Notes under the pieces: generated by a model
Told to the model about the DNA's origin: nothing
The model's database searches: none
The model's input: the letters and a program-made list of their open reading frames with translations, nothing else
Source of the DNA: Pseudomonadales bacterium
Lineage (GTDB): Bacteria > Pseudomonadota > Gammaproteobacteria > Pseudomonadales > DC-out160
Reading direction: 5' to 3'
DNA: 64,000 nucleotides
Assembly (NCBI GenBank): GCA_019090455.1
Contig: JAHRWA010000034.1
Span: forward strand, 1-64,000
Shown here: piece by piece, positions 1 through 64,000 of the stretch
Layout of the letters: the number at the start of each line of letters is the position of its first letter
Numbering within the stretch: position 1 is the stretch's first letter
Translations under genes and position numbers: made by a program

Positions 1-35
1 ACAATGACGCAAACATTTTTATTCGTTGGATATTC

Positions 36-800
36 ATGGCAATCATTTGGAAAAAAAAAGTCGACAACACACACTACGAAGTACGATCTCATGGTGCAAG
101 CAGAAGACTCTATACCGACGACGTATTTCATAGCCAACACAATGAGAACACGTTATTCACAGGTTCTGTTTGGGATATTCTCGCCCTCCCTGCGCTGCTT
201 TGTCCGGCAGGGACTATCAAATCTATTCTGGTATTAGGAGTCGGCGGCGGTAGCGTCATACAAACCCTACTCAAAATCACCGACCCCATCAGCGTCACAG
301 GCATTGAATTAAACCCGACACACCTCTACGTAGCCAAGCGCTTTTTCAAGTTGAATGATAAACGAATTAAACTAGTTCAAGCTGACGCTGTTGAGTGGAT
401 AAATCAACAACAAGGCCCTAAGTTTGATTTGATTATTGAAGATCTTTATGGGGAAAAGGAAGGCGAACCCGTACGTGTTGCAGAACCAAGCGAAGCTTGG
501 TTCCATGCGCTATCACAGCACCTATCTGAAGATGGCCTTCTAGTGATGAACTTTATCTCTAAGGGCGAATTGAAAAAGGCGGACTATTTTTATAAACAGA
601 AAATACAAAACCAGTATTCCACTGCCCTACAACTCAACACTGCTGCATATGAAAACTGTATTGGGATATTTGCAAAAAGAAAAGTATCTGCAAGAAAAAT
701 CAAAAGTAATTTGGAAGCTCTCGCACTGCCAAAAAAGCAAACCAAAAAGCTAAACTACTCCTGCCGAAAACTCATTTCATCAAACTCGAAAGCCATATGA
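36..800 (+). CDS. Spermidine synthase-like aminopropyltransferase/methyltransferase-fold protein
   Basis: A 254-residue protein with the Rossmann fold of spermidine synthases. The glycine-rich nucleotide loop VLGVGGGSV is near residue 66, the acidic end of the next strand (GIELNP) is near residue 90, and an acidic DLIIEDLYGE stretch follows near residue 130. The family transfers aminopropyl groups from decarboxylated SAM to polyamines, but many short stand-alone members like this one have no proven substrate and may be plain SAM-dependent methyltransferases. The C-terminal 40 residues are lysine-rich and not typical of the enzyme core. It lacks the N-terminal beta-strand domain of full spermidine synthases. 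The fold assignment is good and the substrate is unknown. It lies against the window edge, so upstream operon partners cannot be seen. Confidence 0.7.
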   Translation: MAIIWKKKVDNTHYEVRSHGASRRLYTDDVFHSQHNENTLFTGSVWDILALPALLCPAGTIKSILVLGVGGGSVIQTLLKITDPISVTGIELNPTHLYVAKRFFKLNDKRIKLVQADAVEWINQQQGPKFDLIIEDLYGEKEGEPVRVAEPSEAWFHALSQHLSEDGLLVMNFISKGELKKADYFYKQKIQNQYSTALQLNTAAYENCIGIFAKRKVSARKIKSNLEALALPKKQTKKLNYSCRKLISSNSKAI

Positions 801-831
801 CAACCCTAAATACCAGACAAACTACATAAGG

Positions 832-1497
832 CTACGGCTGGACGTCAATCACAAACTCCTGGAATTGGCTAGCGCCTTCTTCCACTTCAACCCGTAATTT
901 GACTAAGCTAATTCCTGTTTGATACCTTGTAGGATGCCAGCTTATAAACCCCGTATTGGTAACAAACATACCATCTGGTGCATCTATCAATCCCACCTGT
1001 ATCTGCTGCAACTGATTGGAAACGACCTCTAGTTGATACTCAAATTGCACGCCCTGCTTCAGTTTAACGGGAGGTACACTGACAATTTTAAGACCCCCGG
1101 CTCGCCTATCTTCTAGTGACCCTTTTGTTTCAGTAGTCGCATTTATTTTAGAAGACTCACTTTCTTCAGAAAACAATATGGCCGAGGAATAAATCCGAGG
1201 CGTAGCAATAGACAATATTCTCGCATTCACTCTCTCGGTCTTGTTGAGAAAATCAGTTTTTTTTGCCGAATCTCTCGCCTGCTCCTTTAGTAAAGTATTT
1301 TTAAAAACCTCAGTTGAAACCGCCACCGAGGCATCTTCTACCGTTCCTTGATTTTCAGCCAACTCCTCTGAAACAGTTTCTGCATACACCTTAGAACCGG
1401 CAAATAAAAATACACACAAGATTAACGAAAGAATCACAGGCATCGGCGATAAAAGTGGTCGATAGATGAATCCCATAAACGTACCTAGGCAAGACAC
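832..1497 (-). CDS. Secreted or membrane-anchored protein with a C-terminal Ig/cadherin-like domain
   Basis: A 221-residue protein with a hydrophobic N-terminal segment (about residues 17-39, ending in a plausible SKVYAE cleavage region), which is a signal peptide or anchor. A low-complexity, charged Ser/Glu/Ala linker follows to about residue 130. The last 85 residues look like a bacterial Ig-like (He_PIG or cadherin-like) domain. They contain a proline-rich first strand, a YQLEV strand, a GLIDAPDGM turn and the sequence FISWHPTRYQTG, which matches the G-x-I-x-W-x-P-T signature of those domains. Such domains usually mediate protein or carbohydrate contacts outside the cell. It is convergent with the preceding gene. 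The catalytic role, if any, is unknown. Confidence 0.6.
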   Translation of the reverse strand: MSCLGTFMGFIYRPLLSPMPVILSLILCVFLFAGSKVYAETVSEELAENQGTVEDASVAVSTEVFKNTLLKEQARDSAKKTDFLNKTERVNARILSIATPRIYSSAILFSEESESSKINATTETKGSLEDRRAGGLKIVSVPPVKLKQGVQFEYQLEVVSNQLQQIQVGLIDAPDGMFVTNTGFISWHPTRYQTGISLVKLRVEVEEGASQFQEFVIDVQP

Positions 1498-1783
1498 AAA
1501 TTAGAAATACACGGATATACAATAAAAAAGATCAATAATTGGCCGCATAGTAAGCTCGAATGAAATAAAACACAACAAAGCTATTCCATTCACTTATATA
1601 GCTAAAAGCAACAAATAAACCAATAAGTACAACAGAATCAGATATTTACCACCTAACCACACATAAATTAGCCAAATTGCGCCAATTCTTTCCTTAAATA
1701 ACACTGAAATCGTCCCATTTAGCCAACGAATTAAGTAGACTGGGCCTCAATAAAAATAAAAACCCCATGATATCCCTTTAAGA

Positions 1784-2692
1784 GTGAATATCAGTGTTAT
1801 GAAAAGCCTAAAAACTCTATTCCCCAATAAAAACCTTGAGATCGCTGCCACTTTTGTTACGAGCGCGACATTTACTTTTTTCATCACCCTCATTCTCATC
1901 TCCTCCAGTTACACCATGTTAAGCGACGAGGAACATCTCACTCTGCTAGATGAAATAAATTCTTCCAACATTAAAGCGAGCAATCAAGAATGGAATTCAA
2001 AGCACTATAAAGAAAAGTTAGAACTGATATCCCTGACATTGGAATCAACGCAAGCGCAACTGACAGAATCACAAAGAAAGGTAGCAAAATTAAATGTAGA
2101 ATCCGCAGAATTAGATTCTGCACTGAACCAATTAAATGCATTTATCTCAAAATGCGCTGAAAAACGAAATACGACGAATAAACTCAACTGTTTCGCACAA
2201 ACACGAAAAATGGCAAGTTTAGTCAAAAATAAAAACAATAAATCTTATTCCTCTGTGGAGAAAAAGGGATATTGGAGCCTAACTCAACACAGAACACCTA
2301 CAAAGGAAATCACGTCCGTATTCCTCACAGCTAAAGCTCAAAACATAACGACAGATGGCGACACAGCGTTTCAACCCACTCTCAATCTACATTGTGATAC
2401 CGAGAGAACGAACGCGTACATCGATTGGGGCTTTGACATAAAAGGCATCGAAGTTAAGTTGTTAACCCAACTAGACAAGAAGGCTTCCGTTAAAAACACT
2501 TGGAGTATATCCAAGACGGGGCACCACACAATTGCCCCTGGCGATAATCAACAATTTATCAAAAACCTCATTGCACACAAACACTTTTTCGCGCAAATCA
2601 GAGACAAAAAAAACCAGCCGATACTGGCTGACTTTAACCTCACGGATCTAGGAAACATCATCGAACCGTTAAGGGTTGCTTGCGCATTTTAA
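1784..2692 (+). CDS. Hypothetical single-pass membrane protein with coiled coil
   Basis: I do not recognise the family. The 302-residue product has one N-terminal transmembrane segment (about residues 24-45), then a strongly charged helical stretch with heptad-like spacing (about 58-118) that should form a periplasmic coiled coil. A globular C-terminal part (about 150-302) contains several cysteines. The start given is a GTG; an in-frame ATG at 1799 is equally possible, since neither has a convincing ribosome binding site. Codons are A/T-rich compared with the housekeeping genes in the window. It stands alone, with about 290 bp of non-coding DNA before it and 400 bp after. Confidence 0.55.
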   Translation: MNISVMKSLKTLFPNKNLEIAATFVTSATFTFFITLILISSSYTMLSDEEHLTLLDEINSSNIKASNQEWNSKHYKEKLELISLTLESTQAQLTESQRKVAKLNVESAELDSALNQLNAFISKCAEKRNTTNKLNCFAQTRKMASLVKNKNNKSYSSVEKKGYWSLTQHRTPTKEITSVFLTAKAQNITTDGDTAFQPTLNLHCDTERTNAYIDWGFDIKGIEVKLLTQLDKKASVKNTWSISKTGHHTIAPGDNQQFIKNLIAHKHFFAQIRDKKNQPILADFNLTDLGNIIEPLRVACAF

Positions 2693-3100
2693 GTATTGAT
2701 CTGGATGGCAAATAGCCTTAGTCTAAGCCGAAGTTAGCGTATCAACAGTAACATCAGGCGTAACGGGCCATCCTAGAAGCTCCGACCTCCGCAGTTAATT
2801 TATAAGCCTAAAAGAAACCTCAATCCAACCGATTTAGTCTAGTGACTCATTCAATTAAGTCACAGACTTAGATTAATCACCAACTTATGTTCAATCACGG
2901 ATAGCACCGATAGATTGTTCCAAAGTGAACTGGACAACTGTCATTATATTCATTAACAATACGGCAGTTTGAATCAACGAAGAATAATAGCAAACCAGCA
3001 TTAAATAATAACTTACGACTCAAGCAATTAAGATCATTGAAAGCGACTCAATTGACTTGCGACATACCCATAAATTTTTTGGTACTAAGGGACTTAAAGA
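2693..3100. other. Intergenic region, no gene recognised
   Basis: These 408 bases carry no open frame of interest, no tRNA-like fold and no clear terminator after the preceding gene. The last 20 bases contain the AAGGGAC ribosome binding site of the following lipoprotein gene. A promoter for that gene must lie here, but I cannot place it with confidence. Confidence 0.5.
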
Positions 3101-4132
3101 ATGATTACAAACAAGCTTATCGTTAACGTCATACCCAGCAGGCTGCTAGGTATGATTACCTTGATGGGGACTCTCCTCGTTCTAGGCGGCTGTACCCATA
3201 TATATAACTTAACCGGTTCGGCTATCGTCAAGTACGGTAAAGACCAAATGATCCCTTACTTTCTTTCCACAGAAGATCCCTACGTCGCCTGCGCTATGGG
3301 GGAGAGCTTATCTCCCGTATTACTTTCGTTTGGCGAGGTCACTGATCAGATGACCACTGTTATTGCCCTGGCATCGGGAATGTGTGCGGATCTACAATCC
3401 AGAGAATCAGAACTTCGATATCTTCGCGCCTTACGTAAAAACGACCCTATCGAAGCTGAAGATGCAAGGATTCAACAAAAACGCTACACCGCATTAGCAG
3501 CGAAGCGCATGGTCGAGGGCTACAATGCTCTTGTCAGAGTTTACGGCGAGCCTGGCGGCAAGTGCCCTAAATTGAAAGGCTTTGATAATCAATTATTCTG
3601 GATGATAGGTTTAATGGATGGAATGCAGGCCGTACTAGCGGACGTTTCATCCGACTCTAAAAGCAATATCCCCATGGGTATCATTCCAAAAGTACTAGAA
3701 GGCGTTAAGTGCCTCGACAGTGAAGAATGGTGGGGGCTTCCCGAAGGTATTTCTTCTCTCGTTCTTATATTATTACCCACAGAATTGCCTCCCGGCGTCA
3801 CAGATCCCTACAAAGATCTTGCACACTCAATACAAGTGGGTAAAAACAAAGGGGTTCGCATCGGACAAATGCTAGAAGCAGCACTCTATGAAAACCAAGG
3901 AAAAACAGAAGAATTAAAAGCCGTTATTAGGGATCACGTACAAACTAAAGAAAAGGTACCTGGCGACCCCGCTCTTCGCTTTTTGGATGAAATGGCAACT
4001 ATGCAGATTAGACTTATATCCGACAGATTATGGACTGAAGCAACAGGGAAGCGCACACCTTACGGTAAGCTAGGCACATTTTGGGATGACCCCAAGACAA
4101 GCTCCGCCTTGGATATCGACGATTTAATATAA
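3101..4132 (+). CDS. TatT-like lipoprotein (TRAP transporter-associated, TPR-like)
   Basis: A 343-residue predicted lipoprotein. The signal sequence ends in the lipobox LVLGGC with Cys at about residue 31. The mature part is helical and carries paired cysteines (DPYVACAMGES, GMCAD, GGKCPKL, GVKCLDS) plus the motif YGEPGGKCPKL. This pattern matches the family annotated as TRAP transporter TatT component, whose best-studied member is the Treponema pallidum TatT lipoprotein that partners a periplasmic binding protein. The binding-protein gene follows after 17 bp, so the two form an operon. No DctQ/DctM-type membrane genes are nearby, so the pair either works with a permease elsewhere or has another role. 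The ribosome binding site AAGGGAC lies about 9 nt before the ATG. Confidence 0.72.
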   Translation: MITNKLIVNVIPSRLLGMITLMGTLLVLGGCTHIYNLTGSAIVKYGKDQMIPYFLSTEDPYVACAMGESLSPVLLSFGEVTDQMTTVIALASGMCADLQSRESELRYLRALRKNDPIEAEDARIQQKRYTALAAKRMVEGYNALVRVYGEPGGKCPKLKGFDNQLFWMIGLMDGMQAVLADVSSDSKSNIPMGIIPKVLEGVKCLDSEEWWGLPEGISSLVLILLPTELPPGVTDPYKDLAHSIQVGKNKGVRIGQMLEAALYENQGKTEELKAVIRDHVQTKEKVPGDPALRFLDEMATMQIRLISDRLWTEATGKRTPYGKLGTFWDDPKTSSALDIDDLI

Positions 4133-4149
4133 AACTGGAGAAACTAAAA

Positions 4150-5172
4150 ATGAATAATATAGTGAAGCGCTTTACACGAGGCATAGTCGCCTCAGCAGCG
4201 ATAGGGCTCGCGTCCACATCTTTTGCAGAAGCCCCCGTTGAAAGAACTATGTGCCTTTGGGATCCCATTGGTGCAAGCGGCCCCATCTATCAAGCATTAA
4301 AGGATTACCAAGTTTCTGCGCTCAAATGGGGCGTAAAATTAAACCTTAAAGTTTATACCGCAGACGTAGTCGCGGCTGAAGACTTTAAAGCCGGCATATG
4401 CGACATGGTAAACCTACCCGGCATATTAGCGCGAAGCTATGTTCCATTTGCTGGCACAATAGATGCCATTGGTGCCATACCAACCTATGATCATTTGAAG
4501 GTTATTTTAGAAACACTTGCATCGCCAAAAGCAGCGAAGTATATGTCCTCTGGCGAATATGAAGTGGTATCCGTCGTACCACTGGGTGCCGCGTATGCTT
4601 TTATGGCTGACCGCTCCACCACAACCATTGCCGATCTCGCCGGAAAGAAAATCCCCGTTTTAGATAATGCACCTGAAATACAGATGTTTGTTGCGCAAGC
4701 TGGAATGACACCGGTTTCTGCCACCCTTGCCACAATGTTCAGCAAATTCAACAATCATGCTGTTGACCTCACCGCTGCTCCCGCTATCGCTTTTGAGCCG
4801 CTGGAATTGCACAAAGGGCTTGAGCCTAACGGCGGCATTATTGAATTTCCGCTGATTCAAATCACGTTACAGCTACTCTCTCGAAAATCCCGCTTACCAG
4901 AAGGTTTTGGTCAAAGCTCACGAGAGTATGCCGTCTCTCACTTTGACGATGCAGTAAAAGTCATCAAACAAAGCGAGACCAGCATTCCCAAGAAGTATTG
5001 GATAACTGTCCCAGAAGATAAAAAAATAGGCTGGACCGAATTATTTAGACTCAATCGAATAGCGCTACGTGATAAGGGGATTTATGATGGTAAAGCCTTA
5101 ACTGTATTCCGTAAGATTCGATGCTCGAAGGAGCCGGATCTCGCTGAGTGTACTGCGGCAGATAAGGAATAA
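4150..5172 (+). CDS. Periplasmic solute-binding protein (DUF6091, TatP/TRAP-P-like)
   Basis: A 340-residue protein with a Sec signal peptide (cleavage likely after SFAEA, about residue 25). The remainder has the two-lobed layout of periplasmic ligand-binding proteins. It resembles the family named putative solute-binding protein DUF6091, which is regularly encoded beside a TatT-type lipoprotein, as here (17 bp gap). The conserved-looking FKAGICDMVNLPG stretch around residue 80 resembles the segment of TRAP-P proteins that lines the ligand cleft. The ligand cannot be predicted; hydrophobic carboxylates or lipids have been proposed for the Treponema counterpart. A strong terminator follows within 25 bp, which closes a two-gene operon. 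Confidence 0.7.
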   Translation: MNNIVKRFTRGIVASAAIGLASTSFAEAPVERTMCLWDPIGASGPIYQALKDYQVSALKWGVKLNLKVYTADVVAAEDFKAGICDMVNLPGILARSYVPFAGTIDAIGAIPTYDHLKVILETLASPKAAKYMSSGEYEVVSVVPLGAAYAFMADRSTTTIADLAGKKIPVLDNAPEIQMFVAQAGMTPVSATLATMFSKFNNHAVDLTAAPAIAFEPLELHKGLEPNGGIIEFPLIQITLQLLSRKSRLPEGFGQSSREYAVSHFDDAVKVIKQSETSIPKKYWITVPEDKKIGWTELFRLNRIALRDKGIYDGKALTVFRKIRCSKEPDLAECTAADKE

Positions 5173-5194
5173 TCTTAGCCTTTTGTGTCAGATA

Positions 5195-5234
5195 AAAAAG
5201 GGGCATGATCGCAAGATTATGCCCCTTTTTTTTA
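5195..5234 (+). terminator. Rho-independent terminator after the binding-protein gene
   Basis: A perfect 12-bp stem (AAAAAGGGGCAT with ATGCCCCTTTTT, arms 5195-5206 and 5219-5230) has a 12-nt loop and a T run continuing to 5234. It sits 22 bp after the stop codon of the solute-binding protein gene. The A-rich 5' arm could also let it end the convergent response-regulator transcript. Confidence 0.9.
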
Positions 5235-5273
5235 AATCAAAAATGCTCGGGATTTCTATAACTACTGCAACGA

Positions 5274-6506
5274 TTAAAAAAGTTCGATTTCTACTTGGCC
5301 ATCCTCACCGCCATCCCTATCTTCATGTTTTTCCTCATGCAGCAATCGAATATCTTCCGCAATAGACCGCTGCTGATCTCCTATTTGTTTAAGGTGACAC
5401 ATCACCCCTTCATAGGCGCTCCTAAGAACACCACTATCATCCATCACATCGATTACGCGCGACATAGCTCGATCGATTAACGTCATTAAATAGGCCTCTT
5501 GGTCGTCCTCTAGACCCATCCCAGGTACACGTTGATCTAACTCCTCGACCATTTCTCGCATAACTCCAAGACACGTATTCTCATTTTCCTGCAATCGCTC
5601 AGCTAGACCAGATAAAGTTTCATTAACCAAAGCAAACGATACCGCCAAATTCTCAGTCTGCGAGGCCATTGTCGAATGTGTAATAATATTTTTGATCTGC
5701 GTATCTACAGCACATACGATATGGGGCACCATATCTTTATATCGCCCATACGTATCCCGGTCTTCCAACGGCATATTCTTAATCAGCAATGAGACATTCG
5801 CGTAATTAATCTGAGTTCTACAGCCGAAATCCTGGAACCGTTTATCCGTCTTAGACAGTAAGACAATCAGTTCTTTTTCTAGCGGTTTCACGTCGCCCTC
5901 TTGAGAATAAAAAAGCTCCTCTCCAGAAGCCCTCATATACACACAACAGTTCAGATTAAAACTACCCATCGCCTGTAACAAACACTGCGCTAAACTACCA
6001 AAGTCCTTCATCGTATAGGTAGAATCAATAAAGTTGATGAGTCGACCTAACTCACTACTGCCCTGCATCGCCTGCATTGCAGTTTGACTTGCCATTTGAT
6101 TTTTATCTTCTAGGTCGCGTTGTTGAACTTGCGCCAAGCCAATAACTTTGAGCTTGGCAATAAGCTCATCTTTATCAAATGGCTTAACCAAATAGTCCAT
6201 CGCACCCGCTTCATACCCCAACATCCGTTTGCGCAACGTTCCGTGGGATGACATAAAAATGACAGGGATATTTTTTGTAGTACTTTCACTTTTTAGTCTG
6301 TCACACACCTCGTATCCATTTATGCCATCCATTTCCACATCCAACAGGATAAGGTCAGGGTTCTGGTCAGCTGCCTTCAACAACCCCTCTTCTCCATTGT
6401 TTGCACAAACAATGGAATAGGCAGGTTTCAACGCACGCGACACATAATTTCGCACGACAGCATCATCGTCAATTATCAAAATTTGTAGCTTGGTTACAGC
6501 ATCCAT
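5274..6506 (-). CDS. Response regulator: REC domain with a long uncharacterised output region
   Basis: The N-terminal 125 residues are a canonical receiver domain: the acidic pair in LIIDDDAV, the phospho-acceptor Asp in LILLDVEMDG, the switch Ser in VIFMSSHG and the conserved Lys in YLVKPF. The remaining roughly 280 residues have no DNA-binding, GGDEF, EAL or HD-GYP signature. They contain a GAF-like alpha/beta stretch (about 150-270) and a helical C-terminal part ending in an acidic tail. Output is therefore probably by protein contact. The start chosen is the ATG giving MDAVTKLQ; a GTG seven codons upstream (to 6527) is possible. No sensor kinase is adjacent, so the partner is elsewhere. 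Confidence 0.8.
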   Translation of the reverse strand: MDAVTKLQILIIDDDAVVRNYVSRALKPAYSIVCANNGEEGLLKAADQNPDLILLDVEMDGINGYEVCDRLKSESTTKNIPVIFMSSHGTLRKRMLGYEAGAMDYLVKPFDKDELIAKLKVIGLAQVQQRDLEDKNQMASQTAMQAMQGSSELGRLINFIDSTYTMKDFGSLAQCLLQAMGSFNLNCCVYMRASGEELFYSQEGDVKPLEKELIVLLSKTDKRFQDFGCRTQINYANVSLLIKNMPLEDRDTYGRYKDMVPHIVCAVDTQIKNIITHSTMASQTENLAVSFALVNETLSGLAERLQENENTCLGVMREMVEELDQRVPGMGLEDDQEAYLMTLIDRAMSRVIDVMDDSGVLRSAYEGVMCHLKQIGDQQRSIAEDIRLLHEEKHEDRDGGEDGQVEIELF

Positions 6507-6737
6507 TTTCGCTAACCCATACTTCACAATGGTCGACTTACCTTAATTAATACTAGCTTGAAAACGTCGATTCCAAATCAAAAGCGCTGCTATTTACACA
6601 CTATTCTTGGCCAATTTGACCACTTAACCTAATAATCAAACCTCACTATCCGCCGCAGACAATGTAGCCTTTCGTTGTCATCATCGTCATTACCATTCAA
6701 CTTAGAATTTTGAAATAAACTCGGTATAATACACGCT

Positions 6738-7430
6738 ATGCGACTGGACTATCTTATTGCACATACTATTGGGTTATCGAGAAAACAAGCTAAAAAAGCT
6801 ATTGTTGACGGTCAAATCACGATCGAAGGAATGTCTAAAATAAAAAGCAACACGCAGATTCAAGCCGAACACTCTGTCTATTTCAACGGTCTTAAAATCA
6901 GCATGCCACATCCTCGCTATTATATGCTGCACAAACCCGCCGAATACATCTGCTCAACTCAAGACCCGCATCATGAATCCGTATTAACTCTTTTTGATTA
7001 CGACGATAGTTTAGACCTGCACATTGTAGGACGATTAGATTTAGATTCCACAGGACTGCTGCTACTCACCAATGATGGTCAATGGTCACATAAAATCACA
7101 TCCCCAAAAAAACAGTGTTGCAAAATTTACCAAGTACATTTGGCAGATCCAATAACATCACAAGCCATTCTTCAGCTACAAACAGGCATACAACTTAAGG
7201 GCGAAACCAAGGCAACTCTACCCGCAACTGTCGAAGTCATTGATCCCTACACCCTACAAATTTCCATCACTGAAGGCAGATACCATCAAGTCAAACGCAT
7301 GCTCGTCGCCGTAGACAATCACGTACAATCATTGCATCGAGTACAGATAGGAAAAATTAAATTAGATAGTGAGCTGTCTATAGGGCAGTACCGCCCTTTA
7401 ACAGAAGAAGAAATTAATTCCATACGATGA
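6738..7430 (+). CDS. rsuA: 16S rRNA pseudouridine(516) synthase RsuA family
   Basis: A 230-residue enzyme with a complete N-terminal S4 RNA-binding domain (about residues 1-45, MRLDYLIAHTIGLSRKQAKK) followed by the RsuA/RluB/E/F catalytic domain. The signature GRLDLDSTGLLLLTNDG near residue 98-114 includes the catalytic Asp. RsuA converts U516 of 16S rRNA to pseudouridine during 30S assembly. Length and S4 domain favour RsuA over RluE, which lacks S4. RsuA and the RluB/F group are close relatives, so exact target specificity is inferred. The gene precedes rsmC, another 16S rRNA modifier, by 62 bp in the same direction. Confidence 0.85.
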   Translation: MRLDYLIAHTIGLSRKQAKKAIVDGQITIEGMSKIKSNTQIQAEHSVYFNGLKISMPHPRYYMLHKPAEYICSTQDPHHESVLTLFDYDDSLDLHIVGRLDLDSTGLLLLTNDGQWSHKITSPKKQCCKIYQVHLADPITSQAILQLQTGIQLKGETKATLPATVEVIDPYTLQISITEGRYHQVKRMLVAVDNHVQSLHRVQIGKIKLDSELSIGQYRPLTEEEINSIR

Positions 7431-7476
7431 TTTGTCAAAACAAGGATTCGTCAAAATAATGATTTATCAAAAGAGA
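7429..7476. repeat. Tandem triplication, 16-bp unit
   Basis: Three imperfect copies of a 16-bp unit (GATTTGTCAAAACAAG, GATTCGTCAAAATAAT, GATTTATCAAAAGAGA) begin at the stop codon of rsuA and fill the gap to rsmC. The last copy supplies the AGAGA that may serve as the rsmC ribosome binding site. Confidence 0.85.
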
Positions 7477-7492
7477 TAGGCCGAACCACTCC

Positions 7493-8530
7493 ATGCAAGA
7501 TACAGCTCTCACATTAATACAGCCGCACCTAATGCAAAGCGATAAAACGATTCTTTGGGTCATCGACGAAAATATCGCTGCGTTACCCACCACTCTACCC
7601 TCTCCTTCATTAACAGCACTGACCAATCGCTACGATATCTACCAAGAAGCGAACCATAAAAAAATCAATACGCACTTCAATGATTTCGACTCCACACATT
7701 TTAGGCCCAACCATTTTGATTTAATTGTTTATCGCGTATCAAAAGAGCGGGTTGTCGTTCATCACGTGATTAACCAAAGTTTTCCATCTTTAAAAGAAGG
7801 CGGACAACTCATCCTATGCGGACAGAAACAAGAAGGCATAAAAACGCACATTAAAAATGCGGAAAAACGTTTTAACCAGAAAGCATCATTCAAGCTAGAA
7901 AAACAGTTTCGTATCGCAACGCTGATGAAAGACGAGACAGGGGGGACACTCCTCGATGACAATTCATATTCAACACTGCGTCAGATACCGGGCAGCGACA
8001 CACACAGCTTTACCACCAAACCAGGTCTCTTTGGCTGGAATAAAGTGGATGCGGGCAGTGAATTTCTCGCACTCAACTTAAAATCAATGTTTGATAATAG
8101 TCGACTGACTAGTGGATCATTGCTCGATCTGGGTTGTGGTTACGGCTATCTCTCCATCATGGCAAATGATTTGGGTAACTTCGAGATCACAGCTACTGAC
8201 AATAACGCCGCAGCCGTAGCCACTTGCCAGCAGAACTTCCAATCTCATAAAATCAATGGACAGGTGCTCGCCACGGATTGCGGCATGGGCATCAATCAAA
8301 AATTTGATGGCATTATTTGCAACCCACCTTTTCACGGAGGATTTCAAACCTCAGAAGCATTAACTGAGAAATTCTTAATACAAATTCATTTCCTTTTAAA
8401 AAAGGGATGTTCAGCCTTCTTAGTCTGCAATCAATTTCTCGCCATTGAAAAAAAAGCTTCCGCGCTATTCTCCAAAGTAGATTCATCTCACCGCAATAAG
8501 AGTTTCAAACTCATTAGCCTACAAAAATAA
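7493..8530 (+). CDS. rsmC: 16S rRNA (guanine-1207-N2) methyltransferase RsmC
   Basis: A 345-residue protein with the RsmC layout of two tandem methyltransferase-like halves. The N-terminal half is degenerate. The C-terminal half holds the working SAM site (LLDLGCGYGYLSIM near residue 210) and the catalytic NPPFHGG motif near residue 278, typical of N2-guanine and N6-adenine methyltransferases. RsmC methylates G1207 in helix 34 of 16S rRNA within the 30S subunit. It lies directly after rsuA, giving a small rRNA-modification pair. Confidence is high for the activity class and good for the exact target. Confidence 0.88.
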   Translation: MQDTALTLIQPHLMQSDKTILWVIDENIAALPTTLPSPSLTALTNRYDIYQEANHKKINTHFNDFDSTHFRPNHFDLIVYRVSKERVVVHHVINQSFPSLKEGGQLILCGQKQEGIKTHIKNAEKRFNQKASFKLEKQFRIATLMKDETGGTLLDDNSYSTLRQIPGSDTHSFTTKPGLFGWNKVDAGSEFLALNLKSMFDNSRLTSGSLLDLGCGYGYLSIMANDLGNFEITATDNNAAAVATCQQNFQSHKINGQVLATDCGMGINQKFDGIICNPPFHGGFQTSEALTEKFLIQIHFLLKKGCSAFLVCNQFLAIEKKASALFSKVDSSHRNKSFKLISLQK

Positions 8531-8760
8531 AAGAAGGGCATTAAAACTACGGCAAGCTCCTCAATAATCCGTGCTGCTTTTTGAAACAAAGCGTTGTCAA
8601 AATAGTGCTTGAATAAGAAAGAATAAAGTATAAGAATTGCAGCCAAACTTTGTCTGACAATCAATTTCAAAAGCTGATACCACTAACAATTCTAATTGAA
8701 AATTCGCTTTTAACACTCATTAAATACGGCAATTCTCAACACACTAATTCACGATGCAAC

Positions 8761-8790
8761 ACTTCTAGATATAATACTTCAAGATATAAT
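8761..8790. repeat. Tandem duplication, 15-bp unit
   Basis: Two near-identical 15-bp units (ACTTCTAGATATAAT, ACTTCAAGATATAAT), with a weaker third copy just before them, lie immediately upstream of the P450 ribosome binding site (AAAGGGAG). Each copy carries a TATAAT-like hexamer, so the duplication may affect promoter strength. Confidence 0.8.
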
Positions 8791-8807
8791 AAAGGGAGCA
8801 GAATAAA

Positions 8808-10076
8808 ATGGCCGGAAGAAGAGACGACCTAGTATCCAACCACATGGTAGGCAAAGACCCCTATGACATCCCGCTAGAAAACTTTGATGTATCACAAAGG
8901 GAACTATTTCGCTCTAACACTATGTGGGGTTTTTTTGACAGATTACGGAAAGAAGATCCCGTCCACTACTGCAAAGATTCCAGATTCGGCCCCTATTGGT
9001 CAGTCACCAAATTCAACGACATCATGGAAGTCGAAGCGCACCCAGAAATTTTTTCTTCGGAACCCACTGTCACCATTCAAGATTTACCTGCAGATCAGCC
9101 AGTCACCAATTTTATCGCAATGGATGAGCCAGGACATGGAGACCAAAGACGCGCTGTACAGGGCGTTGTTGCACCTAAAAACCTCGCTCAAATGGAAGGA
9201 CTCATACGCGAACGTGCGGGTAAAATTCTCGACTCATTACCCGTAGGAGAAACCTTCAATTGGGTAGACCAAGTTTCAATAGAATTAACAGGACAGATGT
9301 TAGCGACTTTATTTGGATTTCCTATAGAAGAGCGACGCAAACTAACCCTCTGGTCCGAATGCGCCATCGCCGACCCGGGTGCCAGCGTGCCAATTCCAGC
9401 AGAAGAGCGACAACGCATTCTACGCGAAGAATGCATGCCTGCCTTTACTAAACTCTGGGATGAGCGCGTCAAACAGCCGCCTCAGTTTGATCTTATTTCC
9501 ATGATGGCTCACGCAGAAACGACGAAAAACATGCCTTACGATCGCCCCATGGAATTCTTAGGCAATTTATTATTGCTAATTGTTGGCGGCAATGACACTA
9601 CTCGTAATTCTATTTCTGGAAGTACATTATTTTTAAATCAATTCCCAGAGCAATACAAAAAGCTGAATGAAAACCCCGAACTCATCGAAACCATGGTGCC
9701 AGAGATCATTCGTTTTCAAACCCCCCTTTCACACATGCGCCGAATGGCGACAAAGGACACCGTTCTCGCTGGAAAAGAAATTAAAGCGGGAGACAAAGTC
9801 GTTATGTGGTTTGTATCAGGAAATCGCGATGAGGAAGTTATCGAAAAGCCTTATGAATTTATTATCGATCGCGACCGACCTCGCCACCACCTATCATTTG
9901 GCATGGGCATACACCGCTGCATGGGGAATCGTCTTGCAGAAATGCAACTCAGAGTCGTATGGGAAGAAATATTAAAACGCTTTAAAAACGTAGAGGTGAT
10001 GGGCGACCCGGTAAGAACCAACTCCAACATCATCAAAGGTTATTCTCAAATGCCGGTTCAAGTTCATCCGCATTAA
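8808..10076 (+). CDS. Cytochrome P450, CYP153-like (terminal alkane/fatty acid hydroxylase type)
   Basis: A 422-residue soluble bacterial P450. The oxygen-binding I-helix motif GGNDTTRNS lies near residue 260, the ExxR of the K-helix (EIIR) near 299, and the heme-binding loop FGMGIHRCMG near 364-373 with the axial Cys. The stretches EDPVHYC..FGPYWSVTK, PLSHMRR, GDKVVMW and HRCMGNRLAEMQLR agree with what I remember of CYP153A alkane omega-hydroxylases. These need a ferredoxin and ferredoxin reductase, usually encoded next door; none is present here. Start: ATG after a good AAAGGGAG site. A convergent acyl-CoA ligase and a PQQ alcohol dehydrogenase beyond it suggest alkane or fatty alcohol oxidation. 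Subfamily assignment is from memory, not a search. Confidence 0.85.
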   Translation: MAGRRDDLVSNHMVGKDPYDIPLENFDVSQRELFRSNTMWGFFDRLRKEDPVHYCKDSRFGPYWSVTKFNDIMEVEAHPEIFSSEPTVTIQDLPADQPVTNFIAMDEPGHGDQRRAVQGVVAPKNLAQMEGLIRERAGKILDSLPVGETFNWVDQVSIELTGQMLATLFGFPIEERRKLTLWSECAIADPGASVPIPAEERQRILREECMPAFTKLWDERVKQPPQFDLISMMAHAETTKNMPYDRPMEFLGNLLLLIVGGNDTTRNSISGSTLFLNQFPEQYKKLNENPELIETMVPEIIRFQTPLSHMRRMATKDTVLAGKEIKAGDKVVMWFVSGNRDEEVIEKPYEFIIDRDRPRHHLSFGMGIHRCMGNRLAEMQLRVVWEEILKRFKNVEVMGDPVRTNSNIIKGYSQMPVQVHPH

Positions 10077-10236
10077 TAAAACAAGCCTGCTTTCGTAAAA
10101 CAAAACGCTCAACACCAATAAGCAAATGCTTCTGACACCTAGAGTAAGGATCAGCAGCATTTGCCTTAACTAATGTCTAACAAGTCGGTATCAACAGCAT
10201 GAATCATTATCAACAATCTGCATTAACCTTTATCTG

Positions 10237-11775
10237 TTAACTACCAGACACCCGTCGATCAACACCCTCCCAGAATGGCTCACGTAGATTTTTCCGCATT
10301 ATTTTGCCCACTGGACTTAGGGGTAATGGGGTTTGGGTAAAGGTTACTGCGGATGGCTTTTTATAAGAGCCCAGCTGTTCGGCACAAAGCTCAATGACGT
10401 ACGCTTCAGTCAAATTCGATTCTAGCGGTACAACACAAACCGCATGAGGCGTTTCTCCCCACTTGTCATGCGGCACACCAAACACCGCCACTTCAATAAT
10501 TTCAGGAATGTCACTGATCACATTTTCCAATTCCATAGGCCAAATATTATAGCCCCCAGAAATAATCATATCGTCTGCGCGATCGACAATGTAAAGATAA
10601 CCATTGTCATCCATCCGACCTAGATCTCCGGTCTTCACCCAACCATCGACTATTCTCTCCGCCGTGGCTTTCTCGTTATTCCAAAATCCCGTCATTTGGC
10701 CATCCGATTTCGCCACAATTTCACCTACCTCCCCGCGTGGCAGCGGCTGATTTTCTTCATCCCATATCGCAACTTGTGCAAAGGCTGGCGCTAAGCCGCA
10801 AGCACGCAAAGGAGTCGAACCCTCCACGTTACCAAACCATTGAGACGGCCCCATAAAAGCCACTGGGACGACTTCTGTCTGACCATAAGCTTGATACAAC
10901 GTATCGCCAAAAATTTCTCTTGCCGCCAAGGCGGTGGAGTCCGCGATAGGAGCAGCACCGATTAACAAGCATTTAAGTTGACTCCAATCGCGTTTGAGCG
11001 AACCGCCTTCTCTTACCACCGCGCTCACCATGGTTGGAACCATGAACGCATAAGCAATGCCTTCTCGTTCCATTAAATCCATAGTGCTGCTGGCATCAAA
11101 GTGATCCACCATGACGTTACAGCCACCACTTAACCAAACCGGCATATATTGATACCCAGAGCCATGAGAAATAGGACCAATGTGCAAACACTTATCGCCC
11201 GGCTCTACAGGCAGAAGATTGTAAAACCAATCTCGGCCCGCATTTAACCAGGACCGATGCGTGTATGACACGCCTTTAGAGGGCCCCGTAGTTCCGCCGG
11301 TATGTCGAATAATAAAAACATCATCCGAATTTATTTCGATATCGGGCTCCACATCTGATTGCGACGCAAGCCAGGTTTCGTAATTATCATCTCTGACAAA
11401 TATCCTTTTCAAATCGGGTAATTGACCCAGCAGCTCATCTACCTCATGCGCGTAATTCGCGCTCACCATGAGGACTTTGCAATTTGTGTGACTCAACATA
11501 TGACTGTGAGCTTCGATACTATTACGGGCATAGAGTGGGACTCTGACAATATTGGCGATGGCGCAGCCATTGTAAAAATCTGCCGCCTCAATAGAGTTAT
11601 CTTCCAGCACCCCCACTCGGTCATCCGGTTTCAAGCCCATGGCAACCAAACCATTCGCTAAACGAATGCCTCGATTCCAAGCTTCAGCAAAAGTGAGCTG
11701 TCTATCGCCATGACTAATCGCGGTCAGATCAGCGTAATCCAACGCTGCCCTTTTCATTAGAGTTCGAACATCCAT
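10237..11775 (-). CDS. AMP-dependent acyl-CoA synthetase/ligase (ANL superfamily)
   Basis: A 512-residue adenylate-forming ligase. It shows the ATP P-loop HTGGTTGPSKG (near residue 160), the A5 motif YGQTE (near 298), KTGDL (near 378), the hinge-region GGYNIWPMELE and the C-terminal PVGKIMRK carrying the catalytic Lys near 495. These enzymes activate carboxylic acids to CoA thioesters through acyl-AMP. The size and the GGYNIWP hinge fit medium- or long-chain fatty acid or alicyclic acid ligases. It is divergent from the PQQ alcohol dehydrogenase and convergent with the P450, so a pathway of hydroxylation, alcohol oxidation and CoA activation is a reasonable inference. The substrate is unknown. 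Confidence 0.87.
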   Translation of the reverse strand: MDVRTLMKRAALDYADLTAISHGDRQLTFAEAWNRGIRLANGLVAMGLKPDDRVGVLEDNSIEAADFYNGCAIANIVRVPLYARNSIEAHSHMLSHTNCKVLMVSANYAHEVDELLGQLPDLKRIFVRDDNYETWLASQSDVEPDIEINSDDVFIIRHTGGTTGPSKGVSYTHRSWLNAGRDWFYNLLPVEPGDKCLHIGPISHGSGYQYMPVWLSGGCNVMVDHFDASSTMDLMEREGIAYAFMVPTMVSAVVREGGSLKRDWSQLKCLLIGAAPIADSTALAAREIFGDTLYQAYGQTEVVPVAFMGPSQWFGNVEGSTPLRACGLAPAFAQVAIWDEENQPLPRGEVGEIVAKSDGQMTGFWNNEKATAERIVDGWVKTGDLGRMDDNGYLYIVDRADDMIISGGYNIWPMELENVISDIPEIIEVAVFGVPHDKWGETPHAVCVVPLESNLTEAYVIELCAEQLGSYKKPSAVTFTQTPLPLSPVGKIMRKNLREPFWEGVDRRVSGS

Positions 11776-11800
11776 ATTCTTTTCTCCAAAAATATCGTTA

Positions 11801-11834
11801 TTGATTATTGATTATTGATTATTGATTATTGATA
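11801..11834. repeat. Microsatellite-like 7-bp tandem repeat
   Basis: Four exact copies of TTGATTA followed by a partial fifth lie just upstream of the acyl-CoA ligase start, in the divergent promoter region it shares with the PQQ dehydrogenase. Copy-number change here would alter promoter or leader spacing of the ligase gene. Confidence 0.9.
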
Positions 11835-11937
11835 AAGTACTACGTTTTATTAATAGAGTGTTTACGTTTGTTGATAAACTTTCGTCTCTTGATTGATTAC
11901 ATTTTTCCGTTGATGGGTAGAACGATACTACTCGCTC

Positions 11938-11958
11938 TGACGCTAAATGCGAGCGTCA
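11938..11958. promoter_or_regulatory. Inverted repeat in a divergent promoter region, candidate operator
   Basis: TGACGCT and AGCGTCA form a perfect 7-bp inverted repeat with a 7-bp spacer, in the 328-bp gap between the divergent ligase and PQQ dehydrogenase genes. Its symmetry and position suit an operator for a TetR- or GntR-type regulator. No regulator gene is adjacent, so this is inference. Confidence 0.4.
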
Positions 11959-12103
11959 ACCATAGCCTCATTCCTGAACATTCGACACTGACACGATGAC
12001 AAATTACCGCAGACATCCTCCATTGTTTTTTAATCCCTTTTTGTTTATCGTTATCCTGCCTTCGTGCAAGTCCTTTCTGACGAACCTATATGAGCACATA
12101 ATT

Positions 12104-14284
12104 ATGCCTAAACTGTCCTATCAATTTCGACCGTCGATATTGCTTTGTACATTAGTCATCAGCACTTTCGCTGCAAGCATCATGACCAGCAGCGGTTGTT
12201 CTAATGACACTAATGAAAAAGTTATTTCTGACTCTACTACGACAAACCCTGTCGTAAGCGAAAATACGAAAACTGGCAGCGCCAAGTTGGGAGCTATAAC
12301 CGCTAAACGAATTATTGATGCTGATAAAGAACCTCAAAACTGGCTTTCTCACGGCCGCACCTATTCTGAACAACGCTATAGCCCACTGGACAAAATCAAT
12401 GACACCAATGCCGCGACTCTCGGCCTTGCCTGGTTTTATGACATCCCTATCAAACGCGGTATGGAGGCGACATCACTGGTTATTGATGGTCGTTTATACA
12501 CGACTTCAGGCTGGTCAAATGTTTACGCAATGGATGCAAAAACAGGAAAGGAATTGTGGACCTTTGATCCTAAAGTCCCTCGCGAATGGGGACGCTACGC
12601 ATGCTGTGACGTAGTCAATCGAGGAGTCGCCGCTTGGGGGGACAATCTCTACCTAGGCACAATAGATGGCCGACTCATTGCGATTAATGCAGAAACAGGT
12701 AAACAAGTTTGGTCAACGTTAACCATAGATAAAAGCAAAGCCTACACCATCACCGGTGCACCGAGAGTCATCGATGGCAAAATCATAATCGGAAATGGCG
12801 GAGCAGAACTTGGCGTTCGGGGATATGTCACGGCATATGATGCCAACACCGGCGAGCAACTATGGCGTTTCTATACTGTCCCAGGCAACCCCGCTGACGG
12901 CTTTGAAGACGACACTCAAAAAATGGCCGCAGAAACCTGGAAAGGCGAATGGTGGAAAGCAGGCGGAGGCGGTACCGTTTGGGACTCCATGGCCTACGAC
13001 CCTGAACTAGGACTACTTTACATCGGCGTTGGTAACGGTTCACCCTGGGATAGAGATCGCCGTAGTCCCGATGGCGGTGACAATTTATTTCTTTCTTCTA
13101 TTGTCGCTCTCAACGCTAACACCGGTAAATACGTCTGGCACTATCAAACCACACCGGGTGATAGCTGGGATTACACCGCGACTCAGTCCATTATCTTAGC
13201 GGATATGGAAATCGACGGTACGCCACGCAAGGTGTTAATGCAGGCGCCAAAGAACGGTTATTTTTACGTGATGGATAGAGAAACGGGCAAGCTCATTTCC
13301 GCCAACAACTACGTGCCCGTTAACTGGTCAACAGATATCGACATGGCGACCGGCAGACCCGTAGAGGTTCCTGAAGCCCGCTACCCTGACCCAGCAAAAC
13401 CTTTCTTACAATTCCCTTCACCCTTCGGTGGTCATAACTGGCACCCCATGTCTTACAGTCCGAAAACAGGACTAGCCTACTTATCGGCTCAAGAGATCCC
13501 CTTTGTCTATGGCAAAGATAGGGATTATCAATATCAACATGGGTTCTGGAATCTTGGCGCTGACTTTTCACTGGCCGCGTCTCCTGAAGATCCAGGAGCG
13601 TTGAAACAAATCGGAGCAATGATTAAAGGTCGCCTCCTCGCTTGGGACCCCAAAACTAATAAAAGCGCTTTTACCATTGAACATCCTGGCCCCTGGAATG
13701 GAGGCATATTATCAACCGCAGGCAACCTTCTTTTCCAAGGTAACATAGCAGGGGAGTTCGTCGCTTACCGCGCCGACAATGGCGAAAAGCTATGGTCTAT
13801 GGATTCTCAAACTGGCGTCGTTGCCGGCCCCGTTAGTTATGAAGTCGATGGTGAACAATATATTTCAGTCACTGTGGGTTGGGGTACCGCCTTTGGACTC
13901 ATTGCCGCCAATAAGAATCCCGTCAGCCGAGTACTCAGCTTTAAGTTAGGTGGCTCAGCTAAGTTACCGGCAGCGATGATCCCACAACGGGATATCCCCG
14001 CACCGGGCCCATCCACAGCAAGCAAAGAACAAATCGACTTAGGCCGTAAGATTTACCATCAAAATTGCTTTATGTGTCATGGTGATGGTGCCAAATCTGG
14101 AGGATTGGTCACTGATCTTCGCGCCTCAAGTCGACGAGATAAAGTTGAGCTTTGGAACGATGTCGTTAGAAACGGTGCCTTCGCCGCATTAGGAATGCCG
14201 AACTTTTCTGATGTACTCTCGGAGGAGAAAACCGAAGCGGTACGGTTGTATGTTATTGAGCGGGCAAGAGCCGCTCAACCTTAA
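12104..14284 (+). CDS. PQQ-dependent quinohemoprotein alcohol dehydrogenase
   Basis: A periplasmic type-II-like PQQ alcohol dehydrogenase, about 726 residues from this ATG. Features are an N-terminal signal peptide, PQQ beta-propeller repeats (for example GLAWFYDIP, NAETGKQVWS), the vicinal cysteine pair in RYACCDVV that forms the typical disulfide over PQQ, the Asp in WDYTATQ that acts as catalytic base, and a C-terminal cytochrome c domain with NCFMCHG (CxxCH) and a probable Met ligand in LGMPNF. It oxidises primary or secondary alcohols and passes electrons through its own heme c. An ATG 36 codons upstream (11996) is open, but the 12104 start gives the normal signal peptide. No PQQ synthesis genes are in the window. 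Confidence 0.9.
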   Translation: MPKLSYQFRPSILLCTLVISTFAASIMTSSGCSNDTNEKVISDSTTTNPVVSENTKTGSAKLGAITAKRIIDADKEPQNWLSHGRTYSEQRYSPLDKINDTNAATLGLAWFYDIPIKRGMEATSLVIDGRLYTTSGWSNVYAMDAKTGKELWTFDPKVPREWGRYACCDVVNRGVAAWGDNLYLGTIDGRLIAINAETGKQVWSTLTIDKSKAYTITGAPRVIDGKIIIGNGGAELGVRGYVTAYDANTGEQLWRFYTVPGNPADGFEDDTQKMAAETWKGEWWKAGGGGTVWDSMAYDPELGLLYIGVGNGSPWDRDRRSPDGGDNLFLSSIVALNANTGKYVWHYQTTPGDSWDYTATQSIILADMEIDGTPRKVLMQAPKNGYFYVMDRETGKLISANNYVPVNWSTDIDMATGRPVEVPEARYPDPAKPFLQFPSPFGGHNWHPMSYSPKTGLAYLSAQEIPFVYGKDRDYQYQHGFWNLGADFSLAASPEDPGALKQIGAMIKGRLLAWDPKTNKSAFTIEHPGPWNGGILSTAGNLLFQGNIAGEFVAYRADNGEKLWSMDSQTGVVAGPVSYEVDGEQYISVTVGWGTAFGLIAANKNPVSRVLSFKLGGSAKLPAAMIPQRDIPAPGPSTASKEQIDLGRKIYHQNCFMCHGDGAKSGGLVTDLRASSRRDKVELWNDVVRNGAFAALGMPNFSDVLSEEKTEAVRLYVIERARAAQP

Positions 14285-14302
14285 GGCTTTACGATAATTT
14301 GA

Positions 14303-14344
14303 AGTCCTAGCAAAAGATGAGGCACCGTCGGTTGTTAGGGCTTT
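14303..14344. terminator. Imperfect hairpin between convergent genes, probable terminator
   Basis: AGTCCTAGCAA and TTGTTAGGGCTTTT pair as an 11-bp imperfect stem in the 59-bp gap between the convergent PQQ dehydrogenase and cation efflux genes. The short T run suits the dehydrogenase transcript. The stem contains wobble pairs, so confidence is modest. Confidence 0.45.
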
Positions 14345-15276
14345 TAAGGTTTCGGGTTTAAGGGTTCCTTTATCCGCCGGTTAATTCCGACCTCCATCCC
14401 CACTAGACCAACTGGGTCTTGGTGTATCAAAATTTCGCTATCAGGAAATAGGTCCGATATATTCGCTTCCACAGCATCTGCCAGAACATGGGCATCGATG
14501 AGTTTCATGTCATCGTTCAACTCGAGATGCAGCTGAATAAACGTATCTTTACCCGATTGGCGGGTTCGCACATCATGAACACCCAAGATTCCATCTTGTT
14601 GTAACACTATGTCGTAGATTTTTTCGATCTCAGGACGCTCAAGCTCCCGATCCATCAGCATATTCACTGCACTACCTCCAATGCCCACTGCGTGATAGAG
14701 AATAAACACTCCCACTGCGATGCCCATCAATATATCCACTTGGAAAAAGCCTAACTGTGCAATCCCCAGCGCAATCAGTACGCTCAGATTGGTCAATAGA
14801 TCAGTGATGTAATGTAATGAATCGGCCTTAATGATAGTGGATTTTGTTTTCCGTATGACATAACGCTGAACCATGATTAATGCTGATGTCAGTACCATGG
14901 AAAATATCATCACATAAATGCCCACATCCAAATGCTTAATTTCCACTGGCGTGATAAACCGTTCTAGCGCCTGAAAAATTAAAAACAACGCGGAACCGCA
15001 GATAAAAGCTGACTGCGCCAAAGCCGCTAGAGGCTCCGCTTTACCATGACCAAAGCGATGCTCCGCATCGGGTGGCATTAATGCGATACGCACCGCGAAC
15101 AAATTGACAAGCGAGGCACCAATATCCATTACGGAATCAACTAGGGAGGCGGTTACGCTCACAGAACTCGTCATATAGACGGCGACGACCTTCATGGCCA
15201 CCAAAACTAATGCGGTAACAACAGATGCATTGGCGGCTAATTTCAATAGCCTGGTGTGATCTTGGGTTTTTGGCAT
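14344..15276 (-). CDS. fieF: Cation diffusion facilitator, FieF-like Fe/Zn exporter
   Basis: A 310-residue CDF transporter with six membrane helices (about residues 12-210) and a cytoplasmic C-terminal domain (about 215-295). The site-A residues appear as DSVMD in helix 2 and HYITD in helix 5, matching the D-x3-D / H-x3-D arrangement of FieF (YiiP). The inter-helix HRFGHGKAE loop and the C-terminal HDVRTRQSG and HLELN stretches are also typical. The protein exports Zn2+, Fe2+ and similar ions by proton antiport. It is a monocistronic gene facing the PQQ dehydrogenase; no metal regulator is next to it. Confidence 0.9.
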   Translation of the reverse strand: MPKTQDHTRLLKLAANASVVTALVLVAMKVVAVYMTSSVSVTASLVDSVMDIGASLVNLFAVRIALMPPDAEHRFGHGKAEPLAALAQSAFICGSALFLIFQALERFITPVEIKHLDVGIYVMIFSMVLTSALIMVQRYVIRKTKSTIIKADSLHYITDLLTNLSVLIALGIAQLGFFQVDILMGIAVGVFILYHAVGIGGSAVNMLMDRELERPEIEKIYDIVLQQDGILGVHDVRTRQSGKDTFIQLHLELNDDMKLIDAHVLADAVEANISDLFPDSEILIHQDPVGLVGMEVGINRRIKEPLNPKP

Positions 15277-15401
15277 CAGACTCGCGCGCCTTTCAATGAA
15301 CTAATATTTTGGAAATAGTATTTTGAATATCAATTTGGGGAACTGAATTCGGGCGCAATATTATCACTTTATAAGTAAAAACAATACTCGATAAAGTCAG
15401 G

Positions 15402-15437
15402 CCTAAGCTGGATCAATCCCGACAGCTTAGGTTTTTT
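15402..15437 (+). terminator. Strong intrinsic terminator-like hairpin oriented on the plus strand
   Basis: CCTAAGCTG and CAGCTTAGG form a perfect 9-bp stem with a 12-nt loop followed by TTTTTT. The T run is on the plus strand, yet both flanking genes are on the minus strand. On the minus strand the tail is only GCCTGACTTTAT, which is weak. It may still end the upstream minus-strand gene or block antisense transcription. Confidence 0.7.
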
Positions 15438-15470
15438 AGATTAACGATCGTCAAAGAAAAATAGCAAGCC

Positions 15471-16160
15471 TTACCGCTGAGGTGCCGTGATAAAGAGACC
15501 TTCCAAATAATCTGCCAATCTCGCCATTTGATCTTCTTCTAGGGTTTTAAACACCTTATTGATAATCATTTTTACAGCGCTTCGACTAGCCTCTATACCG
15601 GTGTTAGCGACCTTCTTAGTCACGAAATTCATTTTCAGCATATGAATAGGGACTTCCGCGTACCCCGCCACCGATACATCGGTGACTTCCAGTAAAAGTT
15701 GAGTCAATGCTTCAGCCCGCTGATGATTGCCATCACGTATTTGCTGTATCTCTTCCATAAACTTACCGTAGAGCGAATCATCAATAGGACAGGCGACACT
15801 CGCGCAGCCATTGCTCGCTTCCGTCGCACGTATAAAAGTTTTATCGAAGTGTTCAATTATCGGATACAACTCTTCATTAGCCCTTTTCTTAAAGAGCTGC
15901 TTGACTAGCATATTGGAAGTCGAGCTGAGTGTATTGGCTCCAGTTTTCACTATCTTCGTACCCATAGGGCTTATTTGTACCGCCTCACAGGTATTGAGAA
16001 AAAACTGGTCCAGCATTTCTGAGATAAACTGCGACATAACGAGGGTTAACTGATTTATCTGGCTTTCCTTAGATCTGTCTTGGCCATTTTTAATAAGCAG
16101 TTCGGTATCATCTCGTAATTTATCCGAAGCTTGAAACGCAATATAGGAAACTGTCGACAT
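15471..16160 (-). CDS. Conserved-looking hypothetical protein, helical, cytoplasmic
   Basis: I do not recognise the family. The 229-residue product has no signal peptide or membrane segment and appears almost entirely alpha-helical, with amphipathic stretches and a cysteine-containing NGCASVACPIDD loop near residue 115. An ATG start is followed by MSTVSYIAFQASDKL. It is followed by a strong hairpin and preceded by a repeat-rich gap before another small unknown gene in the same direction. No function is assigned. Confidence 0.5.
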   Translation of the reverse strand: MSTVSYIAFQASDKLRDDTELLIKNGQDRSKESQINQLTLVMSQFISEMLDQFFLNTCEAVQISPMGTKIVKTGANTLSSTSNMLVKQLFKKRANEELYPIIEHFDKTFIRATEASNGCASVACPIDDSLYGKFMEEIQQIRDGNHQRAEALTQLLLEVTDVSVAGYAEVPIHMLKMNFVTKKVANTGIEASRSAVKMIINKVFKTLEEDQMARLADYLEGLFITAPQR

Positions 16161-16230
16161 CCTTGTGGCCCTCTCATATTTTTAAATTAGTGACTGTTCT
16201 AATCATCAACATCAATCGGTGATGCAGCAT

Positions 16231-16292
16231 CATTGGTTCATTGGTTCATTGGTTCATTGGTTATTGCTTCATTGGTTATTGCTTCATTGCTC
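16231..16292. repeat. Compound tandem repeat: 8-bp unit x4, then 15-bp unit x2
   Basis: Four exact copies of CATTGGTT (16231-16262) run straight into two near-identical copies of a 15-bp unit starting ATTGCTTCATTG (16263-16292). The array sits in the 142-bp gap between two unknown minus-strand genes and ends about 10 bp past the stop codon of the 97-residue protein gene. Confidence 0.92.
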
Positions 16293-16302
16293 ACTGATTT
16301 AA

Positions 16303-16596
16303 CTAGTCACTGGTTATCCCTTCACTCATAGACTCTTCACTCGTCAGCAATAAATCCTGCTCTGTAATTTCAGGAACGAGTATCTCCAGCTGAACGCGAC
16401 CTTTTGCATTGGTATCCACTTCAAGCACGACACCCCTCACCCAGATATCTTTTGAATTAGCCTCGATGAGTTCATTCAACGCTTGGTCATAATGCAGTGC
16501 GCTAACGACAATAACAGGATTGCGACCATCCACCCACTCTTTTGATTTACTGAGGTAATAACCATCTTGGTTACGAATAACAAATCGTTGACTCAT
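16303..16596 (-). CDS. Small hypothetical protein (97 aa)
   Basis: I do not recognise it with certainty. The sequence is soluble with an alternating beta/alpha pattern: RFVIRNQDGYYLSK, a helix from about 35 to 47, then WVRGVVLEVDT and an acidic Ser/Glu tail. The opening suggests a small beta-rich fold like that seen in some DUF-type proteins encoded near sfsA. The start is well supported, since a GGAGAA site lies about 6 nt before its ATG. It lies just downstream of sfsA in the same direction, 52 bp away, so it may be in the same transcript. Confidence 0.6.
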   Translation of the reverse strand: MSQRFVIRNQDGYYLSKSKEWVDGRNPVIVVSALHYDQALNELIEANSKDIWVRGVVLEVDTNAKGRVQLEILVPEITEQDLLLTSEESMSEGITSD

Positions 16597-16648
16597 GCAT
16601 TTTCTCCGGTAAGAATAGGTCTTATTCTAATCTATTACAGCGTGGTTT

Positions 16649-17362
16649 TTACCAGCTCACTGGAATTTTTCCCGTTATTTTGATTTCCTCACTCGTGATT
16701 GCTGTTCCATACGCCAGTATTTCGACACCCGACTCGGCCGCCATTCTTAATGTTTCGCCATAAACAGGATCAATATCATCTGCCGGGGTTACTTCAGCAA
16801 TGTCCGTATGTTGCACACAAAACAATAAAACAGCTCGATCACCCCGTTGTCTCTGGGTCATCAGCTCGCGTAAATGCTTAGTCCCGCGCGTCGTCACCGC
16901 ATCAGGAAACGCGCCCTTTCCATTGCCCAAACCTAAGGTGACGCTTTTCACTTCCAGATAGCATCGGTCATCTCCCGTTTGCAATAAAAAATCAATACGA
17001 CTCCGTTCATCACCATATTGAACTTCTGCTTTTATACTGCCATACCCTTGAAGCTCCTTGATCACCCCATCTTCTATCGCTTCGAACACCAATTTATTAG
17101 CCCGATGCGTATTGATACCTGCTCGAAGACCTTTCTGCTCATTCCCCACAGAGACCTGCTCCCAGGTATTGGGATATTTACGTTTGGGGTTATCGCTGGT
17201 GGAATACCACACCTTACTCCCCGGCTCAGCACAGTTTTTCATCGAACCGGTATTAGGGCAGTGAATAGTGACAATATCACCACCAGGCAACTGGATATCC
17301 GCCAGAAATCGTTTGTATCGTTTTACCAGTTTAGCTTCTTGAAGGGGGGGGATAAATTTCAT
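16649..17362 (-). CDS. sfsA: Sugar fermentation stimulation protein SfsA
   Basis: About 237 residues from this start, the usual SfsA length. It opens MKFIPPLQEAKLVKRYKRFLAD and contains the family hallmarks HCPNTGSMKNC, the acidic nuclease-like residues of RSRIDFLL and CYLEVKSVTL, and FPDAVTTRGTKHLREL. SfsA was first described as a DNA-binding factor affecting maltose genes in E. coli; the fold looks like a PD-(D/E)XK nuclease, and the physiological role is unsettled. A second in-frame ATG four codons upstream (to 17374) is possible, but the family starts at MKF. It neighbours an aminotransferase and dksA, as in Pseudomonas. Confidence 0.92.
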   Translation of the reverse strand: MKFIPPLQEAKLVKRYKRFLADIQLPGGDIVTIHCPNTGSMKNCAEPGSKVWYSTSDNPKRKYPNTWEQVSVGNEQKGLRAGINTHRANKLVFEAIEDGVIKELQGYGSIKAEVQYGDERSRIDFLLQTGDDRCYLEVKSVTLGLGNGKGAFPDAVTTRGTKHLRELMTQRQRGDRAVLLFCVQHTDIAEVTPADDIDPVYGETLRMAAESGVEILAYGTAITSEEIKITGKIPVSW

Positions 17363-17422
17363 TAGATTTAACATTCGTCGTTGAATTAACGTAAATGGAC
17401 GTTCGAGCGCTTACAAACGCCA

Positions 17423-18583
17423 TCAAAGTGTAGCAATGAAACCTTCAATTCGACTCACCGCATCTTGCAGACGCGGTACTGAAGTCGTGTAAGCAAAACG
17501 CACATAGCGCTTAGCATTAATGGTGCCAAAATCAATACCTGGCGTAATCGCCACACCCGTCTTTTCCAGCAAATCAATGCAAAACTGATAGCTATCGGCA
17601 GCAAAAGCACTGATATCTGCATAGATATAAAACGCCCCTTCACTCGAGGCAGGGATAATAAAACCGATAGATCTCAGCGCCGGCTCCAGATAATCCCGGC
17701 GACGTTTAAATTCAACTCGCCGCTCTTCTAATTCTACCAGTGCTTCCGGTTCTAGAGCCGCTATCGCGCCATACTGCGCCACTGTTGGTGGTGCCAAGAA
17801 CATATTCTGACAAAGCTTTTCCAAACCAGGGACAGCGACTTCTGGCGCAATAACCCAACCAATACGCCAGCCTGTCATACCGAAATACTTGGAAAAACTA
17901 TTAATGGCGAAAGCCTCATCACTGTATTGCAGAACCGTAGACAACGATTGGTCATAGGTTAATCCGTGATAGATTTCATCGACGATTAAAGTGCCTTCTA
18001 ACGATGCCACAGTATTCGCTATCGCAATCAATGCCTCGTCGCTGACCACCGTTCCTGTGGGGTTAGACGGACTCGCCATGAGAACTGCTCGCGTATTGTT
18101 ATCCCAATTGGCCCGTATCGTATCAGCACTAAATTGAAACTGATCTTTCGCACTCACGGCGACTGATTTAACAATTCCGCCATACATCGTGACGAAATTT
18201 CGATTACAAGGATATCCCGGGTCCGTTAACAACACGTTTTCACCCGGATTGACCAGCAATGCAATCAGCGCCTGTAAACCGCCAGAAGATCCCGGTGTCA
18301 CGATGACGCGATAAGGATCCAATTGCACACCATATCGCTGGAGATAAAAATCAGCGATCTTATTTTTAAGCAAAGGTAAACCTGTAGCCGGAGTATAATG
18401 CGTTAAACCGGAAGCCATCGCCTCCATTCCCGCTTTGACAACCCGAGATGGCGAAGGGAAATCGGGCTCCCCCACTTCCAAATGAATCACATCGACTCCC
18501 TCTGATTCCAGCTGCTTGGCCCGCCCCAATAAGGCCATGACATAAAATGGTTCAATTTTTTCCATCCGATCCGCAAATTTCAC
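17423..18583 (-). CDS. PLP-dependent class I/II aminotransferase
   Basis: A 386-residue fold-type-I aminotransferase. Substrate and cofactor residues are visible: LEVGEPDF, the cofactor-stacking YPCNRN, SPSNPTGTV, VDEIYHG, and the Schiff-base Lys in SFSKYFGMTGWRIGW (near residue 230), ending with the carboxylate-binding Arg in VRFAYT. The closest relatives are broad-specificity aspartate/alanine-type enzymes. It sits between sfsA and dksA in the order known from Pseudomonas. The exact amino acid donor cannot be read from the sequence. Confidence 0.88.
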   Translation of the reverse strand: MKFADRMEKIEPFYVMALLGRAKQLESEGVDVIHLEVGEPDFPSPSRVVKAGMEAMASGLTHYTPATGLPLLKNKIADFYLQRYGVQLDPYRVIVTPGSSGGLQALIALLVNPGENVLLTDPGYPCNRNFVTMYGGIVKSVAVSAKDQFQFSADTIRANWDNNTRAVLMASPSNPTGTVVSDEALIAIANTVASLEGTLIVDEIYHGLTYDQSLSTVLQYSDEAFAINSFSKYFGMTGWRIGWVIAPEVAVPGLEKLCQNMFLAPPTVAQYGAIAALEPEALVELEERRVEFKRRRDYLEPALRSIGFIIPASSEGAFYIYADISAFAADSYQFCIDLLEKTGVAITPGIDFGTINAKRYVRFAYTTSVPRLQDAVSRIEGFIATL

Positions 18584-18953
18584 CCGACAACTCCCGATAA
18601 AGTGATTTAAAAAAACTAATCAACAAAACTATTATCAACAAGATCCAGCAAACCCAACCTAACAAGAGTTACCCGCTAGCTCAGACCTGGTCATGAAGAC
18701 GTCTCAATAACAGCATTCCAACATCATTATTCGAATTTTGGCCAACATTCAGCGCCATCAGATCCCGATTTGTCTTTTATTTAATTTATGATCAATATTT
18801 TATACGCAGATTCAATTTTATGGCTATTCTTAACGGATATTTTCTGTCGGAGTACAGATTAGCGAGTTGATTGAAATAACTGTGTTAAAACATTTGCGAT
18901 CTGCTCGGGTTCTTGGTACATATGCTCGCCTAATGTAGAAGTGAGGCCGAATA
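18584..18953. other. Divergent promoter region of the aminotransferase and dksA
   Basis: This is 370 bp of A/T-rich DNA between divergent genes. The AGTGAGG before the dksA ATG is its probable ribosome binding site. I see no hairpin terminator, RNA gene or convincing promoter hexamer pair, though promoters for both genes must lie here. Confidence 0.5.
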
Positions 18954-19460
18954 ATGGCAACAGCAAAAAAAACAGCTGCCGCAAGCCCAGCTGCAAAGAA
19001 AACAAGCACGAAAAACACCCGAAAAACTCAATCGAGCAAATCTGAAGCCACGCTATGGGGTTATGAACCCTACAAGGAGAAAAAGCGTGAGGAATACATG
19101 ACAGGAGGTCAACCTGAGCACTTCAAAAATATTTTGGAAGCTTGGAAATTACAACTGATGCAGGAAGTGGATCGTACTGTGCATCATATGCAGGATGAAT
19201 CAGCAAATTTGCCTGATCCTGCGGATAGAGCGACCCAAGAAGAAGAGTTCAGTCTTGAGTTAAGAACGCGAGACAGAGAACGAAAGCTAATCAAGAAAAT
19301 CGAAAAAACGGTGAAAAACCTAGAAAATGAGGACTACGGGTACTGCGATGCCTGTGGTGTTGAAATTGGCATACGCCGCCTCGAAGCACGACCTACTGCA
19401 ACATTATGTATTGACTGCAAAACGTTGGACGAAATAAAAGAAAAACAAACCCGAGGTTAA
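18954..19460 (+). CDS. dksA: RNA polymerase-binding transcription factor DksA
   Basis: A 168-residue DksA with an extra N-terminal Lys/Ala-rich tail (about 25 residues, AAKKT-like). The coiled-coil domain carries the secondary-channel tip residues around [14 protein letters not shown], and the C-terminal zinc finger is C-x2-C-x17-C-x2-C (CDACG near residue 130, CIDC after it). DksA works with ppGpp to reset RNA polymerase at rRNA and amino acid promoters. The tail is longer than in E. coli (151 aa) and resembles the basic N-terminal extensions seen in other gammaproteobacteria. It is followed by gluQ after 40 bp, a conserved pairing. Confidence 0.95.
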
Positions 19461-19500
19461 ATCTTCATTCGCGCGAAGATTCATAAAAAGACCCCAAACA

Positions 19501-20406
19501 ATGCAAACGAACTCCCCTCGTTACGTTGGCCGTTTTGCTCCCTCTCCCTCAGGGCCATTACATTTGGGGTCGATGCTAACGGCTGTTGCCAGTTACCTAG
19601 AAGCAAAATCAAATAGGGGGTTGTGGCATCTTCGCATCGATGACCTTGACCCTCCCCGAATTGTTACCGGCTCCTGCCAACAAATTCTCAATACCTTAGA
19701 AAAATTTCATTTAGCTTGGGATGGTGACGTGGTGTACCAAAGCCAACGGAATAGTGGCTACCAGGATTACCTACAACACTGTATTGACCAAAACCTCACT
19801 TATCCCTGCAACTGTCCCAGACATAAAATCATGGCGGCGGGAGGCATCTATCCAGGAACCTGCCTAACCCATTCACCTTCGCAAAATGCCCCCCCCTGTG
19901 CAATCAGAATAAAATCACCGGACAACGCAATAAAATTTGAAGACGAATGCCAAGGCATGATTGAACAGCATATCCCGACCGAAGTGGGCGACTTCATCAT
20001 CAAGCGTAAAGACGGCTTATTCGCCTACCATCTTGCCTGCGTTGTCGATGACCACCTTCAGGGCATCACTCATATCGTGCGAGGGCGAGACTTGTTAGAC
20101 AGCACACCGAGGCAAATCTACTTACAACAGATTCTCAATTTCTCCACACCCAGCTATTGCCATCTTCCTATCGTTGTTAATCAAGAAGGCTTTAAACTCA
20201 GCAAACAGGCTCAAGCCACCAATATTGACCTATTGCCGACGAATGAAACCCTTTCCTTTATATTATCAGCCCTAGGACTAGCGCCTCCTCCATCCATTCA
20301 AGATAGCGTTCCACTCATGCTGCAATGGGGAATAGATCATTGGTCATCACACGAGCTAACCGACAAACTGACCATTACGGAATCGAGTCTCCAACACTAT
20401 GTATAA
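19501..20406 (+). CDS. gluQ: Glutamyl-Q tRNA(Asp) synthetase
   Basis: A 301-residue GluQRS, a shortened glutamyl-tRNA synthetase without an anticodon-binding domain. The HIGH-like signature is PSGPLHLGS (residues about 15-23), zinc ligands lie in YPCNCPRHK and GTC, and the KMSKS counterpart is FKLSKQ near residue 232. It attaches glutamate to the queuosine base of tRNA-Asp. It lies between dksA and the cbr genes, as in Pseudomonas, and its last codons overlap the start of the small cbrX-like gene. Confidence 0.94.
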   Translation: MQTNSPRYVGRFAPSPSGPLHLGSMLTAVASYLEAKSNRGLWHLRIDDLDPPRIVTGSCQQILNTLEKFHLAWDGDVVYQSQRNSGYQDYLQHCIDQNLTYPCNCPRHKIMAAGGIYPGTCLTHSPSQNAPPCAIRIKSPDNAIKFEDECQGMIEQHIPTEVGDFIIKRKDGLFAYHLACVVDDHLQGITHIVRGRDLLDSTPRQIYLQQILNFSTPSYCHLPIVVNQEGFKLSKQAQATNIDLLPTNETLSFILSALGLAPPPSIQDSVPLMLQWGIDHWSSHELTDKLTITESSLQHYV

Positions 20407-20575
20407 TGATCGACTGGTTCTAATTTTCATTATTGGCGGGTTTTTTATTTCCCCTGTCATAATGGAATGGGTTAGTGAAGGGGGGACGGCCTGGTATCGA
20501 CCATATCTTGCCTGGATCTCCATTATCGCAATAGTCGCTTGGATTACGAGAAGTCGGGATTTAGATGGTTTTTAG
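20399..20575 (+). CDS. cbrX: CbrX-like small membrane protein (58 aa), translationally coupled to gluQ and cbrA
   Basis: A short open frame missed by simple length cut-offs. It encodes 58 residues: MYNDRLVLIFIIGGFFISP, a short loop with WYRP, then LAWISIIAIVAWI and a basic tail RSRDLDGF. There are two hydrophobic helices, so it is probably an integral membrane hairpin protein. It overlaps the gluQ stop by 8 bp and the cbrA start by 11 bp, the arrangement expected for translational coupling. Pseudomonads encode a small protein called CbrX at this position upstream of and overlapping cbrA. The symbol rests on synteny, size and hydrophobicity, not on a search. Confidence 0.75.
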   Translation: MYNDRLVLIFIIGGFFISPVIMEWVSEGGTAWYRPYLAWISIIAIVAWITRSRDLDGF

Positions 20576-23500
20576 TCTTTCCCATTTATTCTTTTTCGGC
20601 TTTGGTTACCTAGTCCTTCTGTTTCTCATAGCAGACATGACAGAACGCGGTTACATCCCCGCTAAAATCGTTCGTCACCCTATCGTTTATGTTCTTTCCA
20701 TTGGCGTCTACGCCAGTGCTTGGGCAATATACGGTAGCGTGGGTTTCGCTTATCAATACGGCTACAACTTCTTAACGTATTATCTCGGTTTAGCGGGGGC
20801 TTTTTTGCTCGCACCCATTTTTCTCGGACCGGTTCTACGCCTCTCACAAACATATCAACTAGGCTCACTGGCTGATCTTCTTGCCTATCGATACCGAAGC
20901 AAATGGGCGGGATCGCTGGTAACGATTATTATGTTGTTGGGAGTCATGCCTCTATTAGCATTGCAAATTCAAGCGGTAGCCGATTCAGTTCATATCCTCA
21001 ATCAAGAAACAACACCCGCCACCTTTGCGCAGGTATTTGTTCTATTTATGCTAATGTTTGCCGTACTTTTTGGTGCGCGGCATTTCCCTGGCCGGGAGAA
21101 GCACGAAGGACTGGTGATGGCGATCGCCTTCGAATCACTCGTCAAACTTATTCTAATCGGTGTTATCGCGTGGTTCTCAGTCTATGAAGTCTTTGGCAGT
21201 TTCGATGAACTGGAGGATTGGCTCGCCGACAGACCTCAAGCGTTGGACCTTCTTTATACCCCTCTAGATCACGGCCCTTGGCGCAGTCTCATTCTGGCTT
21301 TCTTTTCCGCTGCGGTGGTCATGCCTCACGTATACCACATGGCCTTTACCGAAAACCTGAATCCAAGAGCCCTTATCACAGCAAGCTGGGGAGTCCCTTT
21401 GTATTTGTTTTTCTGCGCACTCGCGGTGCCCCTTATTTTATGGGCTGCATTAAAAGTACAGGCCCCCACTGACCCGGAATATTTTACATTGGGTCTTGCG
21501 ATTGCCACGCAGTCACCCAAGCTCGCCATGGTTATTTTTGTCGCAGGCATTTCTGCCGCCAGTGGAATTATGATCGTGACCACATTAGCGTTAGCATCAA
21601 TGGTGCAAAATCATTTGGTCTTACCGCTCTACCAACCCAGCGCAAAACAAAACATCTATAGCTGGCTGCTATGGACTCGGCGTATTCTTATCGCCACCAT
21701 ACTTGCCATTAGCTACCTTTTTTATCAAGCGTTGGATGGTGCCCACGACCTTTCAGAATTAGGTTTACTGGCATTTGTTGCCACCTTGCAATTTACGCCA
21801 GGATTGATGGGCGTGATGTTTTGGCCTGGTGGTAATAAGAACGGATTTATTGCGGGCCTCTCGGTTGGGTTTTTTATTTGGTTATTTGGAATGTTACTCC
21901 CTGTTTTAGCCAGCGTAGAAGCATTGGGACTCAGTATTTTTGACCTGGGCTTCAGTCCCACAGTTGATAATTGGCAAGGGCCAGCAATGCTGGCAACACT
22001 GTTGAACAGCATAATATTTGTTGTCGTCTCTATTTTTACCAAGCAATCTCCGGCAGAAAAAGCAGCAGCTGCCACTTGTATAGTCGACAATTTACGTCGA
22101 CCTTATCGCTGGGAGATTTCTGTACGTAGCGTAAAAGAGTTTACTGCTCAACTTGCCCAACCATTGGGCTCCAGCACGGCAAAAAGAGAAGTCGAACTTG
22201 CGCTCCAAGACTTGTCCATGAGCATGGAAGAAACACGCCCCTTTTCGCTACGCCGCTTACGCGACCGAGTTGAAACAAATTTATCGGGCCTACTCGGCCC
22301 CTCGGTTGCGCAAGAGATAATTGACCAATACCTTCCCTATAAAACACACACTGAACAAACGGGATCTGAAGACATACACTTTATTGAAAACCGGCTTGAA
22401 GAATACCGGAACAAATTAACTGGACTCGCCGGCGAGCTTGATCATTTACGTCGTTTCCACCGGCAAATACTGCATGATTTACCCATGGGCGTTTGCTCAT
22501 TGGGGCACGACAACGAGATTTTAGGCTGGAACAAATCAATTGAAAACCTCACCGGCATATCCGCCAATGAAATCATGGGCTCAAACATTAACGAAATTGA
22601 CGACCCTTGGCGCCAACTTATCGTCGATTTCGTTGATGGCGACACCTTACATCACCAACAAAAAGAAATAGAGATTAACGGTATTAGCCATTGGATCAGC
22701 CTGCATAAAGCCGCCGTTGATCACGAAGCTGAACCAGGCGCGGACACGAGCACTGAGACGGCAGAATCCGATGAAGCTAAATCAGACTCAACTGTTTTAT
22801 CACAATCTCCTCCCGCGATCAGAGGCCGACTCGTCGTGGTCATCGAGGATGTCACAGAGATTCAATTGCTAGAGGCAAAATTAACCCACAGTGAACGCCT
22901 AGCCTCCATTGGCCGCTTAGCCGCAGGAGTCGCACACGAAATTGGTAATCCCATCACCGGCATTGACTGCTTAGCACAAGAGCTACGAGCCGAATCCAAA
23001 GACACTGAGGTCTCCTCAGTGGCGGAGCAAATTTTAGGACAAACAAAAAGGGTTTCCAGAATAGTCCAATCTTTGATGACTTTTTCGCGCTCAGGCGTCC
23101 ACAGCCAACAAGAGTATATAGCGGTGGACCTGACCGCTTGCATTCAGGAATCCATCGACTTAGTCCTATTGGCCCCTAACGCTAACGAACTGATTTTTAA
23201 AAACCACTGCTCAAATCATTTATATGCTTTAGGTGACTCGCAACGATTGATGCAGGTATTCATCAATCTACTCACAAACGCCAGAGATGCCTCCGCACTG
23301 GGCGATACGATATCGATTACCGATTCCTGCACCGAGCAGATGGTCAGCATTCATTTTATAGACCACGGTTGCGGTATACCTAAAAATGTTCAGGAAGAAA
23401 TATTTGAGCCCTTCGTCACAACAAAGGATCCCGGCAAAGGCACCGGCTTAGGCTTGGCGTTGGCCTACAGTATTGTCAAAGATCATTATGGAAAAATTAG

Positions 23501-23657
23501 CATAACCTCACCGCTCAATCCGCCAGTAACAAAAGAAAACAAACCTCAAATGTCTGATAATTCATCGGATACAATGGGAACCAGCGGTAACCAGGGGACT
23601 AAGGTAACAATTAACTTACCCAGGTGTTACCCTGAGAACCAAGGTAGCAGTTCTTAA
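20565..23657 (+). CDS. cbrA: Sensor histidine kinase CbrA with SLC5-type transporter domain
   Basis: A 1030-residue hybrid of a sodium/solute symporter-like domain (about 13 membrane helices, residues 1-490), a linker with a STAC-type region (about 505-600), a PAS domain (about 630-740), and a kinase core. The H-box is GVAHEIGNPITG (His near residue 790). The catalytic domain shows the N-box NLLTNARDAS and the G-box GKGTGLGLAL near 957. CbrA senses carbon/nitrogen status, possibly through histidine uptake, and phosphorylates CbrB. The order cbrX-cbrA-cbrB between gluQ and pcnB matches Pseudomonas. An Asp/Glu/Ser-rich insert interrupts the end of the PAS domain (about 725-750). Confidence 0.93.
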   Translation: MVFSLSHLFFFGFGYLVLLFLIADMTERGYIPAKIVRHPIVYVLSIGVYASAWAIYGSVGFAYQYGYNFLTYYLGLAGAFLLAPIFLGPVLRLSQTYQLGSLADLLAYRYRSKWAGSLVTIIMLLGVMPLLALQIQAVADSVHILNQETTPATFAQVFVLFMLMFAVLFGARHFPGREKHEGLVMAIAFESLVKLILIGVIAWFSVYEVFGSFDELEDWLADRPQALDLLYTPLDHGPWRSLILAFFSAAVVMPHVYHMAFTENLNPRALITASWGVPLYLFFCALAVPLILWAALKVQAPTDPEYFTLGLAIATQSPKLAMVIFVAGISAASGIMIVTTLALASMVQNHLVLPLYQPSAKQNIYSWLLWTRRILIATILAISYLFYQALDGAHDLSELGLLAFVATLQFTPGLMGVMFWPGGNKNGFIAGLSVGFFIWLFGMLLPVLASVEALGLSIFDLGFSPTVDNWQGPAMLATLLNSIIFVVVSIFTKQSPAEKAAAATCIVDNLRRPYRWEISVRSVKEFTAQLAQPLGSSTAKREVELALQDLSMSMEETRPFSLRRLRDRVETNLSGLLGPSVAQEIIDQYLPYKTHTEQTGSEDIHFIENRLEEYRNKLTGLAGELDHLRRFHRQILHDLPMGVCSLGHDNEILGWNKSIENLTGISANEIMGSNINEIDDPWRQLIVDFVDGDTLHHQQKEIEINGISHWISLHKAAVDHEAEPGADTSTETAESDEAKSDSTVLSQSPPAIRGRLVVVIEDVTEIQLLEAKLTHSERLASIGRLAAGVAHEIGNPITGIDCLAQELRAESKDTEVSSVAEQILGQTKRVSRIVQSLMTFSRSGVHSQQEYIAVDLTACIQESIDLVLLAPNANELIFKNHCSNHLYALGDSQRLMQVFINLLTNARDASALGDTISITDSCTEQMVSIHFIDHGCGIPKNVQEEIFEPFVTTKDPGKGTGLGLALAYSIVKDHYGKISITSPLNPPVTKENKPQMSDNSSDTMGTSGNQGTKVTINLPRCYPENQGSSS

Positions 23658-23694
23658 CGTAAACACTTTAGCTAAAGATGAAAATAGAAAGTTC

Positions 23695-25152
23695 ATGAAT
23701 CGAGTTTTAGTTGTTGAAGATGAAAGCATTATTCGCGCCGCGCTTAAGCGCTTATTGGAGCGTAACAATTATCAAGTCAATGAAGCCGGATCGGTAGGGG
23801 AAGCACTCACTAATCACACCCTTTCCGATTTCGACCTCATCATCACCGACCTTCGACTTCCTGGTGAACCCGGCACAGCACTCATTGAACGAGCAGGCGA
23901 CGTACCTGTGCTACTCATGACCAGTTATGCCAGCCTCAAATCCGCTGTTGATTCCATCAAAATGGGCGCAGCCGACTATATCGCAAAACCCTTCGATCAC
24001 GACGAAATGCTCTCCACTGTCGGGCGCATCATTAGCGATCACCACAACATAATTCAAAAAGCAAACGTTGCAAATGACACCGACAGCAACATGCCACTGT
24101 CTACCCAAACCAACACACAGAACACACTCCTTCGCGCTGAAACCATAACTTCTGAATCTATAACTTCAGAACAGGGCAACATGATCGGACAGTGCCGCGA
24201 AATGAAAGAACTCTATCGGCGTATCGATAAAGTCGCACCCACTGACACCACTGTACTCATTTTGGGTGAATCCGGCACAGGTAAAGAACTCGTCGCCAAA
24301 GCGCTCCATCAAAGCAGCTTAAGAAATTCTGGACCTCTTATTTCAGTTAACTGCGCAGCTATCCCGGAATCACTGATTGAATCCGAGCTATTTGGACATG
24401 AAAAAGGTGCCTTTACGGGGGCTAATACAACCCGCAAGGGCCTAGTCGAAGCTGCTGATGGTGGCTCACTCTTTCTCGATGAAATTGGCGAACTCCCTGT
24501 AGAAGCTCAAGCTAGGTTACTGCGATTAATCCAAGAGAAAGAGGTCAGACGACTCGGCTCAATTCAATCAAAAAAGATAGATGTTCGCCTTATTGCTGCA
24601 ACCCATAGAGACTTAAAGGCGCTGGCCGCATCGGGTGGATTTCGCGAAGACCTCTATTACCGTCTACACGTAGTGGAGCTTAAACTACCGCCATTAAGAG
24701 CCCGAGAAGAAGACATCCTCATATTAGCCACTCACTTGCTAGACAGCACCTGCTTACGTTTAAACAAACCCTCTATGCACTTTAGCGAAGAAGCCCGCTC
24801 AGCCATAAATGCTTACAAATGGCCAGGCAATGTAAGGGAAATGGAAAATGCGATTGAGCGTGCGATCATTCTGACAGACGATAGCGAGATTACACTCGAC
24901 CTATTAGCCATTGATGTCGACATGAGCAAAGTTGGCCTTACCGCCTCTTTTAAATCCGGTAACTCAGCAAACGACTTAAACGACCCACAAGAAGATCTAT
25001 CCCTGGAAGATTATTTCCAACAATTTGTACTAGAACACCAAGATCAAATGACAGAAACCGAATTAGCTCAAAAGTTAGGCGTTAGTCGAAAATGCCTCTG
25101 GGAACGACGACAACGCCTAGGCATACCCCGCAAAAAAGCCGCTGCAAGATAA
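23695..25152 (+). CDS. cbrB: Sigma-54-dependent response regulator CbrB (NtrC family)
   Basis: A 485-residue NtrC-type activator. The receiver domain (1-120) has the phospho-acceptor Asp near residue 52 ([10 protein letters not shown]) and Lys in IAKPFD. A Ser/Thr-rich linker contains a 5-codon duplication ([10 protein letters not shown]). The AAA+ domain has GESGTGKEL (near 190), the sigma-54 contact GAFTGA (near 239) and the Walker B region [12 protein letters not shown] Fis-type helix-turn-helix ends the protein ([24 protein letters not shown]). It should activate the sigma-54 promoter of the CrcZ-like RNA immediately downstream. The gap to cbrA is 37 bp. Confidence 0.94.
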
Positions 25153-25202
25153 TGTTACCTTGCTACCCAAGTGGTAACCCAGTCATGGCCATTTGCGTAA
25201 CA
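25153..25202. promoter_or_regulatory. CbrB-type upstream activator half-sites before the CrcZ-like RNA
   Basis: Directly after the cbrB stop codon lie TGTTACC (25153-25159), GGTAAC (25173-25178) and GTAACA (25197-25202). The first two form a perfect 6-bp inverted repeat (GTTACC-N13-GGTAAC). TGTTAC paired with GTAACA is the kind of half-site described for CbrB at crcZ promoters, from memory. The distance to the sigma-54 promoter (about 80-130 bp) suits an enhancer. Confidence 0.75.
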
Positions 25203-25283
25203 AATATTTGACTACTGACCACCGAATTAATCCCATACTCCATAACCTACTGTTTATTAAGCAAATAATATTATTGTAAAAAG

Positions 25284-25299
25284 TGGCATACATCCTGCT
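25284..25299 (+). promoter_or_regulatory. Sigma-54 promoter of the CrcZ-like RNA
   Basis: TGGCATACATCCTGCT matches the sigma-54 consensus with GG at -24 and GC at -12 at the exact spacing. With the CbrB-like half-sites 80-130 bp upstream, transcription should start near 25310 and be CbrB-dependent. Confidence 0.85.
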
Positions 25300-25309
25300 A
25301 TGTACTACT

Positions 25310-25811
25310 TGCTAATAACAAAAACTAAAAATAGCCAACTGTCGAAAACAAAAATAAAAACAACCAACGACAGATAACATTTGTTAATAAAAACAATAAT
25401 AAAAACAATAAAGTATTAGGGGAAGTATTAAGTAGTGACATCATCCGGACGATGATGGAAAGATAAAAAATCGGACTTTTAGACAAGGCTTGTATCTAAT
25501 TAAAATAATAAGCAGATCTTGATCCTCTGGTAACAGAGGGCTTTCGACACTTAATTCCTCAAAAGCAAACAATAATAAAAATACGTCGGCACAGTAACGG
25601 ATAGGCGGGGGTTTAATCTCCCTCGTCTATCTCTAAAAACAAAACTAAAAACAACAACAATAACAAATTGTAAAATTAGTGCTTTGAACCAAATATTTTA
25701 TAAAAATATACAAATATACAAATATAAAAATAATAGAAGAATAGGACTAATTGGGTATTTCAAATCAGCACATCCTAAAAAGGGAAAACCGAAAGGTTTT
25801 CCCTTTTTTAC
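25310..25811 (+). ncRNA. crcZ: CrcZ-like small regulatory RNA (Hfq/Crc sponge)
   Basis: The 893-bp gap between cbrB and pcnB is where Pseudomonas encodes CrcZ. The predicted transcript is about 500 nt, from the sigma-54 promoter to a 14-bp perfect terminator stem (25777-25808, GAAA loop, T run to about 25809). It carries at least five A-rich clusters of the AANAANAA (CA motif) kind: about 25314-25334, 25346-25368, 25386-25412, 25563-25584 and 25633-25670. These are separated by small hairpins such as CCTCTG-GTAA-CAGAGG (25524-25539). In Pseudomonas such motifs sequester Hfq with Crc and relieve catabolite repression. Primary sequence conservation was not tested. The case rests on position, promoter, motifs and terminator together. 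Confidence 0.85.
25777..25811 (+). terminator. Intrinsic terminator of the CrcZ-like RNA
   Basis: AAAAAGGGAAAACC and GGTTTTCCCTTTTT form a 14-bp perfect stem closed by a GAAA tetraloop, followed by the end of the T run. Confidence 0.93.
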
Positions 25812-26045
25812 ACCCCTCTCGTGCTAAACCTACGTTAAACTCGTGTTAAACCTGGCTTTTCCTCGCCCATGTTGCGTTTATATGCAATATATCGTTTATG
25901 ACCTGACTAAAAACGCCTAAAATAGTAATTATAGTGAGTCGCTCTCATTAGCAAGGCTAACTAACACCCCAACTTTACATTCATTAAAAAACTCAGCACC
26001 TTATCGACTAGCAGTACCAAGATAAGCGCTGCACCCACAGGTGAA

Positions 26046-27413
26046 ATGACCTCAATTCAAGAATACACAGCAGAAGATGCAGGCGTAACACGCAAAGACA
26101 TCAGTCCCAGCGCCTTAAAAGTGATAGATAAACTACAAAAAGCGGGATTTGATTCCTACCTCGTAGGCGGCTGCGTGCGAGATTTGATGCTAGGCAAAAT
26201 ACCCAAAGATTTCGATATTGCCACAGCCGCTCATCCTGAAGAGATTGATAGTCTCTTTAACAATTGCCGATTAATCGGCAGGCGCTTCCGTCTAGCGCAC
26301 ATTCGTTACGGCCGAGAGATTATTGAGGTGGCTACCTTTCGCGGCCATCACGGCAATACCTCTAAAACCTCCGAAAAGGGCATGATACTCCGGGACAATG
26401 TTTACGGCACAGTGGAAGAAGACGCTATACGACGCGATCTCACCATCAACGCGCTGTATTACGATCCAAACAAAAAGCGCGACAACCGTACCGGCGTTAT
26501 TCGAGACTTCATGAACAGCACCGAAGACATCCAAAAGCGCAAAATACGGCTAATAGGTGATCCTGAAGTACGTTACAAAGAAGACCCAGTACGTATGCTG
26601 CGAGCAGTGCGATTTGCCGCCAAGTTAGACTTCACTATCGAAAAGCACAGCAAAGATGCCATTTATCGGCTGGCCAACCACTTAAGAGAAATCCCTGCTG
26701 CTCGTTTATTTGAAGAAATTCAAAAGCTGTTTGTTTGTGGCCATGCCTTCAATGCCTTTCAGCAGCTGGACGACTATCAATTGCTGGATATTTTGTTTCC
26801 TTTGTCAGTTCAATATTACCGCTCAGATAAAATAAATCGCAGCCTCATAGATCAGGCACTCATCAATACCGATCAACGCCTCAGTGACGGAAAATATGTC
26901 ACCCCGTCTTTTCTGCTAGCCGTACTCTTATGGGCGCCTATGCAAGAAAAGAAAGCCCTCTACATACAGCACAAAGAACACCCTGACTATCAGGCAATGA
27001 ATCAAGCTGCCCAATACGTCATCCTCAAACAAACTAAAGCGAGTTCCATCCCTAAACGATACTCTACCCCCATGCGTGAGATGTGGGATCTACAAGCTCG
27101 CCTAGCAAAACGACATGGCAATCGTGCCGACGCATTACATCAACACCCCCGGTTTAGAGCCTCCTATGATTTTCTATTACTAAGAGAACAATCCGGTGAA
27201 ATAGAACCGGGCCTAGGAGAATGGTGGACGAAGTACCAAGAGGTGGACACAGAAACAAAACAGTCCATGGTCAGAGATCTAAAACAAAAACCGAAAAAAC
27301 GAAAGCGCTCTCCACGCAAACCCAGGAGCGATTCATCTCAAAACAATGAATCCAATAGCCTAAATAATGAGGCCAATAGTACTAGCAGTGACGACCAGCC
27401 TCTTGAGCCATAA
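26046..27413 (+). CDS. pcnB: Poly(A) polymerase I
   Basis: A 455-residue class II nucleotidyltransferase. The head domain begins near residue 38 with YLVGGCVRDLMLG and KDFDIAT, whose aspartates bind the catalytic metals. RRDLTINALYYD and the EDPVRMLRAVRFAAKL helix follow. The C-terminal part is very basic (KQKPKKRKRSPRKPRSDSS) and ends with an Asn/Ser-rich 7-codon duplication. It adds 3' poly(A) tails to RNA and so promotes decay. Poly(A) polymerase is distinguished from the CCA enzyme by the basic tail and larger size; a separate cca gene is at 58.7 kb. It is followed by folK, as in Pseudomonas. Confidence 0.93.
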   Translation: MTSIQEYTAEDAGVTRKDISPSALKVIDKLQKAGFDSYLVGGCVRDLMLGKIPKDFDIATAAHPEEIDSLFNNCRLIGRRFRLAHIRYGREIIEVATFRGHHGNTSKTSEKGMILRDNVYGTVEEDAIRRDLTINALYYDPNKKRDNRTGVIRDFMNSTEDIQKRKIRLIGDPEVRYKEDPVRMLRAVRFAAKLDFTIEKHSKDAIYRLANHLREIPAARLFEEIQKLFVCGHAFNAFQQLDDYQLLDILFPLSVQYYRSDKINRSLIDQALINTDQRLSDGKYVTPSFLLAVLLWAPMQEKKALYIQHKEHPDYQAMNQAAQYVILKQTKASSIPKRYSTPMREMWDLQARLAKRHGNRADALHQHPRFRASYDFLLLREQSGEIEPGLGEWWTKYQEVDTETKQSMVRDLKQKPKKRKRSPRKPRSDSSQNNESNSLNNEANSTSSDDQPLEP

Positions 27414-27415
27414 AA

Positions 27416-27460
27416 CCCTGACCTATACAACTCTGACCTATACAACATTGACCCATAATC
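27416..27460. repeat. Tandem triplication, 15-bp unit
   Basis: CCCTGACCTATACAA, CTCTGACCTATACAA and the weaker CATTGACCCATAATC lie head to tail in the 63-bp gap between pcnB and folK. Confidence 0.85.
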
Positions 27461-27476
27461 TTCAATCTACCAAACA

Positions 27477-27962
27477 ATGACTATCGCTTACATCGGCTTA
27501 GGTGCAAACCTTGGCGAGCCACAGACAAAAATACAGCAGGCGCTTGCGGCTATTGACGGACATGCTGACATCCGGCTATTGGACAAGTCATCACTCTACA
27601 AGAGCAAAGCCATCGGCCTTACCAGTCAACCTGACTATATTAATGCCGCAGCAAAGCTTGAGACGACCTTAACGCCACACAGCCTATTGCACGAATTATT
27701 AACGATAGAAACAAGGTTAGGCCGTACTCGTGATGGGACACACTGGGGCCCTCGGATTATCGATATTGACCTGCTCTACTGCGGTGATCAAATCATAAAT
27801 GATGATACCTTGGTTTTACCCCATCCAGAAATTCTCAACAGAGACTTTGTCCTCTACCCTCTTGCAGAGATGGAACCCAACTTCACTCTACCGGATGGAC
27901 GCATGCTATCCGACATAACAAACACAATCTCAGAGCAAGGGCTCGAAAGAATATCCCCATAA
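27477..27962 (+). CDS. folK: 2-amino-4-hydroxy-6-hydroxymethyldihydropteridine pyrophosphokinase
   Basis: A 161-residue HPPK. Family hallmarks are the opening IAYIGLGANLGEP, the SSLYKSKAIG strand, the substrate-binding LLHELLTIETRLGRTRDG and the PRIIDIDLLYCG metal and ATP region, then PHPEILNRDFVLYPLAEM. It transfers pyrophosphate from ATP to the pterin in folate synthesis. It is co-directional with pcnB and panB in the conserved order, giving a folate/pantothenate vitamin block. Confidence 0.94.
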   Translation: MTIAYIGLGANLGEPQTKIQQALAAIDGHADIRLLDKSSLYKSKAIGLTSQPDYINAAAKLETTLTPHSLLHELLTIETRLGRTRDGTHWGPRIIDIDLLYCGDQIINDDTLVLPHPEILNRDFVLYPLAEMEPNFTLPDGRMLSDITNTISEQGLERISP

Positions 27963-28052
27963 GCGCTGATTTATTCGTTTATTTTCAAACCTCAATTGAT
28001 GTATTGTTAGTTCGCTTACCCCCTCTGAAATCCGTCAATAGGATGCACTTTT

Positions 28053-28868
28053 ATGTACGTACCCAGCGAAGTGAAAAACATCACCGTCTCCACGCTTCAG
28101 AAAATGAAAGCAGACGGCGAAAAGTTTGCCGTACTCACCGCTTACGACTCCAGCTTCGCTCACCAGCAGGGCCTGGCAGGCGTAGAGGTATTGTTAGTTG
28201 GCGATTCCTTAGGGATGGTGGTACAGGGTAAAGATTCAACAATACCGGTCACCATAGACGAAATGGCCTATCACACCGCCTGTGTGGCTAAGGGCAGACA
28301 GGGCTCCTTGGTGATGGCAGACATGCCCTTTATGGGATGCCAAACGCTGGAAGCAACCCTACAAAATGCCACTAAACTCATGCAAGCCGGTGCCCACATG
28401 GTGAAACTCGAAGGCGAAGCATGGCTAGCTGAACATATCGAAAGTTTAGCCCGAGGCGGCATTCCCGTCTGCGCACATATGGGTCTCACGCCACAATCAG
28501 TTCATAAGTTTGGCGGCTATAAAATACAAGGGCGGGATCAACAAGCGGCAGACCAAATGATACAAGATGCCCTGGCGGTACAAGAAGCAGGAGCCGCGAT
28601 TTTACTAGTGGAGTGTATTCCTTCAGTATTGGGTAAGACCTTAAGCGAGACGCTGGACATCCCTGTCATTGGTATCGGAGCGGGATCGGATTGTGATGCT
28701 CAGGTGCTAGTCATGCATGATATGATCGGCGTTACACCCGGCAAACCCGCAAAGTTTGTTCGTAATTTTCTAGCCGATGGCATTACCACCGTACCGGAAG
28801 CATTCGAAGCCTATGTCAAAGCCGTAAAAGACGGCAGCTTTCCCGGCCCGGAGCATTGTTTTGTATAA
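28053..28868 (+). CDS. panB: 3-methyl-2-oxobutanoate hydroxymethyltransferase
   Basis: A 271-residue ketopantoate hydroxymethyltransferase, a TIM barrel. Recognisable stretches are LTAYDSSFAHQQG, VLLVGDSLGMVVQG (metal-binding Asp), DMPFMGCQ, AHMVKLEGE, CAHMGLTPQS and IGIGAGSDCDAQVLVMHDMIG. It makes ketopantoate from alpha-ketoisovalerate and methylenetetrahydrofolate, the first committed step to pantothenate and CoA. The start is the ATG after AGGATG. It forms a pair with panC 74 bp downstream; panD, often third, is absent here. Confidence 0.95.
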   Translation: MYVPSEVKNITVSTLQKMKADGEKFAVLTAYDSSFAHQQGLAGVEVLLVGDSLGMVVQGKDSTIPVTIDEMAYHTACVAKGRQGSLVMADMPFMGCQTLEATLQNATKLMQAGAHMVKLEGEAWLAEHIESLARGGIPVCAHMGLTPQSVHKFGGYKIQGRDQQAADQMIQDALAVQEAGAAILLVECIPSVLGKTLSETLDIPVIGIGAGSDCDAQVLVMHDMIGVTPGKPAKFVRNFLADGITTVPEAFEAYVKAVKDGSFPGPEHCFV

Positions 28869-28942
28869 ACGGGTTTTCATAATTCGTTTTCCGACATTTT
28901 TTATCCTAAATTGTTTACATAAGAAAAGAGTATTGACCCGCG

Positions 28943-29812
28943 ATGGAATTAATTAACTCGCTCGACGAACTTCGACAAAAAATCCGCGAACACAAACAGC
29001 AAGGAAAAACCGTTGCCTTAGTTCCCACTATGGGCAATCTCCATGAAGGGCATGTCACCTTAGCCAGAGAGGCAAAAAAAGTCGCTGACATTGCGGTAGC
29101 TAGCATTTTTGTTAATCCCACTCAATTTGGTGCCAACGAAGATCTCGACAGTTATCCACGCACCTTAGAGGCCGACAGCGAAAAACTAGCCGCGGCTGGC
29201 CTCGACATATTATTTACCCCTTCAGTCGAAACCATGTATCCGAACGGTCTAGAGATGCAAGCTAGCGTTATCGTACCGGGGCTTTCTGAGGAGTTATGTG
29301 GCGCATCACGGCCAGGACATTTTACCGGTGTCGCTACGGTGGTGAGCAAACTTTTCAATCTATTCCAACCGGACATCGCCTTGTTCGGAGAAAAAGACTT
29401 TCAACAACTCATGGTGATCAAACGCTTCGCCAAAGAGCTCGCCTTTCCCATCGACATCATTGGCGTGCCAACCGTACGGGAAGAAAGCGGACTGGCCATG
29501 AGTTCTCGCAATGGGTATTTAACCGCAGAAGAAAAACAAAAAGCAGCCCTAATTTATCAAACCTTAAAACTAGCTAAAGAAGATATTGAAAAACCCGGGT
29601 TTAAGGTAGAGGAAAAATCCATTCACAGCCTTTGTGATCACGCGCAAATGTACCTAACAGAAAATGGATTTGATCCCGAGTATTTTACCCTACGACGAGC
29701 AGAAGACTTAGCCGTACCGGTTGCCACAGACAAAGAGCTTGTTATTTTAGTCGCGGCTCAGTTAGGGGGGGCTCGACTTATCGACAACATCACTCTTAGT
29801 CGGGCTGGCTAG
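28943..29812 (+). CDS. panC: Pantoate-beta-alanine ligase (pantothenate synthetase)
   Basis: A 289-residue pantothenate synthetase. It has VPTMGNLHEGHVTLA (the HxGH nucleotide motif, residues about 31-34), FVNPTQFGANEDLDSYPRT, the GVATVVSKLFNLFQPD region, FGEKDFQQL, and the KMSKS-like SSRNGYLT. It joins pantoate and beta-alanine with ATP. In Pseudomonas panD and pgi lie between panC and acs; here only a 160-bp repeat-bearing gap separates panC from acs. Confidence 0.95.
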   Translation: MELINSLDELRQKIREHKQQGKTVALVPTMGNLHEGHVTLAREAKKVADIAVASIFVNPTQFGANEDLDSYPRTLEADSEKLAAAGLDILFTPSVETMYPNGLEMQASVIVPGLSEELCGASRPGHFTGVATVVSKLFNLFQPDIALFGEKDFQQLMVIKRFAKELAFPIDIIGVPTVREESGLAMSSRNGYLTAEEKQKAALIYQTLKLAKEDIEKPGFKVEEKSIHSLCDHAQMYLTENGFDPEYFTLRRAEDLAVPVATDKELVILVAAQLGGARLIDNITLSRAG

Positions 29813-29895
29813 ACGCGACACTTAAATCATTACGACTACAGTCACACTAAAGAATCAAAGCATTAATTATTTAAACATCAAGAAGTCAAACATAA

Positions 29896-29940
29896 AGTAT
29901 TCAAAAATCTAGCATTCACAAACCTAGTATTCAAAAACAA
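29896..29940. repeat. Tandem triplication, 15-bp unit
   Basis: AGTATTCAAAAATCT, AGCATTCACAAACCT and AGTATTCAAAAACAA lie end to end between panC and acs, the place where panD and pgi would be in Pseudomonas. Confidence 0.88.
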
Positions 29941-29979
29941 AGACCACATCATCCAGATCAAATTAGAGGCTTGCCAGAC

Positions 29980-31917
29980 ATGCACGAAACAAAAACGTAT
30001 CCAGTCATCAAGGAGTTCGCTGAAGGCGCCAACATGAGCCTGGAGCAATACCAAACTTGGTACAAACAATCCATCGAAGATCCCGACACTTTCTGGAGCG
30101 ATCGAGCAAAAGAGTATGTCACTTGGAATAAACCCTGGACTCAAGTCAGCCAATCTAATTTTGATAAGGGTGAAGCAACCTGGTTTGAGGGAGCTGAACT
30201 CAACGTCAGCACCAATTGCATTGATCGACATTTGGAAAAACGCAGCGACCAAGTCGCGATTATCTGGGAAGGCGACGACCCCAACGACGACAAAAAAATC
30301 ACCTACAAAGAATTACACCAGCAGGTTTGCAAACTATCCAATGCACTCAAAGCCAGAGGCGTTAAAAAAGGCGATCGCGTTTGCATCTACATGCCCATGA
30401 TTCCCGAAGCCGCCTACGCCATGTTAGCCTGTACTCGAATCGGAGCCGTGCATTCCGTGGTATTTGGTGGATTTTCACCGGACTCATTAAAAAACCGAAT
30501 TCTCGATTCCGATTGCCAAGCGGTTATCACTGCAGATGAAGGTCTACGCGCTGGTAAAACCATCCCGCTCAAAGCCAATGCGGACAAAGCCGTTCAAGAC
30601 TGCCCCGATGTCCACACCGTATTAGTGGTTCGCCGCACTGGCAACGACGTCAACTGGAACAAAGACAAAGACGTTTGGTATCACGACCTCGTGGACGCGC
30701 AAAGCGCCGATTGCCCCGCCGAATCCATGAAAGCCGAAGACCCTCTCTTTATACTGTATACATCAGGCTCCACCGGCAAACCCAAAGGCGTCTTACACAC
30801 CACGGGCGGCTACTTATTACAGGTTGCCCTGACGCACAAAACAGTTTTGGATTATAGAGAAGGCGACATCTACTGGTGCACCGCTGACGTGGGTTGGGTC
30901 ACTGGCCACTCTTACATTGTCTACGGCCCTTTATGTAACGGCGCAACGACCCTGATGTTCGAAGGCGTTCCCAATTACCCCACGGCCTCTCGCTGCTGGC
31001 AAGTGTGCGACAAACATCAGGTCAATATCTTTTATACCGCCCCCACTGCTATTAGAGCGTTAATGGCATTAGGTGATGACCCAGTCAAATCAACTGATCG
31101 TTCCTCCATACGTCTCCTCGGCACCGTGGGCGAACCTATAAACCCTGAAGCTTGGGAGTGGTATTACAATATCGTCGGCGATAGCCGTTGCCCCATTGTT
31201 GACACTTGGTGGCAAACCGAAACCGGCTCTATTTTAATTGCTCCTATGCCCGGTGCATTTGAGTTAAAACCCGGATCGGCCACACTGCCTTTCTTTGGCG
31301 TCAAACCTGAACTAGTGGATGAGAACGGAAATATTTTAGAAGGTGAAGCCTCAGGCAATCTGATCATTACCGCCTCCTGGCCTAGCCAAATACGCAGCGT
31401 GTACGGAGATCATCAGCGCTGCATTGAAACATATTACTCCACCTACAAAGGCAACTACTTTACCGGAGACGGCGCACGTCGAGATGAAGACGGCTACTAC
31501 TGGATCACCGGACGTGTGGACGATGTTCTCAACATTTCAGGACACCGCCTAGGTACAGCAGAAATCGAAAGTGCATTAGTTCTGCATAGCGCCATCGCCG
31601 AAGCCGCTGTTGTGGGCTACCCCCATAACATAAAAGGCCAAGGCATCTACGCCTACGTCACCTTGATGCAAGGCACTGAAGTCACCGAAGGACTCACAGC
31701 CGAACTCATCAAACATGTGGCAAAAGAAATTGGCGCTATCGCGAAACCTGACATTATTCAATTAGCACCCGCATTACCCAAAACGCGTTCAGGCAAGATC
31801 ATGCGCAGAATACTCCGCAAGATTGCCGAAAACGAATTGGATAACCTAGGCGACACCAGCACCTTGGCTGATCCTAGCGTAGTAGAATCACTGATAGCGA
31901 ATAGAGAGAATCAGTAA
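29980..31917 (+). CDS. acs: Acetyl-CoA synthetase
   Basis: About 645 residues, the normal Acs size. Motifs are [15 protein letters not shown] (P-loop, near residue 260), [34 protein letters not shown], the [20 protein letters not shown] hinge, and [17 protein letters not shown] with the catalytic and acetylation-regulated Lys. It converts acetate to acetyl-CoA through acetyl-AMP. The ATG used is 10 nt after AGAGG; a TTG three codons upstream is open. Acs genes are classic targets of CbrAB/Crc carbon control, which fits the neighbourhood. Confidence 0.94.
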
Positions 31918-31932
31918 CCTATCAGTCTTTTT

Positions 31933-31983
31933 AACCGTTCAGTTTTTAAAGCCGTTCAACTTTTAAAACCGTTCAATTTTTAT
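31933..31983. repeat. Tandem triplication, 17-bp unit
   Basis: AACCGTTCAGTTTTTAA, AGCCGTTCAACTTTTAA and AACCGTTCAATTTTTAT follow the acs stop codon by about 15 bp. No classical acs terminator was seen; the T-rich repeats could contribute to RNA 3' ends. Confidence 0.9.
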
Positions 31984-32116
31984 TAACAACGAGCACATTA
32001 GGTCGATAAAAGAAGTCAGTGAAAGACAAGAAACGAAGTCGCTACAGCAACACCCAATAATTGTCTCAAGGGGTTTTATCTGTCGCGACTTAAATCAAAA
32101 ATAAAAAGGAGCACTA

Positions 32117-33211
32117 ATGATGCAGCAAGCCAGAGCCATAGTCCAAGTTGCCCAACGTCAAGTTGAGCTACAAAAATTTGATATTCCTGAAATCAATGAT
32201 GAAGAAGGATTACTTCGCATCGAACATTCAGGCGTCTGCGGCAGCGATTGGTCCCAATATAAAACCGGCGATTTCTCCGGCGTCGTACCTGGGCATGAGC
32301 CCGTGGGAATTATTGAAGAAATCGGCAGCGTCGCGGCTAAACGCTGGAATGTAAAAAAAGGCGATCGCGTTGCAGTAGAAACCATGCTGCCCTGCGGATT
32401 TTGTTTACCTTGCATTAACGGCCGCTACAACCACTGCCGAGCAGCCGGTGCGAATAAAATAAATGCCTATGGCTACCATGACATTAGTATCAAACCTTCT
32501 CTCTGGGGTGGTCATGCTGAATTTATGTATCTTGATCCTCATACATTGGTGCATAAAATTGATAAGGATCTTCCCCCAGAAATCGCCGTTATGTTTAACC
32601 CTTTAGGTGCAGGCGTTCGTTGGGCCAGCCGTATTCCACAAACACAAATTGGCGACACCGTAGTGATTCTAGGCTGTGGCCAACGTGGTCTCACTAGCAT
32701 CATTGGCGCCAAAGAATCCGGCGCGAAGAACATAATCGTCACCGGCCTCAGCTGCGATGCTCACAAATTGGAAATCGCCAAAGCCTTTGGTGCAAATCAT
32801 GTCATCGATGTACAAAAAGAAGATGTCATCAAAGCCGTTCGTAATTATACCGATGGCGAAATGGCTGACGTAGTGGTCGAAGTGACCAGTGGCGCCACAC
32901 AACCGGTAGTTGACTCCATCGACCTAGCGGCACGCGGTGGGCGAATTATATTAGCAGGCGCTAAATATAATAAAATCCCCGAGTTCGACAGCAACAAAGT
33001 CATGATGAAGGAGCTATCCGTCATCGGCGCATTAGCCGTAGACTATCAATCCTACGAAGCAGCAATACGTATTATTGAAAGCAAAAAATACCCCTTAGAG
33101 CTAATGCACACACACGCTTTCCCGCTAGATCAAGCCGATTTGGCCTTGCGCGTACTCGGCAATGAGGTTGACGGAGAACAGGGAATTCACATCTCTATTA
33201 CTCCTCACTAA
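32117..33211 (+). CDS. Zinc-dependent alcohol dehydrogenase, MDR family
   Basis: A 364-residue medium-chain dehydrogenase. The catalytic zinc residues are in GVCGSDW and PGHEPVG. The structural zinc lobe is CGFCLPCINGRYNHC, and the NAD(P) Rossmann motif is VVILGCGQRGLTS near residue 182. The substrate is not evident; sorbitol/threonine-dehydrogenase-like and aryl/alkyl alcohol enzymes share this layout. It precedes the propionyl-CoA synthase by 135 bp, so an oxidation feeding that enzyme, such as 3-hydroxypropionate or propanediol metabolism, is possible but unproven. The ribosome binding site AAGGAG is preceded at 32097-32107 by overlapping AANAANAA motifs of the Hfq/Crc target type. Confidence 0.85.
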   Translation: MMQQARAIVQVAQRQVELQKFDIPEINDEEGLLRIEHSGVCGSDWSQYKTGDFSGVVPGHEPVGIIEEIGSVAAKRWNVKKGDRVAVETMLPCGFCLPCINGRYNHCRAAGANKINAYGYHDISIKPSLWGGHAEFMYLDPHTLVHKIDKDLPPEIAVMFNPLGAGVRWASRIPQTQIGDTVVILGCGQRGLTSIIGAKESGAKNIIVTGLSCDAHKLEIAKAFGANHVIDVQKEDVIKAVRNYTDGEMADVVVEVTSGATQPVVDSIDLAARGGRIILAGAKYNKIPEFDSNKVMMKELSVIGALAVDYQSYEAAIRIIESKKYPLELMHTHAFPLDQADLALRVLGNEVDGEQGIHISITPH

Positions 33212-33275
33212 GCCCATAAAAAAGAAAACCGAAAAAGAAGACAGATAAAAGTTCAAAAAAAGAAAGTAAAAAAAT

Positions 33276-33309
33276 CCGTAGGGTGATGTCATTCCCTTTC
33301 ACCCTACGG
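33276..33309. terminator. Perfect 11-bp hairpin between dehydrogenase and propionyl-CoA synthase genes
   Basis: CCGTAGGGTGA and TCACCCTACGG pair perfectly with a 12-nt loop, 37 bp before the next start codon. The T-rich tail needed for termination is present only on the minus strand (ATTTTTTTACTTT). On the plus strand it is followed by C-rich DNA, so for the plus-strand genes it is better read as a processing or stabilising hairpin, or an antisense terminator. Confidence 0.6.
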
Positions 33310-33346
33310 CGTACCCTCTCCCCACCTCCTCATTTGAAAACAAATA

Positions 33347-36300
33347 ATGACAATACCTCCCGTAAAAATTCCGACAGCCATTACAAACCCTATTACTAAT
33401 CCCATTACAAACCAAGGACAATGGCAGTCCATGCGCGATGCCTGCATTCAAGACCCTGGTGCTTTTCACGGTGATATCGCTGCGAAGACTTTGCACTGGT
33501 TTGACCCAGCTTCCCACTCTTGGCTAAGTCAAAACACAAAAGGTACAAAAGACACAAACGGCAATTGGCACGGCTGGAAAATACAAGAACCTAAAGAAAA
33601 ACAGTCCGGAATTCAGTCCACCCAAAAGTCTAGCTGGACTCCTTGGAACCTAGCCTTCGACGACAGTGATGCGCCCTTTTATCGCTGGTTTTTTGGCGCG
33701 AAAACCAATGCGGCATTTAACGAAGTGGATCGTCATGTACTCAACGGCTATGGCAGCGAAGTCGCTTTTGACTATGAAGGTGACCGATGGAATCCAAGCT
33801 TAAACAACGGTCGCGGCGGACCGGTATACCATCAACAAATCACCCGCAGACAACTGCTAACACAATCCGTTATCGCCGCCCAAGCATTGAAGAATTTAGG
33901 CTTAGAGATGGGCGACCGAATCGCAATCAACATGCCCAACACCCTCGATCAAATTATTTGGACGCAAGCGGCAAAAAGACTAGGCATCATTTATACCCCC
34001 GTGTTTGGCGGATTCTCTGACAAAACCTTATCCGACCGTATCGAAAATGCGGGCGCAAAAATCGTCATTACCACCGACGGCGCATCACGGAATGCAGAAA
34101 CCGTTGCCTTCAAAGAAAGTTATACCGACCCCGCGCTGGATCGCTACATCGGCACCCAAGTCGCCTACACGCTGATTGAAAATACACTTAGGGATTTGAC
34201 TGCAGATGGAGATAGAAATAGAGATGACGGCAACACAAGCGCAATCCTAAAAACAAATATATTAACGCACCTTGAAAAAAGCATCGGCAACGAAATCACC
34301 TTAAGCCGAGCCGACATCATGGCCGAGATAGGCAAGGTGCTTAACAAAGCCAAACTCAATTCCGATTCCACTGTTGCTTGGCGTACCAGTCTGGCAGAAG
34401 CTCTTGCTAATTCACCACCCCGAGTGTCCACCGTTATTGTTGTACGCCACGTAGACCTCAAAGATATCGCTTGGAATCCACAACGGGATATTTGGGCCGA
34501 CCACTTGCTAGCCTCAGCACAACAACAAGTACTGTCCCAAGCCGGTTTGCAAAACCCCTCACAGCTAGACGCCTTATCGGATCTCGATTTAGTCAATGCA
34601 TTATGGCAGTCCGTACCCCCTGTGGCCGTAGATGCTGATTTCCCCCTTTTTATTATTTACACCTCGGGCTCCACGGGCAAACCCAAAGGCGTGGTGCACG
34701 TACACGGCGGCTATCTTTCCGGTATCACTCATACCATGAAAGTCAGTTTCGATGCCGTACCCGGACAAGATCGCATTTGGGTGGTGGCGGACCCCGGCTG
34801 GATTACCGGACAGTCCTACTTAATTAGCGCATCACTTGCCGCGAGAATACCCGGCATTATCACCGAAGGTGCACCGGTATTTCCCAATGCCGGACGCTTT
34901 TCTTCCATTATCGAACGCTATCAAGTCACTATTTTTAAAGCCGGTGTTACCTTTCTCAAAGCCATCATGAGTAACGCACAGAACCGTGCTGATGTAGAAC
35001 AATACGATATGCGCAGCTTAAAGGTCGCCACTTTTTGTGCCGAACCCACCAGCCCCAGCGTGCAACAGTTCGGCATGGAACTTGTCACACCGCAATACAT
35101 CAACTCCTACTGGGCAACAGAACACGGCGGTATCGTCTGGACACACCCTTACGGCAATGTTGATCAACCCTTGCGAGCCGATGCCCACACCTATCCTTTG
35201 CCGTGGGTATTAGGTGATATATGGATAGCGGAAGAATCCCAAGATCACACAGATAAAGAAAATAAAAAAGTTAAGGAAGATAAAAAACGTAGCCGTTACC
35301 GTTCTGCCGATCTTGAAGAAAAAGGCGAAATTGTTATTACCCGCCCCTACCCCTATCTCGCACGAACCATTTGGGGTGATGCTGACAATGTGGGGTGCGC
35401 TGATTGGCGCGGTGACATTCAACGTTTTACGGATACTTATTTCGGCCGGTTCAAAGACGCTGATGACAATCCGGTTTATGCCTATTTACAAGGTGACTTT
35501 GCAAAACGTTATGCCGATGGCAGTTTTTCCCTGCATGGCCGCTCCGATGATGTGATCAATGTTTCCGGCCACCGACTTGGTACGGAAGAAATCGAAGGCG
35601 CCATACTCAAAGATAAACACATCAATCCCGACTCCAATGTGGGTAACTGTATTGTCATTGGTGCACCCCACAGAGAAAAGGGGCTCACGCCCTTAGCGTT
35701 TCTCTTGCCCGCCGCTGGCAAACACATTAGCAAAGATGATGAGCGACGCTTACAAAATTTAGTCCGAGAAGAAAAAGGACAAGTGGCCGTACCCAGTGAT
35801 TTTATTTGCCTATCCGCTTTCCCCGAAACACGCAGTGGAAAATACATGCGTCGTTTTCTTAGCGTTATGGTTCAGAATGAAGATGATCAGAATGAAAAGC
35901 TAGGAGACATCTCAACACTACGCAATCCCGAGTGCCTCGATGAAATCCGCAGCGCCATAAAAAAATGGCAACATCGCCAAACTCTCGCCCATCAACAATC
36001 CATCACCGAATCCTTAAAAACCCTACGCATACAGTACGATCCGATTTGGGACCCCGCAATCCACAAACACGATATGGCTAGACGCATCGTCACCATCACC
36101 ATCAGCAATCCACCGGTGAATGCCTTATCAGAGAGAGTACTAGACGAACTCAAAACCACCTTATCCCATATCAACCGACGCCAAGACGTGGCAGCCGTAG
36201 TCATCGCCGGCCAAGGCAGCAACACCTTTGTCGCCGGCGCTGATGTGCGACAACTCCTTGAGGAAGTTCACGACAGCCACGCCGCACGCGCACTACCATC

Positions 36301-38905
36301 CAAAGCCCATGCAGTTGCTCACCTAATCGAAACCATGGAAAAACCCGTTATCGCTGCCATTGAAGGTGTGGCACTCGGCGGCGGTTGCGAATTAGCGCTC
36401 GCCTGTCATTGGCGCGTGGGCAATGCTCAAAGCCAATTAGGGCAGCCCGAAATTAATTTGTACTTACCGCCCGGTTACGGTGGCACCCAACGCCTAGCCC
36501 GTATCATGATGCAAGCTGATGACAACATCTCTGAGAATCCGGGATTATTAAATGCCCTTAAACTCTTACTCTCGGGACGATCCATAGACGGAAAAAACGC
36601 GGCAGAACAGGGACTATTGAATGAACTCGCAGAGCCAGGTTGCAATGTACTCACTGCCGCTCAATCCCGTGCCAGTGAAGCCGTGTTATCAGAAAAAGGC
36701 TTAGCCAAACTAGCGATGCAAGCTCGTCACCAATCACTACAACACTGGAATCAGAAAAGCCGCTTCCTCTCTGAAGCTCTAAATGAAGTTCTAGACGATC
36801 ACTATATTCAAACTTGCCTAACGGCTCATACCAACAGTGGTCGCCGAAAAGTAGCCGACACTATTATTCAATTGGTACAACAAGGATTCGAAACTGGTTT
36901 TCAAAAAGGTCTAGAGGCAGAAATTAACGCCTTCTCCCACTACCTGCTTGATGAAGAGAACGGCGGCAAAAAAGGGATACGTTTATTTTTAGACAAACAG
37001 TCTCCCGCGTTACCCAGCCGTTCGCGACTCGCCCCAACTCAAAAAAAATCGCTCATTCAGCAAGGTGACTTACTACCCATAGGTAGTCCCTTCATCCCAG
37101 GCATCACACCACTGCCCCCGTTTCAACTTGCATTTGCAGTGGTCCGGGATGCACAGAGCGGCGCTTACTTGCATGGCGACCCCATCACTGCGGAAGCAGA
37201 AGTGATACTTCCCACCCCCACGCCCAATGCGAATCAAGCGCTCATTTACGTATTAGCCTCTGAAGTGAATTACAACGATATCTGGGCCATCACGGGTATT
37301 CCTGTTTCCTTATTTGACGATCACGATGAGGACATACATGTCACTGGTTCTGGCGGCGTGGGTATCGTGGTGGGACTGGGTTCCGCACTGCAATTGGAAG
37401 GACGATTAGCCATAGGAAAAATGATAATGATCTATTCCGGCGTCTCTGATTTGTTAGACCCCTCATCCGGCAATGACCCCATGTTTACTGATTTTCATAT
37501 TCAAGGTTATCAATCACCAGAGGGCAGTCATCAACAGTTTATGCTGGCAGACGGTCCTCAATGCTTAACGCCGCCAGCGGATCTCAACCTCGAAACTAGC
37601 GCCAGTTTTGCATTACCCGGTGGCACCGCTTATCGCGCTTTGTTTAAGGCACTAGCCATAGGGCAAGGAGATCGACTTTTTGTTGAAGGCGCAGTGTCTG
37701 GCACGGGAGCTTGGTCTGTGGCACTCGCACAAGCCATGAATGCACATGTCACCGGCTTAGTCTCCTCAGCCGAACGTCACAAAGCGCTAAATGCGCAAGG
37801 CGTTAATGCGATAGATCGTAAAGCCACAGGAATCGCCGAGGCTTTTACCAAAGTCCCTGAAAATCCAAAGCAATGGGCAAATTGGGAAGCGCAAGGAGAT
37901 GAATTCCTCGCGGAGATACGCCGACTCAATCAAGGTGAGCTGTGTAGCCACAGCTTATCCCATGCAGGCGAAACCGCGTTCCCACGGAGCTTCCAAGCAT
38001 TAGAATCCGGCGGAGCCATCACCTTCTTCGGTGCCAGCTCCGGCTACCAAATGACATTTATGGGCAAACCTGGCATCGCCACGGCACAATCCATGTTGCG
38101 CAAAGCCGCCGTCACTCCTGGACAAACTGCTGTCTTATTTTACGGTGCAAATGAAAAACGCGACCTATCCGCACTCGCCGCCATTGAAGCCGCGCGAGCC
38201 GCTGCATTACGCATCGTCGTTATCACCGATACCGATGCAGAACGTGACTTCATTCTTTCACTGGGATATGGCGACGCCATTCTCGGCGGCATTAGTTTAG
38301 AAGAACTCAAACGGCGTCACCCCCATTTCCATTGGCCCACCACCATGCCAACACTACCCGACCCAGAAAGCCCAGCGTTCAAAGAGGCAATACGCAACAT
38401 CAACGAAAACACCTTAAAACCCGTAGGCTCTGCGGTAGGCAAACTCCTACGCTCAGCCGACAACCCTCGCGGCCAACCCGACATCATTATCGAAAGAGCC
38501 CATCGCGATTCACTCTTCGCCAGCACCATGTTAATCAAACCCAACACCGGCATCGTTCTCTATACCGGCGATATGAGCAGACGCCGCTACAGCTTTTACG
38601 CACCCCAAGTTTGGATGCGACAACGGAAAATCCTAATGCCTAGCGCCAGCATCATCGGCACACACTTATGCAATGCCGCAGAAGTCATGGGTCTAACACA
38701 AATGATCAATGCCGGAAAAGTACAAGTTCCACCGCCGTATCTGGGAAGCTGGGAAGACACGCCAATGCTGCATCAAGCCATGTGGGAAAACCGCCTACCC
38801 GAAGCCACTGATGGTGCAGCCAAAGCGGTGATCAATCATGCCTTGCCTGCTGGGGGATTAAAGACATTAGAAGAGCTGCTGAGTGAATGGAGTGCTTTGC
38901 TTTAG
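33347..38905 (+). CDS. Propionyl-CoA synthase-like trifunctional fusion (CoA ligase + enoyl-CoA hydratase + MDR reductase)
   Basis: An 1852-residue protein in three parts. (1) An acyl-CoA synthetase of the Acs type (about 1-870), with [19 protein letters not shown] near 438 and FPETRSGKYMRRFL with the catalytic Lys near 831. It carries a large insert (about 240-370). (2) A crotonase domain (about 895-1230), with the oxyanion GVALGGGCELALACHW near 1007 and a candidate catalytic Glu in QPEINLY. (3) A zinc-free MDR reductase (about 1250-1850), with FALPGGTAYRALF near 1420. Domain order and length match propionyl-CoA synthase of Chloroflexus and a few marine bacteria, which turns 3-hydroxypropionate into propionyl-CoA via acrylyl-CoA inside one reaction chamber. 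The N-terminus has an ITNP triplicate. Identification is strong by architecture; the substrate is inferred. Confidence 0.88.
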   Translation: MTIPPVKIPTAITNPITNPITNQGQWQSMRDACIQDPGAFHGDIAAKTLHWFDPASHSWLSQNTKGTKDTNGNWHGWKIQEPKEKQSGIQSTQKSSWTPWNLAFDDSDAPFYRWFFGAKTNAAFNEVDRHVLNGYGSEVAFDYEGDRWNPSLNNGRGGPVYHQQITRRQLLTQSVIAAQALKNLGLEMGDRIAINMPNTLDQIIWTQAAKRLGIIYTPVFGGFSDKTLSDRIENAGAKIVITTDGASRNAETVAFKESYTDPALDRYIGTQVAYTLIENTLRDLTADGDRNRDDGNTSAILKTNILTHLEKSIGNEITLSRADIMAEIGKVLNKAKLNSDSTVAWRTSLAEALANSPPRVSTVIVVRHVDLKDIAWNPQRDIWADHLLASAQQQVLSQAGLQNPSQLDALSDLDLVNALWQSVPPVAVDADFPLFIIYTSGSTGKPKGVVHVHGGYLSGITHTMKVSFDAVPGQDRIWVVADPGWITGQSYLISASLAARIPGIITEGAPVFPNAGRFSSIIERYQVTIFKAGVTFLKAIMSNAQNRADVEQYDMRSLKVATFCAEPTSPSVQQFGMELVTPQYINSYWATEHGGIVWTHPYGNVDQPLRADAHTYPLPWVLGDIWIAEESQDHTDKENKKVKEDKKRSRYRSADLEEKGEIVITRPYPYLARTIWGDADNVGCADWRGDIQRFTDTYFGRFKDADDNPVYAYLQGDFAKRYADGSFSLHGRSDDVINVSGHRLGTEEIEGAILKDKHINPDSNVGNCIVIGAPHREKGLTPLAFLLPAAGKHISKDDERRLQNLVREEKGQVAVPSDFICLSAFPETRSGKYMRRFLSVMVQNEDDQNEKLGDISTLRNPECLDEIRSAIKKWQHRQTLAHQQSITESLKTLRIQYDPIWDPAIHKHDMARRIVTITISNPPVNALSERVLDELKTTLSHINRRQDVAAVVIAGQGSNTFVAGADVRQLLEEVHDSHAARALPSKAHAVAHLIETMEKPVIAAIEGVALGGGCELALACHWRVGNAQSQLGQPEINLYLPPGYGGTQRLARIMMQADDNISENPGLLNALKLLLSGRSIDGKNAAEQGLLNELAEPGCNVLTAAQSRASEAVLSEKGLAKLAMQARHQSLQHWNQKSRFLSEALNEVLDDHYIQTCLTAHTNSGRRKVADTIIQLVQQGFETGFQKGLEAEINAFSHYLLDEENGGKKGIRLFLDKQSPALPSRSRLAPTQKKSLIQQGDLLPIGSPFIPGITPLPPFQLAFAVVRDAQSGAYLHGDPITAEAEVILPTPTPNANQALIYVLASEVNYNDIWAITGIPVSLFDDHDEDIHVTGSGGVGIVVGLGSALQLEGRLAIGKMIMIYSGVSDLLDPSSGNDPMFTDFHIQGYQSPEGSHQQFMLADGPQCLTPPADLNLETSASFALPGGTAYRALFKALAIGQGDRLFVEGAVSGTGAWSVALAQAMNAHVTGLVSSAERHKALNAQGVNAIDRKATGIAEAFTKVPENPKQWANWEAQGDEFLAEIRRLNQGELCSHSLSHAGETAFPRSFQALESGGAITFFGASSGYQMTFMGKPGIATAQSMLRKAAVTPGQTAVLFYGANEKRDLSALAAIEAARAAALRIVVITDTDAERDFILSLGYGDAILGGISLEELKRRHPHFHWPTTMPTLPDPESPAFKEAIRNINENTLKPVGSAVGKLLRSADNPRGQPDIIIERAHRDSLFASTMLIKPNTGIVLYTGDMSRRRYSFYAPQVWMRQRKILMPSASIIGTHLCNAAEVMGLTQMINAGKVQVPPPYLGSWEDTPMLHQAMWENRLPEATDGAAKAVINHALPAGGLKTLEELLSEWSALL

Positions 38906-39146
38906 TGAACAGAGTGTGTCGACCGCCTAAAAAGGCTAATTCACCAAAAAATCATTCACAAAAAACAACAATTTAGCCAAAACTGTTTTTAGTTCCCGCT
39001 CGCACAAAAAGTTTTTCATTGTCATTGCAAACTCACGTCACAGATTAAGGCGGAAATAGAAATAGTTACTGTCATTCCACCAGAGAACGATACAATTTAA
39101 GGCTTCGAGCGTTAAAAGATAAAAAACAAAAACAGGACTCTCTCCC

Positions 39147-41390
39147 TTGAAATCTTGGTTCTTCGTTATCTCCCTTTCCTTATTTCTCTTAAGCGCCTGT
39201 GGCGGCGAAGGGTATACCGACATCGATTCGGACTCCAATGACGGCGATGATACGGACACATCGGAAAACATTGATAGCAACAACAATGACAACAACAATG
39301 ACGATGAAGAACCTATCATAGACGATGAGGTTGATGCCGACGAAGACAGCGACAACGACACCATTCCTGACACCCTCGATAACTGCCCCAACATTGCCAA
39401 CATCGATCAAGCAGATGCCAATGATAATAATATGGGCGACGCTTGCGATAGTTCCGATAGTGACGGCGACAATGTGCCTGATAATGAAGATCAATTTCCC
39501 GAAGATGCCACTAAGGCCGCCTCAATAACCAATGCCCATCGCCTATTAACCCAAGCCACCTTTGGCCCTACTGAAGCAGAGATAGACAATATCGTTGCTA
39601 TCGGCGCGCAGGCTTGGCTAACCGAACAATTCGCCAAGCCCTCTGCTTACGACAACTCAGCCGATGACCACAAAACCCACCTGGAAAGAACCGTAGAGAT
39701 TACCAATCTAGAAGAGCCTTCTATCACCTGGACCAACAACGGTATTTTCAATACCTCACCCGCCGCAATTTGGAATGTCCGGTATTATCAAATGTCGGCT
39801 TGGTGGGAGAATGCCTTAGGTCACCCCACCCACACTCGTCACGGCAGTGACCAACTGAGACAACGCATCGCCTATGCCTTAAGTCAAATTTTAGTGGTGT
39901 CAGGAAAAGACCCTAGACTCTATCTTCGCGGTGATAGCCTTGCCTATTACTACGATATTCTGACAAAGCATGCGTTTGGCAACTTCCGCACACTGCTAGG
40001 TGAAATATCCAGAAGCGCCACCATGGGGGTTTACTTAACATATCAAGGCAATGAAAAAGCCGACCCCGACAAATCTACACGACCCGATGAAAATTTTGCT
40101 CGCGAATTAATTCAGCTTTTTACCGTGGGGCTTTATGAACTAAATGTGGATGGCTCCCCCAATCGTGATGGAGATGAAAGCACTTACCCTGATACAGGAA
40201 GCCACCAAGTTCCCACCTATACGCAAGACGATGTAGTGGAATTAGCTAAGGTCATGACCGGCTGGGATATCAAAGGTAACAACACTTTTGGCGGTACCAG
40301 CATGGGTCTAGGAGAATACGCGGCGCAGATGGAGTTTCATTCCGATCGCCATGAAGACGAAGCTGCTGAAGAGGGCGATGGGTTTGTTACCGTACTCGGC
40401 ACGACCATGGCATTAAACAGTGGCTTCGACTCCAGCGGTCTTGATCCTGCTCTCGACATCATTTTCAATCACCCCAATGTCGCCCCGTTTATCAGTAAGA
40501 ACTTAATTATGAACCTCACCACCTCCAACCCCTCCTCCGATTATGTGGCCCGAGTCGCTAGTGTTTTTAATAACAATGGTGAAGGGACGAAAGGGGATTT
40601 AAAGGCGGTAGTGAAAGCCATCTTACTGGATACTGAAGCGAGAAATTATCAAGATCAACCCGCGAATTTCGGTAAAGTAAAAGAACCCTTTTTAGTCTTC
40701 ACGCAACTACTGAGAACATTTGACGTCTTGCCACTGGACGGCTGGAATGGCCGAGCAGACAGCTCTCGTGGCGATGGCAGCAAAGCCGTGGTCAATGGTG
40801 TGTATTCCTATATCAATTCTGACAGTACTTTTGGTCAAGCCCCCTTACGTTCGGAATCTGTTTTCAACTTCTTTCAACCGGATTATGTGCCCAGTGATAC
40901 ACTTTTTCTGGAAAACAAATGGGTTGCGCCGGAGACTCAAATTCAATCTGACGGCAATATGATAAACGTACACAACACGCTGGTGTATTACCTCAGGCGT
41001 TATGAAAAAAACCGAATCACTAAAATAGACAACAAAACCTTGGCGACATTTGCAGCGACAAAGTCCTATAGCTCCTCTCACTTAATGATTATTAATTACG
41101 ATCGTGAACTCGCGCTATTTGAACAAGCATTGGATGGTGATACCAACGGTGACTTTGACAACATGGACACGGGTCTCGATAGAGAAAGAGCCATCGAAGC
41201 ATTGCTGGTCCACTTAGACAAAGTCATGTTAGGCAATACGATGCAAAGTGAATACCAAGAGGCTTTGGCAGATTATCTCCTATCCGCAAGCGGTTTGAGT
41301 TATTCCGATAAATATGAAAATGCACATCACTTAATCTCTGATGCGATTCGCTTTATTGCGGTATCGCCAGCTTATATGGCGCAGCACTAG
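39147..41390 (+). CDS. DUF1800 lipoprotein with Asp-rich thrombospondin type 3-like repeats
   Basis: A 747-residue predicted lipoprotein starting at TTG after AGGA. The signal peptide ends in LLSACGG (lipobox Cys near residue 18). A very acidic segment (about 20-125) has calcium-binding TSP3-like repeats such as DSDNDTIPDTLDNCPN and DSDGDNVPDNEDQFP. The rest (about 130-745) is a DUF1800 domain, with RLLTQATFGPTEAEI at its start and RPDENFARELIQLFTVGLYEL in the middle. DUF1800 proteins are usually paired with a DUF1501 protein, as here, and are found in envelope or secreted contexts; their biochemical role is unknown. Confidence 0.85.
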   Translation: MKSWFFVISLSLFLLSACGGEGYTDIDSDSNDGDDTDTSENIDSNNNDNNNDDEEPIIDDEVDADEDSDNDTIPDTLDNCPNIANIDQADANDNNMGDACDSSDSDGDNVPDNEDQFPEDATKAASITNAHRLLTQATFGPTEAEIDNIVAIGAQAWLTEQFAKPSAYDNSADDHKTHLERTVEITNLEEPSITWTNNGIFNTSPAAIWNVRYYQMSAWWENALGHPTHTRHGSDQLRQRIAYALSQILVVSGKDPRLYLRGDSLAYYYDILTKHAFGNFRTLLGEISRSATMGVYLTYQGNEKADPDKSTRPDENFARELIQLFTVGLYELNVDGSPNRDGDESTYPDTGSHQVPTYTQDDVVELAKVMTGWDIKGNNTFGGTSMGLGEYAAQMEFHSDRHEDEAAEEGDGFVTVLGTTMALNSGFDSSGLDPALDIIFNHPNVAPFISKNLIMNLTTSNPSSDYVARVASVFNNNGEGTKGDLKAVVKAILLDTEARNYQDQPANFGKVKEPFLVFTQLLRTFDVLPLDGWNGRADSSRGDGSKAVVNGVYSYINSDSTFGQAPLRSESVFNFFQPDYVPSDTLFLENKWVAPETQIQSDGNMINVHNTLVYYLRRYEKNRITKIDNKTLATFAATKSYSSSHLMIINYDRELALFEQALDGDTNGDFDNMDTGLDRERAIEALLVHLDKVMLGNTMQSEYQEALADYLLSASGLSYSDKYENAHHLISDAIRFIAVSPAYMAQH

Positions 41391-41403
41391 CGTGAAAAAT
41401 GAC

Positions 41404-43005
41404 ATGAAGAAATCAAAACTCAATCGTCGCCAATTTTTGGGCTCTCTCGCTGCCAGCAGTGCCTTGGGCACCTTAGGTTCTGTAGGACAGTTAGGCTTAA
41501 TCAATGAGGCAGTGGCAGCGGACCCCGGTTTCGCGGGTTACAAAGCCTTAGTCTGCGTCTTTATGTTGGGCGGTAATGACGGTTTTAATATGCTGATTCC
41601 CAGTGACGCCAGTTACGACGACTATCAAGCGATACGCGCAGCTATTGCTGTGCAAAAAAATGATTTGGGTTTGTCCGATATTAGCTCCTCATTACACGAC
41701 GGCACTATGGGTTCTGGTGACGCCAACCTCTACGACGTAAACCAGACCAACGCCAGCGCTTACACCAAAGGTTTTTACGACCTCTCATCGAAAGGTATCA
41801 ATTTAGGCGTTAACGGCGTGATGCCCGAGTTCGCCCAACTGGTGACGGACAACAAACTATCCCTCATCGCCAACTGCGGCAATATGGTTGCACCCACCAC
41901 AAGAACCCAAGTCCAAGACAAAACAGCAGACTTACCGTTATTTTTATTTGCACACAATCACCAACAACGAGAACTGCAAACAGGTCAAGCCAATAACCTC
42001 GACGATATCGGTTGGGCTGGCAAGATTGCCGACGCTTGGTCAGGCATCAACAACAACTCCCCTCTAGGACTGAATATTTCCTACTCGGGCAATAACCGAA
42101 TGTTAATTGGCAACACCACCAGTCCCTTGGTTTTGAATCCGGGCACGCCCCCCGCCTTTTATGAAATGCGACAGGATCAGAGTCTCTATGAGGATCAGCG
42201 TCGAGCTTTGTTTAATGAGTTGATTAACATCGGCAAAAATGGCAGTTCTTTTCAGCAACTCAGCGCCAACTTATGGGATCGCGCCACCACTAATTTTGAA
42301 GCACTATCCCTAGCTTGGGATAATAATTCCGTCAGCTATACCACCAAGGGTCCCTATGGCGAAGATTTATTTGATATCCCTTCCACTGCCATGTTGAGTT
42401 ATTCCAGTAGCATTAATGCAGGCCTGATTCCGCGATTGGAAACCGTCGCCAAAATGATAGAGTTGGGTGTAGAGGATGCCTTCAATACCGGTAATTACAA
42501 ACGTCAGATATTTTTTGTGGGCTTAGGCGGGTTTGATACCCACGCAGCCCAATCATCCAGTCATTCATTACGGCTACGTGAGTTGAGCTTAGGGCTGTGG
42601 AAATTTCAAAAAGCCATGGAAGAATTAGGCCACGCCGACAAAGTCACTACCTTCTCCATGTCTGATTTTGGCCGCAGTCTTAGCATCAATGCCGGACTCG
42701 GTACCGACCACGGCTGGGGCTCGCACCATTTTGTGATGGGAGGCACCAGTAGCGGCGATGCAGGCAGTCTCAATGGCGGTGCGATGATAGGGACGCCACC
42801 GAGCTTGGTGGTTGACGGCCCCGATGATTACAATAACAAGGGACGAATCATCCCCAGCGTTTCTCAAGATCAGGTCAACGCCACTCTCTGTGAATGGTTC
42901 GGCGTGGAGCCTTCATTGATCGCGAGCATATTCCCCAATCTAAGCAACTTTGAAACCTCTCCCGGTGATGCCAGTAGTGCTTATTTGAATTCTTTATTTA
43001 TTTAG
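41404..43005 (+). CDS. DUF1501 (sulfatase-like) Tat-exported protein
   Basis: About 533 residues from this ATG. A twin-arginine signal (LNRRQFLGSLAASSALG) is followed by a cleavage region near AVAADPG, then the DUF1501 domain with VCVFMLGGNDGFNMLIP, SLIANCGNM, LFAHNHQQRE, FFVGLGGFDTHAAQ, FSMSDFGRSL and DHGWGSHHFVMGG. The alkaline-phosphatase-like metal residues (Asp/His in GGFDTH and DHGWGSHH) are present. It starts 13 bp after the DUF1800 stop, so the two are co-transcribed. Function is unproven; Tat export suggests it folds before crossing the inner membrane. Confidence 0.87.
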   Translation: MKKSKLNRRQFLGSLAASSALGTLGSVGQLGLINEAVAADPGFAGYKALVCVFMLGGNDGFNMLIPSDASYDDYQAIRAAIAVQKNDLGLSDISSSLHDGTMGSGDANLYDVNQTNASAYTKGFYDLSSKGINLGVNGVMPEFAQLVTDNKLSLIANCGNMVAPTTRTQVQDKTADLPLFLFAHNHQQRELQTGQANNLDDIGWAGKIADAWSGINNNSPLGLNISYSGNNRMLIGNTTSPLVLNPGTPPAFYEMRQDQSLYEDQRRALFNELINIGKNGSSFQQLSANLWDRATTNFEALSLAWDNNSVSYTTKGPYGEDLFDIPSTAMLSYSSSINAGLIPRLETVAKMIELGVEDAFNTGNYKRQIFFVGLGGFDTHAAQSSSHSLRLRELSLGLWKFQKAMEELGHADKVTTFSMSDFGRSLSINAGLGTDHGWGSHHFVMGGTSSGDAGSLNGGAMIGTPPSLVVDGPDDYNNKGRIIPSVSQDQVNATLCEWFGVEPSLIASIFPNLSNFETSPGDASSAYLNSLFI

Positions 43006-43082
43006 TCAAACGTTGAGATATTAGCTTAGCGATTTGTCTGGATATTGATTACCTAATCTGTAGATATACCGACACCGGGCCA

Positions 43083-44490
43083 TCACTTTAACAATTTAAG
43101 CGTGGCTTCCGCTTCTTCTCTTCCCACATAGCTTTCTTTTTCATTTTCCAGAGCCAGCTGCAACTGCTGCTTGGCTAAACTGTGCTGATTACTGCTGTGA
43201 TAAGCCATGCCTAGGTGATAATGGTATACGCCACTATTCCCGCCGGATTCCACTGACTCGGCTAGTAGAGTCAACGCCTGGGAGGTATTACCCATGTTAT
43301 AATACATCCAATCTAAGGTGCGAGCGCGCTCTAGGTTTTCGGGTGTGGGGCGGTGATCGGCGAGTAGGACGGCTAGGTTGTTGGCGGCCATGGCGTGGTC
43401 TGGATTTAAAATGAGGATACGTTCGTATGCCACGATCGCCTCATCAAAAGCTTCTCTGCGGCTTTGCAATACAGCCAAAGACATAAGCAACCCGAGGTCG
43501 GATGGATTGTGAGAAAGCCCTTGATCAAAAACAGCGACGGCTTTTTCCCACTCACTTTCCGATGCATGTAGCGCTGCAAGAAACCGATAGGCTGAACTGC
43601 GTGTGGGTGCAATGTCGATGGTTTTCTTATAAAAGGAAATCGCTTTCGCCACCGCACCTTGTTCCTGATGCAGATTCCCCATTAGCTCTAGCGCATGGGC
43701 ATGCTCGGGGTAGTCGGTAATATGTTTTTGCAAATACGCATAGGCTAGATCCAGTTGATCCTCTCGCTGGTGAGCACGCATTAGAAATTGTAAGAATTCA
43801 ATGGCAGCAGGCTTATCCGCTAATATTGTCTCGAAAGCGGTGATAGCCAACGCATATTCTTTTTTGTCGTAATACACGCGACCTTTCAAATAGTATCCCA
43901 AGCTTTGTGTCCTGGGTTCTTCAATCAGCTTATCCGATAAGCTTAACGCTTCCGACCATTGACCCTGTTTACCGTAAGCAGCGACCAATTGTTGTATGAC
44001 TTTCGCGTTATCGGGCTGCCGTCGGTATCCTTGTCCCTTAAGTAGGTTCATCCTCGGGTCAACAATGCCTCCTTATTTTCAGGCTCAATGGCAAACACCT
44101 CTGCCAACAACGTGTCAGCCACGGCTTGATCGTTTCTCAATAGCGCCAGTTCAGCCAAACGGTTGCGTGCTTACAAGCCATCCGCACCCTATTCATCCAA
44201 GTCTATAATTTTCTGGTAGGCAGCTTGTGCTTCCTCATTTCGCTTCATTGCCTGGTAGAGCTTACCGAGGCCAAAATGCAATTCGTAGAGTTTAGGTTGC
44301 TTCGCGAGAAACGCCTTTAATGTCGCTTCAGCCACCTGTGGATCGCGATTATTCGCTAGAAACTGGGCTAACCACAATTTCAATTCCACATTATCAGGAA
44401 CGGTTTTCACGATGTCGCGTAACACCGTTTCTGCTTCTTCAACATGCCCGACTTTTTCCAAGTAGCGAACAAAACGATATCAATAACAAC
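43083..44490 (-). pseudogene. Decayed TPR-repeat protein gene (in-frame stops plus frameshift)
   Basis: Two frames carry consecutive parts of one tetratricopeptide protein. The upstream part encodes FVRYLEKVGHVEEAETVLRDI to KIIDLDE, then hits TAG (44189-44191) and TAA (44171-44173). The same frame nonetheless goes on with typical TPR sequence (ARNRLAELALLRNDQAVADTL, EPENKEALLTRG) before TGA at 44048-44050. From there TPR coding continues in another frame as a 322-residue open frame (43083-44051) with about eight repeats. Three stops and one frameshift in 450 bp show an inactivated gene, although the 322-residue part could still be made. Repeat style resembles the long TPR lipoproteins linked to exopolysaccharide/exosortase systems. 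The N-terminus and signal peptide are missing. Confidence 0.8.
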
Positions 44491-44868
44491 ACCAGCAAGT
44501 CTTGGGTATCCAACCGAAACACCTACCGACGAGTCACCCGAATCGCTAACAATAAACTCAACTTTTGAAAAGTCTATGCTGAATATTATGGGACTGTACG
44601 CTTTATCTTGAGGAAAGTTTCACTAGTGTGGCGAGAGCAGTAGTAGCCTTTGGCTTTACATGCAGCACGTATGGGCTTGCCTTTATAAAAATATCTTTTA
44701 AAAATTGCTCTAAGCATCGACAAAACGTAGAGTTTACGTACAACAATATTGCATCACGCACCACTTTGTTCCAATAAAACTGCCAGCGCTCTCATGGCTA
44801 GAGTGAAGTTACTGATCTAAGATCATAGAATTAATTTGTCTTTCGATTACTTATCCCTGGAGATTTAG
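44491..44868. other. Gap between TPR pseudogene and patatin gene
   Basis: The first 100 bp are the worn 5' edge of the TPR pseudogene with no usable start. The remainder is non-coding and contains the ribosome binding site GGAGA at 44859-44863 of the patatin gene. No RNA gene or terminator was recognised. Confidence 0.5.
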
Positions 44869-46167
44869 TTGCATTCATCGAAGAGTCATAACTCAAAACA
44901 ACAGAATTCACAAAGACAGAGCTCGCAAAGACACCCGCAAGAACCCGGTAGACCAAAAACAGCGGTGGTACTGGCTGGAGGCGGTGCGCGAGGCGCTTAT
45001 GAAGTGGGGGTGATGCTGTATATTCGAGAAAAGCTGGCCAAGAATCTGGGCTATCAAGTTCCCATCGATATATTGACCGGTACCAGTGTGGGGGCGATTA
45101 ATGCGAGTTATCTTGCGGCGACTATGGATAGACCTGCGATTCAGGCACAAAACTTACGGGAGAATTGGACGGCTCTGAGTATCGATGACTTATTAGGTGT
45201 GGATTTCGCGGATGTATTGAAAGCAGGACGTCTTATATTTGGCCGCCCTATGGATTATAAATCCACACAGGGGTCTCGACACGGTGGGATTTTGAATACC
45301 ACCGGTCTGGAACGTTTTGTGGCGAGAAAAACACCCTGGCGAAATATATCCAAGAACATTAACGACGGAACCTTACAAGCACTGGCGGTCTCGGCCACTC
45401 ATGTGGGGACAGGCCATACGGTGGTATTTACTCAAACCTCAGATGCGACGCCTGGCTGGAGTCAAGATCCCTTTGTTGAACAAAAAAATGGGCGGATAGG
45501 TCCTCGACATGTGCTCGCCTCTGCGGCCATTCCTGTGATTTTTTCCGCTGTTAAAATTGGTGGGGAATATTACACGGATGGAGGCTTACGGCAAAACACA
45601 CCCATGTCTCCCGCGATACGGCTGGGAGCCGATCGTTTGTTGGTGGTATCTTTACGGCATATTTCCAGTCCTGAGGAGCTGGAAGTTCAACACAAATCAG
45701 GCACCCATTATCCTCGCCCTTTATTCTTGTTAGGCAAAGCGCTAGATGCGCTGATGCTGGATCACACTGAATACGATTTAGATCGATTAAAACGCACCAA
45801 CACCATACTCGAAGCCGGCACTCAAGCTTTTGGTGATCAATTTAACGACATGCTCAATAACAAACTCGTCGAACTTCAGGGAGCCCCTATTCGCCCTATC
45901 GAAGCGGTGCACATTCGCCCCTCACAAGACATCGGCGAAATGGCGGCTGATTTTATCAATGCAGGCAAGGCACACATTAAAAATCGGTTACTGTCACGAT
46001 TTATGCGTAAGTATGTCCAGGGAGAAGACGACTCCCACAGTGACATCCCATCCTATCTTTTATTCGATGGCGATTTCGCCAATGATCTGATTGATCTGGG
46101 CTATGAAGATGCCGCTCAACAAGAGGAGCAATTGGCAAATCTCTTTGCCGTCAGGGATACAATCTAG
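44869..46167 (+). CDS. Patatin-like phospholipase
   Basis: A 432-residue protein with a Ser/Gln-rich N-terminal tail (about 28 residues, itself containing a small duplication) and a patatin domain (about 29-275). The oxyanion loop is [14 protein letters not shown], the nucleophile elbow is GTSVGAINA and the dyad Asp is in [10 protein letters not shown]. These enzymes hydrolyse acyl esters of phospholipids. The C-terminal 150 residues are typical of bacterial DUF3336-less patatins. The TTG start is favoured by GGAGA six bases upstream. A stand-alone gene; it precedes the monooxygenase by 165 bp containing an inverted repeat. Confidence 0.88.
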
Positions 46168-46217
46168 GCACGCCCCCTTTGGACCTCTCTGCAGATGTGT
46201 ATTCACAAGTTAACGTC

Positions 46218-46265
46218 TTTAGGCGTAGTATACGATGTCTTAAAAATAAAAATGATACGCCTAAA
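46218..46265. promoter_or_regulatory. 10-bp inverted repeat between patatin and BVMO genes
   Basis: TTTAGGCGTA (46218-46227) and TACGCCTAAA (46256-46265) are a perfect inverted repeat with a 28-bp spacer, about 70 bp before the monooxygenase start. It may be a paired operator site. An alternative is a long-loop terminator of the patatin gene. Confidence 0.4.
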
Positions 46266-46320
46266 AAATGCCGATTACATTAAGCTCGGCCCGTTCAAGA
46301 AAGATAAAATCAATAATTAA

Positions 46321-47961
<1,641 letters not shown>

Positions 47962-48019
47962 TTAGCCTGTGAGAAACACCTCGTCCCGTTAAGTGCAGAA
48001 CCTTGTCTTTACGGGACGA

Positions 48020-51000
48020 TCAAGCCTCTTCGAAATCCTTTCTTTTAAATCCCACCTGATCCTTTAACAATAATTCAAATTCTTCCGGTGGAACCGGTTT
48101 CGAATAGAGATAACCTTGAGCAAAGTCGCACCCGGCATGGGTCAATATTTTTTGCTGCTCTTCGCTTTCAACGCCTTCTGCGATGACTCTTAAACCCACC
48201 TCATGGGCCATGACAATAATAGCCTTCGAAAGAGCCAAATCATGCTTGTCATGTTCCAAATTACTGATAAAAGAACGATCTATTTTGAGATAATCGATAG
48301 GCAATTTTTTAAGATAGGATAATGATGAATATCCTGTTCCAAAATCATCAATGGCAACTTCGATACCTGCCGATCTCAGCTTGTATAGTTTATCCAAAAT
48401 TTCTGGATCAGCATCAAGTAACAGCCCTTCAGTAATCTCAACGATAACATTCTGCTTATGAGACGCCCCCGCTACATGACCATTGGATAAGGAGTTGAAA
48501 GTTTCTATCCATCCAGAACAATGAGAATCTTGATCCGTTTTAAATTGTACAGGCGAGATATTGACACTCACGTCTAGTTCTATATCGAATTGCGCATTCC
48601 AGTATTTCCCCCAGCGTTTAGCTTCCTGCAAAACCCAAGAGCCCACTTCATTGATGACACCAATATCTTCGGCAAGCGAAATAAATTCGGTAGGTGACAC
48701 CATCCCGCGCTCTGGATTTTTCCAGCGTAATAGCGCTTCGGCTTTGCAAATACCATTTGTTGATAAATCGACTATGGGCTGAAAAAACACTTCAAATTGA
48801 TCTTGAGACAATGCAGTACGCAAATCATTAGATAAGTGCCGTCTATTTTGAGCCTCATCATGTAACGATTGTGTGAAGTAGCTATAACGATTTCGACCTC
48901 GACTCTTCGCTTCATACATCGCCTGATCTGCATTTTTTATCAGCACATCTATCGCAACGGCATCGTCGGGATAAAGCGTAATACCGATGCTAGCAGAGAT
49001 ATGAACCACTTCCGCATCAAGCTGATAGGGCGTCACTAAGGATTCAATTAGCTTCTCTGCCAGCGTGTTAACATAATCAATATTTTCAAACCCAGACACA
49101 ATAATAGTGAATTCATCCCCGCCTAATCTCGCCACTATATCCGACTGACCGACACAACTCACGATGCGCTCTGCAACCACCTTTAACAGCTTGTCCCCGA
49201 CGTCATGACCCAAGGTATCGTTAACCTCTTTAAACTCATCTAGGTCAATCAATAGCAATGCCAGGCATTGCTCGGCTTTCTTCGACGCAGCCATTTCTTC
49301 TTCAAGACGATACTGGAACCGATCGCGATTCGGCAATCCCGTCAATGTATCAAAATTAGCTTGCCTCCAAATGGTCTCTTCTGATTTTTTTCTGGTGGTA
49401 ATATCGGAGAACAAGGCAATATAGCGTGTGATTTTACCTTCGGTGTTTTTGATCGTATCGATATTCATCCACTTAACAAACACTTCTCCATTCTTGCGTT
49501 TATCCCAAATTTCGCCTTGCCAGCGTCCTGACGTCTCGAGGCAGTCCCACATATCATCATAGAATTTAGCATCATGCCTACCGGATTTAAAACTACCGGG
49601 ATCTTTACCCAGGGACTCTAATAGACTGTAGCCAGTGATTTTTGAAAACGCAGGATTGGCGGCAATGATACGATTGTTCTCATCGGTGATGATCATGCAC
49701 TCACTACTATTCTCCATGACCAGAGACGATAGGCGTAGCTTTTCCTTAGTGTCTTCAAATGCAGATATATCTTCAACAACCGACAGTATCAAATCTTCAT
49801 CATCGTAACCTTTTACAATCGCGCCATTGAGCCTCACCGCGATATGCTCTCCATTTTTATGGATGTAGTGCTTTTCGTAAGGGCCGTATCTTCCGGTTTC
49901 CTTGAGCAACTTAAGCTGTATCTCTTCGACGGTACTATAGCTTTCGGGCGTGAGCTCCCTATAGGTTAGATTTTTAAACTCTTCAATGGTATGCCCTGTT
50001 ATGTTTGCAAAACACTGGTTCACCTCTATGAAGTCGCCGTTTTTAAGGCAATTGACCGCATGCCCTACCGCAGACTCATAAAAAATCACCCGAAATCGCT
50101 CGTTATTTCGATTGGACTGAATGAGCTGTTTTTCAGTTTCTTTTCTCAGATTGATTTCATGTGCCAAACGTCGATTCCAATAGGAAAAAACTGACAGCAA
50201 TAAGATCGCAATTATGGAGATAATCAAAGACAAGGTGAAATCCGTTTTCTCAACGTATTCGTGCTTTATCCACTCATCGAGAATGAGTTGTTTCTGGCCT
50301 TGAGAAATACTCTGAATGGCTTTATTCAATATTGAAAGCAGTTCAGGAAGATGGCTTTGAACACCCAAAGCGAGCTTCGTATCGAATTCAGTTTTCCCCA
50401 CTATTTTGACATCATTTAGCCCCAGCTCATGAATGGTGTAGCTACAAAGTGCTAGCGTACAAAACAGCGCATCCACTTTCCCCGTAGAGACAGAAATCAA
50501 ACCATCTTGGATATGGTCCACGGTTACAAATTGGATATCCGGGTATTTCCGCCTGATCTTCGCTGCGTATCCATAGTCCTTTATCAGAGCGATACGCTTA
50601 TCTGCAATCTTTGGGACAACCTCCACATAGCTCTCGTTGATACCCATCACGATGACAATGGGATTAAAAAGGTAGGGTTGGGTAAAGTTGAGGTGTGATT
50701 TTAGATCGGAGTCGTCTGTTTCAGAGATGATATCAACGCGACTGTCTTTCGCCTTTTGTATTGACTCAGTCCAAGTTGCACTCGGACTGATTTTTATTTT
50801 TAAACCGGTTATTTCAGATATCAATTTTAAGTGTTCAGCAACGATTCCAATATATTCCCCTAAGTCGGTGAATGCTTCATAGGGTAACCAGTTAGGATCA
50901 CCCGTAAAAGTCACTTGCGGGTTAGATTCCAGCCAATCAATCTCGGCATCTGTTAAATCTAACGGGACAACAGACAATGGGGTTGTAGACTCTGCTTTGG

Positions 51001-51148
51001 TGATAGGAGGATTTGAAATGGAAAAAATTGTAGACGATGAGTCTGTGGTAGAAAGGTCTGTAGTAGAAAGATCTACTTTATTAGCTTGGGATATTTCGGA
51101 AAAAAGTAAGGATAAAAGACAATAGCAAATTGTTAGTATCGGTTTCAT
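48020..51148 (-). CDS. Periplasmic-sensing diguanylate cyclase/phosphodiesterase (SBP-PAS-PAS-GGDEF-EAL)
   Basis: A 1042-residue protein. A signal peptide and short Ser/Thr-rich spacer (with a 5-codon LSTTD duplication) lead to a family 3 solute-binding domain (about 60-290), a transmembrane helix (about 305-325), two PAS domains (about 350-465 and 475-600), a GGDEF domain with intact RLGGDEF (near 690), and an EAL domain with intact EALLRW and DDFGTGYSSL. Both catalytic signatures look complete, so it could make or break cyclic di-GMP in response to a periplasmic ligand. It is monocistronic and convergent with the BVMO gene. Confidence 0.9.
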   Translation of the reverse strand: MKPILTICYCLLSLLFSEISQANKVDLSTTDLSTTDSSSTIFSISNPPITKAESTTPLSVVPLDLTDAEIDWLESNPQVTFTGDPNWLPYEAFTDLGEYIGIVAEHLKLISEITGLKIKISPSATWTESIQKAKDSRVDIISETDDSDLKSHLNFTQPYLFNPIVIVMGINESYVEVVPKIADKRIALIKDYGYAAKIRRKYPDIQFVTVDHIQDGLISVSTGKVDALFCTLALCSYTIHELGLNDVKIVGKTEFDTKLALGVQSHLPELLSILNKAIQSISQGQKQLILDEWIKHEYVEKTDFTLSLIISIIAILLLSVFSYWNRRLAHEINLRKETEKQLIQSNRNNERFRVIFYESAVGHAVNCLKNGDFIEVNQCFANITGHTIEEFKNLTYRELTPESYSTVEEIQLKLLKETGRYGPYEKHYIHKNGEHIAVRLNGAIVKGYDDEDLILSVVEDISAFEDTKEKLRLSSLVMENSSECMIITDENNRIIAANPAFSKITGYSLLESLGKDPGSFKSGRHDAKFYDDMWDCLETSGRWQGEIWDKRKNGEVFVKWMNIDTIKNTEGKITRYIALFSDITTRKKSEETIWRQANFDTLTGLPNRDRFQYRLEEEMAASKKAEQCLALLLIDLDEFKEVNDTLGHDVGDKLLKVVAERIVSCVGQSDIVARLGGDEFTIIVSGFENIDYVNTLAEKLIESLVTPYQLDAEVVHISASIGITLYPDDAVAIDVLIKNADQAMYEAKSRGRNRYSYFTQSLHDEAQNRRHLSNDLRTALSQDQFEVFFQPIVDLSTNGICKAEALLRWKNPERGMVSPTEFISLAEDIGVINEVGSWVLQEAKRWGKYWNAQFDIELDVSVNISPVQFKTDQDSHCSGWIETFNSLSNGHVAGASHKQNVIVEITEGLLLDADPEILDKLYKLRSAGIEVAIDDFGTGYSSLSYLKKLPIDYLKIDRSFISNLEHDKHDLALSKAIIVMAHEVGLRVIAEGVESEEQQKILTHAGCDFAQGYLYSKPVPPEEFELLLKDQVGFKRKDFEEA

Positions 51149-51494
51149 AGGTCAACTTCATAATGCTCAAACTATCATGCCCATCAGCTCTACTTCATAC
51201 ATTCTTGAAGGGATGACTGCTTTGATTAGTGGACATGCCAATTTTGATATAAGCCGTCCTTTATTATTATGGCGACATCATAGCACTCAAAGTACCCGCT
51301 AAAATACCTCTCGTATACATTATTACCGATTTAAGGCTAAACCGATCAAACAATAATTCTTTATTTAGGTCATTTACTTTTTTTTAATATTCTTGTTTTT
51401 CTACATTCCTTTTATGAAAGGGAATAGTACTTCCATAGAGCTTTGGTATATCGTTAACTTACTCAAACTCGATAACGTTAATTAAGGAAGGTCA
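51149..51494. other. Divergent promoter region, nothing else recognised
   Basis: This is 346 bp between the divergent GGDEF-EAL and MscS genes, A/T-rich toward the MscS side. The MscS ribosome binding site AAGGAAGG lies at 51484-51491. No RNA gene, repeat array or terminator is visible. Confidence 0.5.
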
Positions 51495-52340
51495 ATGGAC
51501 AAAAATTTATTGGAAAATGAAATCCAGCATTTCAATGCGATTTATCAGCTAGTTGCCGAGTTCGTTGTCACTTACAGCTTCCATATCATCGGCGCCTTTA
51601 TCGTTGTCCTCATCGGATGGATTGTAGGTAATAAGCTGAGTCAATTCGTTCTTCGAGTTTGTGAAAAAAGGCAAATTGATGTCACACTCTCGGGTTTTAT
51701 CGCCTCCACAGTCAAACTATTAATAATAGCGATCTTTCTCGTCATTAGCCTCGGCAAGGTCGGCATTAGCATCGCCCCTTTTGTCGCGGCACTGGGCGCT
51801 GCCTCTTTAGGAATTGGATTGGCATTGCAAGGGCCACTTTCAAACTATGGCGCTGGCATCACCTTGATCGTTACTCGGCCTTTTGTTGTAGGTGATACCA
51901 TTTCCATCGAGAGCGTGAGCGGAATTGTCATGATGCTGAAGCTGGGATATACCATTTTGGAGGATGAAGACGGCGTCGAATACACCATCCCAAACAAAAA
52001 AATCGTCGGCGAAATCATTGCCAACTCCCACGATGATACTTTGCTCGAGTTATCCGTGGACATTGCTTATCACGACAATACCGAAGATGCCATCGCCTCA
52101 ATAACAAAACACATCAACGCGCTACCTTTGCGCAGCACAAAGAGAGATGCTTGCGTCGGTATTATCGCCTTTGCAGATAGTGGCATCACCTTAGGCATAC
52201 GCTTCTGGGCACCCACCGCCAAACAATACGAAGCCCGCTATGCCGCTAACTACGCGACGATGATTGCGTTACAAAAATCCGGCATCACTATTCCGTTCCC
52301 TCAGCGAGAAGTGACACTTCTAAAGTCATCCACAGGATAG
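51495..52340 (+). CDS. Small-conductance mechanosensitive channel (MscS family)
   Basis: A 281-residue protein of E. coli MscS size. Three membrane helices (about 22-48, 63-88, 93-125) are followed by the pore-lining helix rich in Ala/Gly (FVAALGAASLGIGLALQGPLSN) and the beta domain with NYGAGITLIVTRPFVVGDTI, then the cytoplasmic cage. It releases solutes on hypo-osmotic shock. A strong ribosome binding site AAGGAAGG precedes the ATG. The stop is 7 bp before the next start, so it is co-transcribed with the periplasmic chorismate mutase fusion, an unusual partner. Confidence 0.93.
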   Translation: MDKNLLENEIQHFNAIYQLVAEFVVTYSFHIIGAFIVVLIGWIVGNKLSQFVLRVCEKRQIDVTLSGFIASTVKLLIIAIFLVISLGKVGISIAPFVAALGAASLGIGLALQGPLSNYGAGITLIVTRPFVVGDTISIESVSGIVMMLKLGYTILEDEDGVEYTIPNKKIVGEIIANSHDDTLLELSVDIAYHDNTEDAIASITKHINALPLRSTKRDACVGIIAFADSGITLGIRFWAPTAKQYEARYAANYATMIALQKSGITIPFPQREVTLLKSSTG

Positions 52341-52347
52341 AAACGTC

Positions 52348-53718
52348 ATGCCAATTGCACACACTCAAAGAATTCACGCTCGATTGTTGCATCCCCTGTT
52401 GACGCTACTCATTTTCAGCTGCCTCACTGTGGGGTCCGTAAATGCAAGCAACTCATCCTCAACCCTGACCAACGCCCACACAAACCCACAAACAAAGTCA
52501 CAGACAAATAATACGGAATTAGATCAGCTCCTAGATCTAGTCAATCAACGTTTAAGCCTAATGAAAGATGTGGCTGCCTATAAGTTTGCGAATAACATTG
52601 CAATTGAAAACAAACAACGAGAGATCGTAGTCCTTCGCAGCGCCATGTCTAAATCGCAACAGAATCAACTGCAGCCCCAATCTGTTGAATCGTTTTTTCG
52701 TCTTCAAATTCAAATCGCGAAGGAAATCCAACATCACTGGATCGAACACTGGAAAAAAGAGCAAGGAGTTGGCGTATCAGAAAAGGCTATCCCAAATCTT
52801 AGCACGGAGATTCGACCTAAGTTGATTAAACTCGGTCAACAGATTGTGGATCAACTGTCATTGGCCTTGCCTGAATTGCACGACAACACATTACATACCG
52901 AAAACCAAACCAAAATAGAGACTGCGATTACTGTCCGTTTTATTTCTACTGAGATGAAACAACAATTGCTGCACGCCTTAAGCATGATACAAAAACAAAA
53001 CCTATCCAGAAATCATCTAGAAACAATTCTACAAAAAGGAACTCTTCGCGTTGGCACCACGGGCGACTATAAGCCCTTTAGTTTTATCAAACCGAACGCC
53101 AGTCAATATAGCGGGATTGATATCGATCTGGCACAAGATCTTGCGACCAGCCTAGGTGTTGAGCTAACACTAGTAAAAACGTCATGGCCCACCTTAATGA
53201 CAGACTTTGCCGCGCAGCAATTCGATGTGGGAATGAGTGGCATCTCACGAACGTTACTCAGGCGGCGATTAGCATTTTTTTCGAATGCTTATTTCACCGG
53301 AGGTAAAACTCCCATAGCTCGCTGCTCAATGGTAGCGCAACTCAATACTCTCGAAAAAATTGATCAACCCAAGATTCGAGTTATCGTCAATCCCGGCGGG
53401 ACCAATGAGAAATACTTACAACAGAATATTCACAATGCCCAACGATTACTCCACTCGGACAACCGCACCATATTTCAACAAATACTCAACAACAAAGCCG
53501 ACGTCATGATTACAGACGATATCGAGGTGAGATTACAACACACACTACACCCTCAACTCTGCGCGACCATGCCAGGGAAGTTGCTCACACATTCGGAGAA
53601 AGGTTTTTTGTTGCCGCAGGATATTGCGTTAAAAGAATACGTGGATGCTTGGCTGGAACAATTAAAAATATCGGGTAAATTGGAAGCCCTATTTACCCGA
53701 TATTTAGATAATCGTTAG
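52348..53718 (+). CDS. Periplasmic chorismate mutase / cyclohexadienyl dehydratase fusion (AroQ-PheC)
   Basis: A 456-residue exported protein. A signal peptide (about residues 1-34) and a Thr/Asn-rich spacer lead to a helical AroQ-type chorismate mutase domain (about 50-215, LVNQRLSLMKDVAAYKF, ENKQREIVVL, IQIAKEIQHHW), of the secreted gamma subclass. It is followed by a PheC-like solute-binding-fold domain (about 225-455: GTLRVGTTGDYKPFSF, TSWPTLMTDFAAQQFDVGMSG, VNPGGTNEKYL, MITDDIEVRLQ). Chorismate to prephenate to phenylpyruvate (or arogenate to phenylalanine) could thus run on one polypeptide in the periplasm. It is the last gene of a two-gene unit with mscS. Confidence 0.88.
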   Translation: MPIAHTQRIHARLLHPLLTLLIFSCLTVGSVNASNSSSTLTNAHTNPQTKSQTNNTELDQLLDLVNQRLSLMKDVAAYKFANNIAIENKQREIVVLRSAMSKSQQNQLQPQSVESFFRLQIQIAKEIQHHWIEHWKKEQGVGVSEKAIPNLSTEIRPKLIKLGQQIVDQLSLALPELHDNTLHTENQTKIETAITVRFISTEMKQQLLHALSMIQKQNLSRNHLETILQKGTLRVGTTGDYKPFSFIKPNASQYSGIDIDLAQDLATSLGVELTLVKTSWPTLMTDFAAQQFDVGMSGISRTLLRRRLAFFSNAYFTGGKTPIARCSMVAQLNTLEKIDQPKIRVIVNPGGTNEKYLQQNIHNAQRLLHSDNRTIFQQILNNKADVMITDDIEVRLQHTLHPQLCATMPGKLLTHSEKGFLLPQDIALKEYVDAWLEQLKISGKLEALFTRYLDNR

Positions 53719-53753
53719 ATCAGAACTGAACAATATGCGCTAAATAATAGAGA

Positions 53754-54038
53754 CTAAACGATCTCAGTTAATTGCTGTATAACGGGCATGCCATCCAGCA
53801 GCCCGCCCATAATGCCGAAGGCCGCCTTAAAGTGCGCGCTAGACGAATGGGCTTTGAAAGCCGCCGCATCATCATACTGCTCAATAAAAACGTATTCGCC
53901 GTTATCTGTTTTATTAAGCGTGTACATTTTGTTGCCTGGCTCATCCTGTCTAACGGATGCTGCGAGATCCCTCACTAAGGCTTCAAATTCATCTGCCTTA
54001 CCTTCTTTCACTTTCATATTCGCCAAAATAACTAACAT
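53754..54038 (-). CDS. Antibiotic biosynthesis monooxygenase (ABM) domain protein
   Basis: A 94-residue single-domain protein with the dimeric ferredoxin-like ABM fold: MLVILANMKVKEGKADEFE, a central YVFIEQYDDAAAFKAHSSS and a C-terminal helix. Members include YgiN-type quinol monooxygenases and many small enzymes or stress proteins acting without cofactors. The second gene upstream in the transcript is an acyl-CoA dehydrogenase 50 bp away, so it probably belongs to that catabolic unit. The specific reaction is unknown. Confidence 0.85.
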   Translation of the reverse strand: MLVILANMKVKEGKADEFEALVRDLAASVRQDEPGNKMYTLNKTDNGEYVFIEQYDDAAAFKAHSSSAHFKAAFGIMGGLLDGMPVIQQLTEIV

Positions 54039-54088
54039 AGTTTTTCTCCTGTTATTTAAAATTACAAAATCTGTTTGGAATTAAAAAA

Positions 54089-55309
54089 TCATTTAACGCT
54101 ACTTGATGTTGGAATCTCGTTAAATGGAATCCCTTTATCTACCCGCACCTCTTGCGGTAAACCTAATACCCGTTCGGCAATAATATTCGCCATTATTTCA
54201 TCGGTTCCACCTGCCACACGAATGGCGGGAGAACTCATATAGCTGGTTTGATATAGCCCACGAAAATCCGAATATTCATCATCCCATATGGCACCACTTT
54301 GCTCTAAGAGATCCAATCCGAAGGAGGCCATATCTTGCGACTTAGGTGCGCCTACCAGTTTGCCAATTGAATTTTCCGGCCCCGGCAACTCGCCACGAGA
54401 CAGAGCGGTGAGCGTACGGTGGCCAGTGAATTTCAAACCGGATTCTTGCACATACCAATTAGCCAACTTCTCACGTACCACATCATTTTTAATTGCCGGC
54501 TTATCGTTGATATTAACGTCTTGAGCCAACTTAAATAAACGATTGAAATTAACCCCCCCACCGCCGCCACTTCCAATGGAAGCACGCTCGTTCATCAACG
54601 TGGTCAGTGCAACCTCCCAGCCTTGCCCGACTTTCCCCAGTCTTTGGGTATCAGGTACTCTCAGATTGGTGAAGTAAACTTCGTTAAAATTGGAGGCCCC
54701 TGAAATTTGCTTGATAGGTCGAGTTTCTACTCCCTCTGATTTCATGTCGAAAAAGAAATAACTTAACCCTTTATGTTTTGGAACCGTGGGATCGGTTCTC
54801 AAAACAATAACCCCATAATCCGAGTAATGTGCGCCAGAGGTCCATATTTTTTGTCCGTTGATAATCCAATCATCGCCATCGCGCTCTGCTTTGGTGGTCA
54901 ACGCCGCGAGATCGGAACCGGCGGCAGGCTCACTAAATAATTGGCACCATACTTTTTCACCACTGGCAATCGCAGGGACGTACTCTCGCTTTTGCTCTTC
55001 TGTTGCCCATGCCATCATTGTCGGAGCACACATGCCCTGCCCGATCATAAACACATTGTCAGGCGTTTGGATTTTTGCTTCCTCCTGACTATAGATAACT
55101 TGCTCGATGGCGGAAGCCCCTCTGCCGCCGTATTCTTTTGGCCAGCGCAAGCAGGCCCAACCGGCATCGTATTTACGTTTTTGCCATAGCTTTGAACTTG
55201 CCATGGGCTCCATATCCCTCAACTCGGACTCGGTTGGAGCGTTGGCTTCCAGCCAGGTTCTGACTTCTATTCTAAATTCGGCTTCTTTTGGCGTATCGTT
55301 AAAATCCAT
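54089..55309 (-). CDS. Acyl-CoA dehydrogenase (longer subunit of a pair)
   Basis: A 406-residue FAD enzyme. It shows the N-terminal helical domain, CQLFSEPAAGSDLAAL and INGQKIWTSGAHYSDYGV in the beta domain (flavin contacts), and RVAGGTDEIMANIIAERVLGLP at the C-terminus. It lies 12 bp downstream of a second, shorter acyl-CoA dehydrogenase gene. Adjacent long/short pairs of this kind often form alpha2-beta2 heterotetramers acting on sterol side-chain or cyclic acyl-CoA substrates. The substrate here is unknown. Confidence 0.88.
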   Translation of the reverse strand: MDFNDTPKEAEFRIEVRTWLEANAPTESELRDMEPMASSKLWQKRKYDAGWACLRWPKEYGGRGASAIEQVIYSQEEAKIQTPDNVFMIGQGMCAPTMMAWATEEQKREYVPAIASGEKVWCQLFSEPAAGSDLAALTTKAERDGDDWIINGQKIWTSGAHYSDYGVIVLRTDPTVPKHKGLSYFFFDMKSEGVETRPIKQISGASNFNEVYFTNLRVPDTQRLGKVGQGWEVALTTLMNERASIGSGGGGGVNFNRLFKLAQDVNINDKPAIKNDVVREKLANWYVQESGLKFTGHRTLTALSRGELPGPENSIGKLVGAPKSQDMASFGLDLLEQSGAIWDDEYSDFRGLYQTSYMSSPAIRVAGGTDEIMANIIAERVLGLPQEVRVDKGIPFNEIPTSSSVK

Positions 55310-55321
55310 GATGAGTTCTCC

Positions 55322-56443
55322 TTATGACGCTCGATCGAGTTCGATGGCTGAAATCAGTTTGTCTTGCCAAACCAGCTCACTACCAATATTGACTGCCAAC
55401 TGTTTTGAACGACGATAAAAAAACTGGCAATCAAACTCCCAAGTAAAGCCCATACCTCCGTGCACTTGAATATTTTCCTTCGACGCAAAGTAGTAAGCCT
55501 GTATCGCTGAGATTCTGGCTGACGCGGCGGCGACGGGTAGTTCTTTATCATTGGTACTCAAGGCCCACGCACCGTAATAGCAATTGGATTTAGCAATGGT
55601 GTTTTTCACATAGACGTTGGCCAACTTGTGCTTAATCGCTTGGTAACTGGCAATGGGGCGTCCGAAGGCAATACGATCTAAAGCATAAGCTTTTGCCATT
55701 TCGAGACAGTGCTCAGAACCACCCACTTGCTCCCATGCGAATAATACCGCTGCGGTATTATTTATTTTTTGTAGCAAGCTCCAACCTTCACCTTCTTTGC
55801 CAAGCAATTCACAATTCGCATCGGTGAAAGTAATTTTAGCTTGAGAGCGAGAAGGATCTAATGTTCTGATGGATTCTCTTTCCACATTTGATTGGGTTAA
55901 ATCGACAATGTATGCACTCGCACCATCACCGATATTGGCCCTAACAAAGACAATAGAAAAGTCAGCGACATCACCATCTGCCACGGGGATTTTAGTGCCA
56001 GAAAGAGTGCTGCCATTTGACTCAGTGGCCAGTGACGCCGGCGTGATTTGACCTTTCGCTTCCGCCACAGCAACACAGCCAATGATCTCTCCTGTCGCCA
56101 ATTTCGGTAACCAGGTATTTTTTTGTTGGTCAGACCCTGCCACATTAATCGCTTCGGTCGCCAAATAAACGGAAGAAGAAAAAGGGGTTGGCGCTAATGA
56201 TCGGCCTAGCTCTTCGGCGATTACGGACAACTCCAGATAAGAACAACCCAGCCCGCCGTACTCTTCTGGAATAGTGGTACTCGTCCATCCCATTTCGCCA
56301 ATCTTTGCCCACAAGGTTTTGTCATAAGACAGTGCATCGTCATCAACAATGTCACGCACGCTTACGAGGGGGCAATTCTCCTTCAAAAAGCCAGACGCTT
56401 GGTCCTTTAGCAGTTTTTGCTCATCAGAGAATTCAAAGTTCAT
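55322..56443 (-). CDS. Acyl-CoA dehydrogenase (shorter subunit of a pair)
   Basis: A 373-residue member of the same superfamily. It has an N-terminal domain beginning MNFEFSDEQKLLKDQASGFL, a middle domain with poorer flavin-contact motifs (CVAVAEAKGQITPASL instead of the usual xEPxxGSD), and a C-terminal helical bundle with RIAFGRPIASYQAIKHKLA and QVHGGMGFTWEFD. The weakened middle motif suggests the partner subunit provides part of the active site, as in known heteromeric FadE enzymes. It is the first gene of a three-gene unit with the longer dehydrogenase and the ABM protein. Confidence 0.87.
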   Translation of the reverse strand: MNFEFSDEQKLLKDQASGFLKENCPLVSVRDIVDDDALSYDKTLWAKIGEMGWTSTTIPEEYGGLGCSYLELSVIAEELGRSLAPTPFSSSVYLATEAINVAGSDQQKNTWLPKLATGEIIGCVAVAEAKGQITPASLATESNGSTLSGTKIPVADGDVADFSIVFVRANIGDGASAYIVDLTQSNVERESIRTLDPSRSQAKITFTDANCELLGKEGEGWSLLQKINNTAAVLFAWEQVGGSEHCLEMAKAYALDRIAFGRPIASYQAIKHKLANVYVKNTIAKSNCYYGAWALSTNDKELPVAAASARISAIQAYYFASKENIQVHGGMGFTWEFDCQFFYRRSKQLAVNIGSELVWQDKLISAIELDRAS

Positions 56444-56560
56444 TATTTATTCCTTTTTATGTCGTGTTGGTAGAAGGTAAGACTGATTCACTCTTGAGGC
56501 ATCAACTGGCGTTGCGCTCCTAGAAACTCATCATTCGATTACTCTATCAGCCTATCCATG

Positions 56561-56602
56561 GAACTTATTAAGATGAAACTTATCGCTTGAACTTATCAAG
56601 GA
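56561..56602. repeat. Tandem triplication, 14-bp unit
   Basis: GAACTTATTAAGAT, GAAACTTATCGCTT and GAACTTATCAAGGA lie end to end in the 214-bp gap between the acyl-CoA dehydrogenase start and the DUF3047 stop. Confidence 0.8.
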
Positions 56603-56657
56603 ATCCATCTTAGCGCCAGACCCTAGCACTCCATACTCCATTTTCATACAGATCCGA

Positions 56658-57290
56658 CTATCTAGAAAACCGGTAAGGCCCATAAAGCGCAACGGCATCA
56701 CTACCGGTATTGTCCGTGTCAGACATGATGGCCACACCATCAACTGTACGAACCGGCTTGCCGAATAACGAGCGGAAATCGGCTTCTACATTGCGACTGT
56801 AACTCAACCATTGTTTCAGCCGGTCATTACCCGACTCCACAACAACCATTTTTGAATGACTCGCAAAAGGGTTATCCCAAACGGTACCCACGGGATATCG
56901 GCGAGACCAAATATAACTAATGGCTTTGGCTTGCCAAGGAAACAAGCCTTTCGCTACCACATACACTCTGACGGAAAAATCATCTCCTGCTTTGCTTTGC
57001 TCATTAGCATCCGATTGCAGAGGTTGCTCTAACTTCCATGACCAATGCAAAAAAGGAGTCTGACTTAATTCAACTTCCTCACTGACGATAAGTCCGGATG
57101 CCGCGCTGTGGCTTTCAGCACGAATCACTAGTCCCTGCTCGACATCCTTGACTTGGGTGTAAATCACTTCGCCATTGAAAATAATTTTATCCCACGGACC
57201 AAATGCATCACCTAACTCGTAGGACCACGCAGATGATATGCCCACTATTGGAAGCAAAATAGGTAATACAATCCATCGTACTAGTGACAT
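56658..57290 (-). CDS. DUF3047 family exported protein
   Basis: About 210 residues. A signal peptide (cleavage near SAWSYE) is followed by a beta-rich domain with HWSWKLEQPL, DDFSVRVYVVAKG, AISYIWSRRYPVGTVWDNPF and a C-terminal DGVAIMSDTDNTG. These are the hallmarks of DUF3047, a periplasmic family of unknown function common in marine gammaproteobacteria. The start chosen is the ATG placed 8 nt after AGGGG; a TTG at 57329 and an ATG at 57296 are alternatives. It lies 72 bp downstream of the EamA transporter gene, on the same strand. Confidence 0.8.
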   Translation of the reverse strand: MSLVRWIVLPILLPIVGISSAWSYELGDAFGPWDKIIFNGEVIYTQVKDVEQGLVIRAESHSAASGLIVSEEVELSQTPFLHWSWKLEQPLQSDANEQSKAGDDFSVRVYVVAKGLFPWQAKAISYIWSRRYPVGTVWDNPFASHSKMVVVESGNDRLKQWLSYSRNVEADFRSLFGKPVRTVDGVAIMSDTDNTGSDAVALYGPYRFSR

Positions 57291-57361
57291 AGACATCACC
57301 CCTAATTTCAATAAACTCAATTTTTTCAATCGGTACTATCAATTAGTACCGATTGAATTTG

Positions 57362-58270
57362 TTAATCAGAATCACCCATCATTTTTGAATTCATCGCGGC
57401 TCCGCCCGAAAGAAACAAAAATAATCCCAAACAAATAAAGCTCGCCCCCACTCCGACACTGACAGTGACCACTTCCCCATTTAATACACTCCCTAAAAAG
57501 AGGGCAATAACAGGCGTAATCAACGTCACTGTACTCGCGTACGTGGCTGAGGTTTTTTGAAGAATATAAAAGTAGCAAGCAAACCCGATCAAAGACCCTC
57601 CGACACCCAGATAAATAATACTCGGTAATGCCAGACTTATATTGGAGAAGTGAATAGTCCCATCTGCTACTGCCCACGCAATAAAAAATAGTGGCAGAGC
57701 CGTTATCAAAGAACCCACCACCGCTGACATGGAATCCATATCTACGTCTAGTTTCGTCATTAAGACTCCTGAAAAACTAAACAAGAAGACCGACGTCAAG
57801 ATTAAGGCTAGCCCCAGCGCAACATGGTCGCCAGAAAAGGAGCCTCCCGTACTCAATTGATCAGAGAAGACAATCGCCAATCCCGACACAGCAAACAACA
57901 ATGCACCCCATTGACGACCACTAAACTTAGCATCATCCAGAATATAGTGAGCCAAGAGACCAGACAAGATCGGAGACAAGCCAAACAACACTGAGATTAA
58001 GCCCGATGCGACAAAAGTCGATGCCTTATAAATTAACAATAAGCCGAAGAACAACCCCAAATTGGCCGTCGCATAATATTGCAATGCCTCTTTATCCCAG
58101 CGTAACTTTCTTTTCGTCATTCGAATAAACAAATAGCCAACACAAGTCGCAATTAGCATCCGTAAAAATACACCGCTCACAGGTGACAGTCCTTCTGCAC
58201 TCCATTTGATGGCCAAAGGCGTGGTAGACCAAACAACAATAATCACGGCATAAGCGACGGGGATAGACAT
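57362..58270 (-). CDS. EamA-type (DMT superfamily) metabolite transporter
   Basis: About 302 residues from this ATG, with ten hydrophobic helices in two EamA repeats: the first from AYAVIIVVWSTTPLAIKW, the second from ALGLALILTSVFLFSFSG. The end of the first repeat has GLLLIYKASTFVASGLISVLFGLSPI, and the second has YASTVTLITPVIALFLG. Members export amino acids or other metabolites. The start is set by GAGGAG 9 nt before the ATG; the frame is open for 20 more codons upstream (to 58330), but without a good ribosome binding site. A terminator-like hairpin and a short leader frame precede it, so attenuation is possible. Confidence 0.88.
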   Translation of the reverse strand: MSIPVAYAVIIVVWSTTPLAIKWSAEGLSPVSGVFLRMLIATCVGYLFIRMTKRKLRWDKEALQYYATANLGLFFGLLLIYKASTFVASGLISVLFGLSPILSGLLAHYILDDAKFSGRQWGALLFAVSGLAIVFSDQLSTGGSFSGDHVALGLALILTSVFLFSFSGVLMTKLDVDMDSMSAVVGSLITALPLFFIAWAVADGTIHFSNISLALPSIIYLGVGGSLIGFACYFYILQKTSATYASTVTLITPVIALFLGSVLNGEVVTVSVGVGASFICLGLFLFLSGGAAMNSKMMGDSD

Positions 58271-58354
58271 AATAAAACTCCTCTTCTTTTCATTTTCGTA
58301 TTTCAGGTAAAACAAAACTCTTTCGTTCATTCGTTTATTCAGGTTTTAAAACGA

Positions 58355-58386
58355 AAAAGGCCGCAGTTTTTATGCTGCGGCCTTTT
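58355..58386 (-). terminator. Strong hairpin in the leader of the EamA gene, attenuator candidate
   Basis: AAAAGGCCGCAG and CTGCGGCCTTTT pair as a 12-bp perfect stem with an 8-nt loop, followed on the minus strand by TTTTTCGTTTT. It lies 85 bp upstream of the EamA start codon, so it would stop that transcript before the gene unless overcome. GCGGCCTT in the upstream leader frame can pair with its 5' arm instead. Confidence 0.75.
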
Positions 58387-58412
58387 CGGGTTTTCGTTTT
58401 TAATCGTTTAGA

Positions 58413-58451
58413 TTAATACTTTCCCCTAAGGCCGCTAAACCATTTGCGCAT
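58413..58451 (-). promoter_or_regulatory. Possible 12-residue leader peptide upstream of the EamA gene
   Basis: An ATG-to-TAA frame encodes MRKWFSGLRGKY just ahead of the attenuator hairpin. Its start codon sits in the 3-nt loop of a perfect 8-bp hairpin (CATTTGCG/CGCAAATG, 58441-58459), which could hide it. Codons AGC GGC CTT include the segment that competes with the terminator stem. There is no strong ribosome binding site (GTGGG 8 nt before), so translation is uncertain. Confidence 0.4.
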
Positions 58452-58639
58452 CGCAAATGCCCACTGCAGACGAAGACTAGAACCGGAGACGCACACAGGA
58501 GCCGTGAAGAGTAATTTCAGGCTCTCGGATTCGGGAACTATATTGAATGCGGAAGTTAGGTTGAATCTAGTATTTGGCTGCATGATGCTATAAAGTCTTC
58601 TAAACTTATTTCTAGACTTATGAATAAGTTTCTGGATTA

Positions 58640-58669
58640 TTAGGTTCTAGGTTTTTAGGTTCTAGGTTT
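58640..58669. repeat. Exact tandem duplication, 15-bp unit
   Basis: Two identical copies of TTAGGTTCTAGGTTT lie in the gap upstream of cca, about 70 bp before its start codon. A weaker 12-bp duplication (TCTAAACTTATT/TCTAGACTTATG) is just upstream. Confidence 0.93.
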
Positions 58670-58740
58670 GCAAATCAGGAAGCACAGCATTGTGATTCAG
58701 TCCCTCTGACAGGTCAATTTATTTTTCGGTTTAAATTTTA

Positions 58741-59979
58741 ATGATAAAAGAATTCTTAGTAGGCGGCGCTGTTAGAGACCAACTCTTAAACTTGTCAGTA
58801 AAGGACAAAGACTGGGTCGTCATTGGTGCGACGCCTGAAAACCTACTGAGTCAAGGGTATATCCAAGTCGGTAAAGACTTCCCCGTCTTTCTTCACCCCA
58901 CCAGTAAAGAGGAATACGCCCTCGCAAGAACTGAAAAGAAATCAGGCTCTGGCTATACCGGTTTTATCTGCGAGTTCGGACAAGACATCACCATTGAGCA
59001 AGACTTAGAACGCAGGGACCTCACCATCAATGCCATCGCACAGGATGAGAATGGCGATCTCGTTGATCCCTTTAACGGACAGCAAGATATAGAAAACAAA
59101 ATCTTACGGCACATATCCTTAGCCTTCACAGAAGATCCATTGCGCGTTTTACGCGTCGCTCGATTTGCCGCCCGTTTTTTCAAATTAGGGTTCACCATAG
59201 CGGAAGAAACAAAGGCACTCATGTCAGATATCGCTTCGTCTGGCGAACTGGCACTCCTCACACCGGAACGAGTCTGGGTCGAGACAGAAAAAGCCTTATC
59301 AGAAGATAACGCTCACATTTTTTTTAAAGTACTCAGAGACACTCATTGCCTCAAGCCTTTGTTTCCTGAAATTGATAAATTATTTGGCGTTGACCAAAGA
59401 GCGGATTACCACCCTGAAATCGATACCGGCATTCATACCTTAATGGTTATCGAACAAGCTTGCTTGTTGACACCAGACACTCGGATTCGATTTGCCGCCG
59501 CAACTCATGATCTAGGTAAAGGCACGACACCCGATGACATATTACCCCGCCATTCAGGTCACGAACTGCGTAGCGTCGAATTGGTCAACACGGTCTGCCA
59601 GCGTTTCAAAATTCCTAACCGCTACCGCGAAATTGCACTCATTGTTGCGGAACACCACGGACTCAGTCATCGTGCCTTTGAATTGAAAGCCAGCACCATC
59701 GCTAAACTTTTCAAAGCGATTGACGCTTATCGACGACCCGATAGATTAAACGACTTCCTAGTCGCTTGCGAAGCAGACTACAGAGGAAGAACGGGATTTG
59801 AAAAACGCGACTATTTTCAACCTGATTTTTTGTCTGCTTGTTTCAAAGCCAGCGCTAAAACCGACATCAGCAATCTGCAAGAAAAAGGATTCGAAGGTAA
59901 AAAGATGGGCGATGAAATTCACCGGTTGAGAATCAAAGCCATCAAACAGGTTCAGTCAGACTTTGTACGTCCGGCTTAA
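58741..59979 (+). CDS. cca: Multifunctional CCA tRNA nucleotidyltransferase with HD domain
   Basis: A 412-residue protein, the size of E. coli Cca. The head begins FLVGGAVRDQLLNL with DKDW as the metal-binding acidic pair, followed by ERRDLTINAIAQDENG and EDPLRVLRVARFAARF. A C-terminal HD domain has AATHDLGKG (near residue 255) and IVAEHHGLSH, giving the phosphodiesterase/phosphatase activity of the gammaproteobacterial enzyme. It adds CCA to tRNA 3' ends. In Pseudomonas folK, folB and plsY follow; here plsY comes directly, 143 bp later. Confidence 0.94.
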   Translation: MIKEFLVGGAVRDQLLNLSVKDKDWVVIGATPENLLSQGYIQVGKDFPVFLHPTSKEEYALARTEKKSGSGYTGFICEFGQDITIEQDLERRDLTINAIAQDENGDLVDPFNGQQDIENKILRHISLAFTEDPLRVLRVARFAARFFKLGFTIAEETKALMSDIASSGELALLTPERVWVETEKALSEDNAHIFFKVLRDTHCLKPLFPEIDKLFGVDQRADYHPEIDTGIHTLMVIEQACLLTPDTRIRFAAATHDLGKGTTPDDILPRHSGHELRSVELVNTVCQRFKIPNRYREIALIVAEHHGLSHRAFELKASTIAKLFKAIDAYRRPDRLNDFLVACEADYRGRTGFEKRDYFQPDFLSACFKASAKTDISNLQEKGFEGKKMGDEIHRLRIKAIKQVQSDFVRPA

Positions 59980-60005
59980 GGCTATGTGCGTCCAGCCTAA
60001 AGCGC
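59964..60005. repeat. Tandem duplication, 21-bp unit, spanning the cca stop codon
   Basis: TGTACGTCCGGCTTAAGGCTA is followed by the diverged copy TGTGCGTCCAGCCTAAAGCGC. The first copy includes the stop codon of cca, the second is in the downstream gap. Confidence 0.75.
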
Positions 60006-60122
60006 AGCATAAAATAGTGCTCTTAGAATATGAGTAGGAATCTAGGAATAGGCGCTATAAAATAGATTCGCACCAAGATTAACGGGTCTAACGACAGTCA
60101 TTCATATTCTACAGACATCAGC

Positions 60123-60746
60123 GTGAGCCACTTGCTGGAAACCACATCTCTACTCATGATCCTATTAATCTGCTGCAGCGCCTATCTCCTAGGCTCTGTA
60201 TCTACCGCAATATTGGTATGTCGCAGCCTCGGTTATCCCGACCCACGTTCTAAGGGGTCTCACAATCCAGGGACCACCAATGTCTTTCGCCTAGCAGGGA
60301 AAACTGCCGCGACTTTGACGCTAATCGGTGATATCGCAAAAGGGGTGATTCCCGTTTTCATAGGGTTACTGCTGGAAATAAAACACTTGTACCTGGGGTT
60401 AATCGGTTTATGTGTTTTTCTCGGCCACCTTTATCCTCTATTTTTTAGACTCAAAGGCGGAAAAGGCGTTGCCACTGCACTCGGCGTTATTCATGTCCTA
60501 TCCTGGCAGACAGGACTCTGCCTTGATGTCGCCTGGCTACTACTTCTAATGGTATTTCGATACTCTTCGCTCGCAGCTGTTATTAGCTGGTCTACAGCTC
60601 CCTTTATCCTGTTTTATTTCGCCCCCGAATCCGTAGGACCCATTACGCTTTTGAGTGCCCTGCTGATTTATCGGCATAAAACCAATATCAAAAACCTCAT
60701 CAATGGGACTGAAAAGAAAATGGGGGCCAGCAAGTCTTCTATATAG
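60123..60746 (+). CDS. plsY: Glycerol-3-phosphate acyltransferase PlsY
   Basis: A 207-residue membrane enzyme with five hydrophobic helices. Its three conserved loops are visible: AYLLGSVSTA plus PRSKGSHNPGTTNVFRLAG, the LKGGKGVATALG motif, and RYSSLAAVISW. It moves an acyl group from acyl-phosphate (made by PlsX) to glycerol-3-phosphate at the inner membrane. The start given is GTG; an ATG at 60156 would still leave the first helix. Neither has a good ribosome binding site. It is convergent with tsaD. Confidence 0.92.
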   Translation: MSHLLETTSLLMILLICCSAYLLGSVSTAILVCRSLGYPDPRSKGSHNPGTTNVFRLAGKTAATLTLIGDIAKGVIPVFIGLLLEIKHLYLGLIGLCVFLGHLYPLFFRLKGGKGVATALGVIHVLSWQTGLCLDVAWLLLLMVFRYSSLAAVISWSTAPFILFYFAPESVGPITLLSALLIYRHKTNIKNLINGTEKKMGASKSSI

Positions 60747-60820
60747 AAAGAACAAAACGATCATAAAGAAGAATATGATCTAGAAATAACAATACATAAG
60801 AAGAGCACCATTCTCTCAAC

Positions 60821-61849
60821 TTAAAGAGACGCCAATTCTTCCAGCGGCCATCGAGGCCTCACCTTCAAAGCCAAGCCGTCGCTCTGCCCTGCGGCCAATC
60901 GACGATATCCTGCATAAGCAATCATCGCTCCATTATCGGTACAAAATTCTGGCCTAGCGTAGAACACTTCACCCCGAACTTTTTTCAAACCTTCTTTTAA
61001 CCGCTGCCTTAGGAGTAAGTTGGCGCTAACACCACCGGCAATCACCAAACGATGCAATCCCTCCTGCTTCAACGCACGACGACATTTAATCACCAGCGTA
61101 TCAACAACCGCGTCCTGAAACGCACAAGCGATATCCGCTTTCGTTTGCTCATCAATCTGGCCTTCTTCATTTTTTGCTGCATGCGCTGTATTCAAACAAT
61201 AGGTCTTCAATCCACTAAAACTAAAGTCCAATCCCGGCCGATCCACCATGGGCCGAGGGAAAGTATAGCGATTAGAATCGCCCTTTTGAGCCAAGTTTGC
61301 GATCACCGGCCCACCGGGATAATCCAGACCTAACATCTTTGCGGCCTTATCAAAGGCTTCACCCGCAGCGTCATCCAAAGATTCACCTAATATCTGATAA
61401 CGCCCAATGCCTTCTACTTTTACCAATTGGGTATGTCCGCCGCTAACCAAAAGAGCAATAAAAGGGAACTCCGGCGGCGACTGTTCTAACATGGGAGCCA
61501 AAAGATGGCCCTCCATATGATGCACGCCAATAGCAGGCACCTGCCACGCCAAAGCCAAACTCCGCCCTACAGTGGCCCCCACAAATAGCGCACCCATCAA
61601 TCCTGGCCCTAAGGTATACGCAACACCATCGATATCGCCCTTAGTTAGCCCCGAATTATCAATAACTTGGGAAATAAGCGGTATAGTTTTACGCACGTGA
61701 TCTCTTGACGCCAGCTCGGGAACAACGCCGCCATAATCCGCATGGATCTCAACTTGGCTGTACAATGCCTCGCTCAGTAATCCTCGTTTAGCTTCATATA
61801 TGGCGATCCCAGTTTCATCACAAGACGTCTCTATACCTAGCACTCTCAT
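60821..61849 (-). CDS. tsaD: tRNA N6-adenosine threonylcarbamoyltransferase TsaD
   Basis: A 342-residue Kae1/TsaD protein of the ASKHA fold. It begins [19 protein letters not shown] and has the metal-binding HHMEGHLLA (two His near residues 111 and 115), [11 protein letters not shown], the nucleotide-binding [15 protein letters not shown], and the late [12 protein letters not shown] with a metal Asp. With TsaB/C/E it makes t6A37 on tRNAs that read ANN codons. It is divergent from rpsU, the standard arrangement. Confidence 0.95.
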
Positions 61850-61977
61850 TAACTTGTTCCCATCTCAATGACTACTCAATCCAAATTCTCAATCTAAATC
61901 CCAAACGCAAGATGCATAGTATAATCCGAGCCAGCTAAATTAAGTGCAATAAAGAGCGCGACACTCCCGGATATATT

Positions 61978-62006
61978 TTGCATTTCCTCATAGATAACAG
62001 TAAAAT
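61978..62006 (+). promoter_or_regulatory. Sigma-70-type promoter candidate of the rpsU operon
   Basis: TTGCAT and TAAAAT are separated by 17 bp in the 301-bp tsaD/rpsU divergent gap. Initiation near 62013 would give a leader of about 140 nt before rpsU. No other hexamer pair in this gap is as good. Confidence 0.5.
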
Positions 62007-62059
62007 CTCGGCCCTCTCTTAATAAGACAGGGTAAATGCTGTTTTTGGTCTACTATTTT

Positions 62060-62138
62060 TGTAGGCCATTGTTGTAGGTCATAACTGTAGACAACAACTG
62101 AAACCAGCAAGCTCTACCAAAACAAGTTCTACCAATAT
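62060..62138. repeat. Two adjacent tandem repeat arrays in the rpsU leader (13-bp x3 and 15-bp x2)
   Basis: TGTAGGCCATTGT, TGTAGGTCATAAC and TGTAGACAACAAC (62060-62098) are followed by AAGCTCTACCAAAAC and AAGTTCTACCAATAT (62109-62138). The arrays lie within the predicted leader, ending just before the AAGG ribosome binding site of rpsU. TGTAG units of the first array could pair with CTACC units of the second. Confidence 0.8.
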
Positions 62139-62150
62139 AAGGTAATTTTA

Positions 62151-62366
62151 ATGCCCCTAGTTAAAGTCAAAGACAACGAGCCATTTGATGTTGCCCTGCG
62201 CCGATTCAAGCGTTCATGTGAAAAAGCAGGTGTTTTAGCCGAAGTTCGTCGTCGCGAACATTACGAAAAGCCCACACAGGTCCGTAAACGAAAAATGGCT
62301 GCCGCCGTAAAGCGACACGCCAAAAAAGTCTCTCGCGAAACACTTCGTCGTAAGCGTTTGTACTAG
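62151..62366 (+). CDS. rpsU: 30S ribosomal protein S21
   Basis: A 71-residue protein with the S21 sequence: [37 protein letters not shown] and the basic tail [18 protein letters not shown]21 binds the 30S platform near the anti-Shine-Dalgarno region and helps initiation. First gene of the rpsU / yqeY / dnaG operon. AAGGT lies 7 nt before its ATG. Confidence 0.97.
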
Positions 62367-62500
62367 ACCCAACCTGTACTAAACCGCAAACACAGCTTAT
62401 GTAGATATAGCCTGCATGGATATCACTACATACATATAGGCAGTAAGCTGCGGTAAATCACATAGATTTTCTATTGGTAGAAATCTCTATTTGTTTTAAG

Positions 62501-62541
62501 CCAAGCACTGGGCCAGAATAAGCCCCAATGCTTGGTTTTTT
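62501..62541 (+). terminator. Intrinsic terminator/attenuator between rpsU and yqeY-dnaG
   Basis: CCAAGCA-C-TGGG pairs with CCCA-A-TGCTTGG across one mismatch, followed by TTTTTT at 62536-62541. An internal terminator after rpsU is the known device by which E. coli makes far more S21 than primase; the position here matches. Confidence 0.88.
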
Positions 62542-62661
62542 CGTGGGCGGTAGAAACTGGACCACACCCTCGGAACCGAATTACATTCAATGCTCGCAAC
62601 ACTAAGCAATCACTCCTCACTACAACAACCATAACAACAACCCGACATAGGGCACATCAAA

Positions 62662-63114
62662 ATGACATCAGCGACGCTAAAGGAACAGCTTACAGAAGCA
62701 ATGAAGAATGCCATGCGTAATAAGGAAAAAAAGCGCCTAGGCACCATTCGAATGGCTCTCTCCGCAGTCAAGCAAATAGAAGTCGATGAACGTACCGATG
62801 TTGATGATACCCGTCTCCTCGCTATCCTGGACAAAATGATCAAGCAGCGACGCGACTCTAAAAAGCAGTATGAAGACGCCGAGCGACCTGAACTAGCGCA
62901 AACAGAACAAGATGAAATCGATGTCCTACAAGACTTTTTACCCGCAGCTCTTAGCGAAAGTGACATTGAGCAAATAGTTATCGCCGCCATCGAAAGTAGC
63001 GGAGCCAGCTCAATGAAAGACATGGGCAGTGTCATGGCAATTGTCAAACCCCAAATTCAAGGTCGCGGTGACATGGGTTCAGTGAGCGGGATAGTGAAAG
63101 CCAAGCTAGGCTAA
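62662..63114 (+). CDS. GatB/YqeY domain-containing protein
   Basis: A 150-residue YqeY-like protein. It opens with LKEQLTEAMKNAMRNKEKKRLGTIRMALSAVKQIEVDER and ends with a C-terminal helical domain like the tail of GatB (MKDMGSVMAIVKPQIQGRGDMGSVSGIVKAKL). The stand-alone family is common between rpsU and dnaG; its function is not established, with a possible tRNA-related role through the GatB-like domain. It is 124 bp upstream of dnaG. Confidence 0.92.
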   Translation: MTSATLKEQLTEAMKNAMRNKEKKRLGTIRMALSAVKQIEVDERTDVDDTRLLAILDKMIKQRRDSKKQYEDAERPELAQTEQDEIDVLQDFLPAALSESDIEQIVIAAIESSGASSMKDMGSVMAIVKPQIQGRGDMGSVSGIVKAKLG

Positions 63115-63137
63115 AGCGCGGCAACTTATTATGTTCA

Positions 63138-63167
63138 AACCGGCTTGCACAAAACCGGCTTGAACAA
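63138..63167. repeat. Tandem duplication, 15-bp unit
   Basis: AACCGGCTTGCACAA and AACCGGCTTGAACAA (one mismatch) lie between yqeY and dnaG. Confidence 0.9.
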
Positions 63168-63237
63168 AATCATTTAGACAAGCCTGCCCTCTACCACTTT
63201 TAGCTTACGTTACCCGAAAAGACGGTCACCCAAAAAC

Positions 63238-64000
63238 ATGAGCCGCAGAATCCCAGAAACATTTATCGACGACATGCTGGCTCGCACCGACGTCGTCGAT
63301 CTCATTGACACCTACGTCCCACTCAAGAAAGCAGGCAAAAATTACAGCGCCTGCTGCCCATTTCACCAAGAAAAAACGCCTTCTTTTACGGTCAGTCCTG
63401 ACAAACAGTTTTTCTATTGTTTTGGCTGTGGTGCCAGCGGTAACGCCGTCGGCTTCTTGATGGATTACAGCAATCTGGGTTTTCTGGATGCCATTACAAA
63501 ACTCGCCGAGATTAATGGCGTAGAAATCCCCACTGAATCCCAAGACATTCCGGCACAAAACAACAAACCAATCTACTCCTCCCTGGAGCAGGCCAGCCAT
63601 TTTTTTCAACAACAATTGCGCCATCACAACCAGAAACAAAAGGCCGTGGACTATCTAAAAAGCCGTGGACTATCAGGCCAAATCGCCAAAGACTTCGAGC
63701 TGGGCTATGCCCCACCAGGCTGGGACAATCTCATCGAGACAATCAAACTCCAATCAAACCCAGAAAATGCACTGACAGCGGCAATCAATGCGGGCTTGAT
63801 TATCGAAAAGGATCAAAACCGACATTACGACCGATTTCGTGACCGCATCATGTTCCCGATCAAAGACAAGCGCGGGCGAGTAATTGCTTTTGGCGGGCGA
63901 GTCATGGGGGACGATAAGCCAAAATATCTCAACTCACCAGAAACCCCCGTTTTCCATAAGGGCAAAGAATTATACGGCTTTTACCAAGCCTTAAAAAAAG
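63238..64000 (+). CDS. dnaG: DNA primase, N-terminal part (cut by window end)
   Basis: An open frame runs from ATG 63238 off the end of the window, giving the first 254 residues. The N-terminal zinc-binding domain has CPFHQEKTPSFTV and FYCFGCGASGNAV (CHC2-type: Cys, His, Cys, Cys between about residues 40 and 64). The start of the RNA polymerase core domain follows, with RFRDRIMFPIKDKRGRVIAFGGR and PKYLNSPETPVFHKGKELYG. DnaG makes RNA primers for replication. rpoD would be expected next, outside the window. Confidence 0.96.
   Translation, partial: MSRRIPETFIDDMLARTDVVDLIDTYVPLKKAGKNYSACCPFHQEKTPSFTVSPDKQFFYCFGCGASGNAVGFLMDYSNLGFLDAITKLAEINGVEIPTESQDIPAQNNKPIYSSLEQASHFFQQQLRHHNQKQKAVDYLKSRGLSGQIAKDFELGYAPPGWDNLIETIKLQSNPENALTAAINAGLIIEKDQNRHYDRFRDRIMFPIKDKRGRVIAFGGRVMGDDKPKYLNSPETPVFHKGKELYGFYQALKK

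Follow-up and report, generated by a model that had tools for sequence, protein, structure and literature searches.

The 893-bp gap between cbrB and pcnB in a Pseudomonadales genome very probably encodes a CrcZ-type decoy RNA (probability about 0.83, judging from sequence) that would be induced by CbrB through a sigma-54 promoter, titrate Hfq alone and work like CrcZ. The window, that is, the whole stretch of DNA analyzed here (64,000 nucleotides of contig JAHRWA010000034.1), belongs to a 5.55-Mb genome in 106 contigs, 98% complete and placed by GTDB in the order Pseudomonadales. The collection surveyed includes one other genome of its family, and the nearest named record by CbrB is the MAG Pseudomonadales bacterium NORP220, at 78% identity. 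The main surprise is that this genome and several related families possess Hfq but seem to lack a Crc of the known kind. This is an apparent case of a complete CrcZ-type unit outside Pseudomonadaceae, without Crc. It separates two things that are usually studied jointly, namely, titration of Hfq by RNA and the help provided by Crc. The observations from sequence comprise the unit, its conservation, its kept triplet code, the gene for Hfq and, at the thresholds used, no catalytically altered Crc.

In the accessible parts of the respective articles, CbrAB is described as exclusive to Pseudomonads or Pseudomonadaceae (PMC6296734, PMC8871633), the cbrA-cbrB-crcZ arrangement as confined to Pseudomonas and Azotobacter (PMC8871633), and Crc, in a structural paper, as Pseudomonad-specific (PMC9890229). 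The accessible parts of PMC8871633 and PMC6890931 do not report CrcZ outside Pseudomonadaceae, and those of PMC13022988, PMC5715377, and PMC9100948 do not mention a CrcZ-type unit outside this family. In the open-access literature, we found no report of CrcZ in Marinobacter, Oceanospirillales, Alcanivorax, or Cellvibrio, for which earlier reports may exist, and, in the article parts accessible, no relevant one in Halomonas.

The genes of the locus all lie on the + strand, in the order cbrA, cbrB, gap (25153-26045), pcnB, and the length of the gap is as given in an earlier reading made from the letters alone (hereafter, the sequence-only reading). The names cbrA and cbrB are based on similarity to the Pseudomonas genes and on gene order: the CbrA of the window shares about 51-58% identity with its counterparts in Pseudomonas and other relatives, its CbrB is about 61-63% identical to Pseudomonas CbrB, and, among the NCBIfam models shown, none scored above its cut-off for either protein. 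Pfam finds no transporter domain in the window CbrA, and the SLC5 transporter part is named only after known CbrA. The predicted RNA lies between cbrB and pcnB, on the strand of both, as a member of the CrcZ type should. The features are as follows.

20565-23657, + strand: cbrA, sensor kinase (Pfam HATPase_c, HisKA, PAS)
23695-25152, + strand: cbrB, response regulator with REC and sigma-54 activation domains (Pfam Response_reg, Sigma54_activat, AAA_lid_14)
25153-25158, + strand: predicted CbrB subsite F1, TGTTAC, immediately 3' of the cbrB stop
25174-25179, + strand: predicted CbrB subsite R1, GTAACC (5/6 match), 21 bp from F1, present in the sister species
25197-25202, + strand: predicted CbrB subsite R2, GTAACA, 23 bp from R1, present in the sister species
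25284-25299, + strand: predicted sigma-54 promoter, TGGCATACATCCTGCT (GG-N10-GC), by consensus score
25310-25809, + strand: predicted CrcZ-like non-coding RNA, about 500 nt, from promoter to terminator, with evidence from fold, triplet phase, and covariation
25314-25325, + strand: A-R-N run 1, 4 triplets
25347-25364, + strand: A-R-N run 2, 6 triplets
25386-25412, + strand: A-R-N run 3, 9 triplets
25439-25457, + strand: hairpin (helix 1) with four compensatory pairs relative to the sister species
25523-25540, + strand: hairpin (helix 2) kept in the sister species, one pair altered on one side
25568-25582, + strand: A-R-N run 4, 5 triplets
25600-25631, + strand: long hairpin (helix 3) with two compensatory pairs relative to the sister species
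25647-25667, + strand: A-R-N run 5, 7 triplets, without an aligned counterpart in the sister sequence
25726-25740, + strand: A-R-N run 6, 5 triplets, the only aligned run without phase bias
25777-25809, + strand: predicted intrinsic terminator (14-bp stem, GAAA loop, T tract), kept in the sister species
26046-27413, + strand: pcnB, poly(A) polymerase, flanking marker of the locus (TIGR01942, 505 bits)

The regulatory DNA follows the known layout closely. According to the accessible part of PMC6296734, crcZ of Pseudomonas putida has one forward and two reverse CbrB subsites (F1-R1-R2) 20-25 bp apart; the steps of 21 and 23 bp in the window fit this published spacing. As in a typical CrcZ unit, the subsites are located upstream of a GG-N10-GC promoter, with F1 131 bp away from it, and the +1 near 25310 is placed by its spacing to the sigma-54 site. 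The sequence-only reading had pointed to this promoter and its correct spacing, both of which are borne out, and to inverted half-sites at the cbrB stop codon; F1 and R1 hold up, and the third site, R2, had been overlooked. None of 3000 dinucleotide shuffles of the gap combined a sigma-54 score of at least 9 with CbrB sites (at most 1 mismatch, 100-160 bp upstream). The entire genome contains 18 exact TGGCAYRNNNNNTGCW sigma-54-consensus sites; the CbrB sites match with 1 mismatch at the window site and with 5-7 at the other 17, and there are 5 long A-R-N runs downstream of the window site compared to 0 or 1 at the others. CrcY and CrcX are RNAs similar to CrcZ; with the full arrangement at 1 of the 18 sites, the pattern yields one such gene, and thus no second, CrcY- or CrcX-like copy in this genome. 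Sigma-70-like promoters number 5 in the gap against 2.8 expected. In P. putida, an IHF site lies in the interval from the CbrB sites to the promoter, and IHF helps crcZ, per the accessible part of PMC6296734; IHF-like sites show no excess in the locus, with 12 one-mismatch matches against 9.5 expected from shuffles. As a separate observation, the stretch matched by the Rfam family P36 (RF01679), an entry for a Pseudomonas sRNA, includes the three subsites F1, R1, and R2 that precede crcZ in 4 of 4 loci (6442-6502 in L025, 6480-6540 in L065, 2243-2303 in L153, and 6419-6478 in L021); this family might represent crcZ enhancer DNA instead of an RNA.

The predicted transcript folds more stably than its shuffles (z = -6.6). 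The longest + strand ORF starting within it encodes 47 aa from a TTG start and overruns the terminator, so that a non-coding RNA is the simplest reading. A span of about 500 nt with at least five motif-rich clusters had been proposed; the sequence contains six A-R-N runs of at least 4 triplets. Five runs in the 500 nt have at least 5 triplets, whereas dinucleotide shuffles average 0.68 such runs and in no case (0 of 200) equaled that count; the unit accordingly carries several A-R-N motifs above chance. The 14-bp, GNRA-capped terminator described earlier is indeed present, as a GAAA-capped hairpin with a T tract; read as a 9-bp stem, GGGAAAACC/GGTTTTCCC, with six T behind it, it fits the usual form, and it is kept in the sister species. 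A pattern scan listed no terminator in the gap; the overlap of the T run with the 3' arm of the stem is the probable reason.

Units of this kind are common in the order. A CbrA homolog (E <= 1e-120) is encoded in 264 of 390 Pseudomonadales genomes, representing 102 of 142 genera. We surveyed 62 genomes from 55 genera, namely, 60 hand-picked CbrA matches (best listed scores first, about one per genus), the window genome, and its sister; this sample represents only genomes with a well-scoring CbrA, and 126 of the 390 had no CbrA match at the threshold. A unit was called given a sigma-54 score of at least 9/12, CbrB sites with at most 4/18 mismatches at 100-160 bp, and at least one following A-R-N run of 5. 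CrcZ-type units were called in 43 of these 62 genomes of the GTDB order and in 0 of 2480 shuffled gaps; outside Pseudomonadaceae, a Ketobacter MAG (L016) and Gilvimarinus xylanilyticus (L082) are among the named genomes that carry one. No unit was called in the other 19, of which 10 bear Crc and at least two (L121, L178) are cut by contig ends. In nine genomes from the families f38, f47, f29, and f6 (L157 (G103), L170 (G258), L138, L149, L147, L154, L167, L133, and L171), the cbrB-pcnB gap contains 2-4 tandem CrcZ-like units, each with its own predicted CbrB sites and sigma-54 promoter. Family f43 (L139, L158, L159, L162, L166) keeps cbrAB-pcnB and, in some members, CbrB-like sites; none of the five genomes has a called unit or Crc, and three of the five encode relatives that are only distant and are catalytically intact. 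Across the class, a CbrA homolog at E <= 1e-80 was found in 30 of 274 genomes, 27 of them from other orders. Among 20 other-order loci examined, 19 have a cbrB-like gene (one merely 34% identical), and none of these 19 has a CrcZ-type unit. These loci (L340-L359) contain cbrA-cbrB-like pairs with no adjoining pcnB in the stretch examined and no RNA unit.

The window genome encodes Hfq (97 aa) and two PF03372 proteins at E <= 1e-5. One of these, a 257-aa protein (L181), is encoded between rph and pyrE, the same place where G093, a genome of the Pseudomonas-like family f21, has Crc. It scores 322 bits against the Neisseria AP endonuclease NExo (2jc5) versus 267 bits against P. aeruginosa Crc, and 273 bits with TIGR00633 (cut-off 99). 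In the alignment, all eight active-site columns examined are as in AP endonucleases, and the catalytic Asp/Asn/Asp/His are present as D148, N150, D220, and H246; of the four catalytic residues named in the accessible part of PMC3662782, P. aeruginosa Crc retains only two. The second PF03372 protein matches neither the NExo-like nor the Crc query, and no Crc with an altered active site was found in the window genome, the sole match to these queries being the catalytically intact protein.

Among the 62 surveyed genomes, 40 encode a Crc with an altered active site beside pyrE; in 7, including the two species of the window's family, the protein next to rph and/or pyrE is intact; 6 encode an intact relative at other locations only; and 9 show no match to the L181 protein at E <= 1e-35. 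In 5 of these 9, the Crc query at E <= 1e-5 detects distant matches (24-30% identity), all of which keep the catalytic residues. Several genomes (L186, L187, and L189 of f47; L193 and L194 of f9; L195 and L196 of f30) have Crc beside pyrE and a second, intact relative elsewhere. In the phylogenetic tree, 39 of the 40 Crc proteins (L212, a 27-residue fragment, was omitted) group in a single clade (support 100) that excludes the L181 protein. In 29 loci from other gammaproteobacterial orders, taken as the top-scoring among 57 genomes outside the order that matched an intact query, a choice that favors intact proteins, the covered part of the AP-endonuclease protein is always intact (28 are complete and 1 is cut at the start), and pyrE lies within 1.5 kb of its gene in 16 of the 29. 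The unit was called in 13 of 22 genomes without Crc versus 30 of 40 with Crc. The Crc-less families divide into those with units (f1, 2/2; f17, 2/2; f25, 1/1; f28, 4/4; f33, 1/1; f44, 3/4) and those where none was called (f35, 0/2; f43, 0/5; f18, 0/1). The single-contig genome G065 (genus code g54) is Crc-less and has the unit.

These data bear on the possibility that the protein at the rph/pyrE locus combines DNA repair with Hfq co-repression, making the window genome the host of an ordinary Hfq/Crc/CrcZ system. The genomic place that it shares with crc and its 44% identity to Pseudomonas-type Crc over 255 residues are compatible with such a dual role. We nevertheless consider it improbable: its eight active-site columns all agree with those of NExo and of 28 of the 29 outgroup proteins (the 29th is cut), the protein is outside the Crc clade, and G065, G150, G213 (f28), and G033 (f33) have the unit without a match to the L181 protein at E <= 1e-35; distant, catalytically intact relatives were found in just two of these four genomes, G150 and G213. 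Given that a Crc of the known kind seems to be missing from the window genome, titration by the RNA would act on Hfq alone. A Phe at the Tyr25 position of the window Hfq was considered as a mark of Crc loss and ruled out since many Crc-bearing relatives also have Phe25. At another position, among Hfq loci L252-L281, all 16 proteins read from Crc-less basal families have Tyr42, and the remaining 14 have Phe42.

Conservation was assessed primarily against the sister species (G001, CbrB 82% identical), which has the same CrcZ-type unit. The two sequences are identical at 307 of 422 compared bases in the RNA versus 109 of 224 in the spacer after the terminator. Within the A-R-N runs of the window, 4 of 54 bases at positions 1-2 and 11 of 25 at N are changed (p 3e-4). 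Over 14 species pairs, the phase bias is significant (p < 0.05) in 23 of 28 direction tests and lacks significance in 5. A comparison of adenines alone, which controls for base composition and counts both directions of each pair, gives changes of 74/543 at positions 1-2, 35/79 at N, and 302/753 elsewhere in the RNA for four pairs counted as Crc-less (L016 and L018 being assigned via family f28), and 80/613, 26/65, and 491/1175, respectively, for six pairs counted as Crc-bearing (L021 and L065 being assigned as Pseudomonas). Because the aligner may favor the triplet register and the two directions of a pair are not independent, what this comparison establishes most safely is that both species of a pair maintain the A-R-N periodicity at corresponding places, and constraint on individual sites less so. 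Retention of A and R with drift of N, alike in Crc-less and Crc-bearing lineages, is as expected for binding to the distal face of Hfq, which reads A-R-N (PMC9890229, accessible part); in P. aeruginosa CrcZ, AAN triplets are located at the Hfq peaks (PMC6890931, accessible part). Four hairpins are fully paired in both the window and the sister RNA. Both sides changed in 6 of 39 chosen pairs, against 0-1 in slid controls, and 6 was reached in 7 of 500 letter shuffles, with the proviso that the structure was picked from the two-sequence fold of the same pair, a choice that favors covariation.

The conserved hairpins that accompany the A-R-N runs could also belong to a CbrB-controlled sRNA that pairs with mRNAs in the classical Hfq-dependent manner, with the runs as a mere Hfq handle; the terminator fits this as well, a U tract being a usual handle for the proximal face of Hfq (PMC9890229, accessible part). 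Six A-R-N runs would exceed the need of one handle, and its counterpart in Pseudomonas is a decoy (PMC4063720, accessible part), so we assign this explanation a low probability. Least plausible of all is that the gap is mainly a long pcnB leader or a spacer with a leftover promoter and no functional sRNA, as might be imagined from AT-rich intergenic DNA in which Rfam is silent and the pattern scan lists no terminator, given that the terminator hairpin, the covarying hairpins, and triplets that keep A and R but not N are all conserved in the sister species, and that identity drops behind the terminator.

The preferred reading, a decoy RNA that acts on Hfq, implies the following sequence of events, modeled on Pseudomonas. 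Under poor carbon supply, CbrA would phosphorylate CbrB, and phosphorylated CbrB would bind F1-R1-R2 and drive the sigma-54 promoter. The resulting RNA of about 500 nt would present its A-R-N runs between hairpins and load Hfq hexamers via their distal faces, presumably freeing mRNAs whose ribosome-binding sites are covered by Hfq. High-affinity binding of CrcZ to Hfq is established in P. aeruginosa (PMC4063720, accessible part).

The distribution of Crc raises the question of the order in which the system was assembled. In a tree of CbrB+PcnB with other orders as the outgroup (built without the long-branch outgroup CbrB rows L354 and L355; the CbrB trees also lack L349, where no cbrB was found, and L358, at 34% identity), 17 Crc-less rows (f1, f17, f25, f28, f33, f35, f43) fall on one side, with support 89/91, and 45 rows, including all 40 with Crc, on the other, with support 96/30. 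This split, together with Tyr42 in Hfq and the intact gene beside pyrE in the outgroups, fits a decoy older than Crc. Tentatively, and at somewhat less than even odds, we suggest that the Pseudomonadales ancestor titrated Hfq alone; that Crc arose later, in one branch, when the pyrE-adjacent AP endonuclease lost its active site in place and became an Hfq co-repressor; and that the family of the window keeps the older system of two parts. In an AU test, a tree with the Crc-bearing f38 as the first branch was not rejected (p-AU 0.617); because that tree is equally good, the 17-row set may instead have lost Crc, and we do not claim the order of events as shown. Crc-less species, for example, those of the family that includes Ketobacter, are natural test cases for the contribution of Crc, and the assembly order CbrAB, then decoy, then Crc becomes testable.

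The closest known system is CrcZ of Pseudomonas (RF01675), which shares with the window the cbrB-pcnB locus, the F1-R1-R2 subsites, a sigma-54 promoter at a similar distance, and several A-R-N runs. Unlike the window RNA, it is recognized by Rfam, spans 398 model positions versus about 500 nt predicted here, and has different hairpins; furthermore, the host of the window unit is outside Pseudomonadaceae and seemingly lacks Crc. The covariance search with the CrcZ model, which had been proposed as a check, did not recognize the locus: the best score was 12.6 bits (E 0.87) against a gathering score of 95, and the whole window gave no Rfam hit at the gathering score and no usable one at a loose threshold. 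The same model matches 5 of 10 control loci (L021, L025, L065, L019, L153), which represent three named Pseudomonas, one Pseudomonadaceae MAG, and, with L153, family f21, and it is silent in the Ketobacter, Gilvimarinus, sister-species, G025, and G065 loci. Ten weak matches elsewhere in the window genome, none at the locus, were discarded, 9 of 14 control genomes being matched too. Thus, the sequence-only reading of a divergent CrcZ, longer than that of Pseudomonas and with its own hairpins, in a bacterium that is probably not Pseudomonas, is supported by the shared locus, regulatory DNA, and A-R-N code combined with an unmatched Rfam model; the RNA is a positional counterpart of CrcZ, and we infer that it is a functional one, although not a member by the Rfam model. 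The NExo/exodeoxyribonuclease III family (2jc5; TIGR00633) is where the L181 protein belongs, but this protein occupies the place of crc in Pseudomonas. Compared with Hfq-Crc catabolite repression in Pseudomonas and Azotobacter, the window genome has CbrAB, Hfq, and the decoy RNA gene, with an AP-endonuclease-like protein at the locus where the known system has a catalytically altered Crc. Decoy RNAs of the CsrB/RsmZ type carry repeated protein-binding motifs, GGA for CsrA/RsmA, and titrate a translational regulator. The window RNA would share with them the logic of titration by a repeated motif and differ in the motif, the locus, and the regulator, with A-R-N triplets for Hfq.
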